Source of the DNA: Opitutaceae bacterium
Lineage (GTDB): Bacteria; Verrucomicrobiota; Verrucomicrobiia; Opitutales; Opitutaceae
DNA: 64,000 nt
Reading direction: 5' to 3'
Assembly: GCA_027490995.1 (NCBI GenBank)
Contig: JAIXWY010000011.1
Location: 682,001-746,000 of the forward strand
The notes below the pieces were generated by a model. That model did no database searches. It had not been told where the DNA came from and saw nothing but the letters and a program-made list of their open reading frames with translations. Both the position numbers and the translations under genes were made by a program. Below are positions 1-64,000 of this stretch, piece by piece (position 1 is the stretch's first letter; the number at the start of each line of letters is the position of its first letter).

Positions 1-1
1 C

Positions 2-472
2 GGATTCGCCCTGCAGGGAGGTAACCTCGTCCGCGGCCGCAAACTCTTCAACGAACACCCCGTCCTTGCCTGCGTGCGCTGCCACATGGTCGGCGGGGAA
101 GGCGGCGCTGCGGGGCCCGCCATGGATGGCATCGGGCGTACCCATACGCGGGAGTATCTCCTCGAAGCGATCGTGGCCCCGAATGCCACCATCGCCCCCG
201 GATACGACGCCGTCTTCCTCACCCGTCGCGACGGATCCACCGTCATGGGCAGCGTCGCGGCCGAGGACGACACGTCACTCACCCTACGTCCCGCATCCGG
301 CGAAGCCCCGGTCCGCGTGCTGCGCAGTGACATTGTCAAGCGGGAGACAGCCCCTTCAAGCATGCCGGAGATTTTCGGCACGGTACTTACCCGCACCGAA
401 CTACGCGATCTCGTGGAATTTCTCGCTTCGCTGACCACCCTGCCCTCGCGAGCGGAGAGCGGGGGCCATTGA
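2..472 (+). CDS. C-terminal part of a PVC-type heme-binding (cytochrome c) protein
   Basis: The reading frame is open at the left edge, so only the last 156 residues are visible. A heme-attachment motif CVRCH lies at visible residues 24-28, preceded by a GRKLFNEHP helix. It is followed by a GPAMDGIG turn and then a small beta-rich stretch with a DGSTVMGS segment. A methionine in SSMPEIFG near the end is the likely second heme ligand. This order (CxxCH, beta insertion, late Met, final LRDLVEFLASL helix) is what I know from the putative heme-binding domain of Pirellula/Verrucomicrobium proteins, which usually ends very large periplasmic proteins with propeller or dehydrogenase domains. The upstream domains are outside the window, so the substrate cannot be named. 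Periplasmic electron transfer is inferred. Confidence 0.85.
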   Translation, partial: GFALQGGNLVRGRKLFNEHPVLACVRCHMVGGEGGAAGPAMDGIGRTHTREYLLEAIVAPNATIAPGYDAVFLTRRDGSTVMGSVAAEDDTSLTLRPASGEAPVRVLRSDIVKRETAPSSMPEIFGTVLTRTELRDLVEFLASLTTLPSRAESGGH

Positions 473-705
473 AGCAACACGGGAAGCCGGAGCGTGCGAG
501 CGGCGTTCAGCGGACCTCCAGATATCGCCACCAAACGGACCGCGCCCAAGCTCCCGGATTCGTTCCATTCCGATCCCGGCGGCGGCGAGGCTCGGTCGTT
601 TTTTGATCTAGCTCGATTCAGGGCTTTGAACGCAATCGACGGAAGTCGGTCGTGCATACCGCATGCCCGTACAGCCACCGTCCATCAGTTCCCGCCGCAC
701 GGACA

Positions 706-1941
706 CTACCGCGTGAGCGCGTAGCCGATACGATACTGATCTGCCTCGCGGCGATTGTAGTCGATCAGCGTCTCACCCCAGCCGTTGAAATACTGAATGT
801 GCAGGTATCCCGCCGCGCTGCGGCGGGCGGTCGGGACCATGCGGAGCGGCACGGTGAATTCGAACTGACCGCTCCCGTAGCCCGAACTCCTTCCCTTGCG
901 GAGGGTCGCGGCGAACTGCAGTCCTTGATCGCGGCCGACCCGGATGCGCCACTCCACGTTCCCACGGTAGCGGTCGATGTCCGGATTTTCCTCTTTCTCG
1001 ACGTAGCTGATGAACCGCGGCGTGATCCACACCCGCCAGCGGTCGCCGATCGGCACGATCGCTGCGGGGGCAAAGTACGCGGTATTTAAGCTCCGCGAAG
1101 CGAGCGTCTTCTGCCCGTTGGACTCATGCTGCAGGCCCGCTTGGATCCCGAGGCGAGTCATCCAATCCGGCTTGAGGTGAAAATCGTCGCGAAAGAAAAA
1201 CAGCGTCGGCCGGTAGCTCGAGTCGTGAAAAGGCTTCGATTCGCCGTTCAGGTCCCAGACGCTGGTCTGGGTGTATCCAAAGTAAAGCGACTGCCACCAA
1301 CGCGGGTCCGTCCCCGAAGGGGCAATGAGACGGTACTTAAAGCTAAACTGCAGCCGGGCGTTCCAGCCGCCGACCGGGCCGAGCAGGAAGTACGTTGGCT
1401 CGTAGGTCGAAACATGGCGCCGCACTGTCTCGCGTTCGGACTCGAGGTCGAGGCTGTCGCCTCGCAGCGAAGTCCCCTTCACGACCTCCGGCGTGGGGCC
1501 GCCACCGGCGGCCGCGGCAGCGGCCCCAGCGGCCGAGGGCGTGACCACGAACATCACCGGATTGGTCGAAAGGTCAGTAAACCGGAGCGAGACGGTTCCC
1601 GACGCCGTCGCAGGCACCGTCACGGCGAAGCGAAGCGTGCTGAAACTCTGCGGTGCAATCGCCAATTGGGCCCCCAAGGCTACCCCCAACGGCCGCACCT
1701 CGATCCGTTGCAACCCACCGCCGCTCGCGAACTCCGCGCGCAGCACCCGCGGGATCACAACATCAAACGGTCCTCCCGAGGGATTGTTCACATAGACGGT
1801 CAACTCCAGAACCTCGCCCGCCTCGACGGCCCGGGTCGGCGGCACCAACAGCAGATCTGGATTGGCCGCGACTGTGCGTAAGAGGGCAAGCATCAGGCCC
1901 AGGCCACACGCGATCCGACGAAAAGACCCCAGCTTCAACAT
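706..1941 (-). CDS. pldA: Outer-membrane phospholipase A with N-terminal Ig-like domain
   Basis: 411 residues from the ATG at 1941; an in-frame start 72 bases upstream would spoil the signal peptide (residues 1-26, hydrophobic core, cut near VAA). Residues about 30-135 look like a beta-sandwich, followed by an Ala/Gly linker (about 137-148). From about 175 to the end comes the phospholipase A1 barrel. The family catalytic triad is visible: His272 and Ser274 in QHESNG and Asn286 in RSLNTAY. The family's C-terminal motif QYFNGWGETLIDYN (383-396) is intact. Known members are calcium-dependent, dimeric hydrolases of outer-membrane phospholipids that keep lipid asymmetry. E. coli PldA is under 300 residues, so the N-terminal domain is an addition. 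The gene stands alone, with no partner in the same direction. Confidence 0.9.
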   Translation of the reverse strand: MLKLGSFRRIACGLGLMLALLRTVAANPDLLLVPPTRAVEAGEVLELTVYVNNPSGGPFDVVIPRVLRAEFASGGGLQRIEVRPLGVALGAQLAIAPQSFSTLRFAVTVPATASGTVSLRFTDLSTNPVMFVVTPSAAGAAAAAAGGGPTPEVVKGTSLRGDSLDLESERETVRRHVSTYEPTYFLLGPVGGWNARLQFSFKYRLIAPSGTDPRWWQSLYFGYTQTSVWDLNGESKPFHDSSYRPTLFFFRDDFHLKPDWMTRLGIQAGLQHESNGQKTLASRSLNTAYFAPAAIVPIGDRWRVWITPRFISYVEKEENPDIDRYRGNVEWRIRVGRDQGLQFAATLRKGRSSGYGSGQFEFTVPLRMVPTARRSAAGYLHIQYFNGWGETLIDYNRREADQYRIGYALTR

Positions 1942-2253
1942 AGTGGCGCGAGCGTGTCTCAGGATCGATGCCTTGACCAGAGCGAAGCGCACCACGCACC
2001 AGCAAGACCTCACGTGATGTCACTCGTAAACCACTACATCCAAAATCCTCGGCTACCACGCCCTCGCGGGGACGCTGCGCGCGGCGGCGCTGTTCCCATA
2101 ACCCTCAGCCTACGCGAATCCCCCTCTCCACCATGGAGGCGAAGCCCACGGAGGCCGAGCCAGCGCCATGCCTCCAGTCGTTACCGCGCAGTCACTTTTG
2201 CGAACGACCCCGATCGTCACAGCCCTCTCCGCGCTCAGGCGGAGGGATGACTC
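1942..2253. other. Intergenic region between pldA and tRNA-Gly
   Basis: About 310 bases upstream of pldA and downstream of the tRNA. Short open frames exist but show no recognisable protein or start context. I see no convincing terminator, promoter or repeat. It presumably carries the pldA promoter. Confidence 0.5.
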
Positions 2254-2328
2254 TGGTGCGGGCGCCGGGAATCGAACCCGGGTTCCATGCTTGGGAAGCA
2301 CATGTGATAACCACTATACTACGCCCGC
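2254..2328 (-). tRNA. tRNA-Gly (anticodon CCC)
   Basis: Read on the minus strand, a 7-bp acceptor stem (GCGGGCG with CGCCCGC) encloses a D arm, an anticodon arm with loop TTCCCAA and a T arm containing GGTTCGATTCC. Loop position gives anticodon CCC, reading GGG glycine codons; the loop matches E. coli glyU. The discriminator is A and the CCA end is encoded (2254-2256). The anticodon stem contains G-U pairs but closes. It lies just downstream of recR on the same strand. Confidence 0.95.
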
Positions 2329-2375
2329 AGACCCCAGACATCCGGAGAAGAAAGGAATCCGGCCTTCCAGCGCAA

Positions 2376-2972
2376 TCACGAATACGACCGGCGACCGTCG
2401 AGCGCGCTTCGTAGCGTCACCGAATCCGCGTACAACACCCCTCCGCCACTGGGCAGACCGAAACCGATCCGGCTCACCTTCACCTCACCACCGGGCGGGA
2501 GATGAGAGGTCAAGTAATGGCAGGTGGCCTCGCCCTCCACATCGTTGGAGAGCGCCAGAATGATTTCTCGCACCTCACCGCGACTCACCCGGTCGAGAAG
2601 CGAAGCGAGATTGAGCTGTTCCGGCCCTACGCCGCTGATCGGGGAAAGTTTGCCGTGGAGGACGTGGTAAACACCGCGGTGTGCCCCGCTGCGCTCGAGC
2701 GCGACGAGGTCCGGCACGTGTTCCACCACGCACACAAGACCTTGGTCGCGACGCTCGTCGGCACAGATCGGGCAGAGATCCGCCTCCGCGAGTTGTCCGC
2801 AGCGCGTGCAACGACGCACGGCGACCGCGGCCGTCCGCAGAGCCTCTACCAGCGCCGGCAGCTGCTCCGGCTTCTCCACCAAGAGGTGCAAGGCGATCCG
2901 CTCGGCGGATCGAAAGCCCACACCGGGCAGCTTCTTGAGCTGGGCCTGAAGCGACTCGAAAGCCGAGGCCAT
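2376..2972 (-). CDS. recR: Recombination mediator protein RecR
   Basis: 198 residues, the normal family length. In order: a helix-hairpin-helix (about 10-30, LKKLPGVGFRSAERIA), a four-cysteine zinc site (Cys55, 58, 67, 70), a Toprim fold (about 79-175, with VVEHVPDL and NDVEGEAT) and the C-terminal YADSVTLRSAL motif. RecR works with RecO and RecF to load RecA at single-strand gaps. It follows ybaB on the same strand with about 50 bases between them, the common dnaX-ybaB-recR order, but dnaX is not next to it here. No Shine-Dalgarno sequence precedes the ATG. Confidence 0.97.
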   Translation of the reverse strand: MASAFESLQAQLKKLPGVGFRSAERIALHLLVEKPEQLPALVEALRTAAVAVRRCTRCGQLAEADLCPICADERRDQGLVCVVEHVPDLVALERSGAHRGVYHVLHGKLSPISGVGPEQLNLASLLDRVSRGEVREIILALSNDVEGEATCHYLTSHLPPGGEVKVSRIGFGLPSGGGVLYADSVTLRSALDGRRSYS

Positions 2973-3022
2973 CGGTCAACGCCTCGCCGGGGATTCAGAA
3001 ACGCGCACGACCACCGTCGGGC

Positions 3023-3331
3023 TCACATGAAGCCCGGCATCTGGAAGGCGCTGGTGACCTTCTGCATTTCCGTGTCGTTGTGCTCCTTCGCCTGCTTGGC
3101 GGCATCCTGCACCGCCGAGAGGATCGTCTCGGACACGAGCTTCGGGTCTTCCTTCAGGAACTCCGGGTCGAGTACGAGCCCGGTGAAACGACCCGCGCCG
3201 TTGATCTTGATCCGCACCGCGCCGCCGCCGGCGGCGATGTCGAATTCCTTCGCTTCGAGTTGCTGCTGAAGCGACTCGATCGAACGCTGCATTTTCTGGG
3301 CTTGCTTGAGGAGTTTGCCGACGCCGGCCAT
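3023..3331 (-). CDS. ybaB: YbaB/EbfC family nucleoid-associated protein
   Basis: 102 residues, typical for the family. It opens with the GVGKLLKQAQKMQ helix, then a coiled segment rich in Gln/Glu, a beta sheet with GGGAVRIKINGAG, and a C-terminal helix with ILSAVQDAAKQAKE. Family members form tweezer-like dimers that bind DNA without strong sequence specificity and are often co-transcribed with recR, as here. The leader before the ATG is pyrimidine-rich with no Shine-Dalgarno sequence. Confidence 0.93.
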   Translation of the reverse strand: MAGVGKLLKQAQKMQRSIESLQQQLEAKEFDIAAGGGAVRIKINGAGRFTGLVLDPEFLKEDPKLVSETILSAVQDAAKQAKEHNDTEMQKVTSAFQMPGFM

Positions 3332-3386
3332 GGGATCAGGATAGGGTTAAGAGTGAGCCTGAGGGACAGACAACTGGGCAGAGGCT

Positions 3387-4328
3387 TCAAGCTCCAAGTA
3401 GCGACGCGTACCCTTCGCGAAACGACGGGTAAAGGGGACGCCAGCCCAGCTCGCGCTGGATGCGATCGCTCACAATCACGCGATCCGGCACCTGCCGCCG
3501 CCGCAAACCTGCACCCTCCCCCGGAAAACCCGGAGGTTCGCGTCCCAGTCGCGCGGCCACCCAGGCAGCGACCGTCGCCTTCGCCTCGGGACACCCGTCC
3601 GCCACGGTGTAGACCTGATCGGCGGCCCGTTCGGGACAGCGCCATGCCGCCACCAGCGCACCGATGATATCATCCCGATGTACCAGGTTCAGGTGGTGCT
3701 CGCCACGCCCGGCCAACTCGGTCGCACCCGCGCGCAACTGGTCCAGTAACAGGTGCCGATCCGGCCCGTAAATCCCCGCCAGGCGCAGGACCGTCCAGGG
3801 ACCCGGCCAGGCGCGCACCACGCGCTCCGACTCAAGGATCAGGCGACCATTCTCCTCCACGGGCTCCGTGTCGCTCGCTTCATCCACCCGAGCTCCCCCG
3901 CCCTGCGCGTACACGGATGTGCTGCTCGTGTAGATCAGGTGAGCACGGACCGGGACCGACGCGGCGCAGGCCCACGCGATCAGCGAGCGGGCACCTTCGA
4001 CATAACTACGGCGATATCCCTCCACACCACCACCCCCAGAGCTCACCGCATTCAAGACAAAGTCGGCATCGCGCGGCATCTGCGCATGCCAGTCGTGACT
4101 CGCAAAATCCGCCACCACCACGTCAACTCCCGCCGCCGCGAGCGCTTCGGCCGTCGCGGGATTCCGCGTGAGCGCGGCGACCTCCAGCCCGGCCGCCCGG
4201 GCCACCCGAGCTACCGTGCCGCCGACGTAGCCGGCACCGAAGACCAGCAGCCGCCGGCCGGCCCACGGGGCAAACCACGCGACAAGATCGGAGTCGCGGT
4301 TTGGACCGGAGAAAGGAGAACGTGTCAT
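3387..4328 (-). CDS. NAD(P)-dependent epimerase/dehydratase-like SDR protein (YeeZ-like)
   Basis: 313 residues. A Rossmann nucleotide-binding motif FGAGYVGG lies at about residues 30-37, followed by a reductase-like core. The segment IYTSSTSVY places a tyrosine at 140, but the lysine four residues later, expected in classical extended SDRs, is a glycine here, as in YeeZ-type proteins. A later LRLAGIYGPDR motif and a LVHRDDIIGAL motif also fit the extended SDR family. The substrate cannot be told from sequence. It lies between ybaB and an acyltransferase on the same strand, with gaps of 30-55 bases, so co-transcription is possible. Confidence 0.75.
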   Translation of the reverse strand: MTRSPFSGPNRDSDLVAWFAPWAGRRLLVFGAGYVGGTVARVARAAGLEVAALTRNPATAEALAAAGVDVVVADFASHDWHAQMPRDADFVLNAVSSGGGGVEGYRRSYVEGARSLIAWACAASVPVRAHLIYTSSTSVYAQGGGARVDEASDTEPVEENGRLILESERVVRAWPGPWTVLRLAGIYGPDRHLLLDQLRAGATELAGRGEHHLNLVHRDDIIGALVAAWRCPERAADQVYTVADGCPEAKATVAAWVAARLGREPPGFPGEGAGLRRRQVPDRVIVSDRIQRELGWRPLYPSFREGYASLLGA

Positions 4329-4359
4329 CGCGCAGCGAGTAACGGTCGAGGTCGCTCGA

Positions 4360-5064
4360 TCAGATCACGACCCCCGGGCCACCGCCCAGTGTATCGTCAT
4401 TGATCGCGTGCAGCCGGGCGGCGAGTTCCTCGGCGGCCGCGCGACGATCCGCGAGTTGCTCGGCCGGAACCAGGACCCCCGACACCCGCACGCGGGAAAA
4501 CGGACGAGGCAGGATGAAGCGATCCCAACTCGGGATGACCCACGCGGACTCGAACACCCCGCCGAGAAGGAGAATCGGGACGCCCGCGCGACGCGCCACA
4601 ACGAGGCCGCCTGCCTTGAAGTCGTAGCGCGGGCCGCGCGGACCATCCGGCGTGATCCCGATGTCGGCGCCGCGCCGGAGCACGTCGACCAGCAACAGCG
4701 CCGCTTCCCGACCCTGCTGACTGCTTGAGCCGCGGATCGTGCGGAGCCCCGCGAGCGCGAAGAACGCGGCCAGCCATGCCCCATCGCGGCTCGCGCTGAC
4801 CAAGGCGTACACCGGCCGACCTTGCCGGAAACGCCGGAAGATCTCGGCGCCAAGGAAGAGCCGATTGTGCCACAACACCATCGCGATCGGTTCATCCGTC
4901 TTCGTCAGACCCGCCAGCGAGGCGTCGGTCGTCTCAAACCGCAGCGTCCGTCCCCACAACCGCATCACACGACCAAGCGCAGCCAGCACCAGACGCTGCC
5001 ACCCGCGGACCGTGTAAGCGGCATCGGAGGAGACTGCGGGAGTGGCGGACGGGCCATCGACCAT
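4360..5064 (-). CDS. DUF374-family lysophospholipid acyltransferase-like protein
   Basis: 234 residues from the ATG at 5064; a TTG at 5100 would add 12 residues and cannot be excluded. The DUF374 pattern is clear: VLWHNRLF near the start, then LVSASRDG, IRGSSSQQG and the strong ITPDGPRGPRY motif, then a hydrophobic VPILLLGG strand. The family belongs to the lysophospholipid/lipid A acyltransferase superfamily, in which the His of the WHxR motif is thought catalytic. Related proteins add acyl chains to lipid A or Kdo-lipid A; that role here is inference, supported only by the presence of lpxK elsewhere in the window. Confidence 0.8.
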   Translation of the reverse strand: MVDGPSATPAVSSDAAYTVRGWQRLVLAALGRVMRLWGRTLRFETTDASLAGLTKTDEPIAMVLWHNRLFLGAEIFRRFRQGRPVYALVSASRDGAWLAAFFALAGLRTIRGSSSQQGREAALLLVDVLRRGADIGITPDGPRGPRYDFKAGGLVVARRAGVPILLLGGVFESAWVIPSWDRFILPRPFSRVRVSGVLVPAEQLADRRAAAEELAARLHAINDDTLGGGPGVVI

Positions 5065-5145
5065 TTGCAGAGTGTTCCGGAAAGCACCCGTCCGCGCCAA
5101 GCGAAGAATTGACGCCTGCGCGACTGTGCTTCACCGACCGAAGGA

Positions 5146-5718
5146 ATGCGTCGCCTCGCCCCCTGCCCGCACCTCCCCCCGGCCCGCGAAGGACTCTCTT
5201 GGCGCCACCTCCATGCGCAGCGGGACGACTCCCGCGGCGAACCCTTCTACCTCGCCTGCCTGGAATATGGTCAGGCGCTGTGGCAGCAGGCCCTACCCGC
5301 ACGAGCGATCCTCTGCCTCGACCGCGCCATGGGCGCGGACCTGACGGGGTCAGAGACTGCGCTACAACGCTGGCCAATGCCCTACGAGGCGCTGGTCTGG
5401 ATGCTCGGGAACGTGCCGTCCGACCTGTTCATCGGCAACCCGCGGGTGCACTTCCAGCACTACGCTGACCGGATGAATGAGCCCCGCCGGGACCAGCGTC
5501 GCTGGCGAGCCTGGGCCTGCTGGGCAATCACGCGGGCCGTGCGGCCCGAATGGCCGGCGGATCCCCGACACAACGTCCGGGAGCCCACAGACGCGGAGAT
5601 CGAGCGCGCCCTGCGCGAACATGGACTCCCTGGAGAGGCCGACACCTGGACCGCCGTCCTGCGACACGCTCGCGCCTCGTCCGTCCAACAAAGTCCCGGG
5701 AAAGTTGGCATTCGCTAA
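5146..5718 (+). CDS. Conserved-looking hypothetical protein, function unknown
   Basis: 190 residues, starting at an ATG that is directly abutted by GAAGGA, so the ribosome-binding spacing is unusual and the start is uncertain. The protein is soluble, with no signal peptide or membrane segment. It is rich in Trp, Tyr and Arg, with motifs such as YLACLEYGQALW, MPYEALVWML and NPRVHFQHYADRM. The non-random aromatic content and good coding bias suggest a real gene. I do not recognise the family. It stands between the divergent acyltransferase gene and an outer-membrane protein gene on the same strand. Confidence 0.65.
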   Translation: MRRLAPCPHLPPAREGLSWRHLHAQRDDSRGEPFYLACLEYGQALWQQALPARAILCLDRAMGADLTGSETALQRWPMPYEALVWMLGNVPSDLFIGNPRVHFQHYADRMNEPRRDQRRWRAWACWAITRAVRPEWPADPRHNVREPTDAEIERALREHGLPGEADTWTAVLRHARASSVQQSPGKVGIR

Positions 5719-5879
5719 GCCGTTGCGACAAGCTCCCAAGGGGACGCCTTGACGCCCCGGGTGGTTTCCCGCTTTGTCGTACCTCTTTTTCGGCATCTCC
5801 GCGCAACCTGCGCGAATGCTTCCTGTCTCTCGTTGCTTCCCCGGATCCTTTCTTTCGCGACCGCTCCCTTTTTCGCACG

Positions 5880-7130
5880 ATGACGTCCACCCGCCTCACC
5901 CTCTGCCTGGTCCTTCTCGGCCTCTTCGCCCCTCTGCGCGCGCAGAGCGGTATGCAGATCCCCTACGAATTCCGACCGGTGCGCAACAATGCGTTCTCGG
6001 TGGGTGTGCGCTTCATTGGCAGCGCGAGCATTCGCTTTGGCAACTTGGGCAGCGTCCCTTCCAACCTCAACATCCCGGCGCTGTCGCTTGCCCCTCAGGC
6101 GATCAACTACGCGAACGGCTCGGTCGGGCTTGACGCGCTTCGCGATGCCGAAAAGGACGCGAATGGCAATCAGACCTCCCCACAAGGTGGCCGGTACACG
6201 GTCCGGGGCGGCGTGCTGGACGCGAATGGTAACCCCGTGCTCGACGGCAACGGCAATGCGGTGACTCAGGTCATCGGTGACTATTTGGCGTATCGTCCCG
6301 GCTACACGCGCGTGTGGTCCTACGTCAACGCGAGCCAAGCGACCTCCAATCCCGGCTCGATCGCGATGAACGCCTACAGTTCCGAGGCGAGCGGCGCTGC
6401 AGCGGAGGCGGATGCCGGCGCGAGCCCCGGCTTTGAATTCACCTACGTCCGCAAGCTCGGCACGTTCGGCGGAAAGATCGAGCTCGGCCTGTTGTTCGGC
6501 ATGGGCATGACCGACATCAACGGCAAGACCTCTGGGGAGGTCAAAGCGACCCTGAAGACGCTGACCGACCTTTACACGCTCGGCGGACAGGCGGCCCCGT
6601 CCGCGCCGTTCGTCGGACCCTCCTACGCAAACTTCACCGCGAACAATGGAACGATCTTCGGATCGTCGCTCGAGACCACCGTGCCGCTCGGAGCCCAGCC
6701 CACGAGCCGCACCAACACGTCGACCCCGAACGGTGCTTCGGTGACCGGCACATGGCAGATCAAGGGTGCCTATTTCCTCTTCCGCGCCGGCCCGGTGCTC
6801 CGCGTTCCCGTGAGCAGCCGCATCGCGATCAATGCGAGTGCCGGCTTTGCAGGCGCCTACATCGGCACACAATACCGCATCGACGAATCACTCAACGTCC
6901 CCGGCGTCCTGCCGATCCGCATCGAAGGCGAGGAGGACTACTCTAAATTCATGGCCGGAGCCTACGCCGAGATTAACGCCGAGTGGTTGGTGACGGAACG
7001 GACGGGGTTCTTTGCGGGAGTGACCGCTGAGTCGCTGGACAAGTACGAGCAGACCCTCGCCGGACGTACCGCCGCTGTTTCCATCGGCTCCAACGTCGGC
7101 TTCCGCATGGGTGTAACGACGCGCTTCTAG
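5880..7130 (+). CDS. Predicted outer-membrane beta-barrel protein
   Basis: 416 residues from ATG 5880, chosen because it begins a signal peptide (about residues 1-22, LCLVLLGLFAPLRAQ); the frame is open further upstream but without sense. The mature protein shows alternating hydrophobic strands, for example FEFTYVRKLG, KIELGLLFGMGM, YFLFRAGPVLRVPV and AYAEINAEWLV. It ends in phenylalanine (VTTRF), the usual recognition signal for outer-membrane insertion. A loop region (about 105-125) is rich in Asn, Gly and Asp. No enzymatic motif is visible. Its stop codon overlaps that of ispH on the other strand. Function unknown. Confidence 0.75.
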   Translation: MTSTRLTLCLVLLGLFAPLRAQSGMQIPYEFRPVRNNAFSVGVRFIGSASIRFGNLGSVPSNLNIPALSLAPQAINYANGSVGLDALRDAEKDANGNQTSPQGGRYTVRGGVLDANGNPVLDGNGNAVTQVIGDYLAYRPGYTRVWSYVNASQATSNPGSIAMNAYSSEASGAAAEADAGASPGFEFTYVRKLGTFGGKIELGLLFGMGMTDINGKTSGEVKATLKTLTDLYTLGGQAAPSAPFVGPSYANFTANNGTIFGSSLETTVPLGAQPTSRTNTSTPNGASVTGTWQIKGAYFLFRAGPVLRVPVSSRIAINASAGFAGAYIGTQYRIDESLNVPGVLPIRIEGEEDYSKFMAGAYAEINAEWLVTERTGFFAGVTAESLDKYEQTLAGRTAAVSIGSNVGFRMGVTTRF

Positions 7131-8878
7131 CCCGCGACGGGCCGGGAGCGCAACTCGGCCAGCACCGTCTCGATCGGCCGAAGCTGCGCCGCGGGCCAGA
7201 GCCCGTTGATCCGATCGATCACCTGCTGGATCACGCCGTCTGGACACGACGCTCCGCCGGTGATCAATACCCGTTTCGGCCCGGCATCCGCGGGCCAGAG
7301 GGCGCGCACCTCCCGCCGACTCTCCCTCGGACCAGCCCCGCTCGCCGCCGGAAAAACGGTGTGCTCAACCGCCTCCCGCGAAAGAATGTTGGCCTCGCTC
7401 TGGATGAAGAATGTTCGGCCGGGCAGACGCTGCTCGCACAGGCGATAGAGCTGATAGGTGTTCGATGAGTTGGTGCCCCCGATCACGAATGCGGCGTCCA
7501 ACGGAAGCTCCAGCGCCCGGGCGAGAGCATCCTGGTTCACCTGGGTGGCATAACACAGCGTGTCATTCCGCGCTCCGCCTCCGATGCGGGGTGGAGTTCC
7601 GGCAACATCCGGTCCGTAGCGGTGCGCAAAGCTCTCGCGGAGGAAGTGGATGATACCTCGCGTCTCGTTCATGAGCAGCGTCGTCTGATTCACGACCGCC
7701 ACGCGCTGCAAATCACGCTCAACTTGGAATCCAGCCGTGTGTCGGTCCCGGAACACGTCCTCAAACCGCGCCTGCGCCTCCGCCGGAGGCAGATCCAACA
7801 ACTCCACCAGCGCCTGTGTCTCCGCGAGGTTACGGACAATCACCGCGGGCGCGTGGCGACGGGTGTTAGAGAATGTTGCCTTGGTCTCCTCGTGCTCGGA
7901 CTTGCCGTGAATGATGACGGTGTAGCCCTCGCGCCCGTAGGTGCGAGCCGCCTTCCAGACTTTCTCGACGAGCATGCACGTCGCATCGTGCTCCCACACC
8001 GCCACACCGCGACGCACGAGGCGGGCCTTGTCGGCGTCAGTAGCCCCAAACGCCGGGATGATCACGATATCATCGGACGTCAGCAGATCCCAAAGCTGCC
8101 GAGCGCCCGGATCCGCGGTCACCGGAACCCCGGACTCCGTCAGAGGCACGCCCTTGTCCGTCTGCAGATAACGCAGCCCACGTCGAGCCAGGTCCTCGTT
8201 GACGAAGGGATTATGGATCAGCTCCGAGAGCATGAAGACCCGCCGACCGGGATTCTCAGCGATCGTCTCGTAAGCGCGCTCGATCGCATTCCGAACGCCC
8301 AGACAGAAGCCAAAATGGCTCGGGATCACGTAGCGAACCGGGCCAAAGTCGAGTCCGACCGGCGCGCCGACCGACCGCTCATTCTGCCGGGAGAGCTCCT
8401 TGATCGCCGCGCAGAGCGTCGACTGGTAGAGCCGCCGCGAGCGATCGTCCCGCAGGTAGATCGCCTGATTGCGCTCCCGCTCCGGACGGAACTTATAGAT
8501 GAAGTCGCTCTCGCTTAGATGAAGGTACGGCACGCGCGCGAGCTCGCTCTCGCACGCCGCCAAGATGGCCTGAAGCGAAGGCGCCAGCGCGTCGGGCTGC
8601 GCGAGGAGATCCGCGATCGATACTCGGACCACCTCCGCGTCGCGCGACTCGCCGGTGGCGCGGCAAAAAAACACCCGGTAGGCACGACCGCCGGCTTCGA
8701 GAGCAAGGATCTCGGTCAGTGCCGAATGCTCAGGCAGCGCAGACTCGAGGCGCTGCACGGCCATCGCCTCGTCCGTGCCGGTGAAGGGCAGCCCGTGTTT
8801 GCTGCCCAGCTTGCGGACGGCTGGCCGATTATGGCCATCGAACGCGAGGATCGCACACAGTCGGGGAAGATCAGGCAT
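7127..8878 (-). CDS. ispH: 4-hydroxy-3-methylbut-2-enyl diphosphate reductase, long form
   Basis: 583 residues, far longer than the usual ~310. Residues about 186-583 are IspH: iron-sulfur ligands Cys192 (FCLGV), Cys301 (DATC) and Cys442 (LCYATQ), the HGKSEHEET active-site segment and NSSNT at 470-474. The enzyme makes IPP and DMAPP in the last MEP-pathway step. The usual GASAP motif reads GGASCPD, with an extra Cys545. The IspH core is also stretched by an insertion around residues 350-395. Residues 1-185 form an extension without a domain I recognise. The downstream end overlaps the stop of the outer-membrane gene by 4 bases. Confidence 0.92.
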   Translation of the reverse strand: MPDLPRLCAILAFDGHNRPAVRKLGSKHGLPFTGTDEAMAVQRLESALPEHSALTEILALEAGGRAYRVFFCRATGESRDAEVVRVSIADLLAQPDALAPSLQAILAACESELARVPYLHLSESDFIYKFRPERERNQAIYLRDDRSRRLYQSTLCAAIKELSRQNERSVGAPVGLDFGPVRYVIPSHFGFCLGVRNAIERAYETIAENPGRRVFMLSELIHNPFVNEDLARRGLRYLQTDKGVPLTESGVPVTADPGARQLWDLLTSDDIVIIPAFGATDADKARLVRRGVAVWEHDATCMLVEKVWKAARTYGREGYTVIIHGKSEHEETKATFSNTRRHAPAVIVRNLAETQALVELLDLPPAEAQARFEDVFRDRHTAGFQVERDLQRVAVVNQTTLLMNETRGIIHFLRESFAHRYGPDVAGTPPRIGGGARNDTLCYATQVNQDALARALELPLDAAFVIGGTNSSNTYQLYRLCEQRLPGRTFFIQSEANILSREAVEHTVFPAASGAGPRESRREVRALWPADAGPKRVLITGGASCPDGVIQQVIDRINGLWPAAQLRPIETVLAELRSRPVAG

Positions 8879-8954
8879 GGGATGCTCGTGTCACGCCGCC
8901 CCCCTAGCCACCGGAAGGGAGACTCCGGGGCCGTCCGGTTGCTGGCGCCGCCGA

Positions 8955-11663
8955 TCAACTGGCGGCGATGACCTCCTGCAGTCTTGCCGCGTCCTTACCG
9001 CCGCCCATCGCGAACTCCGGCTTGCCGCCGCCCTTGCCGCCCAGCTGGGCACACAGGGCCGCCACAATCTTTCCGGCCTGATGACCTGCCTTGATCGCAG
9101 CGGGGCTGCAGAACGCAACGACCGTCACCTTGCCGTCGAACACGGCGCCGAGACGCACCACGCCCTCGCCGACGCGCGCGAGGACCTGCGAGCCGAGCGA
9201 ACGCAACGCGTCCGGGCTGTCGGCCGTCACGACCGCCGCCACCCAGCGCAATCCGTCGCGCTCCGCCGCGCCCGCAATCAACTCGTCCGCGAGGCCCGCC
9301 GCCGCCTTCTGTTCGAAGGCCTTGAGTTTGCGCTCCATCTCCGCCTTCGCGCCGAGAAGCGCATCGAGCTTCACGACCACATCCTGCGGACCGGCATTGA
9401 GCTTCGCCGACACCGCGCGGAGCTGCTGGTCGTGATGCGTGAGAAGGTCAAACGCCGCCTGGCCGCACACCGCCTCAATGCGTCGCGTCCCGGCCGCGAT
9501 CGCCATCTCTGCCACGATTTTGATAAAGCCGATCTCGCCCGCCGACGCGACATGGGTGCCGCCGCAGAGCTCGCGACTGTATCCGCCGATGTCGACGACG
9601 CGGACTACCTTGCCGTACTTCTCGCCGAAGAAGGCCAGCGTGCCCTCCGGCTTGCGATCGAAGTCGGTCTCGTACGTCTCCACGCCCGCATTATCGATCA
9701 CCTTCTCATTCACGAGACGCTCGACCTCGCGGATCTGCTCGGGGGTCATGGCCTCAAAATGCGAGAAGTCGAACCGCATCCGCTCAGGCGTCTTGGACGT
9801 ACCCGCCTGACGCACATGCGCGCCGAGGACCTTCCGCAATGCCCAATGAATCAAGTGGGCCGCCGTGTGGTGCCGCGAGATGGCCCGCCGCCGGACCACG
9901 TCCACGGCGAGCTCGGCCGAGGCGCCGACCACCGCCGCTGATAGCGCGGCCTGCAGCGAAGCATCCGTACGGTGCAGATGTCGGCCGGACTTATCCTTCA
10001 CGGTGTCGACAACGTGCACCAGGTGCCCGCCGAGGAGAACGTTTCCGCAGTCCCCGGCCTGTCCACCCATCTCCGCGTAGAACGGAGTCTGATCGAACAC
10101 GAGGAAGGCATCTTCGCCAGACCGCACGACCTCTAAGAGCGTTCCCTTGGCGGCGGTGGCCGAGTAGCCGAGGAAACGGGTCGGTTCGACCTGAACGCTC
10201 TCGCCCTCGGTGGCGGCGACAACGATCTCCTTGCGCTGCGAGGCCCGGCCGCGCTCGCGCTGCTTTTCCATGAGGGCCTCAAACTCCGCGGAATCCACGG
10301 TGAGACCGCGTTCGGTCGCCAGAAGCTGGGTCATGTCCAGCGGGAACCCATACGTGTCGTACAGTTCGAAGGCCGTCGCGCCCGAGACCTGCGAGCCGCC
10401 GGTCCGTGCGACCGACGCCGCGAAGAGAGCGAGACCGCGCTCCAGCGTCCGTCCAAAGCTTTCCTCCTCCGAGCGGATCACGCGGCGGATGATATTCTGC
10501 TGCGCCACCAATTCCGGGAAGACCGGCCCGAGGCTTTCGACCACGGGCTCGACCAGTTGCTCGAAGAAGCCGGTCTTCAGGCCAAGCTTCGCTCCATAAA
10601 GAATCCCGCGGCGGAGAATGCGGCGGATGACGTAGTTGCGGCCCTCATTGCCGGGAAGGATCCCGTCGGCAATCGCGCAGCTGATCGTGCGCGCGTGGTC
10701 CGCCAGCACGCGGAACGCCACGTCGGTCATTTCCTGCGCGCTCAAGCCGTCGCGCGATTTCGGCACCGTCCGAGTATAGGTCTTGCCGGACAGCGCCGCC
10801 ACCCGCGCGAAGAGCGGAGCAAACACATCGGCCTCGTAGTTCGACGGCTCGGCACCGAACTCCTTGAAGCCCTTGGTGGTGGCATAAATGCCAGCCACGC
10901 GCTCAAAGCCCATGCCGGTGTCGACGTGCTTCGCGGCCAGCGGCGAGAACGTGCCGTCAGCGTTGGCGTTAAACTGAATGAAGACGTGATTCCAGATCTC
11001 GATGCAGCGCGAACTCGAGGCATTGACGAGACGGCGGCCCTCGGCCTCGTCGTCGCTCGGCAGCAGGTTGAAATGGATTTCGGAGCACGGTCCACACGGC
11101 CCCGTATCACCCATCATCCAGAAGTTATCCTTCCGATTGCCGTGCACGATATGCACGGCGGGATCCAGTCCCGCCGCGCGGAAGAGGTCGGTCCAGATCG
11201 CGGCCGCTTCGTGGTCGAACTCCGAGGGATCTCCCGGCTTGGGCGCATAGACCGTCGCAAAGAGACGCTTTGCCGGAATTCCCCAGACCTGAGTCAGCAG
11301 TTCCCAACCCCACGTGAGCGACTCGCGCTTGAAGTAGTCGCCGAAGGACCAGTTACCCAGCATCTCAAAGAGCGTGTGGTGGTAGGTGTCGAATCCGACA
11401 TCCTCGAGGTCGTTGTGCTTACCGCCGGCGCGGATACACTTCTGCGTATCGGCGGCGCGGGTGTCGCGCGCCGGGCGGGCTCCGGCCCACTTGGAGACGT
11501 CGGCCACGCGATCGCCGAGGAAGATGGGGACGAATTGGTTCATCCCGGCGTTCGTAAACAGCAGGCCCGGTGAATCGGGCAACAGCGACGAGGACGGGAC
11601 AATCGTGTGTCCCTGGCGGGCGAAAGCGTCGAGGAACGACTGGCGGATCTGCGCGGACGTCAT
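8955..11663 (-). CDS. alaS: Alanyl-tRNA synthetase
   Basis: 902 residues, slightly longer than E. coli AlaS (876). The N-terminal class II catalytic core includes FTNAGMNQF and the HHTLFEMLGNWSFGDYF region. The editing domain has its zinc-binding HHTAAH motif at about residue 597 and CGGTHV at about 700. A C-terminal oligomerisation/DHHA1-type domain ends with GGGKDAARLQE, preceded by a Gly/Lys-rich GGKGGGKPEF segment typical of the family. It charges tRNA-Ala and deacylates Ser-/Gly-tRNA-Ala. It is followed on the same strand by ispH after about 76 bases. Confidence 0.98.
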   Translation of the reverse strand: MTSAQIRQSFLDAFARQGHTIVPSSSLLPDSPGLLFTNAGMNQFVPIFLGDRVADVSKWAGARPARDTRAADTQKCIRAGGKHNDLEDVGFDTYHHTLFEMLGNWSFGDYFKRESLTWGWELLTQVWGIPAKRLFATVYAPKPGDPSEFDHEAAAIWTDLFRAAGLDPAVHIVHGNRKDNFWMMGDTGPCGPCSEIHFNLLPSDDEAEGRRLVNASSSRCIEIWNHVFIQFNANADGTFSPLAAKHVDTGMGFERVAGIYATTKGFKEFGAEPSNYEADVFAPLFARVAALSGKTYTRTVPKSRDGLSAQEMTDVAFRVLADHARTISCAIADGILPGNEGRNYVIRRILRRGILYGAKLGLKTGFFEQLVEPVVESLGPVFPELVAQQNIIRRVIRSEEESFGRTLERGLALFAASVARTGGSQVSGATAFELYDTYGFPLDMTQLLATERGLTVDSAEFEALMEKQRERGRASQRKEIVVAATEGESVQVEPTRFLGYSATAAKGTLLEVVRSGEDAFLVFDQTPFYAEMGGQAGDCGNVLLGGHLVHVVDTVKDKSGRHLHRTDASLQAALSAAVVGASAELAVDVVRRRAISRHHTAAHLIHWALRKVLGAHVRQAGTSKTPERMRFDFSHFEAMTPEQIREVERLVNEKVIDNAGVETYETDFDRKPEGTLAFFGEKYGKVVRVVDIGGYSRELCGGTHVASAGEIGFIKIVAEMAIAAGTRRIEAVCGQAAFDLLTHHDQQLRAVSAKLNAGPQDVVVKLDALLGAKAEMERKLKAFEQKAAAGLADELIAGAAERDGLRWVAAVVTADSPDALRSLGSQVLARVGEGVVRLGAVFDGKVTVVAFCSPAAIKAGHQAGKIVAALCAQLGGKGGGKPEFAMGGGKDAARLQEVIAAS

Positions 11664-11683
11664 GGTCGGTCGTGGAATTCAGT

Positions 11684-12787
11684 TCAGAGGTTGCGCATGA
11701 TGGCATCCGCCATCTCGCGGGTGCCGACGCGTGGGCGTCCGAAGGCGATGTCGCCGGTGCGCACCCCGTCGACGGTGACCGTCTTGCGGACGGCCGCCTC
11801 GATGCGGCTGGCCAAGGCGTCGAGACCGAAGCTGTAGCGAAGCATCAACGCCGCGGACAGGATCTGGGCGCACGGATTAGCCACGCCCTGGCCAGCGATG
11901 TCGGGCGCGGTGCCGCCGGCGGGCTCGTAGAGCCCGAAGGGTCGACCGTGGGAATTGGAGCCGACGCCGAGGGAGGCGCTGCTCATCATGCCGAGCGAGC
12001 CGCAGATCACGGCCATTTCGTCGGAGAGGATATCGCCGAACATATTTTCGGTGAACAGCACATCGAACTGGTTAGGGTCCCGCGCGAGCTGCATCGCCGC
12101 GTTGTCGACGTACATGTGAGTGAGAGCGAGATCGGGATGCTTGCGCGCGAAGTACTCGGTCACCGTACGGCGCCAGAGAACGGAAGTCTCAAGCACGTTG
12201 GCCTTGTCGACCGAGCACACTCGACGCCCGCGCGAGCGGGCGGTGACGGCGGCGACCTCCGCGATGCGCTCGATCTCCGAGGTCTTGTAGACCATGGTGT
12301 CGATCGCCTGCTGTTCGCCGTTCTCGAGCGTCGTCGTGGTCTTGGGTTGGCCGAAGTAGATGCCGCCGGTCAACTCGCGGATGCAGACAATATCGATGCC
12401 ATTAGGGATGCGCTCGGCCTTGAGCGGAGAAGCGTCCACGAGATCCTTGTACAGCAAGCCGGGCCGAATGTTGGCGAACAGGCTGAACGCCTTGCGCAGC
12501 GGCAAGAGCGCGGCGCGCTCGGGCTGGTCGTTCGGGGGCAGCTTCTCCCACTTGGGGCCGCCAACCGAGCCGAACAGGATGGCGTCGCTGCGACGGCAGA
12601 GCTCAAGAGTACTATCTGGTAGCGCCTTGCCATGGCGGTCGATGCCGGCCCCACCCACGTCCGCAATGGCATAGGAGAGAGTGAGTCCCTCCTTGGCAGC
12701 GATATAGTCGAGAACGCGGAGCGCCTCGGTCATGACCTCGGGCCCGATGTAGTCTCCGGGAAGAACGGCAAAGGTAAGCGTCGGCAT
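11684..12787 (-). CDS. leuB: 3-isopropylmalate dehydrogenase
   Basis: 367 residues from ATG 12787. The frame is open further upstream to 13006, but that stretch overlaps recJ and is not family-like. Motifs: [11 protein letters not shown] at the start, [31 protein letters not shown] and the metal-binding [11 protein letters not shown]. The enzyme oxidatively decarboxylates 3-isopropylmalate in leucine synthesis, in the cytosol. The other leu genes are not in the window. It sits 20 bases upstream of alaS on the same strand. The leader is pyrimidine-rich. Confidence 0.96.
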
Positions 12788-12870
12788 GGAAACCGGGAAG
12801 GATGGTCCTTTCCCCCATCGGGTGGCAAGAGGCGAGTGCACGGCTCCCACCGCGCCCTCCCCTGCCCCGG

Positions 12871-14592
12871 TCAGGCGCTGACGGCGGGGCGCCAGTCGAT
12901 CAGTTCCAACTGGAGCAGCCGGCGGTCGTTGAAATGGTTCCAGGCGAGTTCCACCGCGAAATCCAAGGGTACGCCGACCGGAGGCAGGCGACGGGCCATC
13001 TTCCACGCCACGCCGTAAAGCCGACGCCCGCGACCGTCCTCCACGACGAATCGAAAATGCTGCTCCTTGAACACCTCCGGCCGCTGCCGAAGCACGACGC
13101 CGCGCACCCCAAACACCGGCTCGGGGTTGCCCTGACCGAAGGGATGCAGCGCCTCAAGTTCCTCCATCAGGGGATCCCGAATCTGCTCGGGCGGAATCCA
13201 AGCGGCCAGCGTGAGCGAGGACTCCCCGCGCGAACCACCCAGCTGCGCCTCAACGGCCGCCTCGAAGCGAGCGCGGAACGACTCCACCTGACTTTTGGCC
13301 ACCGACACTCCGACGGCCATCGGGTGACCGCCCCAGCTGTTCAAGCCGTCGGCGCACGACGCGAGCACCTCAACGAGATTCACCCCGTCGACGCTGCGGC
13401 CCGAACCCTTGGCGAACTCCCCCTCGTTGCCGAGCACCACGCAGGGCCGGTGGTACTTACGACTGACCCGTCCAGCGACGATCCCGACTACCCCGGGATG
13501 CCACGAGTCGCCGTAAAGCACGATGGCCGGACGATCGGCGTACTGGGATTCGACGATTCGCTCGGCCTCATCGGTGATCAGCCGCTCAATCTCCTGCCGC
13601 TCCCGGTTAAAGGCGTCGAGCTGCCGCGCGGTTTCCACGCAGAACGCCCGATCCTCGCTGAGGAGCAGCTCCACGGAAAGGGACGCATCCGCGAGCCGGC
13701 CGGACGCGTTGATCCGGGGACCGAGGCGGAACGAGATGTCCACGGGCTGGAGTCCGTTTTCCGGCCGCACGCCGGCCACTTCCATCAGGGCGCGCAGGCC
13801 CGGACGCCGCGTCTCCTCGAGTGTGCGCAGGCCGAAACGCGCGAGGATTCGGTTTTCCCCGTGCAACGGTACGAGGTCCGCCACGGTTCCCATCGCCACC
13901 AAGTCTAGGTAGTCGCGAAGCTTGATCGCTCCCGCCACCGGGTCGTTCTCCGAGCGGAGAAGTTTCAGCAGCCCATGCGCGAGCTTGAAGACGAGCCCGA
14001 CAGTGCACAGATGCCGCCACGGCTCATCGTCCGGCCGATCGTAAACGTGCGGGTTCACCAAGAGCCCACCTGGGAGCGGCCCCGACTTCGAACGGTGGTG
14101 ATCCACCACCAGAACATCGACCCCGCGAGACTCGAGGTAGGCAACCTCGTCTTGGGAATTGGTCCCACAATCCAGCGCAACGAACAGCTTCGGAACACCC
14201 TGTTCAAGGGCGCGGTCGATCGCGCTGCGCGAGAGGCCGTAGCCATCCTCCATACGCCGCGGCACGACAAAGCGGGGACTCAGACCGAAGCGCCGCAGCA
14301 CGCTTACCAGCAACGCGGTGCTGCTGACCCCGTCGACATCGTAGTCTCCGAGAACGACGACTTCCTCACGCCCCACAATCGCCTGCCGCAGCCGACGCGC
14401 CGCCGCGTCGAGTTGGTCGAGGCGGAACGGGTCCGCCAGCTCCGCCAACGTTGGGCGGAGGAACCGTGCCGCGGCAGCGGGGTCGCCGAGGCCCGCGCGC
14501 AGGAGCAGTTCGGCAATCACCGGACTGACTTCAGCCTCGCGGCTGAGCTCGGCGACGGCTTCGGGTCGCAGCGGCGTGTAGATCCAGCGCAT
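12871..14592 (-). CDS. recJ: Single-stranded-DNA-specific exonuclease RecJ
   Basis: 573 residues, normal length. DHH phosphoesterase motifs are all present: [10 protein letters not shown] (Asp83, Asp85), Asp141 in ALDCGTN, the DHH triad at 164-166 and, further on, [11 protein letters not shown] (DHHA1). The C-terminal OB-like domain ends with LIDWRP. RecJ is a 5'-3' single-strand exonuclease in RecFOR repair and mismatch repair, so it matches the recR gene in this window functionally. It is one of the few genes here with a plausible Shine-Dalgarno sequence (GAGGA about 6 bases before the ATG). Confidence 0.96.
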
Positions 14593-14652
14593 GACGTTCC
14601 TCGGGAGAAACCTCGCGGCGCGGTGCGACCCGTGTCGTCAGGCGCCGGCGAA

Positions 14653-14679
14653 GGTCGAGCGGTCAGGGGCCGCTCGACC
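14653..14679 (-). terminator. Strong hairpin downstream of secDF
   Basis: A perfect 10-bp inverted repeat (GGTCGAGCGG with CCGCTCGACC) with a 7-base loop begins 12 bases after the secDF stop. There is no T-rich tract on the minus strand, so it may be a stability hairpin or a Rho-assisted end rather than a classical intrinsic terminator. Confidence 0.45.
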
Positions 14680-14691
14680 CGGCACCCCAGA

Positions 14692-17238
14692 CTATTCCGA
14701 GGCCTTGCTCGAACCCGTCCACTCGTACGTCGGCTTCACATCCTCGTGCTTCTCGACGTGCTTACGGTCGCCCTTGTGCCACCAGTAGAAGATCGGGCTG
14801 GCGATGAAGAGGGACGAGAAGGTTCCGGTGATGACACCGATCAGGAGGGTAAAGGCGATATCGTTCACCTCGCCGGTGGTCACGATGAGGAGCGTGATCG
14901 CAGTGAGCAGTGTGGTGCCACCGGTGATGATCGTACGCGACAGCGTGAGGTTGAGCGCGCGGTTGATGACGTTCGCGAGGCTCAAATTGGGATTGAGCTT
15001 CAACTCCTCACGGATGCGGTCGAACACGACGATGGTGTCGTTGATCGAATATCCCGCGACGAGGAGAATGGCCGCCACCATCGACGCGTTGAACTCGCGA
15101 TCGAAGAGCACGAAAATGCCGATGGTCATCAGCAAATCGTGCACGGTGCTGACCACCGCGCCCATGCCGTAACCGATCTCGAAGCGGAACGCCACGTAGG
15201 CCAGAATCAGAACCAAGGCCCAGAAGACGGACTTGAGTGCGTTCCACTGGATTTCCTCACCGACGGAGGCGCCGATTCGGTTCTCACCCACGACTTGGAA
15301 CTTGGCCTGCGGAAGCGCTTTCTGCAGGGCCTCAACCAGCGGCTTGCCGCGGTCGAAGTCCGCCGTGACCTTCAGCACCTGCAGGTCGCTTCCCACTTGG
15401 GAGAGATAGCTGAAGCCTGCTTCCGGATACCCGGCTTTCTCTGCCGCGGCGCGCAGCGAGGCAGCCTCCACGCGTTGAGCGTAGCTAAGCGTCACCGAGT
15501 CACCGCCCGTGAAGTCGATGCCATAGATCTCGCGCCCCTTGGCGAAGACCACGACGACGCCGACGACGACGATGATCCACGAGACGATGAAGGCCGGACG
15601 CGCGTATTTCAGGAAATCGTAGCTGGTATTCTGCAGCACCGAGAACATCGGCATGCGCTTGATGACACCGGGGAGGATCAATGCCTCCATGAGCAGCTTC
15701 GATACGACCACGGCGGCGAACATCGTCGTGAAGATACCGATCGCGAGGGTCATGCCGAAGCCCTTCACCGGACCCGTTCCCAGCGCGATCATGATCGCGG
15801 CGACGATGAGCGTGGTCAGGTTGGAGTCGATGATCGCGCTCCAGGCCTTTTCAAAACCAGCCTCCAAAGCCGTGGGCAAGGACTTCCCTACCCGGAGCTC
15901 CTCGCGCATGCGCTCGAAAATCAGGATGTTCGAATCCACCGACATCGCCAACGTCAGCACGATACCCGCGATACCCGGCAGCGACAGCGTCGCGCCGAAC
16001 TCCGAGAGCACGCCGAGCGTGACGAGCACATTGACCGCCATGCCGACCGCCGCGATCAGGCCACCGATGGTGTAGAAGAACACCACGAAACCAATCGTGA
16101 GCAGCGCGCTGATGATGAACGCGACCTTGCCGCTGGCCACCGCATCCTCGGCGAGGGTCGGTCCGACCTCGAACTGCTCCTTCACCTGCAGGGGAAGGTC
16201 GAGCGGGTTGTTCAGCACATTCGCTAGGTCAAAGGCCTCGCGCTGGGTGAAGCTGCCCGAAATCTCCGCGGAATCGCTGTTGATTTCCTCGCGGACGGTG
16301 GGAGCTGAGTAAAGTTTGCCATCGAGCACGATCGCCAACTGGCCCGTTCGGCCGGTGCGCTGGTTGGACTCCGCGATCGTCCGCGTCACCTCAGCAAACC
16401 GCGTCTTACCCTCGCTCGTGAAGCGCATGATGATCTTGAAGCGACCGTACTCATCCATCGTAGGGTACGAGTCCTGTACGCCATCGCCCGTCATCTCCGG
16501 GATACGCTTGACGAACACCTCCTGCGTAAAGATCTCGCCGTTCCGCAGTTCGCTCTCGAGCGTCATGAGCTCGTAGCCCGGCGGCACGTCGGAGGTTTGA
16601 GCGGGTTCGAGGAACGGGTGAACCAGCCGGAAGTCGAGCCGGGCCGGCTTCTTGACGCTGTTCACGACCTCGGGGTTATCCTGCGTACTGACCCCGGGGA
16701 GCTGGATCTCGATCCGATTCGCGCCGACCGGGCGAATCACCGGCTCCGCCACGCCGAAGGCATTGATACGATTGCCGATGATGTCGATCGCCTTGGAGAG
16801 CTTCTCTTGGCGCTCCTCCGTGGAGGCTGCGGCCACGCTGGAGTCATCGACTTCCAACGTGAAAGCGACACCCCCCTTGAGATCGAGGCCGAGCTGGAGC
16901 TTGCCCTTCGAGAGGCGGAGCAACTCATCGAGCAAAAGTGCATTGCGCTTCTCGAGGTTCCGCACGTCTCCGAGATTCATCTCGGGGAAGAACTGGGAGA
17001 GATCGATCTTTCGCTCGCGCGCGATCTGCTTCAGCGCAACGAAGACGCTGGGCGCGCTGCCGGACTGGGTGCGCTCGCTGGCATCCTTGATGAGCGCTGC
17101 GAACTCCGCCGACTTAGCCGTCGCGGCAGACCGGGCGTACTCAGGGAAAGGCCGGTCATTCAACGGGATAAGCGTCGCGACGGCCCATAGCACGATGGCT
17201 AGGCTGAGCACGAGCTTCCAGAGGTTACGTTTGATCAT
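14692..17238 (-). CDS. secDF: Fused protein translocase subunit SecDF
   Basis: 848 residues containing SecD (about 1-545) followed by SecF (about 546-848) in one chain. SecD shows the first membrane helix (LVLSLAIVLWAVATLIP), the LGLDLKGGV motif, NRINAFGVAEP and the periplasmic domain, then helices with GFGMTLAIGIFTTMF. SecF shows IDFTGGDSV, GYSINDTIVVFDRIREE and LSRTIITG. SecDF uses proton motive force to pull exported proteins across the inner membrane with SecYEG. YajC lies directly upstream on the same strand, the common yajC-secD-secF arrangement. The leader before the ATG is pyrimidine-rich without Shine-Dalgarno. Confidence 0.97.
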   Translation of the reverse strand: MIKRNLWKLVLSLAIVLWAVATLIPLNDRPFPEYARSAATAKSAEFAALIKDASERTQSGSAPSVFVALKQIARERKIDLSQFFPEMNLGDVRNLEKRNALLLDELLRLSKGKLQLGLDLKGGVAFTLEVDDSSVAAASTEERQEKLSKAIDIIGNRINAFGVAEPVIRPVGANRIEIQLPGVSTQDNPEVVNSVKKPARLDFRLVHPFLEPAQTSDVPPGYELMTLESELRNGEIFTQEVFVKRIPEMTGDGVQDSYPTMDEYGRFKIIMRFTSEGKTRFAEVTRTIAESNQRTGRTGQLAIVLDGKLYSAPTVREEINSDSAEISGSFTQREAFDLANVLNNPLDLPLQVKEQFEVGPTLAEDAVASGKVAFIISALLTIGFVVFFYTIGGLIAAVGMAVNVLVTLGVLSEFGATLSLPGIAGIVLTLAMSVDSNILIFERMREELRVGKSLPTALEAGFEKAWSAIIDSNLTTLIVAAIMIALGTGPVKGFGMTLAIGIFTTMFAAVVVSKLLMEALILPGVIKRMPMFSVLQNTSYDFLKYARPAFIVSWIIVVVGVVVVFAKGREIYGIDFTGGDSVTLSYAQRVEAASLRAAAEKAGYPEAGFSYLSQVGSDLQVLKVTADFDRGKPLVEALQKALPQAKFQVVGENRIGASVGEEIQWNALKSVFWALVLILAYVAFRFEIGYGMGAVVSTVHDLLMTIGIFVLFDREFNASMVAAILLVAGYSINDTIVVFDRIREELKLNPNLSLANVINRALNLTLSRTIITGGTTLLTAITLLIVTTGEVNDIAFTLLIGVITGTFSSLFIASPIFYWWHKGDRKHVEKHEDVKPTYEWTGSSKASE

Positions 17239-17353
17239 TGGGGGTTTGGTTTAAAGGGAGTTGCACCGACGGCCCAGGGCGCATGGGTGCGGGACGTCGT
17301 ACTGACACGGTGCGGCGGGAACTCGAGCCCGGCGCCGTGGGCGCGCCGGAAGC

Positions 17354-17689
17354 TTAGGACTTGTCCTCGGACGCCTTCTTCACGAGAGCGTGCACGAAGC
17401 CCTTGCCGATCTCAATCTTGGCGGAGTCCGCAATCCGAACGATGAACCGGTCTTCCTTCACCGAGGTGATCGTTCCGTAGATGCCGCCCGCCGTGACGAT
17501 CTCATCGCCCGCGACCAACGCCTTCAGCATCTTTTCGTGCTCCTTCTGCTTCTTGCGCTGCGGCGCAATCATCAGGAAGTACATCGCCGCAAACATGAAA
17601 ACGAGAAAGAGGATCTGGAACATTCCCCCTCCCGCAGGCGGAGCGGACTGGGCCAAGAAAACGGGGAGGATAAGGTTCGCGGAGGTCAT
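17354..17689 (-). CDS. yajC: Preprotein translocase subunit YajC
   Basis: 111 residues from ATG 17689; an ATG at 17731 would add a polar 14-residue tail and is less likely. One transmembrane helix (FQILFLVFMFAAMYFLMI) is followed by the family signature APQRKKQKEHEKML and the beta domain with GDEIVTAGGIYGTI. YajC associates with SecDF in the inner membrane. It is transcribed with secDF, 115 bases upstream of it, and divergent from speA. Confidence 0.95.
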   Translation of the reverse strand: MTSANLILPVFLAQSAPPAGGGMFQILFLVFMFAAMYFLMIAPQRKKQKEHEKMLKALVAGDEIVTAGGIYGTITSVKEDRFIVRIADSAKIEIGKGFVHALVKKASEDKS

Positions 17690-17785
17690 GTACGGTTTGC
17701 GATTGAAGGTTTCTGAAAAAGAAACACCCATCTAACCCGCGCACTCTCGCCAAAAGCAAGCCATAACCCGACGCCCTTCCCCGCA

Positions 17786-19735
17786 TTGAAAAGTAAGACC
17801 GCCTCCTCCTGGACCGCTGCCCAATCCGAAGAACTGTATGGTTTCAAGCGCTGGGGCGCGGAACACTTCGGCGTTGATTCCGAGGGCTTTGTCAACGTGC
17901 AGCCCTGCTCTGATGGGCGGGCCATCCGAATCATGGATGTCATTGAAGAGGCTGTCGGCATGGGCCTCCGCGCTCCAGTCGTCGTCCGCTTCCAAGATCT
18001 CCTCCGTCACCGGGTCGTCCAGCTCAACGAGCTCTTTCGCAAGGCGATCAAGGACGAGGGCTACCGCGGGGAGTACCGGGGCGTCTTCCCGATCAAGGTC
18101 AACCAACTGCGCGAGGTGGTCGACGAGATCATGGCGGCCGGAAAGGACTATCACTACGGTCTCGAGGCCGGCTCGAAGCCCGAGCTGATGATCGTCCTAG
18201 CGCTGCACGACAACAACAACCGCCTCATCGTCTGCAACGGCTACAAGGACGACGACTACATCCGCCTCGCCCTTCTCGGCCGGAAGCTCGGCAAGAAGGT
18301 GATCCTCGTTGTCGAACAGCTCTCCGAGATTGACGACATCATCCGCATCTCCGCCGAAACCGGCGTCAAGCCGATGATCGGCCTGCGCGTGAAGCTGCAG
18401 ACCCGTGGCGAAGGCAAGTGGGCGATGTCCTCCGGAGACAATGCGAAGTTCGGCCTAAACACTGCGGAAATCCTGTTCGCCACCGAGAAGCTCAAGGCCG
18501 CCAAGCTCAGCCAGTCCCTACGCCTGCTCCACTTCCACATCGGTTCACAGGTCCCGAACATCATCACGATCAAGAACGCGGTGACCGAAGCTTCCCGCTT
18601 CTACTGCCAACTGGTCGAGATGGGCTTCCCCATGGGCTACCTCGACGTCGGTGGCGGCTTGGGCATCGACTACGATGGCTCCCGGACCAACTTCGAGAGC
18701 TCGATGAACTACTCCGTCGAGGAGTACGCGCGCGACGTGGTGCACAACATCAAGGAGGTCTGCGAAGCCTCCAAGGTGCCGGTCCCAGACATCGTCAGCG
18801 AATCCGGCCGAGCCGTCGTGGCCCCGCACTCCCTGCTGGTCTTCGAGGTATTCGAGCGGATCAACAAGCGAGAGTCTCTCGGCCAGCAGCACCAGCCGAA
18901 GGAGAAGCATAAGGTCGTGCAGGACCTCGAGGCTCTCCTGCGCAATCGCCAGAAACTCGGGCGTCTCGAACGCTACCACGACGCCGTCCAGCGCAAGGAG
19001 GAGGCGATCTCCCTGTTTAACCTCGGCTACCTCGATCTCGGCAACCGTGCCGCCGCCGAGCAGCTTTTCTGGCGCATCTGTGAGCAACTCGCTAAAGAGG
19101 CGCGTGACTCCGGCTACCAACCGGAGGAGCTCCGCGATCTCCACACGTTGCTCGCCGATCAGTACGTGTGCAATTTCTCGGTCTTCCAGTCGCTACTCGA
19201 CCATTGGGCTCTCGGCCAACTCTTCCCCATTGCCCCGCTGCACCGGCTCAACGAAAAGCCGACGGTCAACGCCGTCCTCGTCGACATCACCTGCGATTCC
19301 GACGGTGAGATCAGCACGTTCATCGACCTTCAGGACACCAAGGACTACCTGAATCTCCACCCGCTCAACGGGAAGCCCTACTATATCGGTGTATTTCTCA
19401 CCGGCGCCTATCAGGACATCATGGGCGACCTGCACAACCTGTTCGGCCGCGTCAACGAGGTGCATGTTTTCCTCGAGCCTGACGAACCCAATGGATTCTA
19501 CATCGAGGAGGCCCTGAGCGGCAGCCGCATCGCCGATGTCATCGAAGGGGTGCAATACCAGCAAGAAGAGCTCTGCCGTCGCATGAAGGCCCAGATCGAC
19601 GCCGCCACCCGCAAGGATATGGTCAAGCCGCGCGAGGGCGTCCGATTGCTCGAGCTCTACGAGAGCCAAATGCTCAACAAGACGTACCTGAACATCGAGC
19701 CGAAGAGCGGCTCCCGACGCCGTCCGGCGCGCTAG
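17786..19735 (+). CDS. speA: Biosynthetic arginine decarboxylase
   Basis: 649 residues, close to E. coli SpeA (658). It begins with a TTG codon, since the family N-terminus (ELYGFKRWGAEHFGV) follows at once and no better start is seen. The alanine-racemase-like barrel carries the PLP lysine at 104 (VFPIKVNQ), LHFHIGSQ and DVGGGLGIDYDGS; the C-terminal part has the family ITCDSDGEI (metal/substrate) motif. It converts arginine to agmatine, the first step towards putrescine. No other polyamine gene is near. It is divergent from yajC and convergent with lpxK. Confidence 0.96.
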   Translation: MKSKTASSWTAAQSEELYGFKRWGAEHFGVDSEGFVNVQPCSDGRAIRIMDVIEEAVGMGLRAPVVVRFQDLLRHRVVQLNELFRKAIKDEGYRGEYRGVFPIKVNQLREVVDEIMAAGKDYHYGLEAGSKPELMIVLALHDNNNRLIVCNGYKDDDYIRLALLGRKLGKKVILVVEQLSEIDDIIRISAETGVKPMIGLRVKLQTRGEGKWAMSSGDNAKFGLNTAEILFATEKLKAAKLSQSLRLLHFHIGSQVPNIITIKNAVTEASRFYCQLVEMGFPMGYLDVGGGLGIDYDGSRTNFESSMNYSVEEYARDVVHNIKEVCEASKVPVPDIVSESGRAVVAPHSLLVFEVFERINKRESLGQQHQPKEKHKVVQDLEALLRNRQKLGRLERYHDAVQRKEEAISLFNLGYLDLGNRAAAEQLFWRICEQLAKEARDSGYQPEELRDLHTLLADQYVCNFSVFQSLLDHWALGQLFPIAPLHRLNEKPTVNAVLVDITCDSDGEISTFIDLQDTKDYLNLHPLNGKPYYIGVFLTGAYQDIMGDLHNLFGRVNEVHVFLEPDEPNGFYIEEALSGSRIADVIEGVQYQQEELCRRMKAQIDAATRKDMVKPREGVRLLELYESQMLNKTYLNIEPKSGSRRRPAR

Positions 19736-19750
19736 CGGATCGGGCGGGCG

Positions 19751-20965
19751 TCAACGCGCCGGCTCATTCGATCGCTTTGTCTCAGGGAAGCAGATACGCT
19801 GCACCGCGGCAGCGAAGTCCGGTGCGCCGCGGATGATCTCGATCTCCAGGCGCAGGTGGTACAGCGGCGCCGGCGGCTGGAGGTCCGCGGCGAGCCGCAC
19901 CGCATCTTTCTCTGTCGTGACGATGCACTCCACGCCCTTCGCGCGCGCCTCATCGAAAACCGATTCCAGGTCCTCTGGTCCGAAGCGATAATGGTCAAGG
20001 AAGCGGCGCGAGAAACACACCTCCGCGCCCAGGTCGCGGAGAAAGTTCTCGAAGCTCTCCGGTGCCGCGATGCCGCAGAAGGCTCCGACCCGTCGCCCCC
20101 GGAGGAAGGAGAGAGGCTGACGCAGCTCGGAGGAACCCACCGGCACGCCGAAGCGGTGCAGGTACTGGGGCCGGTGCGCACATTCAATCACGTCCGCCGC
20201 GGGATTGTAGCGTGCGAAGAGGGCCTCGATCTCCGGATCGCGACGGCCGTCGGACTTGGTCAGGAAAATGTAGTTCGCCCGCCGCAGGTGCTTGATCGGC
20301 TCGCGCAGGATCCCGCGAGGCAAAAGGTGACCGTTGCCGAAAGGGTTGGTCTTATCCACCAGCAGGAGGTTCAGACTCCCCTTCAGCGGCAGGTACTGGA
20401 AACCGTCATCCAGAACCAACGTGTCGCAGCCGAAACGCTTGATCGCATACGCCCCAGCCTTCACGCGGTCTTTGTCGACCAGCACCACCACGCCAGGCAG
20501 GTTGCGGGCAAGCATGAACGGCTCGTCGCCCGCCTCCTCGCTGTCCAGCAGAACCGTCTCGCCGTCGCTCACGACCCGCGGCGGCGGCGCGGCCGCATGG
20601 GTCAACCCATTCCACGCCCGACGCCATAGCGGCGGCGCCTTGCTCTTATAGCCGCGGGACAGGATGGCCACGCGTCTCCCGCGATCGCGGAGAGCCCGGG
20701 CAAACTTCTCGACAACAGGAGTCTTACCCGTGCCACCGACGGTGAGGTTACCCACCACCACCACCAAGCACCCCAGCGGCTGGTCATGTAGGATCCGGTG
20801 CCGGTAAAGCCACAGGCGGGTCTGGGTCAGCGCGCTGAACACCGCCGAAAGGGCCTGCAACACCGCCGCATAGACCGTCGCCCCCGCGTCCTCGCGGCGA
20901 CCGAAGATCACATCGATCGTGTAGGCCTCGAAGGCGGTGAATTTGCGTTTGAGCCACGACGACAT
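19751..20965 (-). CDS. lpxK: Tetraacyldisaccharide 4'-kinase
   Basis: 404 residues from ATG 20965; an upstream in-frame start at 21007 adds a basic stretch without similarity. The P-loop [12 protein letters not shown] lies at 72-83. Family motifs follow: [29 protein letters not shown] and a late [10 protein letters not shown]. LpxK phosphorylates lipid A disaccharide at the inner membrane. Its presence implies LPS in this organism. The stop lies 15 bases from that of speA on the opposite strand. Confidence 0.96.
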
Positions 20966-21093
20966 GCGGCAAGCTACCGGCAAACGGGTTTCACGCGGGG
21001 GGCGCAACCGGAATCATCCCCTGCCCTCCGACGATTTTTCGCCTTCCGGCTTCCTTTGCCGCTCTCACACCCTAAGCTCCCTCCCTCGCGTTC

Positions 21094-22188
21094 ATGAGCT
21101 ACAAACTGTTCATCCCTGGCCCGATCGCCGTCTCGGAGAAGACCCTTCGCGCCATGACTCGGCCAATGATCGGCCACCGCAGCAGCGACTTCGTCGCCCT
21201 CTACCAGGCCATCCAGCCCAAGCTGCAATCCCTGTTCTTCACCAAGGACCCAGTCTACCTGTCCACGAGCTCCGCCTGGGGCGTGATGGAGGGAGCTGTG
21301 CGCAACCTCTGCCGTCGCAAGGTGCTCAACTGCATGAACGGCGCTTTCTCCGACAAGTGGAACGACGTCGCCCTCCGCTGCGGCCGCGCCGCCGGGGCGC
21401 TGCGCTTCGACTGGGGCAAACCTATCGATCCCGAGGCCCTCCGCCGCGAACTCGCCACCGGGGCCTACGACTGCGTCACCCTGATCCACAACGAAACCTC
21501 CACCGGCACGATGAGCGATCTCACCGCCATCGCCGCCGTACTTCGCGAGTTTCCGGAGGTCATCTCGATCGTCGACACCGTGAGCTCCTTCAGCGTCGTC
21601 CCAATCGAGAAAGACGCGCTCGGCATCGACGTCATCATCACCGGCTCTCAGAAGGCTCTCGCGATGCCCCCCGGTCTCGCCCTCGTGACCGTCTCAGCGC
21701 GTGCCCTCGCCCGCGCGGCCACCTCGCCGGACCGCGGTTACTACTTCGACTTCGTGGAATTCCAGAAGAACCACGAGCAGGGTATGACCCCGAGCACGCC
21801 GGTCATCCCGCTCATCTACGCCCTCCAGTCGAAACTCGAGGACATCGAGACCGAGGGGATCGAGGCGCGCTATGCCCGCCACCTGCGCCTCAACGAACGC
21901 ATGCGCGCCTGGGGCGCCGGTCACGGATTCTCTCTGTTCCCCGAGACCCGTTATGGTTCCCGGTCTCTGAATTGCTTCGCGAACAGCGCCGGCTACGACC
22001 TCGCCGCGCTGAACAAGACTCTCAAGTCCAAGCATGGCCTCGTGATCGACGGCGGCTACGGCAAGCTCAAGGGCAAGACGTTTCGGATCTCAAACATGGG
22101 CGACGAAACCGACGAGACCATGTCGGTCCTCATCCAAGCCCTCGACAGCGCGCTGGCGTCCACGCCACGCGGTGTCGCGCCCGCCTAA
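21094..22188 (+). CDS. Class V aminotransferase (alanine/serine-glyoxylate type)
   Basis: 364 residues. The N-terminus LFIPGPIAVS and the GHRSSDF motif are typical of the alanine-glyoxylate/serine-pyruvate aminotransferase group. The PLP lysine is Lys187 in TGSQKAL; Asp161 in VDTVSS should contact the cofactor. In some bacteria such enzymes stand in for SerC in serine synthesis, so a phosphoserine aminotransferase role is possible but not shown. The gene is divergent from lpxK; its leader is CT-rich. A probable intrinsic terminator follows. Confidence 0.85.
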   Translation: MSYKLFIPGPIAVSEKTLRAMTRPMIGHRSSDFVALYQAIQPKLQSLFFTKDPVYLSTSSAWGVMEGAVRNLCRRKVLNCMNGAFSDKWNDVALRCGRAAGALRFDWGKPIDPEALRRELATGAYDCVTLIHNETSTGTMSDLTAIAAVLREFPEVISIVDTVSSFSVVPIEKDALGIDVIITGSQKALAMPPGLALVTVSARALARAATSPDRGYYFDFVEFQKNHEQGMTPSTPVIPLIYALQSKLEDIETEGIEARYARHLRLNERMRAWGAGHGFSLFPETRYGSRSLNCFANSAGYDLAALNKTLKSKHGLVIDGGYGKLKGKTFRISNMGDETDETMSVLIQALDSALASTPRGVAPA

Positions 22189-22227
22189 ACGCGCGCGTTT
22201 CACCGAACCCCTCGGGACTACTTTCGT

Positions 22228-22270
22228 CCGCTCCGCTCCCGCTGTGCGCAGCGGGCCGCAGCGGTCTTTT
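22228..22270 (+). terminator. Intrinsic terminator after the aminotransferase gene
   Basis: A long GC-rich hairpin (inner stem CCCGCT with AGCGGG around GTGCGC, outer stem CCGCT with AGCGG, with small internal mismatches) is followed by TCTTTT. It sits 40 bases after the stop codon and upstream of topB. Confidence 0.6.
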
Positions 22271-22344
22271 GCCCTCCGCCGGGCGGTCACAAAAAAAACT
22301 AAACCTTGAAATCCGGCGCGGTGGAGCCTAACGCCTCGCGCTGA

Positions 22345-25155
22345 ATGAAGTCGCTCGTCATTGCCGAAAAGCCTTCCGTCGCCGCCGACCTGGCGCGTGC
22401 GCTCGGCAAGATTCCCAAGAAGGGCGACGTCTACGAAGACGAGTCGTACGTCATCAGTTCGGCCGTCGGTCACCTCGTCGAACTCGAGATGCCCGAGGAC
22501 ATCGACAAGAAGAAGTACGGGTTCTGGCGCCTGGAGGCGCTGCCCATCATCCCGGAGAAGTTCGGGCTCAAGCCGATCAGCGACACGAAGGATCGTTTCG
22601 ACCTGCTCAAGAAGCTTCTGGCCCGTAAGGACGTCGATCAGGTCATCAACGCCTGCGACGCCGGACGCGAGGGCGAGCTGATCTTCACGTACATCTACCA
22701 GCTCGCCCGCTGCAAGCTGCCGGTAAAGCGCGCCTGGATGCAGACGATGACCACCGAGGGCATCGCCACGGCCTTCCGCAATCTGCGCGACGGTAACCAG
22801 CTCGCTGGGCTCGCCGACGCCGCCCGGTGCCGCTCCGAGAGCGACTGGCTGATCGGGATCAACGGCACGCGCGCGATCACCAAGCGGATGTTCGGCTCCC
22901 GCGCCGGCAACGTCGCCTCCGTGGGCCGCGTCCAGACCCCCACCCTCGCCATCGTCTTCAACCGCGAGCTCGAAATCCGTAACTTCAAGCCCCGCGCATT
23001 CTGGCGCATCACCGCCGACTTCACCGTCGCCAAGGGTTCTTACGAGGGCGTCTATCAACGCCCGAACTTCCGCAAGGCGGAGAACGACGATCATGATCGC
23101 GTCGATCGAGTCTGGGACGAGGCCACCGCTAAGGCCGTCGTCGCCGCTTGCCAAGGTCATCCGCCCGCCTCCGTCTCCGAGGAGAAGAAGGCTTCGAATC
23201 AAGCCAGCCCACGCCTCTACGATCTCACCACGCTGCAACGCGAGGCCAACAACCGCTTCGGCCTATCCGCCCGTCGGACCCTCCAGATCGCTCAGGCCCT
23301 CTACGAACGCCACAAGGTCATCACCTACCCGCGTACCGATTCCCGCGCGCTGCCGGAAGATTACCTGCCCACCTGCCGCGAGACGCTCTCCAGCCTCGGC
23401 GGCGACCTCGGCAAACATGCCCAGACCGTACTGGGCGAGGGCTGGCTGCGCCCCAACAAGCGCATCTTCAACAACGCCCAAATCTCGGACCACTTCGCGA
23501 TCATCCCCACCACCACCGAACCTTCCAATCTCGATGAGATGGAGGCCAAGGTCTACGATATGATCGCGCGGCGCTTCGTCGCCACGTTCTTCCCCTCCGC
23601 CGAGTTCGATGTCACGACCCGCATCAGCACGGTCGCCCCAGGCCATGCGTTCAAGACCGAGGGCAAGGTGCTGACGTCACCCGGTTGGCTCGCCGTCTAT
23701 GGCAAGACGACGGTCGAGGACGACTCGCCCGACTCCAAGGCCCTGCCGGCACTCAGCGCCGCCGACAACGCCCGCGCCCAGACCGGTGAGGCTCGACTCC
23801 ACGCCGAGTCCACCAAGCCACCTCCCCGCTACACGGAAGCTACGCTGCTGTCCGCGATGGAGGGCGCCGGGAAGCTGATCGACGACGAGGAATTCGCCGA
23901 CGCCATGAAGGAACGCGGTCTGGGCACACCTGCCACCCGCGCCGATACCATCGACGGTCTCATCAATCAGAAGTACATCGAGCGCAACCAGCGCGAACTG
24001 GTGCCCACGTCCAAGGCCGAATCCCTGCTGGAATTCCTCGCCGCCGTCGGCGCCGATGCCCTCACCAAGCCCGACATGACCGGCCAGTGGGAATACAAGC
24101 TTCGGCAGATGGAGCATAATCAGTTTCCCCGCGATCGCTTCATGGCCGAAATCGTCGAGGTCACCAAGGGCATCGTCGATCGGACCCGGAGTTTCGAGGA
24201 GGATGCCTCCACCGGGCGCATGACCGACATTGTTTGCCCGACGGATGGCAAAACGATGCTGGAGACGTTGCGCGGCTTCCGGTCCCAAGATGGAACCCTC
24301 GTCGTCTACAAGGTGATGAGCGGCCGCAAAATCGCCGAGGACGAGGTCCGCGAACTCGTCACCCGCGGCGAAATCGGTCCGCTCGATGGCTTCGTCTCGG
24401 CCAAGACCGGCAATCGTTTTCCATCGAAGATTCGGCTCGTCGACGACGAGAAGAATCCCGGTCGGCGCAAGGCCGAGTTGGACTTTGGAACGAAGGTCGA
24501 TGTCAACACCCTGACACCTTTCTGGACCGATCCGCAGTCCCACGCTGAGCTCTGCGAGGCGCCGACCAACTACGTGCTGCGCGAACGCGAGGGGGATCAG
24601 TGGCGCGAGGCTTTCAAGGTCGGCCGCCTGATGTGCCAGAAGCCGATCACCCGCGAGCAGGCAATCCAGCTCGTCGAGAAACAGAAGACTGATCTGATCC
24701 AGGGTTTCATTTCCAAGAAGGGACGTCCCTTCGACGCCTACCTTCTTCGCCAAGGTCCAAAGATCGCTTGGGAGTTCCCGCCGCGGAAGCCGAGAGAGGG
24801 CGCAAAAAACGCCGACGGATCCCCTCGCGCCCCGCGCAAGGCCAAGGCTCCCCTCGATCTCTCCAAGGCCCGGCGCCTCGGCGAAAGCAAGGTCCACGGC
24901 GGCGACCTCTACGAGACCCCAGATGCCTTTGTGGTCACGAAGCCCGGCGCCGAGGACAAGCCTCGCGTCGTCTTCGAGATGAAGCGCTCCATCTGTGGCC
25001 GCGAAATTCCCGCCGACGAGGTCGAGCGCCTCGTCGAAACCGGACGCACCGGTCTGATCGACGGGCTGATGTCGAAACGCGGAACGACCTTCAGCGCCTA
25101 CTTCGTTCTGTCCGCCGACAAGAAGAAGACCGAGTTTGAGTTCCCGCCGCGCTGA
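22345..25155 (+). CDS. topB: Type IA DNA topoisomerase III with three C-terminal repeat domains
   Basis: 936 residues. Toprim domain: Glu8 in VIAEKPS and DAGREGE (Asp105, Glu110). The family SVGRVQTPTL lies at about 192-201, and the catalytic tyrosine is Tyr328 in ITYPRTDSR. The core ends near residue 615. Beyond it, about 310 residues hold three copies of a roughly 60-residue unit (SGRKIAEDEV, CQKPITREQA and CGREIPADEV openings, each followed by a GxxGxxDGF/L-type turn and xxKxGxxF). These look like the Toprim_Crpt C-terminal repeat seen in topoisomerase III. There are no four-cysteine zinc fingers. The enzyme relaxes and decatenates DNA through single-strand passage. Longer than E. coli TopB (653). 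Confidence 0.93.
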   Translation: MKSLVIAEKPSVAADLARALGKIPKKGDVYEDESYVISSAVGHLVELEMPEDIDKKKYGFWRLEALPIIPEKFGLKPISDTKDRFDLLKKLLARKDVDQVINACDAGREGELIFTYIYQLARCKLPVKRAWMQTMTTEGIATAFRNLRDGNQLAGLADAARCRSESDWLIGINGTRAITKRMFGSRAGNVASVGRVQTPTLAIVFNRELEIRNFKPRAFWRITADFTVAKGSYEGVYQRPNFRKAENDDHDRVDRVWDEATAKAVVAACQGHPPASVSEEKKASNQASPRLYDLTTLQREANNRFGLSARRTLQIAQALYERHKVITYPRTDSRALPEDYLPTCRETLSSLGGDLGKHAQTVLGEGWLRPNKRIFNNAQISDHFAIIPTTTEPSNLDEMEAKVYDMIARRFVATFFPSAEFDVTTRISTVAPGHAFKTEGKVLTSPGWLAVYGKTTVEDDSPDSKALPALSAADNARAQTGEARLHAESTKPPPRYTEATLLSAMEGAGKLIDDEEFADAMKERGLGTPATRADTIDGLINQKYIERNQRELVPTSKAESLLEFLAAVGADALTKPDMTGQWEYKLRQMEHNQFPRDRFMAEIVEVTKGIVDRTRSFEEDASTGRMTDIVCPTDGKTMLETLRGFRSQDGTLVVYKVMSGRKIAEDEVRELVTRGEIGPLDGFVSAKTGNRFPSKIRLVDDEKNPGRRKAELDFGTKVDVNTLTPFWTDPQSHAELCEAPTNYVLREREGDQWREAFKVGRLMCQKPITREQAIQLVEKQKTDLIQGFISKKGRPFDAYLLRQGPKIAWEFPPRKPREGAKNADGSPRAPRKAKAPLDLSKARRLGESKVHGGDLYETPDAFVVTKPGAEDKPRVVFEMKRSICGREIPADEVERLVETGRTGLIDGLMSKRGTTFSAYFVLSADKKKTEFEFPPR

Positions 25156-25489
25156 CCGCCGTCCAGCGCCACGCGGTCCAGTCGAGCGCCTCCCGAGTGC
25201 CGAGACGAATCTGGAGTCGCCATCTGAGACCCGCCTCGTGCGTCCCTGCCGACTCTTCCATCTGAACAAGTCGGCCCAACGCGACTCTCCGATCCCCTTC
25301 GACCAATCGGTCGATCCGGTCCTGCTCAGACACCAAGAGGATCGGGCCAGCCGGCCCCATCCGAGCAGGGGTGACGCTGCGTCTGTCAGTCCGTCACGAA
25401 GCCGTGAAAGGGCACGAATTCCGCTACTAAACCCTTGTCGCTCGACTCCGAACTCCCATAAGCTGAACTGATTTTCACCTCCCTAGCCT
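25156..25489. other. Intergenic region upstream of fba
   Basis: 334 bases between topB and fba. Short frames on both strands show no recognisable product. Apart from the weak promoter-like pair near its right end, I see no repeat, RNA structure or terminator that I would defend. Confidence 0.5.
25435..25462 (+). promoter_or_regulatory. Weak sigma70-like promoter candidate for fba
   Basis: TTGTCG and CATAAG are separated by 16 bases and lie 28-55 bases before the fba ATG. Each box matches four of six consensus positions, which is weak in a GC-rich genome. Confidence 0.25.
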
Positions 25490-26440
25490 ATGATCGTTAC
25501 GACCGCACAGCTGTTCAAGCACGCCTATGGCAAGTATGCCGTGGGAGCCTATAACATCAATAATGCCGAACAGGCGATGGGCCTGTTCCGCGGCGCGATC
25601 ATGTCCAAGGCGCCGTTCATCATCCAGATTTCCAAGGGCGCCCGGTCTTACACGGATAAGCGCATGCTCGAGGCGATCATTCGCTCGGCCGGAGAGATCT
25701 TTCCCGAGGCGATCTTCGCGGTACATCTGGATCACGGTGACGAGGCCACCTGCTACGACTGCATCAAGTCCGGCTTCTTCAGCTCGGTGATGATCGACGC
25801 GTCCCACGATCCGTTCGAGAAGAACATCGAGATCACCAAGCGCGTGGTCGACGCCGCTCACGCCCGGGGCATCTCCGTCGAAGCCGAGCTAGGCATGCTC
25901 GGTGGCGTGGAAGAAGATATCCAGGTCGAGGACGGCCACGCCACGCTGACCAATCCGGCCGAGGCCGAGGAATTCGTGAAGCGCACCGGCTGCGATTCCC
26001 TCGCCTGCGCGATCGGCACGTCGCACGGCGCCTTCAAGTTCAAGGGCAAGCAGTCGCTGCACTTCGATGTTCTCCAGAAGATCCAGCTCCGCCTGCCCCG
26101 CTTCCCGCTCGTCATGCACGGCTCGTCCTCGGTCCCGCAGGAAGAGGTCGCCCGCATCAACGCCGCTGGTGGCTCAATCAAGGACTCCGCCGGCGTCGAT
26201 GTGAACGAGTACCTCCCCGCGGCCAAGCTTGGCGTGACCAAGATCAATATCGATACCGATGGTCGCCTGGTGTGGACCCGCGTTCACCGCGAGTTTTTCC
26301 GCGACAAGCCGTCGGACTTCGACTTCCGCCCGCCGGGTAAGATCTTCATGGAGGAGTACGCGAAGTTCATCGCGAGCCGTAATCAACTCCTCGGATCTGC
26401 CGGACAGCTCGACAGCCTCCGCGAATCCCTCAAGGCCTAA
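25490..26440 (+). CDS. fba: Class II fructose-bisphosphate aldolase
   Basis: 316 residues, the usual length for class II zinc aldolases. Motifs: AYNINNAEQ near the start, VHLDHGDEA (zinc-binding His and catalytic Asp), VMIDASHDPF, the EAELGMLGG segment, GTSHGAFKF and MHGSSSVP (both with zinc-ligand His), and KINIDTDGR near the end. It cleaves fructose-1,6-bisphosphate reversibly in glycolysis and gluconeogenesis. A tagatose-bisphosphate specificity cannot be excluded from sequence. It is a single-gene unit with an intrinsic terminator behind it, and its start has a pyrimidine-rich leader. Confidence 0.94.
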   Translation: MIVTTAQLFKHAYGKYAVGAYNINNAEQAMGLFRGAIMSKAPFIIQISKGARSYTDKRMLEAIIRSAGEIFPEAIFAVHLDHGDEATCYDCIKSGFFSSVMIDASHDPFEKNIEITKRVVDAAHARGISVEAELGMLGGVEEDIQVEDGHATLTNPAEAEEFVKRTGCDSLACAIGTSHGAFKFKGKQSLHFDVLQKIQLRLPRFPLVMHGSSSVPQEEVARINAAGGSIKDSAGVDVNEYLPAAKLGVTKINIDTDGRLVWTRVHREFFRDKPSDFDFRPPGKIFMEEYAKFIASRNQLLGSAGQLDSLRESLKA

Positions 26441-26483
26441 GCCTCACTCCAACGTCGGTCCGTCCTCCGGATCGCACGTTCAC

Positions 26484-26527
26484 CGCGCCGCGCGTTCCGT
26501 CACCGGGACCCGCGGCGCGTCTGTTTT
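26484..26527 (+). terminator. Intrinsic terminator after fba
   Basis: A perfect 9-bp stem (CGCGCCGCG with CGCGGCGCG, 26484-26492 and 26511-26519) is followed by TCTGTTTT. It lies 43 bases after the fba stop. Confidence 0.75.
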
Positions 26528-26654
26528 CGCATCTCACCGCTCCCGAGCCTCGCGACTCACTCGTGCAGCCGCGACCGGTCTCGGCGGAGCACACCTGGCT
26601 CTCGGCTGGTCCGAGATCGCCTTCACTCCCACGCGCCGTCCCACCAGCCGGAGC

Positions 26655-27491
26655 TCAAGGCAACCAAGGAAACTTACGGACGGCCGGGGCCCGCTTCTCG
26701 CGCTGCGCCCGGTGAAACTCTTTCGCCTCGTCGGTCATGTAATAGAGCATCGTGGCGTTACCCGCAAGTTCCTGAATGCCCGTCTGGCCATCGAGCTCCG
26801 CGTTGAACGCGCTCTTGAGCGCGCGAATCGCCAGCGGACTGTGACCCAGGATCTCCCGCGCCCAACGCACGCCCTCCGCCTCAAGCTCGCTCACGGGCAC
26901 CACGGTGTTCACCAATCCCATTTCCAGCGCCTGCGCCGCTGTGTATTGACGACACAGGTACCAAATCTCCCGCGCCTTCTTCTGCCCCACCACGCGGGCG
27001 AGGTAGCTCGAGCCAAAGCCCGCGTCGAAGCTGCCCATCCGGGGGCCCACTTGACCAAAGATCGCGTTGTCTGCAGCGATCGAGAGATCGCACACGACGT
27101 GCAACACATGCCCGCCACCGATGGCGTAGCCCGCGACCAGCGCGATCACGACCTTCGGCACGGAGCGGATGAGTTTCTGCAAATCAAGGACATTGAGCCG
27201 CGGCACCCCATCGCCGCCCACGTAGCCCGCGTGGCCGCGCACGCTCTGATCGCCGCCCGCACAGAAGGCGTATTTGCCATCGGTGTGCGGCCCTGCGCCG
27301 GTGAGGAGGATCACCCCGACCGAGGGGTCCTCGCGAGCGTCCAGCATGGCATCGTACATCTGGCTGACGGTCTCCGGCGTGAACGCATTCCGCCGATGGG
27401 GCCGGTTGATCGTAATCTTCGCGATGCCGTCCACCTTGTGGTACAGGATGTCCGAGTACGCTTTGGCGACTTTCCAATCGGGCTGGCTCAT
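26655..27491 (-). CDS. menB: 1,4-dihydroxy-2-naphthoyl-CoA synthase
   Basis: 278 residues of the crotonase fold. Motifs specific to MenB are visible: [26 protein letters not shown] (oxyanion hole), [28 protein letters not shown] and [10 protein letters not shown]. The enzyme closes the second ring of menaquinone from o-succinylbenzoyl-CoA. The other menaquinone genes, menD and menF, lie 2 kb further on the same strand but separated by kup on the opposite strand. The start codon has at most a weak AGGG. Confidence 0.97.
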
Positions 27492-27606
27492 CCGACGACC
27501 CTGTCAGGTTCCGGCGCGGGGTCAATCCGGGCGCGTTGCAAGCAATCGTTGCGCCCTCAACGAAAACAGCTTGGACGGGCGGCCGAAGCGCGAATGCTAG
27601 GGGGCT

Positions 27607-29490
27607 ATGCAGTCGTCCTCCAGGACTTCGGCCGTCAAAGCGTCGCTCGTGCTCGGAGCACTCGGCGTGGTGTTCGGCGACATTGGAACGAGCCCGCTTT
27701 ACGCTTTCCGCGAGTCGATCGAGCACCTCGCCCCGGCCGATCGGGCGCACGGAATCCTCGGGGTTCTCTCGCTGATCTTCTGGTCACTGATGATCGTGGT
27801 GAGCCTGAAGTATGCGACGGTCGTGATGCGGGCCGATAACCGGGGCGAAGGCGGGATCTTCGCGCTGCTGGCCCTGAGCGGTCTGGAACCCTCCGATGGT
27901 GCCCGACGACGGATCACGCCCGGCGTCATGGTCGTGCTCATTGGAGCGGCGATGCTCTGCGGCGAAGGAGTCATCACCCCGGCGATTTCCGTGCTCAGCG
28001 CGGCGGAGGGCATGAAGCTAATCGTGCCCGAGTCATCGAGCTACGTCGTTCCCGTGAGCCTCGCGATCTTGGTCACGCTCTACGCAGTCCAACGCAAGGG
28101 CACGGCGCTCATCGGGCGCTGGTTCGGCCCGGTCATGGCAGTGTGGTTCGTGGTGCTGGGCGGGCTCGGCATTTACCACCTCGTCGCCACGCCAGCCGTG
28201 CTCCAAGCGCTGAATCCGGTCCACGGCTGGACCCTGCTTCGCTCCCACCCCGAAAGCGCAGCGGCGATCCTCGGCTCCGTCGTGCTCGCCATCACCGGTG
28301 TTGAGGCCCTCTACGCCGATATGGGCCACTTCGGCCGCCAGTCGATCATCCGCGCTTGGTACCTCTTGGTTCTCCCGGGCCTGACGCTGAATTACTTCGG
28401 TCAGGGAGCCTATCTCCTGTCCCACCCAACGGACAACGGAAACCCGTTCCTCTCGCTGGCACCCGAGGGTCCCGCGCGTACCGCACTGCTGATCCTGTCC
28501 TTCTTCGCGGCCGTGATCGCCAGCCAGGCCCTGATCTCCGGAACCTTTTCGCTGGTGCGGCAAGCGATCCAACTCGGTTTCTTTCCGCGCCTCAAGGTAC
28601 TTCACACCAGCGCCGAGCAAAGTGGTCAGATCTACGTGCCGCTCGTGAACACGCTGCTCGCCATCGGTTCCATCGCGACGGTGCTGCTGTTTCAATCGTC
28701 CTCCGAGCTCGCCGGCGCCTACGGCATCGCGGTAACCGGAGCTATGACGGCCACCACGTTCACGTTATTCTTCGCCGCCCGTCGTCGGTGGCAGTGGTCC
28801 CTGCCCGCCGCAGTCGGAGTCTGCGTGCTTTTCGGCATCGTCGACCTCACCTTCCTCCTGACCAACCTTCCAAAGATCGTCCACGGCGGATGGCTGCCCC
28901 TCGCCATCGCCGCCGTGTTGTTTGCGATCATGCACACCTGGAAGAGCGGGCGCAGCGAGATCCAAGATCGCGTCTACGGAAGCGCGGTCACCGAGCTCGA
29001 GCTGTCGAGCATCGCCCGCAGCAAGAACATCGTCCGCGTCCCCGGCAGCGCCGTCTTCATGGTCGGTACGCCCAAGGGCACGCCGCTGGCGCTGCTCCAC
29101 CACTTGAAGGCCAATAAGTGCCTGCAACAAACCGTCGTGCTGCTCACCATCACGACACAGGACGTGCCCGAGGTCGCCGATGACGAGCGCATGACCCTCG
29201 ACTCCATGGGGGAGGGTGTCTGGCGGGCCATCGGTCGCTACGGCTACATGGAGTCACCCAATGTCAGCCGTCTCATCGAGCGCATCAAGGCGCAGGGGGT
29301 GCCCATCAAGCCGATGGGCACGACCTACTACTTCAATCGCGAGATGATCATCACCGGGGGCAACGCGCGGATGCTGGAGTGGCAGAAAAATCTTTACGCC
29401 TTCCTGAGCCGCAATGCGACACCCGTGAAGGACTACTACCAGATCCTGCCGACGCAGATCATCGAGATCGGTCTGCCGGTCCAGCTCTAG
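27607..29490 (+). CDS. kup: Kup-family potassium uptake transporter
   Basis: 627 residues, typical for Kup/HAK/KT. The signature GDIGTSPLYAF lies at 24-34, followed by VVMRADNRGEGGIFAL and about twelve membrane helices up to roughly residue 435. A cytoplasmic C-terminal domain (about 440-627) follows. It is a proton-coupled K+ importer of the inner membrane. It has one of the few purine-rich ribosome sites here (AGGGGG about 3 bases before the ATG). It sits between menB and menD on the opposite strand; its stop directly abuts the menD stop with no base between them. Confidence 0.96.
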   Translation: MQSSSRTSAVKASLVLGALGVVFGDIGTSPLYAFRESIEHLAPADRAHGILGVLSLIFWSLMIVVSLKYATVVMRADNRGEGGIFALLALSGLEPSDGARRRITPGVMVVLIGAAMLCGEGVITPAISVLSAAEGMKLIVPESSSYVVPVSLAILVTLYAVQRKGTALIGRWFGPVMAVWFVVLGGLGIYHLVATPAVLQALNPVHGWTLLRSHPESAAAILGSVVLAITGVEALYADMGHFGRQSIIRAWYLLVLPGLTLNYFGQGAYLLSHPTDNGNPFLSLAPEGPARTALLILSFFAAVIASQALISGTFSLVRQAIQLGFFPRLKVLHTSAEQSGQIYVPLVNTLLAIGSIATVLLFQSSSELAGAYGIAVTGAMTATTFTLFFAARRRWQWSLPAAVGVCVLFGIVDLTFLLTNLPKIVHGGWLPLAIAAVLFAIMHTWKSGRSEIQDRVYGSAVTELELSSIARSKNIVRVPGSAVFMVGTPKGTPLALLHHLKANKCLQQTVVLLTITTQDVPEVADDERMTLDSMGEGVWRAIGRYGYMESPNVSRLIERIKAQGVPIKPMGTTYYFNREMIITGGNARMLEWQKNLYAFLSRNATPVKDYYQILPTQIIEIGLPVQL

Positions 29491-31242
29491 TCAGCGCACC
29501 GCGGCTCCTACCTCTGCCGCCACCCGTGCGAAGAGTGCCTTGCGCTGCCGGGCGTCCCGTTTCCGGTCCGTCCGCAGCTCCCACACGCGCACGCCGCGCG
29601 CGGGGAGCTCCCCCACCGCCCGCTCAAATTCAGGCCACGAGCCGAACACGCGGTGCTCCACCCCGTGCGCACGCACGAGCGCACCCATGTCCACGGTCTG
29701 TGGCGTGGCGAACAGTTCCTCGAACGGCGGTTCGTGCGCGGCGATCGGCAGGTGCTCAAAGATACCGCCACCGTTGTTGTTGATCAGGATCACCGTCAGC
29801 GAGCCCCGCAACGCTTTCGCCGTGAGGAGTCCGTTACTGTCGTGCAGAAAAGCGAGGTCACCCGTCAACAACACCGCCGGCGGCCCACCCTCCGCCGCCC
29901 CCAGCGCCGTCGAGAGGGTGCCATCAATACCGTTCGCACCACGACTGCATTGCACGCGCAGTCCAGACTCCGAGGCCGGAACGAAGTACTCCAGATCGCG
30001 CACCGGCATGCTCGAGGCCACGCACCAGGTCGCGCCCATCGGCAGCGTCCGCGCGAGGAGCCAAGCCGCCTTGCCTTCAAAAAGCCTCTCTTCCCCAGCC
30101 AGCTCCGCGTCCAAACGCGACCGCGCGTCTGCCTCAAGTCGCATCCAGCGCGTTCGATAATCGCGATCCGCCGCAAGCACACCGTCAACCGTCAGTCGCT
30201 CCACGGATCCCGCACGCTGTTCCGTCCGTAAATGCAACGCATCGCGGTTCGCTGCACCCTCCGCGAGGAGCAGGCACCGCGCCCCACTCCGCTCCAGCCA
30301 GGCCCGCAGCACTTTGCTGGTGGGCCAACCACCCAGACACAGGACCTGCTCCGGCACCAAGGCCCGCGCGGCGGATTCATCCCGCAGCACCGTGTCGTAG
30401 GTGGTGACCACCGGCGCGCCGCGGGGGGCATGAAATCGTATCGGGGAAAGCGCGTCCGCAAGCACCGGCCAACCGGTGCGCGCCGACACGTCCAGCACCG
30501 CCTGAACGTAGGCGGCAGGATCGGCGGGATCCGCCTGCCCCGCCACGATCACGCCGCGCGGGGTGGTGGCACGCACGATCACTCGGGTCTCCGCCCGCTC
30601 CGGCTCCGTTCGTTCACCGACGTGCACAAAAAACGCGTCGTCCAAGCCCTCGACCGCAATGGCCTCCCCCGCCTCTCCCGGCGGCGCGAGTGGGTCCCGG
30701 AAGGGGAGATTCAGGTGCACCGGACCCGCCGGAGCACCGAGTGACGCCCGCCATGCCTGGACCACGGTCTGACGCAGATAACGCAGCAACGACAACGACG
30801 CTTCGGGTACCGCGACCTCATGCTGCCAGCGCACGTAGTCACCGAAGATCTTCTGCTGATCGATGGTCTGGCCCGAGTGACAGGCACGCATCTCCGGCGG
30901 CCGATCAGCCGTCAGGAGCAGCAGCGGCACTTCCGCTTCATGCGCTTCGATCACGGCCGGGAAGTAATTCGCGACCGCCGAGCCGCTGGTGCACACCAGA
31001 GCCACGGGGCGCCGGGAACGGCGCGCCAAACCAAGGGCGAAAAAGGCCGCCGACCGCTCATCCACCATCACCGTCCGGGAAATCCTCGGGTGACGAGCGA
31101 AGGCCAGTGTCAAGGGAGTCGATCGGGAACCCGGGGACAGAACCACGTGTGCGAGGCCAAGGCGCGACAGGGTCTCGACGAGCACGCTGCTCCACAGCGT
31201 GTTCGTCGTGCGACGGTCAAACGCGGATCCGGAATCGGCCAT
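29491..31242 (-). CDS. menD: 2-succinyl-5-enolpyruvyl-6-hydroxy-3-cyclohexene-1-carboxylate synthase
   Basis: 583 residues. Three thiamine-diphosphate-enzyme domains are seen. The N-terminal one holds VVLSPGSRSTPLTLA and CTSGSAVANYFPAV, with ADRPPEMR and the GQTIDQ segment. The C-terminal one holds CSRGANGIDGTLSTALGAA and the cofactor motif LTGDLAFLHDSNGL...NNNGGGIF. MenD condenses isochorismate with 2-oxoglutarate. It follows menF by 36 bases on the same strand, so MenF product passes to MenD in the same operon. The leader is pyrimidine-rich. Confidence 0.97.
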   Translation of the reverse strand: MADSGSAFDRRTTNTLWSSVLVETLSRLGLAHVVLSPGSRSTPLTLAFARHPRISRTVMVDERSAAFFALGLARRSRRPVALVCTSGSAVANYFPAVIEAHEAEVPLLLLTADRPPEMRACHSGQTIDQQKIFGDYVRWQHEVAVPEASLSLLRYLRQTVVQAWRASLGAPAGPVHLNLPFRDPLAPPGEAGEAIAVEGLDDAFFVHVGERTEPERAETRVIVRATTPRGVIVAGQADPADPAAYVQAVLDVSARTGWPVLADALSPIRFHAPRGAPVVTTYDTVLRDESAARALVPEQVLCLGGWPTSKVLRAWLERSGARCLLLAEGAANRDALHLRTEQRAGSVERLTVDGVLAADRDYRTRWMRLEADARSRLDAELAGEERLFEGKAAWLLARTLPMGATWCVASSMPVRDLEYFVPASESGLRVQCSRGANGIDGTLSTALGAAEGGPPAVLLTGDLAFLHDSNGLLTAKALRGSLTVILINNNGGGIFEHLPIAAHEPPFEELFATPQTVDMGALVRAHGVEHRVFGSWPEFERAVGELPARGVRVWELRTDRKRDARQRKALFARVAAEVGAAVR

Positions 31243-31278
31243 GGGGGAAAGGTAGCAAGGTTCCCGCCCGAGGAAACG

Positions 31279-32733
31279 TCAATTCGTGCTCGTTCCGGTT
31301 GCCACGAGCGCGTCGACCAGCGCCGCAAACTTCAACTCGGTTTCGGCAAACTCCTGCTCGGGTGTCGATCCGGCCACGATCCCCGCTCCGGCATACACCC
31401 GAGCGTGGCACCCCTCGATCAACGCGCTGCGGATGCCGACGAAGAACTCCCCTCCGCCGCGCCCATTCATCCACCCCAGCGCGCCAGCGTACAGACCACG
31501 CGGAAAACCCTCGAGACCCCGGATGGCCGCGATCGCCGTTTCGCGCGGCGTCCCTCCCACCGCCGGCGTGGGGTGCAACACCGCCAGCGCATCCAGCAGG
31601 CGCACGCCCTGCGGCAGCGGGACGCTGACCGCCGTCGCGAGGTGCTGCACGTTCGCCAGCCGCCGCAGGGTCGGGCGCACGGTCAGGTCCACCGTCATGC
31701 CAAGTTGAGCCAGCCGCCGCGCGATCGACTCCAGAACGAGACGGTGTTCGCGCAGATCTTTCTCGCTGCGCAGCAGCGCGTGCGCGAGTGCCGCGTCCTC
31801 GCTCGCACCCGTCCCGCGGCGGGCCGAACCAGCCAGCGCCTCCGTCTCCAGGGCGCCGCGGCTCACGCGCACCAGGCGTTCCGGGCTTGCCCCGATAAAG
31901 CTGCGTCCATGCCCATCCCCCACTGAAAAGGCATAGCAGGCTGGAAATCGCTGGCGGAGTCCGTTCAGCACCCGCAGGGGATGCAGCGGCACCGCCATCT
32001 GCAGGTCCTGCGCCCGGGCGAGCACGATTTTCTGAAACTCGCCCGCAGAAATCCGTCGCAACGCCTCCGCCACCGCCGCGCGATAGTCGCCCGCCTCCCG
32101 TGACTCCGCCCCGCGCGGTGCGATCTTGGGAGCACTCTCGGTGCGCGGCTCCGCACCGGCGGGCGCGGCATACTCGAAGCCAGAAAACTTGCGGTGGGCG
32201 CGCCACACGCGCTCCGCCAACGGGGCGATCTCCGCATCAGGCTCCAGCCACACGTTCGCCACCGCGGTCGTCCACTCGCCCGCCCGCGCGACCTGCCAGC
32301 GAGGCACGAAGGCCCGCGCTGCCGGAAAAGGCTCGCCGGGCTCGACCGCATGCTGAAAAGCGAAACTGGCGAAGACGTGTGGCCCACCGAAGGGCGCATC
32401 CACCGCCCCCACCGCCAGCGTGTGCGCAAAAAGCTCATCGGCCCAGGCCTGGATCTCCCCAAACCGTTCGGGTCCGGCGGCCTCCCGCACCAGCAACGCC
32501 TCCGCGCCAGCGATGGCGGAATCCAGCGCCGGGTTCTCCGCGTAGAAATGGAGTTCTCCCGGGGCGTAGATCGATTCCAATACCGCGAGCGGATCGAGCG
32601 CATCGACCGCCACGGCGATGCTCACCAGCTTGCCGTGCCGATCCCGCCGCGCGACCTCGCGGCACTGTTCCAAGAACGCCGCCAGCCGCTCCGGCGACGC
32701 ATTGTCCGCTGGATTGACCGGAAGGATCTTCAC
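31279..32733 (-). CDS. menF: Isochorismate synthase (MenF/EntC type)
   Basis: 484 residues from a GTG that overlaps the metG stop (GTGA), indicating translational coupling. The chorismate-binding domain fills the C-terminal 270 residues: KIVLARAQDLQ, FIGASPERLVRV, LETEALAGSARRG, EHRLVLESI, LHPTPAVGGTPRE, GLYAGALGW and a final YAGAGIVAGSTPEQEF. The enzyme converts chorismate to isochorismate, which here feeds menaquinone through MenD next door. Salicylate or siderophore roles seem less likely given the neighbour. Confidence 0.95.
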   Translation of the reverse strand: MKILPVNPADNASPERLAAFLEQCREVARRDRHGKLVSIAVAVDALDPLAVLESIYAPGELHFYAENPALDSAIAGAEALLVREAAGPERFGEIQAWADELFAHTLAVGAVDAPFGGPHVFASFAFQHAVEPGEPFPAARAFVPRWQVARAGEWTTAVANVWLEPDAEIAPLAERVWRAHRKFSGFEYAAPAGAEPRTESAPKIAPRGAESREAGDYRAAVAEALRRISAGEFQKIVLARAQDLQMAVPLHPLRVLNGLRQRFPACYAFSVGDGHGRSFIGASPERLVRVSRGALETEALAGSARRGTGASEDAALAHALLRSEKDLREHRLVLESIARRLAQLGMTVDLTVRPTLRRLANVQHLATAVSVPLPQGVRLLDALAVLHPTPAVGGTPRETAIAAIRGLEGFPRGLYAGALGWMNGRGGGEFFVGIRSALIEGCHARVYAGAGIVAGSTPEQEFAETELKFAALVDALVATGTSTN

Positions 32734-34250
32734 CCGTTGGGGCGAGGAAAGAGAATCGCCGTCGCAGCAACCTTGCGGCCCGCGAGACTCGTTCCCCAGT
32801 TGAGTTCATCCCGCCACGTCGCCGTCGGCGTATAGCCGAGCACACCGCGAATCTTATCCGCCGTGGTCGGCATCACCGCTGCGAGCACAGTCGACGCCAG
32901 ACGCAAGGCCTCCGCGATCGTGGCGAGCGCGGTGCGCAACCGCGCCTGATCCGCCGCCTCCGTCGACTTGCCGAGTTTCCAAGGCGCCAGCTTGTCGATG
33001 TACGCATTCGTCGCCGTCACGAACGCGAAGGTCCGCTCCAGCGCGACGTGAAACTGGAACGACTCATGCAGGGCAATCACGTCGTCGCGCGTCTGCTCCC
33101 AAAGCGCCCGCAGTTCCTGCTCGGGCGCCTCCGCCAGACCCGCCTCCGGGACGACCGCCGCGGCAAAGCGATTGGTCATGTTCAGCGTGCGGTTGACCAG
33201 ATTGCCGAGGTTATTCGCGAGCTCGGTGTTGTAGCGCGTGAGGAACTGCGCCTGCGAGAAATCGCTGTCCTGGCCCACGCTCATCTCCCGCATCAGGAAG
33301 TAGCGCAGGGCATCCACTCCGTAGGTGTCGCAGTACGCCGCCGCATCGATGAAGTTGCCCGTGCTCTTCGACATCTTCGCGCCGTTGATCGACCACCACC
33401 CGTGCGCGAGGATCGACTTCGGCAGGGCGATTCCGGACGCCTTCAGCATGATCGGCCAGTACACCGCGTGCGGAGGCACCAGGATGTCCTTGCCAATCAC
33501 ATGGAAGTCCGCCGGCCAGATCCCCGGCTTGTCCGCCACCGCCGAGTAGTAGTTCAGCAGTGCATCAAACCAGACGTACGTCACGAACTCGGAATCGAAA
33601 GGCAGCGGGATACCCCACTCAAGGCGTTCGCGCGGACGGGAAATGCACAGATCGTTCAGCGGCTCCTTGAGAAACTCCAGCACTTGCTTCGCCCGGTAAC
33701 GCGGAAAGATAAAGTCCTCGTGCGACCGGATGTGCTCCGCCAGCCACGCCTGATGCCGCTGGAGGCGGAAGAAGTAGTTCGACTCGGTGATCTGCGTCAC
33801 TTCGCCGAAGATCTCCGGCCACGATCCGTCCGGATTGCGGTCCTTCTCCTGCAGGAATTGCTCCTGACGCGTCGAGTAGAAGCCCGTATAGTCGGCCTTG
33901 TAGATATCGCCTTGGTCGAAGAGCCGCTGGAGAATCTCCTGCACCACCCGCTTGTGCCGGTCCTCCGTGGTGCGGATAAAGTCGTCGTTCGAGATTTCCA
34001 GCTTGGCGCACAGCGCGCGGAACTCGCCGCTGATCGCGTCGACAAATTCCTGCGGCTGAATGTTGTTACGCCGGGCGCTCTGCTGCACCTTCTGCCCATG
34101 CTCGTCGGTCCCGGTGAGGAACCAGACCGGCGTGCCCATGAGGCGGCGGAAGCGCGCGATGACGTCGGTCAACACCTTCTCATAGGCGTGCCCCAGATGC
34201 GGTGACCCGTTGGTGTAGTCGATCGCGGTGGTGACGTAGAAGGTTTTCAT
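32730..34250 (-). CDS. metG: Methionyl-tRNA synthetase
   Basis: 506 residues, the short form without the C-terminal EMAP-like tRNA-binding domain. Class I motifs: the HIGH equivalent HLGH in DYTNGSPHLGH near residue 20 and KMSKSTGN at about residue 295. The connective segment shows a GFYSTRQEQFL stretch instead of the usual four-cysteine zinc knuckle, as in MetRS groups that lost the zinc site. It charges tRNA-Met. Its stop overlaps the menF start by 4 bases, an unusual housekeeping-menaquinone operon. Confidence 0.96.
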   Translation of the reverse strand: MKTFYVTTAIDYTNGSPHLGHAYEKVLTDVIARFRRLMGTPVWFLTGTDEHGQKVQQSARRNNIQPQEFVDAISGEFRALCAKLEISNDDFIRTTEDRHKRVVQEILQRLFDQGDIYKADYTGFYSTRQEQFLQEKDRNPDGSWPEIFGEVTQITESNYFFRLQRHQAWLAEHIRSHEDFIFPRYRAKQVLEFLKEPLNDLCISRPRERLEWGIPLPFDSEFVTYVWFDALLNYYSAVADKPGIWPADFHVIGKDILVPPHAVYWPIMLKASGIALPKSILAHGWWSINGAKMSKSTGNFIDAAAYCDTYGVDALRYFLMREMSVGQDSDFSQAQFLTRYNTELANNLGNLVNRTLNMTNRFAAAVVPEAGLAEAPEQELRALWEQTRDDVIALHESFQFHVALERTFAFVTATNAYIDKLAPWKLGKSTEAADQARLRTALATIAEALRLASTVLAAVMPTTADKIRGVLGYTPTATWRDELNWGTSLAGRKVAATAILFPRPNG

Positions 34251-34378
34251 AGCCTGAACCCCTGATTAAAGCTGGGCGGGGGTCTTTTGTCGAAGGTTTT
34301 GCGGCTGCGGGGTCCTTTAGGCACCCGGGTGGCGTGCCGATGGAAGCTACATCCCTGCAGCGACCCCTGCCTTAAACC

Positions 34379-35188
34379 GTGTCCCGGTCCTCTCCCACCT
34401 CCCGCCCGCCCTCCCACCCCGCCTCCGGAAACGGCCGCGTCGAGCCGGTTTCGGAAAGTCCGCACCCCGAGCGTTCGAGCGAAGGCCCGACGGCGGCCGT
34501 CGCCGCTGCGCCGGACTTGGTCGTCGTGGTTCCGGTCTTCAACGAGGAGTCGGTGATCGTGCCGGTTCTTCAGGAGTGGCGCGATGAAGTCGCCCGGGTG
34601 GTGCCCCGTTTCCACTTGCTCGTGATCAACGATGGTTCGACGGACGGTACCCGTAAGGCGCTGTCGGCGCTCGACTGGCCGGAGTTGACCGTAATCAGCC
34701 ACGCCAACCGGGGCCACGGCCAGAGTTGCCTCGTCGGCTACATGGAGGCCGCACGCATCGGCGCGCCTTTTGTCTTTCAGATCGACTCCGACGGGCAGTG
34801 TGACCCCGCCGCGTTTCGGTCCATCTGGGAACGGCGCCACGAGGCTCCCGCGGTCTACGGACGCCGGATCACACGCGACGACGGCCTCAGCCGCCAGTTG
34901 ATCACCCGCGTTCTGCGGTGGTCGCTCAAGCTGTTCCGGCACACGCGGCTGAACGACACCAACGTACCCTATCGGCTGTACCACACTGCCATCGCCGCCG
35001 CGGCCGCCCGCGAGGTCCCTGCCACCTTCGACCTCGCGAACATCGGCCTCGCGCTGAAACTGGAGCCGAAGGGATTTATCGAGGTGCCGATCCACTTCCG
35101 CGATCGGGTCGGCGGTCATGCCTCCGTTCGCTACTGGGGTTTCGCCCGCAAGGCGCGCCGCCTCTTCCAAGACTTGCGCTCCCTCTAG
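34379..35188 (+). CDS. Family 2 glycosyltransferase (polyprenyl-phosphate type)
   Basis: 269 residues from a GTG; the first 45 residues are low-complexity (Ser/Pro) and the true start may be further in. The GT-A core begins at LVVVVPVFNEES, with INDGSTDGT and the metal-binding QIDSDGQ motif. The end has HFRDRVGGHASVRYW, as in dolichyl/undecaprenyl-phosphate sugar transferases. No C-terminal membrane segments are seen, so it may act peripherally on the inner membrane. The next gene, a UDP-galactopyranose mutase, starts 2 bases after its stop, so the two are one operon, and a surface glycan role is inferred. Donor and acceptor are unknown. Confidence 0.85.
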   Translation: MSRSSPTSRPPSHPASGNGRVEPVSESPHPERSSEGPTAAVAAAPDLVVVVPVFNEESVIVPVLQEWRDEVARVVPRFHLLVINDGSTDGTRKALSALDWPELTVISHANRGHGQSCLVGYMEAARIGAPFVFQIDSDGQCDPAAFRSIWERRHEAPAVYGRRITRDDGLSRQLITRVLRWSLKLFRHTRLNDTNVPYRLYHTAIAAAAAREVPATFDLANIGLALKLEPKGFIEVPIHFRDRVGGHASVRYWGFARKARRLFQDLRSL

Positions 35189-35190
35189 CC

Positions 35191-36372
35191 ATGCGTCCGG
35201 CCTACGATTTTGTCATCGTCGGAGCCGGTTTCTCCGGCCTCGTCATCGCCGAGCGCCTCAGCGCCGCGGGGCACCGCTGCCTGGTCGTCGAGAAGCGCAA
35301 CCATATCGGCGGCAACTGCCACGACCGCACGGACCGCAACGGCCTGCTGTACCATGTCTACGGTCCGCACTACTTCCGGACCAACTCCACGGTGGTCCGC
35401 GAGTACCTCAGCCGCTTCACCGCTTGGCGCGAGGTCAAATACCGGGTGCAAGTCTACACCGCAGGCCGCTATTGGAGCTTCCCGGTGAACCTCGCGACCT
35501 ACCGCCAACTCTGCGGGCGGGCCGATGCCTCCGAGGCCGATTTCAAAGCCTACCTCGAGCGCGTCGTCATTCCCAACGAGCACCCAGCCAATTCGCGCGA
35601 CGCAATGCTCGCCTGCGTCGGGCCCGAGCTGTACGAACTTTTTTTCCAGGGCTACACGCAGAAGCAGTGGGGACGCCCCGCCGAGGCGCTCGACGCCTCG
35701 GTCTGCCGCCGGATTCCGTGGCGCTCCGAAGTCGACGAGCGCTACTTTCACGACGAATTTCAAGCGCTTCCCCGAGACGGCTACCATCGGTTGTTCGAGA
35801 ATCTCCTCGCCGCCTCGGGTGCAGACCTGCGCCTCGAGACCGACTACCGCGAGATCCTGCCCCACGTGCGATGCCAGCACCTCGTCTATACCGGCCCGAT
35901 CGACGAATACTTTGGCCACTGCCACGGTCCCTTGCCGTACCGCAGCGTGCGGCTGCAACTCGAAGAATACTCCTCCGCTGATCGCCCCGACGGCCTACTC
36001 CAGCCGGCCCTGCAGGTGAACTACCCCGGCAGCGAGCCCTTCACCCGCACGGTCGAGCTCAAGCATATCACCGGTCAGGTCAGCCCGTTCTCCAACTTGG
36101 TTCGCGAGTTTTCCGAGGAGCACGTGAATGGCGTGAACGATCCGTACTACCCGATTCCCGGGCCCGAGAGCCAGGCCTTGATCGAACGCTACCGCACGCT
36201 CGCCGAGCGCGAAGCGGGTGTCACGTTCATCGGACGGCTCGCGCAGTATCGCTACTTGAACATGGATCAGGTGGTCGGCGCGGCGCTCCACACGGCCGAG
36301 AAGCTGCGATTGCAGCCGGGGCCCGCCTTCTGCGGCAGGGTGCCGTCCGCCGCCGCTCGCGCCGTCGCCTGA
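35191..36372 (+). CDS. glf: UDP-galactopyranose mutase-like flavoprotein
   Basis: 393 residues from ATG 35191. The FAD-binding GXGXXG reads VGAGFSGL (residues 9-16), followed by VVEKRNHIGGN and YGPHYFRTN, the Glf equivalent of YGAHxFHTN. Later motifs FFQGYTQKQWG, YTGPIDEYF, RTVELKHITGQ, DPYYPIPG and FIGRLAQYRYLNMD are all family-like. Glf makes UDP-galactofuranose for glycans. The sequence is a somewhat divergent member, so another UDP-sugar substrate is possible. It is transcribed with the glycosyltransferase before it. Confidence 0.88.
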   Translation: MRPAYDFVIVGAGFSGLVIAERLSAAGHRCLVVEKRNHIGGNCHDRTDRNGLLYHVYGPHYFRTNSTVVREYLSRFTAWREVKYRVQVYTAGRYWSFPVNLATYRQLCGRADASEADFKAYLERVVIPNEHPANSRDAMLACVGPELYELFFQGYTQKQWGRPAEALDASVCRRIPWRSEVDERYFHDEFQALPRDGYHRLFENLLAASGADLRLETDYREILPHVRCQHLVYTGPIDEYFGHCHGPLPYRSVRLQLEEYSSADRPDGLLQPALQVNYPGSEPFTRTVELKHITGQVSPFSNLVREFSEEHVNGVNDPYYPIPGPESQALIERYRTLAEREAGVTFIGRLAQYRYLNMDQVVGAALHTAEKLRLQPGPAFCGRVPSAAARAVA

Positions 36373-36392
36373 AGACGGAAGCGTTCCCCTCC

Positions 36393-36857
36393 TTAAGAGG
36401 TTAACCGGATCTGCCGCAGCGCTTCGTAGCAGGCAATGCCCGCCGCCGTGCTGAGATTCAGCGAGCGAAGTTCCGGATTCGCTTGGGGAATCGTCGTGCG
36501 CCCCGCCTCACCGATCTCCGCGTGCAGCCACTCCGGAGCACCGGAACTTTCGTTGCCGAAAACCAGACCGTCGCCGTCAGCAAACGCCACATCCCAGTAA
36601 CTGCGCTGCGTGTGCGTCGTAAAGAGCCACAGGCGGCGCGGGGCCAGCGGGCTGGCGCGGAAGGCCGCCCAGTCCGCATGTTCGTGGACGTCGAGGGAGT
36701 ACCAGTAATCCATGCCGGCCCGCCGCAGGTTGCGGTCGTTGATCACGAAGCCGAGCGGATGAATGAGGTGCAGCCGAGAGCGCGTCAGCGCACACATGCG
36801 GCCGATATTTCCGGTGTTTTGCGGGATTTCGGGTTGAAAGAGGACGATGTGCAGCAT
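36393..36857 (-). CDS. trmL: tRNA (cytidine(34)-2'-O)-methyltransferase
   Basis: 154 residues from ATG 36857 (E. coli TrmL is 157); the frame continues upstream to 37289 but only shadows the ABC gene region. SPOUT motifs: LFQPEIPQNTGNIGRM at the start, LIHPLGFV, the knot-forming GLVFGNESSGAPEW and IPQANPELRSLNLSTA. It methylates the wobble base of leucine tRNAs. It is convergent with glf (20 bases between stops) and divergent from the ABC ATPase. Confidence 0.95.
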   Translation of the reverse strand: MLHIVLFQPEIPQNTGNIGRMCALTRSRLHLIHPLGFVINDRNLRRAGMDYWYSLDVHEHADWAAFRASPLAPRRLWLFTTHTQRSYWDVAFADGDGLVFGNESSGAPEWLHAEIGEAGRTTIPQANPELRSLNLSTAAGIACYEALRQIRLTS

Positions 36858-37014
36858 GGAGGTGCGTCGACCAGCACTGGGGCCGGCTACAGGTTGCAAC
36901 GATGCGCGCACTCCCACCGGTTTGGCAACCGCGCGCAAGGAAAGTGCGGGGCCGGAAATTCCGCCGTTGCCCCGCGGAATCGGCCGCGTTGCCATAGACC
37001 GTCCGTTCTCCCTC

Positions 37015-38613
37015 ATGACCGCGCTCCCCCAGCCCGTTGCCGAAGCCCCGCTCCTGCGTATGCGCGGGATCGAAAAGCGCTTCGGAGCCACCGTGGCGCT
37101 GCGCGGCGTTGAGCTGGATGTTCTACCCGGGTCCGTGCACGCGCTGATCGGCGAGAACGGCGCCGGCAAGAGCACGCTCATGAAGACGTTGTCGGGCGCC
37201 TGTTCCCCCGACGCCGGGACCATGGAATTGGGTGGAGAGCCGTTCTTCCCGTCCAATCCGCTCCATGCCCGCGCGCTCGGCGTGTGCATGATCTACCAGG
37301 AACTCGCCCTCGCCCCCGACTTGAGCGTGATGGAGAATATCCTCCTCGGGATCGAGCCGACCCGCGGGCCATTCATCCGCTGGGCCCAGGTGCGCACGAT
37401 CGCACAGCACGCGTTACGCGAGGTCGGCCTGCCCGATCTCGCTCCGGAAATGCGCACCGGCGACCTCCCTGTCGCACAGCAGCAGCTCGTCGAGATCGCC
37501 CGGGCCGTCGCCGGAGGCTGCCGTATTCTCGTGCTGGATGAGCCCACCAGCTCGCTCACGCGTCGCGATGTCGAACAGCTGTTCATGCTGGTGCGCCGCC
37601 TGCGCGACCGCGGGATCGCCGTCATCTACATCAGCCATGCTCTCGAGGAGGTGTCCGCACTCTGCGATCGTTTCACCGTCCTGCGTGACGGCGAAACCGT
37701 GGGTCACGGGCGGGTCGGCGAGGTGTCCGTCGATCGCATCATTGCCCTGATGGTGGGTCGGGATGTGGGCGACCTCTACCCGCGTTCCTTGCGCTCTCCG
37801 GGCGAGGTGATCCTTGAATTGAACCACCTCGCAGGAGTGCCACTCCCGCACTCCGCCTCGCTTACGCTCCGCCGGGGCGAGGTCGTGGGCATCGCAGGGC
37901 TGATCGGCGCGGGACGCACCGAGATGGTGCGAACCCTCTTCGGGCTGAGCCCCGTCCGCGAAGGGACGGTGCGAGTCGGCACCCACCGCGGTCCCGCCAC
38001 ACCGCGCCAACGCTGGAGTCAGGGCCTCGGGTTGGTCAGCGAAGACCGGAAGCAGGAGGGACTGGCCCAGTCACTTTCCATCGCGGACAATCTCACGCTC
38101 ACGCGCCTCGGCGGGCTCGGGCCTTGGGGCCTCGTCCGACCTTCGCGGCAACGCGCAGCTTGCCGGCCGTGGATCGAATCTTTCCCGATCAAATGCCGCG
38201 ACGCCGCCCAGCCAGTGCAGGATCTCTCCGGTGGTAATCAGCAGAAGGTCGCAATCGCGCGCCTGCTGCACCACGACGCCGAGGTCCTTCTGCTCGACGA
38301 ACCCACCCGCGGGATCGACGTAGGATCAAAGGCTCAGATCTATCGCCTGATCGACGCACTCGCCCGCGGGGACGAGGCCGCCGGACGGGCCCCCAAGGCG
38401 ATCTTGGTAATCAGCAGCTACCTCCCCGAGCTCCTCGGCATCTGCGACCGCATCGCGGTCATGGCCCGCGGGGTGCTCGGTCCGGCCCGTCCGGTCCAGG
38501 ACTGGAACGAACATTCTCTCATGCTCGAGGCCACGTGTCAGAACGACGCGACCATCGCCGGCTCGCTGCGCCCCGAGGAATCCCCGTCCTCTTCACTTCC
38601 TCCTTCGCCGTGA
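37015..38613 (+). CDS. Sugar ABC transporter ATPase (RbsA/MglA type), no permease nearby
   Basis: 532 residues from ATG 37015; upstream in-frame starts would overlap trmL on the other strand. Two tandem ABC modules. Module one has Walker A GENGAGKST, a VAQQQLVEIARA signature and Walker B ILVLDEPTSS. Module two has the degenerate P-loop GLIGAGRTE, the signature LSGGNQQKV and LLLDEPTRGID. This is the RbsA/MglA pattern of monosaccharide importers, in which the second site is inactive. The usual permease and binding-protein genes are absent on both sides; the next gene is an asparaginase overlapping its stop. The CT-rich leader precedes the ATG. Confidence 0.92.
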   Translation: MTALPQPVAEAPLLRMRGIEKRFGATVALRGVELDVLPGSVHALIGENGAGKSTLMKTLSGACSPDAGTMELGGEPFFPSNPLHARALGVCMIYQELALAPDLSVMENILLGIEPTRGPFIRWAQVRTIAQHALREVGLPDLAPEMRTGDLPVAQQQLVEIARAVAGGCRILVLDEPTSSLTRRDVEQLFMLVRRLRDRGIAVIYISHALEEVSALCDRFTVLRDGETVGHGRVGEVSVDRIIALMVGRDVGDLYPRSLRSPGEVILELNHLAGVPLPHSASLTLRRGEVVGIAGLIGAGRTEMVRTLFGLSPVREGTVRVGTHRGPATPRQRWSQGLGLVSEDRKQEGLAQSLSIADNLTLTRLGGLGPWGLVRPSRQRAACRPWIESFPIKCRDAAQPVQDLSGGNQQKVAIARLLHHDAEVLLLDEPTRGIDVGSKAQIYRLIDALARGDEAAGRAPKAILVISSYLPELLGICDRIAVMARGVLGPARPVQDWNEHSLMLEATCQNDATIAGSLRPEESPSSSLPPSP

Positions 38614-39098
38614 AATTTCGCGTTCTCGCCACCGGTGGCACCATCGACAAGATCTACTTCGATGCCGCCAGTACCTACGAAGTCGGCGAACCTCAGGTCG
38701 CGCCGCTTCTCCGCGAGGCGAACGTGACGCTGGACTACGTGGTCGAGTCGGTCCTGCAAAAGGACAGTCTCGCCATGACGCCCGAGGACCGCGCGCTGGT
38801 CCGAGCCCGGGTCATCGCCGCACCCGAGACACACCTTCTCATCACTCACGGCACCGACACGATGACCGACACGGCGAAGGAACTCGTGAACGTGGAGGGC
38901 AAGGTGATCGTGCTGACTGGGGCCATGCTGCCCGCGCGCTTCCGGTCCAGTGATGCACTCTTCAATCTGGGTTGCGCCATCGGCGCGCTGCAGGTGCTAA
39001 CGCCGGGGGTGTACATTGCCATGAACGGACGCATCGCACCCGCGGCAGCCGTGAAAAAGAACCGCGCGTTGAGTCGCTTCGAACCGAAGGAGGGTTAG
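38610..39098 (+). CDS. Single-domain asparaginase-like protein
   Basis: 162 residues from a GTG that overlaps the ABC ATPase stop (GTGA). It contains the asparaginase N-terminal signature LATGGTIDK (Thr11) and THGTDTM (Thr82, Asp83), then LTGAMLPARF. It ends where type I/II asparaginases would continue into a second domain, so it is about half length. Short proteins of this kind exist and are called asparaginase-domain proteins; activity has not, to my knowledge, been generally shown. The Thr/Thr-Asp residues are present, but a lysine equivalent to the third catalytic residue is not obvious. It is probably co-translated with the ATPase. Confidence 0.82.
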   Translation: MKFRVLATGGTIDKIYFDAASTYEVGEPQVAPLLREANVTLDYVVESVLQKDSLAMTPEDRALVRARVIAAPETHLLITHGTDTMTDTAKELVNVEGKVIVLTGAMLPARFRSSDALFNLGCAIGALQVLTPGVYIAMNGRIAPAAAVKKNRALSRFEPKEG

Positions 39099-39865
39099 CG
39101 CTCGAGGAGGCGGCGGCTGGCGCGCGCCCCGGAGCAGGCGATGGCTTCGAGCCAAAGCACACCCAGACCGACCGGCACGTTCCGACGCTCGGGCCGGACA
39201 CGCAGATGAAGTGAGTGGTCCGTCGGCGAGGCTTCGAGCCACCCCCAACCGTTGGGAACGTCACCGGCGTCGATGATGCCCGGCGCCGTCACGAGATACA
39301 GGTGATCAGCCACGCTATACCGATGCAGTCGTGCGAACTTCACCCGGTGAATCAAGCGCCGCTGCAGGCTCTGCACTTCCCTCTCCAGACGCTCAAGAGT
39401 CGCGTGGCGAAGTCCCCGCAGGTCCACGTCGTCCCACTCTGGAAACAGACCTACGCCTCGCCGCAAGTCGGGCCGATGTCCGCCAATCGTCTCCCGCAGG
39501 GTCCGCAACCGATCGGCCAAGGCCAGCGCCGTCCGACGCACCTCCGGCTCATCCGCTTCATCCCGCAGGAAGTCTGCCCGCGATTGCTTGCACTCAAAGA
39601 TCGCGACCGTCCCTGCGCCCGTCGAAAGGCCCCGCGTCGCGGCCACCACGTCCGCGCGGTAGGGACTGCGCGGGACGCGCACCTCGCAGGCCGCGATCAC
39701 AAGGTCGCGCTCCCGTGCCCAGGACAATGCCTGCAGCTTCAGCGCCCGATGGCCGCGGGACTCGCCGCACGGGGAGCCAGTGTCCCGGCGGCACGTTGAC
39801 TCGAGCACTCCCGGATCAGCCACCTTGCTCACCACAGTCGGCCCGTGGCCCCCAGTTGATGACAC
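39095..39865 (-). CDS. MmcB-like PD-(D/E)XK nuclease-fold protein
   Basis: 256 residues from GTG 39865; the real start may be inside, since the first 35 residues are low in structure. The core pattern RADVVAATRG then AIFECKQSRADF gives Asp72, Glu91 and Lys93 in the spacing of a PD-(D/E)XK nuclease, and the ECKxSRADF wording matches MmcB-family DNA repair proteins. A later ADHLYLVTAPGIID block, with DVPNGWGWLEAS, is also in keeping. It lies behind lexA on the same strand (145-base gap), so SOS control is plausible. Its stop overlaps the asparaginase stop. Confidence 0.65.
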   Translation of the reverse strand: MSSTGGHGPTVVSKVADPGVLESTCRRDTGSPCGESRGHRALKLQALSWARERDLVIAACEVRVPRSPYRADVVAATRGLSTGAGTVAIFECKQSRADFLRDEADEPEVRRTALALADRLRTLRETIGGHRPDLRRGVGLFPEWDDVDLRGLRHATLERLEREVQSLQRRLIHRVKFARLHRYSVADHLYLVTAPGIIDAGDVPNGWGWLEASPTDHSLHLRVRPERRNVPVGLGVLWLEAIACSGARASRRLLER

Positions 39866-40010
39866 TGGGGGACCGCCGCCCCCATGCAGATTTGCGCCAC
39901 GGGACTCCCCGGTCGATCGCTGCCTTCACGGCGGGAATCGTGGAGGCCCGGCGTGTGAGATGGAGTCCGGGCACCCGCGGTCTCCGTGAAACCATGGCGG
40001 GATCCGTGAT

Positions 40011-40634
40011 TCAGCGCGATCCCCGCCGCAAGAGGCCGACCAGCACCCCTTGCGCCTCAAGTTGCTCCGCCGGGATCAGGTCTGGGTACGCTGGGTTCTC
40101 AGCACGAAGAATCGCCCGCCCATCGACCCGCTCAAACCGCTTCAGCGTCGTCGCCCCGTCAATCAGGGCCGCCACGATCTCCCCCGGGCGAGGTTCACGG
40201 CTCTCGAACAATCCAATGTCACCCGGACAAATGTGCGCTCCGATCATCGAGTCGCCCTTGATCTCAAGCGCCCAGACCCGAGACCGGGCGGCATGCGTGA
40301 TCCCAAACACCGACGGATCCACGCCCACGCAGCCCAGCGAGTCCTGAGCCTCTGCCGACGGCAAGCCCGCCGGAATACTGCCGAAGATCGCGACGTCGAT
40401 CAGTGCCTGCACCTCGCGCGCGCGGCGCCCCCATGAGCCGTCAGCGAGCTGCTCAATCGCCCCCTTGGCCGCCAACGCCCTGAGGTGCCGAACAACGGAG
40501 GTCTGCGAACCAAAACCAAAACGCCGCTGAATCAGCCGCGTCGAAGGCGGCACGACATGGACCCGCTGGTACTCGCTGATGAAGCCGAGGATCTCCTCCT
40601 CGCGTAGGGAAAGCGCTCTGTTCATTTGAACCAT
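40011..40634 (-). CDS. lexA: LexA-like SOS repressor
   Basis: 207 residues from ATG 40634; an internal ATG at codon 4 (40625) is equally possible. An N-terminal winged helix (about 8-70, PPSTRLIQRRFGFGSQTSVVRHL) precedes an S24 peptidase domain. Self-cleavage would fall at Ala89-Gly90 (SIPAGLP), with Ser129 in KGDSMIG and Lys165 in TTLKRF as the catalytic dyad. It represses DNA-damage genes until RecA* triggers cleavage. Two identical-type inverted repeats cover its start, so it is surely autoregulated. The wing and length are typical of LexA rather than of a phage repressor. Confidence 0.9.
   Translation of the reverse strand: MVQMNRALSLREEEILGFISEYQRVHVVPPSTRLIQRRFGFGSQTSVVRHLRALAAKGAIEQLADGSWGRRAREVQALIDVAIFGSIPAGLPSAEAQDSLGCVGVDPSVFGITHAARSRVWALEIKGDSMIGAHICPGDIGLFESREPRPGEIVAALIDGATTLKRFERVDGRAILRAENPAYPDLIPAEQLEAQGVLVGLLRRGSR
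40620..40631. promoter_or_regulatory. LexA operator, proximal
   Basis: GTTCATTTGAAC, a perfect GTTCA-N2-TGAAC palindrome overlapping codons 2-5 of lexA. With the flanking T it reads TGTTC-N4-GAAC, the motif form I recall for verrucomicrobial LexA. Confidence 0.75.
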
Positions 40635-40635
40635 G

Positions 40636-40647
40636 GTTCACTTGAAC
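40636..40647. promoter_or_regulatory. LexA operator, distal
   Basis: GTTCACTTGAAC, the same palindrome with one central base changed, just upstream of the lexA ATG. Its centre is 16 bases from that of the proximal copy, so two dimers could sit on nearly the same DNA region. Confidence 0.8.
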
Positions 40648-40822
40648 ACACCCTCTAATCCCCCGCAAGTCTGATTCCTTTTTAACTGATTTAGAGATCC
40701 TTACAAAGCTTTAGCAGGTCTAACTCTTCGCGCAGGATGGGGTCTGGGCCTGCTCCGGGTGACGCTCCCGCCGGTGACTCGTGCCTCCGGGCGAAGGGAT
40801 CGCCGCTCGAACTCCGGCCCGC

Positions 40823-41914
40823 TCAGGAACGCGGTTGTCCCGTACTGGGAGAGGTCGACGACTCGGCGGCGGACTCCGAAGCGTGTGGCACTGCGCCATG
40901 GTGGGGATCACGCGCGTAGTGCTCGCGCAGGAGATCTCGACCGAAGTCACGTTCCGCGTCCCGCCACACCGCATGCACGTGGTTCGCGTTGTTCTGGGTG
41001 TTATCGTACTCGATCAAGAACGTTGGCCCCTGCACGCGGTAGTAGTGGCCCACCCCAGGTTCGAGGCCTCCGGCCCACGCAAAGTGAACGACACCCCATC
41101 CGGCCGCAGTGATGCGATCGAGGTCCGTCTGGGCGACGTCGGGCCGGTGACGGAAGACGTAGGCACGGACGATCTGCTTGAGTACGCGCTGCTGCGCTTC
41201 GGTCATCGCCGAAGCGGGCAGGCCCTCCGGCGCCGCCAGCGTGATTTGGCGCTGGTTAGTGGTGAGGATATCCGCCGGAGCCTTGATCGGAAGGATCGCA
41301 CGCGTGCGTTGTTCGGACGTGAGTGCACGGACCAGTTCACGGCCGAGATCCTCCAACTCGCCGAGCGCGCGGAGACCCTTGCGTGGACCAGACCGGACTT
41401 CGGCGGGGTTGGCTCCGAAGAACGAGGGCGTCGTCGCGATCGCCTGACCCGCCACCAGCGTGAAGTTGACCGAGAGATGGTGCCCCTCCACCCGCCACCC
41501 CCACTCCCCATGCTCCGAGGGCTCACCGAAAAGGGTCACGGTGTAGAGCCCGGCATCGCGGTGGGAACGTCCCTCGATCTCGAAGAGCACCTGCTCAAGA
41601 CTCATGATGGCCTCGGCCTGCTCCCAGCCGCGCTCGCTCAGGCCGGCCCGGAGCAACGCGATGGCTCGCTCCCGCTGCAGCGGACTCAGGTCCTTGAAGC
41701 GAAGCCCGTTCCTCTCCCGTGGAACGTAGTGCCAATTCTCGCGTTCGGCGTCCGCCAGTCGGTACACCACGCGCTTCCTCTCCGCGGCATCGAGCGACCC
41801 GAGGAAGGCGAGCGCGGCCTCCGTGAGGTCCTTGGCCGCCGAATGCGCGCCGAGGATTGAACCCGTCATCACCATCAGGCCCAGATGCAGGAGAAGCCGT
41901 AGGGACCGAACCAT
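40823..41914 (-). CDS. DUF3500 family exported protein
   Basis: 363 residues with a signal peptide (about 1-26, hydrophobic LLLHLGLMVMTGSILG). The body matches DUF3500: WHYVPRERNGLRF near residue 62, GWRVEGHHLSVNFTLV, and the C-terminal signature FLIEYDNTQNNANHVHAVWRD then DFGRDLLREHY. The His-rich conserved positions suggest a metal or ligand site, but the biochemical role of the family is not known to me. It lies upstream of lexA on the same strand, separated by 190 bases, and divergent from the antiporter. Confidence 0.85.
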   Translation of the reverse strand: MVRSLRLLLHLGLMVMTGSILGAHSAAKDLTEAALAFLGSLDAAERKRVVYRLADAERENWHYVPRERNGLRFKDLSPLQRERAIALLRAGLSERGWEQAEAIMSLEQVLFEIEGRSHRDAGLYTVTLFGEPSEHGEWGWRVEGHHLSVNFTLVAGQAIATTPSFFGANPAEVRSGPRKGLRALGELEDLGRELVRALTSEQRTRAILPIKAPADILTTNQRQITLAAPEGLPASAMTEAQQRVLKQIVRAYVFRHRPDVAQTDLDRITAAGWGVVHFAWAGGLEPGVGHYYRVQGPTFLIEYDNTQNNANHVHAVWRDAERDFGRDLLREHYARDPHHGAVPHASESAAESSTSPSTGQPRS

Positions 41915-42027
41915 GTCAGCACGCTAAGACCATCCGAACCTGCGGTACAATCCCGGACGAGTTTGGCCCAACTTTTCCGAACTCCGAGTTGAGTTTCCGG
42001 TAATGCGGCGATTCACTCCGCGCGCGC

Positions 42028-44370
42028 ATGGACGGGATCAGCTTTATCCAAGATCTCGCGGTGGTGCTTCTCGCCGCGGCGGTGGCCGGTTCGATCTGTC
42101 GGCGGATCGGCCTCTCGGTGATCGTGGGCTACCTCATCGCCGGCATGATCGTGGGACCGTACACGCCGCCGTTCTCGCTCGTGCTGGATGTCGCGCGGAT
42201 CGAGACGCTCTCTCAGATCGGCTTGATCTTTCTGATGTTCGCGATCGGCCTCGGCCTCAGTCTTTCCCGACTGCGCTTGATGGGGGCGACCACCTTCATC
42301 GCCACCGGCCTGGGCGCGTTTTTTGTCCTCAACCTCACGCAACTACTCGGGTTCTCCCTCGGGTGGACGGCGCAACAGAGCCTCTTCACCGCGGCCATGC
42401 TCATGGTCTCGAGCTCGGCGGTGATTTCGAAGGTGGTGCACGAGCTCAAGCTTGAGCACGAGCGGCCGGGCCAACTGGCGCTCACCATCACGGTGCTGGA
42501 GGACGTCGTGGCCGTGGTGCTGCTTGCGATTCTCGGATCGATCTCAGCGGGTTCAGGGCAGCCAGCGGGAGGACTGGTGGGCCTACTGGGCAGCCTCAGT
42601 GCCTTTGTCGTCCTGCTGGTCATGGCTGGACTTTTCCTCGTACCGCGGCTGCTGCGCCGTCTGGAGGCACGCGCCGATCCGGAACTGCAGACCATCGCAG
42701 TCGCAGGCGTCCTGCTGCTGATGGCCTTGCTGGCGGTTCGCGCGGGATACTCCCTCGCCCTTGGCGCGTTCCTCTTGGGTGCCATCGTCGCAGAGATGCC
42801 GCAAAGCCGGACCATCGGCCGGGCCTTCACCGGGCTGCGCGACATCTTCAGCAGCGTCTTCTTTGTCTCCATCGGGATGATGATCGACGTGCGCATGCTC
42901 GCGGATGTTTGGGCCTGGATCCTGGGCCTAGGGATCTTCACCTTGCTCTCGCGTACGCTGGCCACGGCCTCCGCGCTGACCCTCGTCGGGACTCCGCATC
43001 GCGAGGCCCTGCGCGCGGGGCTTGCGCTCACCCCGCTGGGCGAATTCACGTTCGTGATTGCGCAACTGGGCGTGGCATCGGCCGTGATGCCCAAGGCTTT
43101 CTATCCGGTCGCCGTCGGGGTGTCGCTCCTGACGGTGATCCTCTCGCCGATGCTGAACCGGCATGCGAACGGCCTGCTTGCGTGGGTCGAGCGAGTCGAA
43201 CCGCACTGGTTGACCCGTCTGCTCAACACCTACCGGGACTGGCTGCACCAACTAAGCTCGGTCCGCGGAGGTCAGTGGTGGCAACTCAGTAAGCGACGAC
43301 TCATTCAGATCGGACTGGAGGCTCTCTTCGTCACGGGGCTGCTGATTTTCTCCGAACGACTCCTCGCAGAGGTCCAGGCGGCTGGATGGTTACGGGACTT
43401 CGCCCCGGGCCAGGTGGTGCTCGTGTTCTGGATCGGGATGGGGCTCGTGGTAGTGGTGCCCCTCATCGCGATCTGGCGGAACGTTGCAGCGGTCGGGATG
43501 ATTTTTTCCGAGGAGGCATCCCGACACACGCGGTTGCCGGGTCAGGTCATCGACGCAGCCATTAAAGTGATCAGCGCGCTCGCGATGGCCTCGTGGCTAG
43601 CCCGCATTCTCCCCACCGACAGTCTGCCCCGCTGGGCGTGGCTGATCATCGCGGTGATCCTCGCCGTCGCCGTCGCGGTGTTCTCCCGTCGCATGATCTA
43701 CTGGCACAGCCGATGGGAGGAATCGCTCAGCGATGTCTTCCGCCCGCAGACGTCGGTGGAGGCGGGCGGCGCCGGCGAGGCTGCAACGCGGGCCAAGCCG
43801 TCGTGGCTAGCCACCCCCAGCGATTGGAACATCAACGTGCAGGAGTGCGTGCTGCCGGAGGGCGCGGCTTGCGGCGGACGCTCCATCGCGGACCTCCGGA
43901 TCCGATCCCGCTTCGGTTGCTCGATCATGGAGATCCATCGGCATGGATCGACCCTGATCGCGCCGGAGCCCAACCAAGTTCTCTACGGCGGCGACCGCCT
44001 GCTGCTCCTCGGCACACGCGAGCAAATCGAGCGCGCCCGGGAAGCCTTGACCGCGCTTACGCCTCCGACGACCACGCCCGCCTTCGACGAGGCGCGCCTT
44101 GAGACGCTGCCTGTCCCGGCCGGGAGCCACGTGGGAAAGACCCTAGCCGAGCTCCGCATCCATCGCCACGCCGGCGTGCTCATCGCCGGACACGGCCGCC
44201 TCGGACGGCGGCGCATTAATCCGCCTGCCGACCAGACGCTGGAGGTGGGCGACGAACTGCTCGTGCTCGGCGGCCCCCGGCAGATCCGTGAATTCAAGCA
44301 CTGGCTTCAGGCCAGACCAGATGCGGGCACGCCGGGCGCCCCGGAGCCGTCTGCTCCGGCGTCGCCCTAG
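42028..44370 (+). CDS. CPA2 cation/proton antiporter with two C-terminal RCK_C domains
   Basis: 780 residues. The first ~375 residues are a KefB/Na+-H+ exchanger membrane domain of about twelve helices (GYLIAGMIVGPYTPPF, LMVSSSAVISKV, LGAFLLGAIVAEMPQS, TPLGEFTFVIAQLG). A second membrane block with about four helices follows (430-560). Two RCK_C (TrkA-C) domains end the chain, about 590-680 and 690-765 (DRLLLLGTREQIE and DELLVLGGPRQIRE). No Rossmann RCK_N domain is seen. The likely role is K+ or Na+ efflux against protons with ligand control. The stop is one base from that of pgl on the other strand. Confidence 0.9.
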   Translation: MDGISFIQDLAVVLLAAAVAGSICRRIGLSVIVGYLIAGMIVGPYTPPFSLVLDVARIETLSQIGLIFLMFAIGLGLSLSRLRLMGATTFIATGLGAFFVLNLTQLLGFSLGWTAQQSLFTAAMLMVSSSAVISKVVHELKLEHERPGQLALTITVLEDVVAVVLLAILGSISAGSGQPAGGLVGLLGSLSAFVVLLVMAGLFLVPRLLRRLEARADPELQTIAVAGVLLLMALLAVRAGYSLALGAFLLGAIVAEMPQSRTIGRAFTGLRDIFSSVFFVSIGMMIDVRMLADVWAWILGLGIFTLLSRTLATASALTLVGTPHREALRAGLALTPLGEFTFVIAQLGVASAVMPKAFYPVAVGVSLLTVILSPMLNRHANGLLAWVERVEPHWLTRLLNTYRDWLHQLSSVRGGQWWQLSKRRLIQIGLEALFVTGLLIFSERLLAEVQAAGWLRDFAPGQVVLVFWIGMGLVVVVPLIAIWRNVAAVGMIFSEEASRHTRLPGQVIDAAIKVISALAMASWLARILPTDSLPRWAWLIIAVILAVAVAVFSRRMIYWHSRWEESLSDVFRPQTSVEAGGAGEAATRAKPSWLATPSDWNINVQECVLPEGAACGGRSIADLRIRSRFGCSIMEIHRHGSTLIAPEPNQVLYGGDRLLLLGTREQIERAREALTALTPPTTTPAFDEARLETLPVPAGSHVGKTLAELRIHRHAGVLIAGHGRLGRRRINPPADQTLEVGDELLVLGGPRQIREFKHWLQARPDAGTPGAPEPSAPASP

Positions 44371-44371
44371 C

Positions 44372-45100
44372 CTAGAGCCGGGCCGCGGCCGCCTCGTCAA
44401 CGAGCCAAGTGACGCGATCGGAAACCGTCGCGAGAATCTTGGCGGGCACCTGACTCCATTCCTCGTTGCCACGAAGCACGCGTCGCAGGGCCTCGGCTTT
44501 GCCTGACCCGAGAACCATCACCACAATCGAACCGCAGGTCCGCAGGCCGGTCGGAGTGATCGTGAGCCGCCAGCCCTTGGCTCCGGCGTCCACGGCAGCG
44601 AAAGGCAGGCCGCCATCATCGACGAGAAGCGGCGTGCCCGGGAAGAACGACGCCGTGTGCCCATCGTCGCCCAGACCGAGCATGCAAACGTCATAAGCGG
44701 CACCCGGACCCGCGAGAATCATCCACGTGCGTCGGTACGCCTCCGCGGCCGCGGAGGGCTCGTAGGCCACGACCCACGGATGCCGGTGCTCGCGCGGCAC
44801 GCCGAGCGGCGTGAGCAAAAGACGCTCGGCGTTGCCGAAGTTGCTCTGAGCGTCATTGAGCGGCACCATGCGCTCGTCGCTCACGGTGAAATGCGTCTCC
44901 GCGACAAGCGCGGGCGGTAGCACGCCCGGCTGGGCGGCCCAGCGACACCAATCCTGCGGCGTCTGGCCGCCGCTGAGAGCCCACGTGAAATGCCGGGAGG
45001 CCCGGCGCTGCCGTTGGGCCTCCGCCAGGGCGACAACCTGGGCAAAGAGCGCCTCGCGGGGCGCAATCACCAAGCGACCGTACTCCGTTGCAGTGTCCAT
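44372..45100 (-). CDS. pgl: 6-phosphogluconolactonase
   Basis: 242 residues from ATG 45100; a GTG at 45127 is possible but would reach to within 5 bases of the opcA stop. Family motifs: ALSGGQTP, DERMVPLNDAQSNF and LGLGDDGHTASFFPGTP. It hydrolyses 6-phosphogluconolactone in the cytosol, the second oxidative pentose phosphate step. It is the third gene of zwf-opcA-pgl on one strand, so the operon carries the substrate from Zwf to Pgl. Confidence 0.95.
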   Translation of the reverse strand: MDTATEYGRLVIAPREALFAQVVALAEAQRQRRASRHFTWALSGGQTPQDWCRWAAQPGVLPPALVAETHFTVSDERMVPLNDAQSNFGNAERLLLTPLGVPREHRHPWVVAYEPSAAAEAYRRTWMILAGPGAAYDVCMLGLGDDGHTASFFPGTPLLVDDGGLPFAAVDAGAKGWRLTITPTGLRTCGSIVVMVLGSGKAEALRRVLRGNEEWSQVPAKILATVSDRVTWLVDEAAAARL

Positions 45101-45132
45101 GGAAATCGTTCGGTGCGCAGTGCGCACGCGAA

Positions 45133-46116
45133 TCAGAAGAACATCGCCTCCGCGAGAGCCACGTCTGGCGGCAGCAGGCTGACCATGGTCGGCAAGGCAA
45201 TGGTCCCTCCCCCCAGCGTGGCCGAGAAGCTCCCCTGCCCCGAGTGCAAATCACCCTGCCAACGGAAGCGCTGTGTCTCGCGGTAGCAGAACTCGAGAGC
45301 TAGGCCGCGTCCCTCTCCACGCTCCACGAGCCGCACGGTGCCACGCACGCGCTCGCTCGTTGCACCGCAGGCCACCAAACGCTCCGCCGCCCACCGCCGC
45401 AACGCCTCCCCCTCCGCCTGAAGGGCCGGATGCGCCTCGACAAAAAAGGAGTCCAACCCTTCGACGAGCGTCGCCGGCGACGTCCCAGCGAGAAACTGCC
45501 CAATCGACTGCCGGATTGGCAGCAAGCGCGCCATCGCCAGATCGCGCACGGCATCCGGACGCGGCCAAGGGTGCGTGAGCGCATCTTGCGGCACCAATGC
45601 CGAATCGAGGATGAAGCGGCGGGAACTGCGCAAGAGGTACTGATAGTCGGCCAGCTTCGAGCTAAAGGTAAACCGATGCGCCCAGTAATAGAGCGGCAGG
45701 TCCGCCGAGAGGCAGATCGACACCGCATTCTCAAGATACGCCCGCGCCGCGCGGGGATAGCTCAACGCCACAAACTCCACGCAACGCGTGTCGCCTTTGG
45801 ACCGGCCAAGGAAGCACTCGCCGTAGATCTTCGCCCGCAATCCTTTCGCGCCCGCATCGTCGCGCAGGGGACACAGGATCACCACGCGACACGGGTAACG
45901 CCGGGCAAAGTGCAGCGCCGTCTCAAACTGCGCACACCCGTCCTCCGGCGTCGTTCCGAACCCGAGATGGAGAACCAGGTTGAGCTGCGTCGCGCGGACA
46001 TCCTCCGCCGCTCCCACGGCCTCACTCGACTCGCGCGCCCACAACTGGGCAAGGCCGCGCGTGATGGCATCGGGTGCAACTTCTACCCCAGGGAGGGCGT
46101 CAAAAACAGCAGACAT
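45133..46116 (-). CDS. opcA: Glucose-6-phosphate dehydrogenase assembly protein OpcA
   Basis: 327 residues from ATG 46116; the frame continues upstream into zwf without sense. Typical OpcA segments are VRATQLNLVLHL, CRVVILCPLRDD, YGECFLGRS, the central LPLYYWAHRF and RRFILDSALV. OpcA is described from cyanobacteria and actinobacteria as an activator of Zwf. It lies between zwf and pgl, 28 and 32 bases away, which fits that role here. It shows no enzyme motif. Confidence 0.9.
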   Translation of the reverse strand: MSAVFDALPGVEVAPDAITRGLAQLWARESSEAVGAAEDVRATQLNLVLHLGFGTTPEDGCAQFETALHFARRYPCRVVILCPLRDDAGAKGLRAKIYGECFLGRSKGDTRCVEFVALSYPRAARAYLENAVSICLSADLPLYYWAHRFTFSSKLADYQYLLRSSRRFILDSALVPQDALTHPWPRPDAVRDLAMARLLPIRQSIGQFLAGTSPATLVEGLDSFFVEAHPALQAEGEALRRWAAERLVACGATSERVRGTVRLVERGEGRGLALEFCYRETQRFRWQGDLHSGQGSFSATLGGGTIALPTMVSLLPPDVALAEAMFF

Positions 46117-46144
46117 GGCGGAGCCGATGGATTCGGTTTCCGGC

Positions 46145-47686
46145 TCAGGGTTTCCGCCAATGGTGATGCGGGCGGAGCATGAGCGCATCCCCCAAGGCCG
46201 GCCCCCACGACCCCGCGGCGTAGGCATCCATCCCGTCGCGTCCCGCCGCCGCCCAAGCGTCCAACACCGGGGTGTAGAGTTTCCACGAGGTTTCCGCCTC
46301 GTCCCCGCGAATAAACAGGGTGCCATCGCCAATCATCGCATCCAGCACGAGGCGTTCGTAGGCCTCCGGGGTGTTCGAACCGTAGGTCGCACTATAACGG
46401 AAATTCATCTTCACCGGTTGGGTCCGCGTTTCCAGACCGGGGACTTTCCCGTTGAGCACGAGGTTCAGTCCTTCGTCCGGCTGGATCTGGAAGGCGAGCG
46501 TGTTCGGGGCGAGGTTGAAGCGGTCGCCCTCGGCAAAGAGCGTCCCCGGGGGGCGCTTGAACTGGATCGCGATCTCGGTCACTCGGCGCGCCATGCGCTT
46601 GCCGGAACGCAGGTAGAAGGGCACGCCCTGCCAGCGCCAATTGTTAATCGAGAGGCGAATCGCCGCGTAGGTTTCGGTGGCCGAGGCCGGCGCGATCCCT
46701 TCCTCTTCAAGGTAGCCACGGGCCGGGCGACCGCCGAGCAGGCCGGAGGCATACTGCGCGCGCGCGACATCACCGTCGCGCCCAAGCCGCAGGGGCTGGA
46801 TCGCCTTCAGCACCTTCACTTTCTCATCGCGCACCGCTTCTGCATCCAGCGAACCCGGCGGCTCCATCGCGGTCAGCGCTAGGAGCTGCATGGTGTGATT
46901 CTGGATCATGTCCCGCAGCGCACCGCTCTGCTCGTAATACCCGCCGCGCGAACCGACTCCTACCTCCTCCGCGACGGTGATCTGCACGCTGTCGATGAAA
47001 TTGCGGTTCCACAGGGGCTCGAAGATGGCGTTGGCAAACCGCTGCACCAGGAGGTCCTGCACGGTCTCCTTCCCCAAGTAATGATCGATTCGATACACTT
47101 GGTGCTCCTCGAAAACCGAGCGAATGACGCGATTCAGCTCCATCGCCGACGTCAGGTCGCGGCCGAACGGCTTTTCGATCACGACTTTGGCGTGGTGGGA
47201 CTTGCCCAAATGACGGGCGGCAAGGCCACTCGCCCCGAGATTTCGCAACACGGAGTCAAAGACGGAGGGTGGCGTCGAAATGTAGAACAGCGGCTGCACT
47301 TCGCGCCCCAGCCGGCGCTCAATGTCATCCAGCTGCTTCGCTAACCGATCGAAAGCGGATCGATCGTCGTAGGCTCCCGCAACGTAGGTCGTACGGGAGA
47401 CCACCCGACCCCAGATTTCAGGGTTCATCTCCCGCCGGGAGAACTCCTTCACCGCCTGCCCCGCTAGGGTGCGAAATTCGTCGTCCGGGATCGGCTTGCG
47501 GCCATACCCGATCAGGTGGAAATCGGCCGGGAGCAGGTTATCGACCGCTAGATTGTAGACCGCAGGAATCAGCTTCCGCATGGTCAGGTCACCCGAAGCC
47601 CCAAAAATCACCACCGCGGTCGGCGGAGCGCCCCGGTGCTTGCTCAAACCCTGCAGGAAGGGATGTCGCGGAAGGTTTTCGGCCAT
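46145..47686 (-). CDS. zwf: Glucose-6-phosphate 1-dehydrogenase
   Basis: 513 residues from ATG 47686; a GTG at 47713 would add nine residues. The NADP-binding motif FGASGDLTMRKL lies at about 28-39. The active-site signature YRIDHYLGKETVQ and the C-terminal YERLVLDAMIGDGTLF block are intact. It oxidises glucose-6-phosphate to 6-phosphogluconolactone and supplies NADPH. As the first gene of zwf-opcA-pgl it probably depends on OpcA, as in cyanobacteria (inference). Confidence 0.97.
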   Translation of the reverse strand: MAENLPRHPFLQGLSKHRGAPPTAVVIFGASGDLTMRKLIPAVYNLAVDNLLPADFHLIGYGRKPIPDDEFRTLAGQAVKEFSRREMNPEIWGRVVSRTTYVAGAYDDRSAFDRLAKQLDDIERRLGREVQPLFYISTPPSVFDSVLRNLGASGLAARHLGKSHHAKVVIEKPFGRDLTSAMELNRVIRSVFEEHQVYRIDHYLGKETVQDLLVQRFANAIFEPLWNRNFIDSVQITVAEEVGVGSRGGYYEQSGALRDMIQNHTMQLLALTAMEPPGSLDAEAVRDEKVKVLKAIQPLRLGRDGDVARAQYASGLLGGRPARGYLEEEGIAPASATETYAAIRLSINNWRWQGVPFYLRSGKRMARRVTEIAIQFKRPPGTLFAEGDRFNLAPNTLAFQIQPDEGLNLVLNGKVPGLETRTQPVKMNFRYSATYGSNTPEAYERLVLDAMIGDGTLFIRGDEAETSWKLYTPVLDAWAAAGRDGMDAYAAGSWGPALGDALMLRPHHHWRKP

Positions 47687-47745
47687 GGAGAACCGAAGTT
47701 TTTCGATCGGCACCGGATCCGAGGCAAGCGTTTGTTTCCCCGCAC

Positions 47746-48192
47746 CTAGGACTGTCGACTGCCCGGGAAGATCGGAACGTTCTCGTAATGACGCACTCCA
47801 CCTCCGGCGCCAGCCCTGCGACGCGACTCTCCCGGGTCGTCCACCTCGACCACGTCGAAACGATAAGTCAGGGGCCGGCGCGCGGGCGGTAAGGCAAGGA
47901 GGTAAGCCTCCCCGGCCCGAGCCAGGGCCCGGCGTTTCCGGTGGTCCACCGCGGCATAACCCCCAACCAGCGCGCCCAACGCCCGCGTCTTGACCTCAAC
48001 AAAAACCAGTACTTCCCGGTCGCGCGCCACCACATCGAGCTCAACACGACGATCCCGGGGGGCTCGCCAGTTGCGCGCGAGGATGAGGAAGCCCCGCTCC
48101 CGCTCCAACCATGCCGCCGCCTCGGCTTCGCCCCACGCCCCCGCCGCGACGCGTCGCTCCAGCCCAACGAGACGACGCAGCCGCGCCAGCAT
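47746..48192 (-). CDS. yraN: YraN/UPF0102 nuclease-fold protein
   Basis: 148 residues, usual family length about 120, with an extended end. The family core reads [24 protein letters not shown], then [20 protein letters not shown]. This gives the PD-(D/E)XK-like Glu/Asp...Glu-x-Lys arrangement. It probably acts on DNA or RNA, but no role is established. The start lies 11 bases after the smc stop, so it is co-transcribed with smc. Confidence 0.93.
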
Positions 48193-48203
48193 CGGCGGTC
48201 CCG

Positions 48204-51200
48204 CTAGGCCCCGGATGCCGTCTTCGCTCCCCGCACCGCTTCCGCAATGTTCTGCGGCGCCGCCTCCGTGTCACCGACGAGGTGGTTGAAGCGCATCGAA
48301 ACGGTCTTCGACACGCCGCGTTCCTCCATCGTGACGCCGTAGATCGCCTGCGCCGCCGAGACCGTGCGCTTGTTGTGCGTAATGATGATAAACTGCGACT
48401 CATGCACGAAGCGCTTCAAGAGCTCCGTGAAGCGCCCGATGTTCGACTCATCCAGCGGAGCGTCGAGCTCGTCGAGTAGACAGAACGGCGAGGGCTTCAC
48501 CATGTAGAGCGCGAACAATAGTGCCACGGCCGTCAACGTGCGCTCTCCACCGGAAAGTAGCATGATGGACTTGAGCTTCTTGCCCGGAGGCTGGGCCGCG
48601 ATCTCGATGCCGCTCTCGAGGATGTCCTCTGCCTGCACGAGCTCCAAGTTCGCCACACCACCGCCAAAGAGCGTCTGAAACGTGTAAGCGAAGTTCTTCT
48701 TGATCTGCTCGAAGGTCACCGCGAACTGCTGCTGCGACGTCTGATTGATCTCATCGATCATCTTAAGCAGAGCGGTCTTCGCCTGCACCAGATCGTCGTT
48801 CTGCGACTTCAGGAAGTCGTAGCGTTGCTTGAGTTCGGCATACTCCTCGATCGCGACAAGGTTAACCGCCCCCATGGAGGCAACGCGCTGCCGGAGGGCC
48901 TCGATCTCCGTCTTGATCGCAGCCCAATCCGCCTTCGCAACCCACTCCGCCAGCACCTCCTCGGTCGCTTCCGGTCGGACCGCCTTCTTGCGGCGCCGCT
49001 TGGGAGCCGGCGCCGAAACCGTGGCCGCGGCATCCGCGTCAGCCGCCATTGGCTCCGCGGTCGCCGTCGCTGACGTTTCCCCGGCAGCGTCGGTAGCAGC
49101 CAACGCGGCCGCCGTACCATCCTGTGCGGGTGCCGGCGCAGCGCCGCCCGCCTCGTCATCCTCTTCGTCAAGGTCAAGCGGCTTGATGTCGGCGGGCTCG
49201 TCATCCGCCTTCCACAGGATCGCCCGCCAATCATAGGTCCCGACGCGAATCTGGAACTCGCGCTGGATGTCCTCCTCAATGAAGGTCGCCCGCTGTCGAC
49301 TCTCGGCCAGCTTGATCTCGCAGCGATTCAACTCGGCCTGCGCCCGGTCTGCTTCGTTGCGGATATCGAACTGGCCCGACTCCACGCCGGAGATCGATTG
49401 CTCAAGCGCCACGAGTTCGTGTCGGATCTGCTCCACCTGCGTCTGCGACACCACCAGGGTCTCACCGAGGCGGGACGCCTCGTCTCGTTCCCGGTCCGCC
49501 GCCGCTTCTAATTCGGCGACCTGCTCGCCCCAGACTTCGATCTCCTGCTGACGCTGGATGAGCAACTCAGACAACTGGCTGCGTCGGCGCTCCATGTCGG
49601 CAAGACCACGATCGAGCACCTCGACGCGCTGCCGCCGCTCCGCCAGTTCCAGACGGGCTTGGGCCAGGGACTCGCGCTTCACGTCGCGATCCGTGCGCAA
49701 TTCCCCGAGTCGGATTTCTAAGTCGTGAATCCGGCGACGCAACGCCTCGGCCGCCTCGGTCGCCTCCGCCAAGCCGCGCTGGGCGCGTTCAAAACGCACG
49801 TCAGCCTCGTGCCGCGCTTGATCAAGGGCAGCGACTTCCGACTCCATTCGAGCAAGTCGTTGGCCCACCTCCTCGACCGCCTTGACCGCTCCGCGGTGCT
49901 CCTGCTGCGCCGCCGCCAGACTCTGCGTGGCAAGCAAGACATCCTGACGGCACTGCTCAAGCCGTGACTCCAGCTCCGTCAACCGCACCTGCAGCCCGTC
50001 AATCACCCCGCGTTGCGCGTCGTGCTGCTGCTGGTCGTCGGCGACCGCTCGCGCCGTTTCCCGCAGGTCGATCTCGCGCTGCATGATGCCGGCCGCCGCC
50101 TTCTTCTGATGCCCCCCGTAGACGAGGCCACGGCGGTCCACCAACTGGCCGGTTCGCGTCGCCACCGCCAAGAAAGGAAAGGTCGGCGTGGCCTGCCAGA
50201 AACGCAGGAAAGCGCCGAGGTCGTCGGCGACATAGCACGACTCCAGTAAGGCGACGGCCGGATGTCCCGCGACCGACGACGTCAGGGCGTGGTCCGCTCG
50301 GATCAAGCCGGCCGGCAGCTCGGCGGGCGTCGGCCAAGCCGGAGCCCCCGCCGCCACGCGGAGCACCGCCGCGCCAATCTGGTCCTGCTCAAGTTGCCGC
50401 AGCAGTCGCTCGGCCGTGTCCAGGTCAACGACGCCGATGGCTTCAGCGGCTGAGCCCAGCAGCGCCTCAAGCGCCTTGGCAAAATCCGGATGCACATCGA
50501 GCCCCTGCATGACCGGACTCACTTTTGCTCCCGCCAGCGCGCCTTCGAGGCGCCCCTGCAGGATGGCCTTGGCTCCCTCGCCGAAGCCCTCGAAACGTTC
50601 CTGCAACTGCTGGAGAAGCTTCAGTCGCGCACTGCGCTGGGCGAGCCCACGGTCGATCTCCTGCAAACGCCGCTGGGCGTCGCGAAACTCGCGGGTGACC
50701 ACCGTGATCTCCTCCTGCACCGCGGAGACCTCAGCGTGCGCACGCGACTTTTCGCCCATCGCTTCCTCGACCCGCGCCTCGACCTCAGACGCAGCCGCCT
50801 GGGCCGCCGACTGCTGGGCGCGAACGGACTCGATTTCCTGCACGACGGCCTCGTGCCGCTGCGCACTCGTCTTCTGGTCAACCTCGTAGCTCGTCGTGTC
50901 GCTGCGCAGCCGCGCGACCGTGCTCTCGTGCTGCAGCGTCTGGAACTTAGACTGCTGCAAGTCCTGCTCGTGTTTCGAGAGCTCGCCCTCGACGATCGCA
51001 AGGTCCCGGTTGCGCTGCTGGAACACATCGTCCGAGCTACCCAGCAACGTCAGCTGCTGCTGCTTGTCGCTCGCTCCGCTGTCGACTTGGGAAGCCAGCT
51101 CACGGAGCTGCATCTCCAGCTCGCTGAGGTTTTCCCGCGACGACTGCAGCCGCTCCAGCAGGCCGGATCGCTTAATGTGCGCGAGATTCGCCTGATTCTC

Positions 51201-52100
51201 CGCCTGCTCTTTACGCGAACGCACGGCATACACCGCTTCCTGAGCTTCCTGGACGCGCTGGTTGAGGCGCGAACGTTCCGTGCGCTTCTCTTCCAAGGCA
51301 CTCTGACGCTGCTGCAACTCCACGCGCCGCGTTTCCGCGGCTGCCCGCAACGACACCACCTGCGTGTCCAATCCCTCCAAGGCCGCCGTCAAGTCGGCGT
51401 GCTGGTGTCCCGCCTGAGCGAGCGCCAGGTGGCGCAAGCGGTGCTGGAGCCGCTTGTACCGCAGTGCCTTCGCCGCCTGTCGCCGCAGCGAGCCGATCTG
51501 CCGATCCACCTCGCCGATCACATCCGCCACGCGGGCGAGGTTTTGATCCGTCAGCGCCAGCTTCTGGAGTGCCTCGCGCCGCTGCGACTTGTACTTGGTG
51601 ATACCCGCCGCCTCCTCGAATACCGCCCGCCGCTCCTCCGGCTTGGAGGAAAGGATCTGATCAATCTGGCCCTGCGCCATGATCGAATAAGACGTCCGGC
51701 CAATGCCGGTATCCATGAAAAGCTTCTGGATGTCCTTCAGACGACAGGCCTGTCCGTTGAAGAAATACTCACCCTGCCCATCGCGGTGCACGCGACGCAT
51801 GATCTCGATCTCGTGAAACTCGCTGCCAAGCTGCTTCTCGCAGTCCGTCAAGAGCAACGATACCTCACAAAGCTGCGCCGGTTTACGGGTGTCCGCGCCT
51901 TCGAAAATAACGTCCTGCATGCGACCGCCGCGCAGGGCCTTCGCGCTCTGCTCACCCAGCACCCAGCGGATCGCGTCGGCGATGTTGGACTTGCCGCAGC
52001 CGTTGGGGCCGACGACCGCCGTCACGCCCGGCTCGAAACGAAGGGTAGTCGGGTCAGCAAATGACTTGAAGCCGTGGAGCTTGAGCGCCTTGAGATGCAT
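48204..52100 (-). CDS. smc: Chromosome segregation protein SMC with an Ala-rich insertion
   Basis: 1298 residues, against about 1190 for many bacterial SMCs. Walker [12 protein letters not shown] lies near residue 32; long coiled coils flank a hinge at about 515-660. The C-terminal head has [16 protein letters not shown] and Walker [15 protein letters not shown] stretch of roughly 80 residues at about 965-1045, poor in coiled-coil heptads, is almost all Ala, Asp, Pro and Thr, ending in a basic KRRRKK run. It is placed just before the [11 protein letters not shown] segment of the C-terminal coil. SMC condenses and segregates chromosomes with ScpAB. The leader has no Shine-Dalgarno. Confidence 0.97.
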
Positions 52101-52228
52101 GCGGAAGCGGCTGATTGAGACGCCCCTAAAACCGCGCGCAAAGAAAAAACGCTGCGCAGCCCCGAACGGGCCCCCTCTCCCCGCCGTCCGGGCGCGGCCA
52201 GCGGAGAGCGGAGGAGCTGGGAAACCGG

Positions 52229-53662
52229 CTACTTATGATCCCAAGGAAGGCGGATCCGCAGTCGGGGGTGCTCCCAGACCTTGAAGGGAGTAAACATCTT
52301 CCCGGGATTCAGGATGCCGTTCGGGTCAAGCGCCCGCTTGACCGCCTGCATCGCCCGAATCTCGGCCGGGCCATGCTGGATCGCGAGAAACGGCGACTTC
52401 GCCAAGCCGATGCCATGCTCGCCCGAGATCGCCCCGCCGAGGGCCACCACTCCGCGCATCAACTCAACCACCGTTTTCTCCGCGCGAAGGTACTCCGAGC
52501 GATCCGCCGCATGGTACATGATATTCACATGCAGATTGCCGTCCGCCAGATGACCGAAGGTCGGGATCGGTAGCCGGGAGCGTCGCCTGAGACGCTCGAG
52601 AAAGCGGGCAAAGCGCTCGTAGGAGGCGAGCGGCACGACGATGTCTTCGTTGAGCTTGGAGTCTCCCAGTTCAAACATCGCCCCGGAGCAGGTCCGTCGC
52701 ACCGCCCAAAGGGCTTCGGCCTCCGACCGGTCGGCCGCCTCCCGCCAACCGCTGGCCGCCGTCTTGGCCCACGCCAGCACCTCGCGACGGGCGTCCGCGA
52801 CTTCGCCGTCCGACCCTGCGAGCTCCAGCAGGATCACCGGGCACCCCGCCGCCCCGGGAAAGACCGGACGCCCGCTCACGCGCTCCGCACAGGCCACGCT
52901 GAAGCGATCCAGGAACTCGCAGATCGCCGGCTGCACGCGCGCCGCAAAGAGCTGCCGCGCCGCCCGCAGCGCCGCCGCTTCATCGGTGAACGAGGTCAAA
53001 AGGGTCCACCGGGCCGCTGGACGGGGAATCAGCCGCACGGTGGCCTCCGTCACGACCCCCAGCATACCTTCGCTCCCGATCCACAGATCGCGCAGGTTAA
53101 AACCCGCCGCATACTTCCTCGTCGGGGTGCCCCAGCGGACGAACTCACCCGTGGGCAGGAATCCTTCTAAGGCGAGGACGAAATCCCGCGTCACACCATA
53201 GCGACCGCCGTGCATTCCACCGGCGTTGCAGGCGATGTTGCCGCCAATCGTGCAGTACTTCTTCGAGGCAGGGTCCGGCGGATAAAACCACCCCACCGCG
53301 TCCGCCGCCCGATGCAGATCGTCGACCACCACCCCAGCCTGCACCCGGGCCATGCCGGCTTCCGCATCCACCCGAATGCGCCGCCAGCCCGAGAGATCCA
53401 ACACCCACCCACCCCGCAACGGCGATCCAGAGCCGGTCAGAGAGGTCCCGGCCCCCCGCACGGTCACCGGCACCCGCCGGCGATTCGCCAGGCCCAGCAC
53501 CGCCGCAATGTCATCCCGCGACCGGGGCCGGATCACCGCGTCCGGCAGGAAAGAGAGTTTACTGCCGTCAAAGGACGCTCGGAATCGCGCCTCGTCGCTC
53601 AACGCGACACGCGATCCGAGTTTTCGACGCAACAGGCGGGTGGCCTGGGAGTGATCCGACAT
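52229..53662 (-). CDS. FAD-linked oxidase, GlcD/D-lactate dehydrogenase family
   Basis: 477 residues from ATG 53662. The PCMH-type FAD domain has PVTVRGAGTSLTGS, then KKYCTIGGNIACNAGG and YGVTRDFVLALE, with LWIGSEGMLGVVTEA. The cap domain includes FGHLADGNLHVNI and SGEHGIGLAKSPF near the end, and NGILNPGKMF. The family oxidises D-2-hydroxyacids such as glycolate or D-lactate to keto acids, feeding electrons to quinone. No GlcE or iron-sulfur GlcF partner is adjacent. It is divergent from the hydroxyacid dehydrogenase cluster, which suggests shared physiology. Confidence 0.92.
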   Translation of the reverse strand: MSDHSQATRLLRRKLGSRVALSDEARFRASFDGSKLSFLPDAVIRPRSRDDIAAVLGLANRRRVPVTVRGAGTSLTGSGSPLRGGWVLDLSGWRRIRVDAEAGMARVQAGVVVDDLHRAADAVGWFYPPDPASKKYCTIGGNIACNAGGMHGGRYGVTRDFVLALEGFLPTGEFVRWGTPTRKYAAGFNLRDLWIGSEGMLGVVTEATVRLIPRPAARWTLLTSFTDEAAALRAARQLFAARVQPAICEFLDRFSVACAERVSGRPVFPGAAGCPVILLELAGSDGEVADARREVLAWAKTAASGWREAADRSEAEALWAVRRTCSGAMFELGDSKLNEDIVVPLASYERFARFLERLRRRSRLPIPTFGHLADGNLHVNIMYHAADRSEYLRAEKTVVELMRGVVALGGAISGEHGIGLAKSPFLAIQHGPAEIRAMQAVKRALDPNGILNPGKMFTPFKVWEHPRLRIRLPWDHK

Positions 53663-53786
53663 GACCGTCACCTTTGAAGCCCCGCTCCCACCCCGCAACC
53701 GGGAATTCCTGCCCCCTGCTGGTGAACGTTAGGCATCTTCGGGCTTTTCAGGCTGGAAGCGGGCGGGTCTGCTCCCATTTCCCGTC

Positions 53787-54749
53787 ATGACCCGCGTCCT
53801 TCTCACCACCACCTCCTTCCAAGATACGCCCGGCGTGCACCACGACCTGCTCGCCGCCGCCGGCTTCGAGGTGGTCCGCGAGCGGGGTCCCCTTCCCGAG
53901 TCCCGCATGCTCGAATTGGCCGGTCAGTTTGACGCCTACCTGTGCGGTGACGACGCGCTGACCCGCGCCGTGCTGCAGAAGTCCCTGCCACGGCTCAAGG
54001 TGGTGTCGAAATACGGCATCGGTCTCGACAAGATCGACGTGGCGGCCGCCACCGACCTGCGCATCCCGGTACTGTTCACGCCAGGCGTGAACCACACCAC
54101 CGTCGCTGAGCACACCTTCGCCCTGCTACTCGCCGCGGTGCGCAACCTCGTGGTCGAGGCCAATCATGTCGCCGCTGGGCGCTGGACGCGTATCACCGGG
54201 AACGAGGTGTGCGGCAAGACGCTCGCCATTGTTGGCTTCGGCCGCATCGGCCGGGAAGTCGCCATCCGTGCCCGCGCCTTCGGGCTTCGCGTAATCGGCT
54301 ACGGCAACTATTGGGACGAGGACTTCGCCCGCTGGCACGACATCACGCGGGTGGAGTCATTCGATGAATTGCTGGCCCAGGCCGATTTCATTTCCCTGCA
54401 CACGAAACTCACCGCCCAGACGAGGCACCTCATCCATGCCGGCAACATCGGCCGACTGCGACGCGGTGCGGTCATCGTGAACTGCGCTCGCGGCGAAATC
54501 CTTGAGTTGGGCGCCCTCGTCGCTGCGCTGAAGTCTGGCCATCTCAAAGCCTACGCCGCCGATGTGCTCGATCAGGAACCGCCACCCGCCGATCACCCGC
54601 TGCTCGGACTTCCGAATGTGATCCTGACGCCGCACATCGGCTCTCGCACCCATGAGAGCGTGCAACGGCAGGCGTCCTGCGCCGTGGAGAATCTTACCCG
54701 CTTCCTTTCCGGCCGCCCGCCGGTTGCCCAAGCGAACCTCCTGCCCTAA
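53787..54749 (+). CDS. D-isomer-specific 2-hydroxyacid dehydrogenase
   Basis: 320 residues. NAD-binding GFGRIG is at 150-155. The catalytic Arg235 (NCARGEI), Glu264 (DQEPPP) and His283 (TPHIGSRTHE) are all in place. The family includes phosphoglycerate, glyoxylate/hydroxypyruvate and D-lactate dehydrogenases. The sequence is nearest to phosphoglycerate dehydrogenase-like proteins, but the neighbours (an Ldh2-type dehydrogenase and a sugar-acid kinase) argue for sugar-acid metabolism. It starts a three-gene same-strand run with gaps of 21 and 94 bases. The leader is pyrimidine-rich. Confidence 0.92.
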   Translation: MTRVLLTTTSFQDTPGVHHDLLAAAGFEVVRERGPLPESRMLELAGQFDAYLCGDDALTRAVLQKSLPRLKVVSKYGIGLDKIDVAAATDLRIPVLFTPGVNHTTVAEHTFALLLAAVRNLVVEANHVAAGRWTRITGNEVCGKTLAIVGFGRIGREVAIRARAFGLRVIGYGNYWDEDFARWHDITRVESFDELLAQADFISLHTKLTAQTRHLIHAGNIGRLRRGAVIVNCARGEILELGALVAALKSGHLKAYAADVLDQEPPPADHPLLGLPNVILTPHIGSRTHESVQRQASCAVENLTRFLSGRPPVAQANLLP

Positions 54750-54770
54750 CGTTCGCGACTCTCCTCCCTC

Positions 54771-55859
54771 ATGGAAACGTTTCACACCGTCCCCGAATCC
54801 CGCCACAACGCCCTCATCGCTGCTGCGTATCGTCACCGCGGATACCTACAAGATGAGGCTGACGAGGGAGCGCGATTCTGCGCAGAGGCGTCGCGCCACG
54901 GCATCCGGACGCACAACGGCCTGAAGGCGCTACACCTCGACGAGGTGCTTGGCTCCGGCTCGAAGGGCTGCGTGCCGGGGGCGCAGATCGAGGAGCGCCC
55001 GTGCCGCTTTCCGGCCGTGCGCATCTGGAACGCCAACCGGAAGCTGGGCCAATCGACCGCCTTCCGCGCCATGGAGGAAGCGATTCGGCTCGCCGACCAG
55101 TACGGAGTTGGCACGGTCTCCGTCGACAATGCGTTCCACTACCTTTGGGGCGGCGGGTACGTGATGGACGCGGCGCGCCGCGGCTACATCGCCTACACCA
55201 ACTGTACCGCCGCGCTCGCTGAGGTCGTTCCCTTCGGCGGCCGCTATCCCACACTCGGCACAAACCCGCATTCTTGGGGCTTCCCCACCACGCCCTCGGT
55301 CGGTTTCCCCATTGTCATCGACTGGGCCACCTCCGTCATCGCGATGGGGCGCGTGCAGCAACTCAAGCGCGAGGGCAAACCGCTGCCGCCTCAGGCCGCC
55401 GTGGATAAGGATGGCAATCCTACCACCGACCCCGCCGCCGCCGTTTCCCTCCTGCCGTTCGGCGCTCACAAGGGCTACGGGCTGTCACTCATGAACGAGC
55501 TCGTCAGCGGTTTCATCGGGGGATCCCTGCCGACGGTGCGCAACCGCTGGGTGGAGGACGGCGACAAGCACACCTGCACCTTCTTCTTCCAAGTCATACA
55601 TCCGGATGCGCTCTCGGCCGGAGCCTTCGCGCGCGGCCGTTCCCAAGCGGAGAACGTCAAGGCGGTAATCGCCGACGTGCTCGGCCATGGGAACGAACGC
55701 TGCATGCTACCGGGCCAACTCGAGGCGGATTTCGCCCGCCGAAGCGTCCGTGCCGGCGGCCTTCTCTTCACGCCCGCGGAGATCCAGGCCTTCAACGAGG
55801 TCGCCCGCGAGTGCGGACAACCCGGCTGGTCGCTCGACGAGTTTCCGATCGCTCCGTAA
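54771..55859 (+). CDS. Ldh2/malate-lactate dehydrogenase family oxidoreductase
   Basis: 362 residues of the type-2 malate/L-lactate dehydrogenase family, which is unrelated to the Rossmann dehydrogenases. The SRHGIRTHNGL segment near 42-52 is the family's His-containing active-site region. NAFHYLWGGG, NPHSWGFPTTP and FGAHKGYGLSL are further family blocks, with LPGQLEADFARR at the end. Members reduce or oxidise 2-hydroxyacids such as malate, ureidoglycolate, 2,3-diketogulonate or sulfolactate, so the substrate is open. It follows the D-2-hydroxyacid dehydrogenase after 21 bases. Confidence 0.92.
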   Translation: METFHTVPESRHNALIAAAYRHRGYLQDEADEGARFCAEASRHGIRTHNGLKALHLDEVLGSGSKGCVPGAQIEERPCRFPAVRIWNANRKLGQSTAFRAMEEAIRLADQYGVGTVSVDNAFHYLWGGGYVMDAARRGYIAYTNCTAALAEVVPFGGRYPTLGTNPHSWGFPTTPSVGFPIVIDWATSVIAMGRVQQLKREGKPLPPQAAVDKDGNPTTDPAAAVSLLPFGAHKGYGLSLMNELVSGFIGGSLPTVRNRWVEDGDKHTCTFFFQVIHPDALSAGAFARGRSQAENVKAVIADVLGHGNERCMLPGQLEADFARRSVRAGGLLFTPAEIQAFNEVARECGQPGWSLDEFPIAP

Positions 55860-55953
55860 CATTTTTCCTTCCTTCTTCGCCGGCCAAGGTGTCGCCCGGA
55901 ATGCTCCCGGTGCCGGCCCCGCCCGATCCACCCGTTTTTTTCTCTCTTCCGCC

Positions 55954-57051
55954 ATGAGTCTTACCCTCAAGCCCGCCTCCAGCTGCCACTACGATCAGAT
56001 CTCGCTCGGCGAGGTCATGCTTCGCCTCGACCCCGGCGAGACGCGCGTCCGCACGGCGCGTCACTTCACCGCCTGGGAGGGCGGCGGTGAGTACAACACC
56101 TCGCGGGGTCTGCGCAAATGCTTCAACCTCCGCACGGCAGTGTGCACGGCCTTCGTCGACAACGAAGTGGGGCACTTGATCGAGGACTTCATCATGCAGG
56201 GCGGCGTCGCGACCGACTTCATCCGGTGGCGCGAGGACGACGGCATCGGCCGGACGGTCCGCAATGGCCTTAACTTCACCGAGCGCGGGTTCGGAATCCG
56301 CGGTGCCGTCGGCGTGCCCGACCGCGGCAACACGGCAGCGAGCCAACTGAAGCCGGGCGACTTCGACTGGGACCATCTCTTCGGCAAGCTCGGTGTCCGC
56401 TGGTTCCACACCGGGGGCATCTTCGCCGCCCTCTCCGAATCCACTGCCGCACTTGCCATCGAGGCGGTGAAGGCCGCGCAGCGCCACGGCACGGTCGTAT
56501 CGTACGACCTCAACTATCGGCCCTCCCTGTGGAAGACGATCGGCGGACTCAAGAAGGCCCAAGAGGTCAACCGCGAGATCGCCCGCTACGTCGATGTGAT
56601 GATCGGCAACGAGGAGGATTTCACGGCGTCTCTCGGCTTCGAGGTGAAAGGAGCCGATCACTCGCTCAGCCACATCGAGACCGAGGCCTTCAAGGCGATG
56701 ATCGAAACCGCCGTGAAGGAGTTCCCGAACTTCAAGGTCGCAGCCACCACCCTGCGCCGCGTGATGACCGCGACGCGCAATGACTGGAGTGCGATCCTGT
56801 GGCATGACGGCCGCTTCCACGAGAGCCGTAAGTACCCCGACCTCGAGATCCTCGATCGCGTCGGCGGCGGCGATAGCTTCGCGAGCGGCCTTCAGTTTGG
56901 CTTCCTGTCCAAGAACGACCCGCAGGCCGCCGTCGAGTACGGGGCGGCTCACGGAGCCTTTGCTTCCACCACCCCAGGTGACACGTCGATGGCCACGCAG
57001 AAGGAAGTGGAGAAGCTCATGAAGGGCGGCGGAGCCCGTGTCGTCCGCTGA
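55954..57051 (+). CDS. kdgK: PfkB-family carbohydrate kinase, 2-dehydro-3-deoxygluconokinase type
   Basis: 365 residues from ATG 55954. The N-terminal beta lid is followed by the substrate-binding WEGGGEYNTSRGL region and RPSLWKT. The catalytic aspartate is at about residue 307 in DRVGGGDSFASG, the PfkB signature 2. The LNYRPSLWK and VDVMIGNEEDF motifs resemble 2-keto-3-deoxygluconate kinases, so ATP-dependent phosphorylation of a KDG-like acid is the best guess; other sugar kinases are possible. It closes the three-gene cluster. The 23-base leader is almost pure pyrimidine (TTTCTCTCTTCC). Confidence 0.85.
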   Translation: MSLTLKPASSCHYDQISLGEVMLRLDPGETRVRTARHFTAWEGGGEYNTSRGLRKCFNLRTAVCTAFVDNEVGHLIEDFIMQGGVATDFIRWREDDGIGRTVRNGLNFTERGFGIRGAVGVPDRGNTAASQLKPGDFDWDHLFGKLGVRWFHTGGIFAALSESTAALAIEAVKAAQRHGTVVSYDLNYRPSLWKTIGGLKKAQEVNREIARYVDVMIGNEEDFTASLGFEVKGADHSLSHIETEAFKAMIETAVKEFPNFKVAATTLRRVMTATRNDWSAILWHDGRFHESRKYPDLEILDRVGGGDSFASGLQFGFLSKNDPQAAVEYGAAHGAFASTTPGDTSMATQKEVEKLMKGGGARVVR

Positions 57052-57171
57052 GAGGGGAAACGGCCGGGCCGCCGCCTGAAAGCGCGGTGACTTCCGCGGC
57101 CGCGGATTGCACTTTGGCTCAAGTCGCGTAGGATCGCAGGCTTGCGTCCCGGCCCCGTACCCCTCTCCCCG

Positions 57172-59409
57172 ATGGATCGTTCGCTCTTCCGCCGCCATTC
57201 CTACCTTCCATGGATTCTTGAACTGCTCTGCCGCGCCATTGTGGCGTGCCTCTACCGGGTGCGCACGCGGGGCTGGGAGCACGTGCCGGCGACCGGCGGC
57301 GTACTCGTCGTCTCCAACCACCTTTCCTACGTCGATCCCATCCTGATTCAACTCGCCTGCCGGCGGCGGTTGCGGTTTGTCGGGTCGGAGGAAGTGAGGC
57401 GGAGTGGAGGCTTCTTCGATTGGGCGTTTCGGGTGTCCGGAGCGATCCCGATCGCGCCGCATCAGGCGCTGGAAAGCACGCGCCGCATCACCGCCGCTCT
57501 GGAGTCCGGGGAGGCAGTCTGCGTCTTTGTCGAGGGACAGATCTCGCGAACGGGTCAACTGCTCGCCGTCCGCCGGGGCTTCGAACTGATGGCACGTCGC
57601 GCCGGGGTGCCGGTGGTGGCGGCGTACCACGACGGAATCTGGGGATCGATCTTTTCGGTTTCGGGCAATCGACTCTTCTTTAAGCGTCCGCGACTGACGT
57701 TGACCGATGTGTTCGTCGCTTGGGCTCCTCCGATTGCACCGGAGCAGGCATCGCCGGAGAAGCTCCGGACCACGCTACTCGATCTAGGCTGCGAGGCTTT
57801 CGAAGAGCGGCCCGTGCTGCGTCGTCACCTCGCTTCCGAGTGCGTGCGTTCGCTCGCCCGCCGCCCCGGCCACCTTGCGATCGTAGACCGCACGGCTGAT
57901 CGGCGCGAGATCAAGGCGGCGCAATTGCTCGCCGCCGCTGCCGCTCTGTCACGCCATCTGCAGCGCACGATCCCCGAGAAACGCGTCGGCATTGTGCTTC
58001 CACCCGGAGGGGGATCGACCATCGCCAACCTCGCCGTGCTGTGCGCCGGCAAGGTCCCCGTAAACCTCAATTTCACGGCCGGGAAGGCCTCCGTCGAGGC
58101 GTCCCTGCGCATCGCCGGCATCCGCACCGTCATCTCCGCCAAAGCCATGCGCGAGAAGGTGCCCATGTTCCCGTGGCCGGAACGGACGGTCGACCTCCGG
58201 GAGGAAATCGCCCTCGCGGGCGGCAAGCGCGCCATGCTGCCATGGCTGCTCGCCGCGTGGGTCCTACCCAACCAAGCACTCCCCCGCCTGCTCGGCCTTC
58301 CCCGCACCGGCGATCGCGAGGAGGCCGGGCTCCTCTTCACGAGCGGAAGCTCGGGCGAGCCCAAGGGGGTCGTACTCACGCACCGCAACATCCTCGCCAA
58401 CTGCGCCCAGCTTTCGTCCCTCTCAGTCCTCCCCGATACCGCCACGCTTCTGGCGTGCTTGCCGATCTTTCACAGCTTCGGTTTCACGATCACCCTCTGG
58501 TACCCTCTCATCTGGGGTTGCCGGGTCGTGACCGTGCCCAGTCCGCTGGAACCGCGCCGCATCGTCGATGCCATTCGCGACGAGCAAGCCACCGTGCTCG
58601 TCGGCGCCCCAACTTTCCTGCGCCCGATCTTCAAGAAGGCCGAACCCGGGGAACTTCGCACGATCGACCTCGTGGTCTCGGGTGCGGAACGTCTCCCGAG
58701 GGACCTGTATGATGCCGCCCTCGAGAAGCATCACATTGAAATCCTCCAGGGTTACGGTCTGACCGAAACGTCTCCGGTGAGTAGCGTGAACCAGCCGCAT
58801 CCGCCCTTGCTCACGCGAACGTCCGAGCCGCAGCTCGGAAAGCGTCTCGGCTCCGTTGGTCGCCTCCTGCCCGGCATGACCGCCCGCATCGTCGATCCAG
58901 ACTCCTTCGCCGAACGGCCCTTCAGCGAACAGGGCATGATCCTCCTGCGCGGTGCCAACGTTTTCGGTGGCTACCTCGATGATCCAGAGAAGACGCGGAG
59001 TTCGTTCCGCGATGGCTGGTTCGTGACCGGAGATCTCGGTCGCTTCGACGACGATGGTTTTCTCGGAATCGAGGGCCGGCTCTCCCGGTTCTCCAAGATC
59101 GGTGGGGAAATGGTTCCCCATGGCACGGTGGAGCAGGCGATCGCTGATGCGTTTAAGCTCGATCAGAACGAGGGGCCACAGGTGGTCGTCACCGGTGTCT
59201 CGGACGCGCAGAAGGGCGAAGCTCTAATCCTGATTACTTCCTCCGACCTCACCGTCGAAACGTTGCGCGAGCAACTACTGGCGTCCGGACTGCCGGCGCT
59301 GTGGATTCCGCGCGTCGTTGTCCGCGTCGAAAAGGTCCCCGTCCTCGGCTCCGGCAAGCTCGACCTCAAGGCCTGCCAACAACTCGCTCGGTCCAACGGC
59401 CCAGCGTAG
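57172..59409 (+). CDS. aas: Acyltransferase plus acyl-ACP synthetase (Aas-like)
   Basis: 745 residues from ATG 57172; a TTG 30 bases upstream is possible. Residues 1-190 are a PlsC-type acyltransferase with the HX4D motif NHLSYVD (His50, Asp55) and FVEGQISR. From about 230 on there is an adenylate-forming domain with the P-loop LLFTSGSSGEPKG (near 388), LQGYGLTETSPV and a C-terminal SGKLDLK motif. E. coli Aas has this architecture and re-acylates lysophosphatidylethanolamine with acyl-ACP. It may recycle lysophospholipids made by enzymes such as PldA in this window (inference). Confidence 0.93.
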   Translation: MDRSLFRRHSYLPWILELLCRAIVACLYRVRTRGWEHVPATGGVLVVSNHLSYVDPILIQLACRRRLRFVGSEEVRRSGGFFDWAFRVSGAIPIAPHQALESTRRITAALESGEAVCVFVEGQISRTGQLLAVRRGFELMARRAGVPVVAAYHDGIWGSIFSVSGNRLFFKRPRLTLTDVFVAWAPPIAPEQASPEKLRTTLLDLGCEAFEERPVLRRHLASECVRSLARRPGHLAIVDRTADRREIKAAQLLAAAAALSRHLQRTIPEKRVGIVLPPGGGSTIANLAVLCAGKVPVNLNFTAGKASVEASLRIAGIRTVISAKAMREKVPMFPWPERTVDLREEIALAGGKRAMLPWLLAAWVLPNQALPRLLGLPRTGDREEAGLLFTSGSSGEPKGVVLTHRNILANCAQLSSLSVLPDTATLLACLPIFHSFGFTITLWYPLIWGCRVVTVPSPLEPRRIVDAIRDEQATVLVGAPTFLRPIFKKAEPGELRTIDLVVSGAERLPRDLYDAALEKHHIEILQGYGLTETSPVSSVNQPHPPLLTRTSEPQLGKRLGSVGRLLPGMTARIVDPDSFAERPFSEQGMILLRGANVFGGYLDDPEKTRSSFRDGWFVTGDLGRFDDDGFLGIEGRLSRFSKIGGEMVPHGTVEQAIADAFKLDQNEGPQVVVTGVSDAQKGEALILITSSDLTVETLREQLLASGLPALWIPRVVVRVEKVPVLGSGKLDLKACQQLARSNGPA

Positions 59410-59417
59410 CGGTCGGA

Positions 59418-60080
59418 TCAATCGAGAGTCCAGGATCTCAGGTCCCGGGCCAGCGCCGCGAATCCGGGGAAGTCATGTTCAAGCCGCCGCGTGTCGCGGC
59501 GGAAGCGCTCCACTTCGCTGACCGCGCGCCGGAGCGAGTACTCCAAGCTGGGACGATCCGTGCCATAGACGCGCTCCTTGAGTTGAGAGCGGGTGTAGGG
59601 CAGCGAACCTCGCATCTGGCCGTTCGTCCACGCCTCCTCGGTCACCCGGGCCTCACGCCCACACAGGTACCATGCCTCCACGGCGGGCACCGCGACGCCG
59701 ACTCCGCGCAGGACGCGCTCCCGTCCGCGGGCCGACGGCAACCGCTTCACCGTCTGGCGAAACGTAGCCCGCAGGCGGCACATCCGGCACTGGGGATGAA
59801 AGTAGTCCGGTGCGTCGTGCGCCTCCGTATGCACCACCGAGTCATCGCTATCGACCACCACCACCAAGCCCTGCGCATCCGTGTTGAAGTGCAGATGGCG
59901 TATCACCGCTGGCAGAACCTGCAAAACCGAGGGCCATCCGCGGGCCCGCAGGTTCGCCCGCACCCGCACGAACGGCCGCTCCAGCACCGACTCGATCAGG
60001 ATGCCGAAGGCCGCCTCATCGGCCGGGGACTCGCTCAGGATCGCGAGTTTCGCCACGCGCGGGGAAGTGTCCGAGGCCAT
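59418..60080 (-). CDS. Toprim-like protein partnering a RecF-like ATPase (DUF4276-like)
   Basis: 220 residues from ATG 60080; a GTG at 60104 would overlap the ATPase. A Toprim-like pattern is visible: Glu17 in ILSESPADE, then DxD in VVVVDSDDS (Asp77, Asp79) and Glu135 in AVEAWYL. A His/Cys cluster HPQCRMC (His95, Cys98, Cys101) is of unknown meaning. The layout resembles DUF4276 and RloB-type proteins, which sit next to AAA ATPases and are thought to be nucleases. The ATPase ends 4 bases before this start, so the two are surely translated together. Assignment is by pattern only. Confidence 0.6.
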   Translation of the reverse strand: MASDTSPRVAKLAILSESPADEAAFGILIESVLERPFVRVRANLRARGWPSVLQVLPAVIRHLHFNTDAQGLVVVVDSDDSVVHTEAHDAPDYFHPQCRMCRLRATFRQTVKRLPSARGRERVLRGVGVAVPAVEAWYLCGREARVTEEAWTNGQMRGSLPYTRSQLKERVYGTDRPSLEYSLRRAVSEVERFRRDTRRLEHDFPGFAALARDLRSWTLD

Positions 60081-60084
60081 GCCG

Positions 60085-61134
60085 TCACTCGGGAGCAGAA
60101 CCACCGCGAGAAGCCTCAGAGGTCGACTCGGATTCTTCCGGCACCCCTCCGATGACCCCCGAGTACCACAAGTCGCCCAGGGACACGCCCGTCATCATCT
60201 CAGCGAGATCGGGACAATCGCAGAGCCGACGGAACGTCGACGCTCGACCGTGCTTTTCCGCTACGACGACTTCCTCCGGGTGATCGCGGAAGAGATCCAA
60301 CAGGTAGGGCGAGTGCGTGGTCGCCACAATCTGCGATTGCTGACCGGAAGAGACCCCATTGCCGGGGTGGCTCAATCGATACAACGCATCCCGAGCCTCC
60401 CGCAACAAACGGGGGTGCAGGCCGCGGTCGAGATCCTCAATGCACAGGACCGACGGCGGCTCGGGATCGGTAGAAAGACAAAAGATCGCCAGCGCGCAGA
60501 GGCTTCCATGCGACAGCTCCTCGTGCGTGATCAGTTCGCCCTCCTCAACAAGACGCAGGCGGACGAACGGCCGACCGTCCGCCGTCACTTCCGCCGACAC
60601 CTGATCATACTCCGGCAACGCCCGCAGCACGTCGCGCCGCCACTGCTCGTAGGCGGCTGGATGACTCACGCGGCGATGCTGCATCACCGCCGCAAGGTTC
60701 CCGCCATCGGGCGCGAGTTCCGCATCATCGGCGCCGGAATCTCCGCGTACCATCGCGGCATGCTCGAACTCATACCTCCGCACCCGCTGGAGTCGGGACC
60801 GAAGGACTTCCCAATCGGTGGGTCCGGTCCCATCCGCCCGCCGCGACCATTGCAGCGCGTCGCAGCGGTCGCGCGTCGCACAGCGCATCACCACCTCCCA
60901 AGCCGCAAACGGAGGGGTGAACTCGAAACGCACCTCCGCCCGGTCCCCTCCGTCTCCACCGTCGACCGGCATCTCACTCGCCGGCAATCGCGCCAGCGCA
61001 CCCAGCCGCATGATCCCTTCAATGAGGCTAGATTTCCCCGATCCGTTCGGACCAATCAGCAGGTTGAACCGCTCAAGCCGCACCGACGCGCTGCGCAGCG
61101 CCTTGAAGTTGTGGAAGGCGATCGAGGCGATCAC
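60085..61134 (-). CDS. RecF/SMC-like AAA ATPase, likely defence or DNA-transaction module
   Basis: 349 residues from GTG 61134, preceded by GAGG; the frame is open further upstream but those residues overlap the MetE-like gene on the other strand. It begins IASIAFHNFKALRS, then Walker A GPNGSGKSS (28-36), an ABC-like LSHGS signature (207-211), Walker B VLCIEDLD (229-236) and the H-loop ATTHSPYLLD (His274). It ends LGDLWYSGVIGG, a pattern I know from AAA_21/AAA_15 ATPases. No coiled coil of useful length separates the halves. The adjacent Toprim-like gene makes the pair resemble effector-coupled ATPase modules such as PARIS or Gabija in general plan, not in detail. Confidence 0.8.
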   Translation of the reverse strand: MIASIAFHNFKALRSASVRLERFNLLIGPNGSGKSSLIEGIMRLGALARLPASEMPVDGGDGGDRAEVRFEFTPPFAAWEVVMRCATRDRCDALQWSRRADGTGPTDWEVLRSRLQRVRRYEFEHAAMVRGDSGADDAELAPDGGNLAAVMQHRRVSHPAAYEQWRRDVLRALPEYDQVSAEVTADGRPFVRLRLVEEGELITHEELSHGSLCALAIFCLSTDPEPPSVLCIEDLDRGLHPRLLREARDALYRLSHPGNGVSSGQQSQIVATTHSPYLLDLFRDHPEEVVVAEKHGRASTFRRLCDCPDLAEMMTGVSLGDLWYSGVIGGVPEESESTSEASRGGSAPE

Positions 61135-61296
61135 GACCTCATCTTGGCCGCCGCTCCTCCGGGTGCAACCTTCCGCTGAGGGCGCCGTACCCCATCCCCC
61201 ACCCGTTTTCCGGCTCGCCCTTCCCGGATGGCCTGACAACGCTTTCCGACCTTTCCGCGGCGCTTTCCCGATGTGCGACGACTGTTTCCTTTCTCC

Positions 61297-62319
61297 ATGG
61301 CTACCAAACGTTCCCAACCACGTATCCTCACGACCACGGTCGGATCGTACTCGATCCCAGACTGGCTCGCCGCCCTCCCGAGCGAACAGGCGGTCATCGA
61401 CGCCACCCGCGTCGTCTTCGACATCCAGCGGCAAGCGGGGATCGATCTCCCGACCGACGGCGAGCTCTACCGCTTCGACGTCAATCACCCGGACACGAAT
61501 GGGATGATCGAATACTTCATCCGCCCGATGGCCGGCGTCTCCGGGACGGTCGGTCGGTCGGTCACGGATGAATTTTCCCGCCATCACCCCATGGGCTTCC
61601 GGCGCAAGCCGGCCGGCGTCGTCGTGGGACCTTTGGGCGAGGGTTCGCTCAACCTCCTCGCCGACTGCCAGCGCGCGGCCGCGGTGGCGCAGGGACCGTT
61701 CAAGTTCACCGTGACGAGCCCGTACATGCTCGCCCGCACGCTCCTCGACCACCACTACCGCGACTTCGAGAAGCTCACGCTCGCGCTCGGTGAGGTGCTC
61801 GCCGCGCAGATGCCGGGCCTACCCGCCAGCTGTATCCAAGTCGACGAGGCCAACATCCCCGGTAACCCGGCCGATGCACCTCTCGCGGCCAAGGCCATGA
61901 ACCTGGTGCTCGACGCGATCGACCGCGGCACCGAGCGCGCCGTGCACTTCTGCTTCGGCAACTACGGCGGTCAGACCATCCAAAAGGGTAACTGGAAGAA
62001 GCTGCTCGCATTCCTCAACGCCCTCCACACCGATCACCTCGTGCTCGAGCTCGCCCATCGGCCGAAGGAGGATCTCGATGCGCTCAAGGGCATCGACAAG
62101 AAGATCGCCCTCGGCATCGGCGTCATCGACATCAAGGTCAACCACATCGAGACGCCCGACGAAGTCGCGGCTCGCATCGAGGCCGTCGAACGCAAGGTCG
62201 GCCCGGATCGCGTGCGCTGGGTGCATCCGGACTGCGGTTTCTGGATGCTCAAGCGCTCCATCGCTGACCGAAAGATCGAGGCCCTCGTCCGCGGACGCGA
62301 TCTCTACCTAGGTCGCTGA
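61297..62319 (+). CDS. MetE-like cobalamin-independent methionine synthase domain protein
   Basis: 340 residues, matching only the C-terminal catalytic half of MetE. It opens ILTTTVGSYS, then DLPTDGELYR. Zinc-ligand positions are plausible: His217 and Cys219 in VHFCFGN, Glu251 in VLELAHR and Cys313 in HPDCGF, the same H-x-C, E, C order as in MetE. Such short proteins act as core methionine synthases in some prokaryotes or use other methyl donors and acceptors; the methyl donor cannot be told here. It is divergent from the ATPase and 38 bases upstream of lipB. The leader is CT-rich; I see no SAM or cobalamin riboswitch. Confidence 0.82.
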   Translation: MATKRSQPRILTTTVGSYSIPDWLAALPSEQAVIDATRVVFDIQRQAGIDLPTDGELYRFDVNHPDTNGMIEYFIRPMAGVSGTVGRSVTDEFSRHHPMGFRRKPAGVVVGPLGEGSLNLLADCQRAAAVAQGPFKFTVTSPYMLARTLLDHHYRDFEKLTLALGEVLAAQMPGLPASCIQVDEANIPGNPADAPLAAKAMNLVLDAIDRGTERAVHFCFGNYGGQTIQKGNWKKLLAFLNALHTDHLVLELAHRPKEDLDALKGIDKKIALGIGVIDIKVNHIETPDEVAARIEAVERKVGPDRVRWVHPDCGFWMLKRSIADRKIEALVRGRDLYLGR

Positions 62320-62357
62320 GGCGACCACCGGCCATCGTCGCACCCTACCCGCGCGCC

Positions 62358-63041
62358 ATGGCCTCACCGCGCCCCGCCCCCGTCGCCGTACTCGACTGGG
62401 GGCGAACCCGCTACCGCGATGCCCTCGCCGCGCAGGAGGCACTCCTTGCGGCACGGATCGCCGGGAGCGCACCGGATACCCTCGTACTCACGGAGCACGA
62501 GCCGGTCTACACCGTTGGCCTGCGCGCAGGCGCCATCCGCAATCTGCTGCTCGATGAAGCGGAACTCTCCCGCCGCGGGATCGACCTTGTGGAAACCAGC
62601 CGTGGCGGCGACATCACATTCCACGGTCCCGGGCAGTTGATCGCGTACCCGATCGTTTCCCTCGAGCCGAGGCGGGATCTCCACGCCTACCTGCGCTTTC
62701 TCGAGGACGTCCTGATCGCAACCACCGCCACGTTCGGCCTGTCAGCCGACCGCCGTCCCGGCAAGACCGGCCTCTGGATTGGCTCGCGCAAGGTCGCCGC
62801 CATCGGCATCGCCGTCCGACGCTGGGTGACCTACCACGGCGTTTCCCTTAACGTGGATCCCGACCTCGGCGCCTTCGGCGGGATCATCCCCTGCGGCATC
62901 CCCGCCGCGGAGGGTTCCGTGACCTCACTCGCCCGCGAACAGCCCCACTCGCCCTCCCTTGTCGATGCCCGAGCCGCACTCGTCCACGCGTTCCAATCCG
63001 CGTGGCCCGCCTTCTTAGCCGGCGGGTCTCAGGACAAGTAA
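62358..63041 (+). CDS. lipB: Octanoyltransferase
   Basis: 227 residues. Family motifs RGGDITFHGPGQL (82-94), the catalytic Lys145 (SRKVAAIGI) and Cys179 (IIPCGI) are all present. LipB transfers octanoyl groups from acyl carrier protein to lipoyl domains of 2-oxoacid dehydrogenases and the glycine cleavage system. The following gene is lipA on the same strand, the usual pair, with a 119-base gap. No terminator with a good T tract is seen in that gap. Confidence 0.96.
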   Translation: MASPRPAPVAVLDWGRTRYRDALAAQEALLAARIAGSAPDTLVLTEHEPVYTVGLRAGAIRNLLLDEAELSRRGIDLVETSRGGDITFHGPGQLIAYPIVSLEPRRDLHAYLRFLEDVLIATTATFGLSADRRPGKTGLWIGSRKVAAIGIAVRRWVTYHGVSLNVDPDLGAFGGIIPCGIPAAEGSVTSLAREQPHSPSLVDARAALVHAFQSAWPAFLAGGSQDK

Positions 63042-63160
63042 AGCCATCTGGGATAACCATTTCCAATCAATCCGTAAGCCCGAAAATCCACGGATCTGGG
63101 CCCGGGGGCGTGTTTTTCGTGGCGGAAATGCGCGGGTCGGCCCACGTTCTAGGTCACGCG

Positions 63161-64000
63161 ATGGACACTTCACGCAAACCGTCCTGGCTCCGCGCCAAGC
63201 TGCCCAGCGGTCCCGGCTACACCGCCGTCCGCAAGTTGGTCGATGAGCACCGGCTCCACACCGTCTGCCAGAGCGCGCAGTGCCCGAATCTGGGCGAATG
63301 CTGGTCCCGGGGTACCGCCACCCTGATGATCCTCGGCAACATCTGCACCCGGTCGTGCAACTTCTGCGCCGTGCAGACGGGGCGCCCGACCGAGCTGGAT
63401 CTGGGCGAGCCTGCCCGCGTCGCCGAGGCTGTCGCCACCATGGGCCTGCGGCACTGTGTGCTCACCAGCGTCGCCCGCGATGAACTCACCGATGGCGGAG
63501 CCTCCGTTTGGGCCGCCACGATCCGCGCGGTGCGCCACCGCAATCCTCAAACGGCCATCGAGGTGCTTGTGCCTGATTTCAAGGGGCGACTCGATCACGT
63601 CGACATCGTGCTCGACGCGCGGCCCGACATCTTCAACCACAACCTCGAAACCGTCGAACGCCTCCAGCGCCCGGTGCGCGTACAGGCCCGATACGACCGG
63701 TCCCGCCTCGTCCTGCGGCACGCCAAGGACCGCGGCTTCACCACAAAGACGGGCATCATGCTCGGACTCGGCGAGGAGGCCCCCGAGGTCGAAGCCACCT
63801 TGCGCGATATCGCCGCCGATCGCACCGACATCCTGACCATCGGCCAGTACCTTCAGCCCACGCCCCAGCACTGGAAGGTCCACCGCTGGGTTCACCCGGA
63901 CGAATTCGCTCACTGGAAGGCCTTCGGGCTCTCGCTGGGCATTGGCGTGGTCGAGAGTGGCGCCATGGTACGCTCCAGTTACCACGCCGACGAACAATCA
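63161..64000 (+). CDS. lipA: Lipoyl synthase (cut at the window edge)
   Basis: 280 codons from ATG 63161; the right edge of the window cuts off only the last part. Auxiliary-cluster cysteines Cys36, Cys41, Cys47 (CQSAQCPNLGEC) and radical-SAM cysteines Cys62, Cys66, Cys69 (CTRSCNFC) are in place, as is the RSSY motif near the end that supplies the serine ligand. It inserts two sulfurs into octanoyl groups made available by LipB, the gene before it. Confidence 0.97.
   Translation, partial: MDTSRKPSWLRAKLPSGPGYTAVRKLVDEHRLHTVCQSAQCPNLGECWSRGTATLMILGNICTRSCNFCAVQTGRPTELDLGEPARVAEAVATMGLRHCVLTSVARDELTDGGASVWAATIRAVRHRNPQTAIEVLVPDFKGRLDHVDIVLDARPDIFNHNLETVERLQRPVRVQARYDRSRLVLRHAKDRGFTTKTGIMLGLGEEAPEVEATLRDIAADRTDILTIGQYLQPTPQHWKVHRWVHPDEFAHWKAFGLSLGIGVVESGAMVRSSYHADEQS

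Follow-up and report, generated by a model that had tools for sequence, protein, structure and literature searches.

The window, by which we mean the whole 64-kb stretch of DNA analysed, corresponds to positions 682001-746000 of contig C14 in a 3.47-Mb genome assembled in 15 contigs (G000). On its minus strand lies lexA1 (40011..40634), which encodes a protein of 207 aa. The identification of this gene as lexA in the initial annotation is borne out by two Pfam domains of its product, LexA_DNA_bind (44.2 bits) and Peptidase_S24 (63.9 bits), both above their cut-offs; against the NCBIfam model TIGR00498, the product scored 108.5 bits, 2.4 below the equivalog cut-off of 110.95. Inspecting the translation by eye, we read the Ala-Gly in FGSIPAGLP as a candidate cleavage site, and the Ser in KGDSMIG and the Lys in TTLKRF as a candidate Ser/Lys dyad. 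The closest named LexA records stem from Opitutaceae and Verrucomicrobia MAGs (L070, 96%; L075, 89%; L071, 67%; L072, 61%). Upstream of lexA1 is a DUF3500 gene (40823..41914, minus strand; PF12006, 312 bits) that holds the same position in the related genomes G004, G003, G009 and G002 and has no known role in the mechanism considered below. Downstream lies a gene for a predicted PD-(D/E)XK-like protein with an MmcB-like fold (39098..39865, minus strand; the start is approximate, and the conserved part runs from about 39763 downward).

Two candidate LexA boxes straddle the lexA1 start codon (ATG, 40634-40632, minus strand). The upstream box, GTTCAAGTGAAC (40636..40647, minus strand), stops one base short of the ATG, and the downstream box, GTTCAAATGAAC (40620..40631, minus strand), constitutes codons 2-5 and contains a second in-frame ATG at codon 4. 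The coding strand therefore reads GTTCAAGTGAAC-C-ATG-GTTCAAATGAAC, and the stretch over the start is TGTTCAAGTGAACC-ATG-GTTCAAATGAACA. Both boxes have the exact GTTC-N4-GAAC core and lie 16 bases apart from start to start, confirming the pair described in the initial annotation. The outer T or A of the longer palindrome TGTTC-N4-GAACA is present on one side only of each box, leaving one mismatch each. Between them, the two boxes form a composite, GAAC-CATG-GTTC, with the half-sites in reverse order and the ATG at its centre (40628..40639, minus strand).

The LexA1 lineage was present in five of the ten genomes of the genus that we compared, at 62-100% identity. A 24-column block across the boxes and the start codon, TGAACCATGGTTCAAATGAACAGA, is invariant in G000, G004 and G003, as is a CTTGC about 30 nt 5' of the ATG; the remaining DNA upstream of lexA1 has diverged among the three. 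The upstream box retains its GTTC and GAAC in G004 and G003, and the half-site TGTTC is kept in all three genomes, with an altered box spacer in G003. The downstream box is invariant in G004 and G003 and is found in G009 too. The spacing of the pair is 16 bp in G004 and G003 and 15 bp in G009, where both boxes lie 5' of the ATG that opens the conserved frame; the lexA gene of G002 has a single strict box.

We analysed 77 lexA loci chosen by similarity to LexA1, near-copies included. Counted from the first conserved residue, 28 of them show the strict core within the interval from -75 to +12, and seven of these 28 have another strict box at a distance of 15 or 16 bp. This recurrence and the conservation in sister species support the proposal of the initial annotation that the boxes are LexA operators of the verrucomicrobial type. 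At the same place, other lexA genes have the palindromes CTGMTC-N4-GAKCAG, TGTCC-N4-GGACA, TTGTC-N4-GACAA, CACTC-N4-GAGTG or GTTC-N2-GAAC, and the putative operator type tends to track the recognition helix of the protein. Among 25 loci with the LexA1-like 'SQT' helix, 16 have GTTC-N4-GAAC, six have GTTC-N2-GAAC and three have no palindrome that we found; with 'SSN' helices, CTGMTC occurs in four of five. Operator labels placed on the LexA tree required 17 changes versus 41.2 in shuffles, a difference to which kinship and near-copies contribute. The shortened palindrome TAGTGTTCATGAACACTA (GTTC-N2-GAAC) has the ATG exactly at its centre, 37 nt 3' of a TTGACA, at L032 and L076-L080, whose six LexA proteins form one well-supported clade. 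A distant LexA-like group (L128, L129, L134 and L254) has a TACCGTAT-type palindrome 5' of the start in three of four cases, as judged by the search pattern applied.

The genome encodes a second LexA, LexA2 (C14:774401-775009), which is 48% identical to LexA1 and falls in a different clade of the tree. lexA2 is followed by genes for ImuA-like, ImuB-like (Y-family) and DnaE2 proteins, the ImuA match being below the curated cut-off, and its own box, TGTTCATTTGTACA (TGTTC-N4-GTACA), is one base off the consensus and ends three bases 5' of the ATG. Within the genus, for which some genomes are incomplete, lineage A comprises LexA1 and lineage B the LexA of the cassette. A and B occur together in G000, G003, G004 and G009, and A with a lineage C in G002; B occurs alone in G001 and C alone in G005-G008. 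The lexA genes at L038-L040 and L042 (G005-G008) and at L069 (G010) belong to this third LexA lineage; in place of GTTC boxes, their starts are overlain by palindromes of the CTGMTC and TGTCC types, arranged in tandem at a distance of 18 bp.

The presence of two LexA proteins raises the possibility that LexA2 is the main repressor of lexA1, or that both proteins share the boxes and thus one regulon. One half-site of the lexA2 box is identical to that of the lexA1 boxes, and five of nine relatives of LexA2 with 'SPF' helices have GTTC-N4-GAAC operators. However, the recognition helices of LexA1 and LexA2 differ, and in all five rows of the lexA2 clade from this genus, one half of the box remains GTAC. 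We regard control of lexA1 by LexA2, alone or shared, as conceivable but unlikely.

The position of an operator within the first codons may reflect where the transcript begins. A candidate -35 element, TTGCGG (40663..40668, minus strand), is located 34 nt 5' of the first ATG and 43 nt from codon 4. TTG(A/C) occurs 34-37 nt 5' of a start codon at 24 of 51 non-redundant lexA loci, compared with 0-10 loci for other 4-nt windows; the 34-37 window was picked after viewing the first set, and several starts per locus were allowed in all windows. The comparison omits L257, a duplicate of L047 in both genome and gene, and loci with too short an upstream sequence, including L045. Among 13 held-out loci, mostly from other families of the order, six had the element at 38-41 nt, four at 34-37 nt and 0-3 elsewhere. 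By the spacing rule for sigma-70 promoters, a TTG 34-37 nt upstream would place the transcript start at the ATG, and the held-out peak at 38-41 nt would correspond to a leader of a few bases. G009 does not fit this geometry, as its in-frame ATG lies 52 nt from the TTG. Positions -12 to -7 upstream of lexA1 form a poor -10 element by eye, and a scan for sigma-70 promoters upstream of the gene, including its AT-rich stretch, returned none.

Verrucomicrobia bacterium IMCC26134 and Akkermansia are classed as 'SD-scarce' in PMC10783764, which makes it plausible that translation can start without a Shine-Dalgarno sequence; PMC10783764 also defines leaderless mRNAs as those with a 5' leader of < 8 nt. 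In our tree, the LexA of IMCC26134 groups with LexA1. We consider it probable that lexA1 has a leader of 0-10 nt, with the transcript starting at or near the ATG. Among open-access articles, judged by title and the start of the abstract, we found nothing that combines a leaderless lexA mRNA with an operator, and the match for LexA and the SOS response in Opitut- taxa concerned dif sites.

For the box in codons 2-5, the initial annotation had offered two explanations, a road-block or translation from codon 4. Both stand as rivals, although this pair of options omits a nearly leaderless mRNA with the operator as its -10/+1 region. If translation began at codon 4, within the second box, the boxes would lie upstream of and at the start, and the leader would be about 9 nt. 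Many relatives do begin at the equivalent position, with 12 nt between start and first conserved residue, and TTGCGG would then be 43 nt away; by contrast, the 34 nt that separate TTGCGG from the first ATG are the commoner spacing. Codons 1-4 are also unchanged in G004 and G003, which speaks against a start at codon 4, although the operator alone could account for this conservation. On balance, we regard initiation at codon 4 as unlikely, if still credible.

A road-block would entail a promoter in the AT-rich stretch at about 40670-40720, a leader several tens of nucleotides long and a LexA that stops the elongating polymerase. G000, G004 and G003 all share the AT-richness of this stretch, and there is no good -10 element beside TTGCGG. 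Yet the promoter scan of this stretch was empty too, its composition may reflect an UP element, and the spacing between TTG(A/C) and the start recurs over lexA loci. We therefore view a road-block as a doubtful explanation and favour a transcript that starts at or just before the ATG, which is most likely why the boxes straddle it.

Apart from the lexA1 pair, the window contains no GTTC-N4-GAAC. Two such sites in 64 kb are unremarkable as a number (1.07 expected; at least two in 32 of 100 shuffles). By contrast, when 40501-40800 was shuffled 20,000 times with its dinucleotides preserved, two boxes within these 300 nt never arose, and at least one box arose in 133 shuffles. It is the closeness of the boxes, and not their number in 64 kb, that is remarkable. 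Genome-wide, exact GTTC-N4-GAAC occurs at 32 sites versus 21 for a reversed-pattern control, suggesting that most single sites are due to chance. Despite this background, it is extremely improbable that the lexA1 boxes are themselves chance palindromes of a GC-rich genome, given the outcome of the local shuffles and the conservation of the pair in sister species.

The motif is narrowly distributed in G000. Outside lexA1 there are 30 exact sites. A codon-position-GC rule, applied to frames with a minimum length of 150 aa, places 27 of them within such frames; three sites fail this rule, two of them (L012 and L060) in long open frames and the third, at L061, in an ambiguous setting. With one mismatch allowed, TGTTCNNNNGAACA was found at 34 sites versus 10 for the control, two at lexA1 and one at lexA2. 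Of the remaining 31, all except C9:87564 and C9:163013 are in long open frames (29 sites). The site at C9:87564 lies between frames. At C9:163013-163026 (L154), the one-mismatch sequence TGTTCCGATGAAGA sits over the likely ATG of a frame that resembles a universal stress protein by eye, probably by chance. With two mismatches, TGTTCANNTGAACA yielded 36 sites, in excess of the 7 for the control; 17 further two-mismatch sites that we inspected include none 5' of a recognised SOS gene. Judging genes by open frame and by eye, without a trained caller, and with sites of more mismatches escaping the search, we found no near-consensus site before recognised SOS genes of G000 other than lexA1 and the lexA2-imuA-imuB-dnaE2 cluster.

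The expectation in the initial annotation that similar boxes would mark further SOS genes thus held for the near-match at lexA2-imuA-imuB-dnaE2 and failed for recA, SRAP and the other recognised SOS genes. No box was found at recA in G000 or in nine of nine genomes of the genus that were read, and 2 of 22 recA loci read (30 fetched) have one, namely those of G013 and G031. Whether the lexA1 boxes are operators is independent of a box at recA; what recA bears on is the size of the regulon. G009 has two recA matches above the family cut-off, on C103 and C111, one of which was read. The SRAP gene of G000 is present and lacks a box, and the DUF5131 gene is absent from this genome. In G003 and G004, GTTCANNTGWAC occurs at lexA1 and lexA2 only. 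We read 18 loci around sites in sister genomes, covering part of the sites in G001 and G002. Among them, DUF5131 genes of G009 (L226) and G001 (L242) and an SRAP gene of G002 (L225) have a box in front, with the proteins identified by Pfam in G009 and G002 and by eye in G001. These occurrences also back the verrucomicrobial-type operator and support the box as a genuine SOS element of the genus. A TTGACC element is found shortly 5' of the DUF5131 start, with a geometry as at lexA. An exact GTTCAAGTGAAC follows a LacI-type gene at L231:1501-1512 (G009:C78), with no recognised gene after it.

The gene downstream of lexA1 has a homologue directly after lexA1 in all five genomes of the lineage (G000, G004, G003, G009 and G002); at the distant loci L025, L073, L074 and L103, no homologue was found after lexA within the reach of each locus. 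In the five sequences, D72, E91 and K93 (D...ExK) are invariant. The protein has no family in Pfam or NCBIfam (E 0.001) or in PADLOC, nor in Pfam at E values up to 5. Its predicted structure has a mean pLDDT of 59, and a Foldseek search with this model returned nothing below E 0.4. Structurally, the protein is closest to SPO1766 (3dnx), with a Z of 10.8 versus 7.8 for the next row and an rmsd of 3.4 over 125 residues; among the structural comparisons, this match surfaced only in a second-look alignment of Foldseek-ranked chains with this model of pLDDT 59. The sequence match to SPO1766, which we take to be an MmcB/DUF1052 protein, is not significant (E 0.41). The downstream product appears to be PD-(D/E)XK-like, with a modelled fold that best matches SPO1766. 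Between the lexA1 stop codon and this gene, G003 has 18 nt and G000 at least 145 nt, and G002 has 6 or 30 nt, depending on which start is chosen. An inverted repeat, CCCCCAGT...ACTGGGGG, lies at about 39837-39864 between lexA1 and the nuclease-like gene; it is absent from the aligned sequences of G004 and G003, and a terminator scan between the two genes found none. Co-transcription with lexA1, which we would expect for this gene, is less sure in G000 because of the longer gap and the inverted repeat.

As far as sequence can tell, the two lexA1 boxes are very likely LexA operators and lexA1 is autoregulated, self-repression being most likely because two probable LexA sites flank the gene's own start codon. 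In the standard scheme, LexA represses from its operator until DNA damage triggers its self-cleavage and release. At lexA1, LexA1, and possibly LexA2 too, would bind both boxes as dimers, which would cover the -10/+1 region together with the start codon and so exclude RNA polymerase, shutting off lexA1 and the downstream MmcB-like nuclease gene together. DNA damage would release both genes through RecA-stimulated self-cleavage of LexA. With a transcript that begins at the ATG or a few bases 5' of it, the box in codons 2-5 would be an ordinary -10/+1/+15 operator. Binding, repression, the operon, the transcript start and cleavage are what we infer for this locus; what we observe is the sequence and its conservation, the presence of LexA2, a motif of restricted distribution and a conserved downstream gene. 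Pointing against this reading are the absence of boxes at recA and SRAP, the one strict box in G002 and the score of LexA1 below the NCBIfam cut-off. For an uncultured group of Verrucomicrobia, the locus is a clear example in which LexA probably regulates its own gene, and it offers a reason for an operator within the first codons. The combination of two LexA proteins with a recA gene that lacks a box suggests that the SOS response has shrunk to one nuclease plus a mutagenesis cassette.

For Verrucomicrobia, Erill et al. reportedly described in 2016 a LexA motif of the form TGTTC-N4-GAACA, and reportedly also tandem sites in verrucomicrobial lexA promoters that create other LexA motifs. The lexA1 boxes share the core, the spacing and the location at lexA with this motif, whereas on the inner side of each box the outer T or A is missing. 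Also unlike that description, the boxes here lie on either side of the start codon, none is found at recA, and a second LexA is present. The pair is very probably a verrucomicrobial LexA operator in tandem, and as such of a known kind, with an unusual placement at the start codon. This placement, taken together with two LexA lineages, a recA without a box and a nuclease-like gene, goes somewhat beyond the ordinary. The 2016 motif study is cited in PMC8565304 and PMC7739468.

In Caulobacter, MmcB is an SOS-regulated PD-(D/E)XK endonuclease, according to PMC9578287. The downstream protein appears to resemble it in PD-(D/E)XK-like residues and predicted fold and in having its gene beside lexA; it differs in having no Pfam or NCBIfam family match. 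Pseudomonas putida, as summarized in PMC3901139 and PMC5261740, has a second LexA heading a lexA2-imuA-imuB-imuC cassette. Our genome likewise has two LexA proteins, one of which leads an ImuABC cassette, although in another phylum, and the operators here are one core base apart, which need not imply separate regulons.

Finally, a change of LexA motif has been modelled as duplication and replacement in PMC8565304. Tentatively, and with less than even confidence, the locus and its relatives could be read together in these terms: lexA may be leaderless across the order, with the operator in the start codon, in a genus that keeps, loses or swaps LexA paralogues, and G000 may be a living intermediate of the duplication model. 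In such a genus, operators might have shifted from one half-site to another, GTTC and CTGMTC within the genus and TGTCC in a related one, the 16-bp tandem creating a motif of reverse order between its boxes; LexA1 might control itself and the MmcB-like nuclease, and LexA2 itself and the ImuABC mutasome, with recA outside. The likeness to the model is that one genus has three LexA lineages, single or paired, with different putative operators. The difference is that the case here is found among congeneric genomes, whose paralogues may or may not bind different DNA. As the three lineages have different palindromes, the route of duplication, divergence and replacement becomes testable among close relatives.
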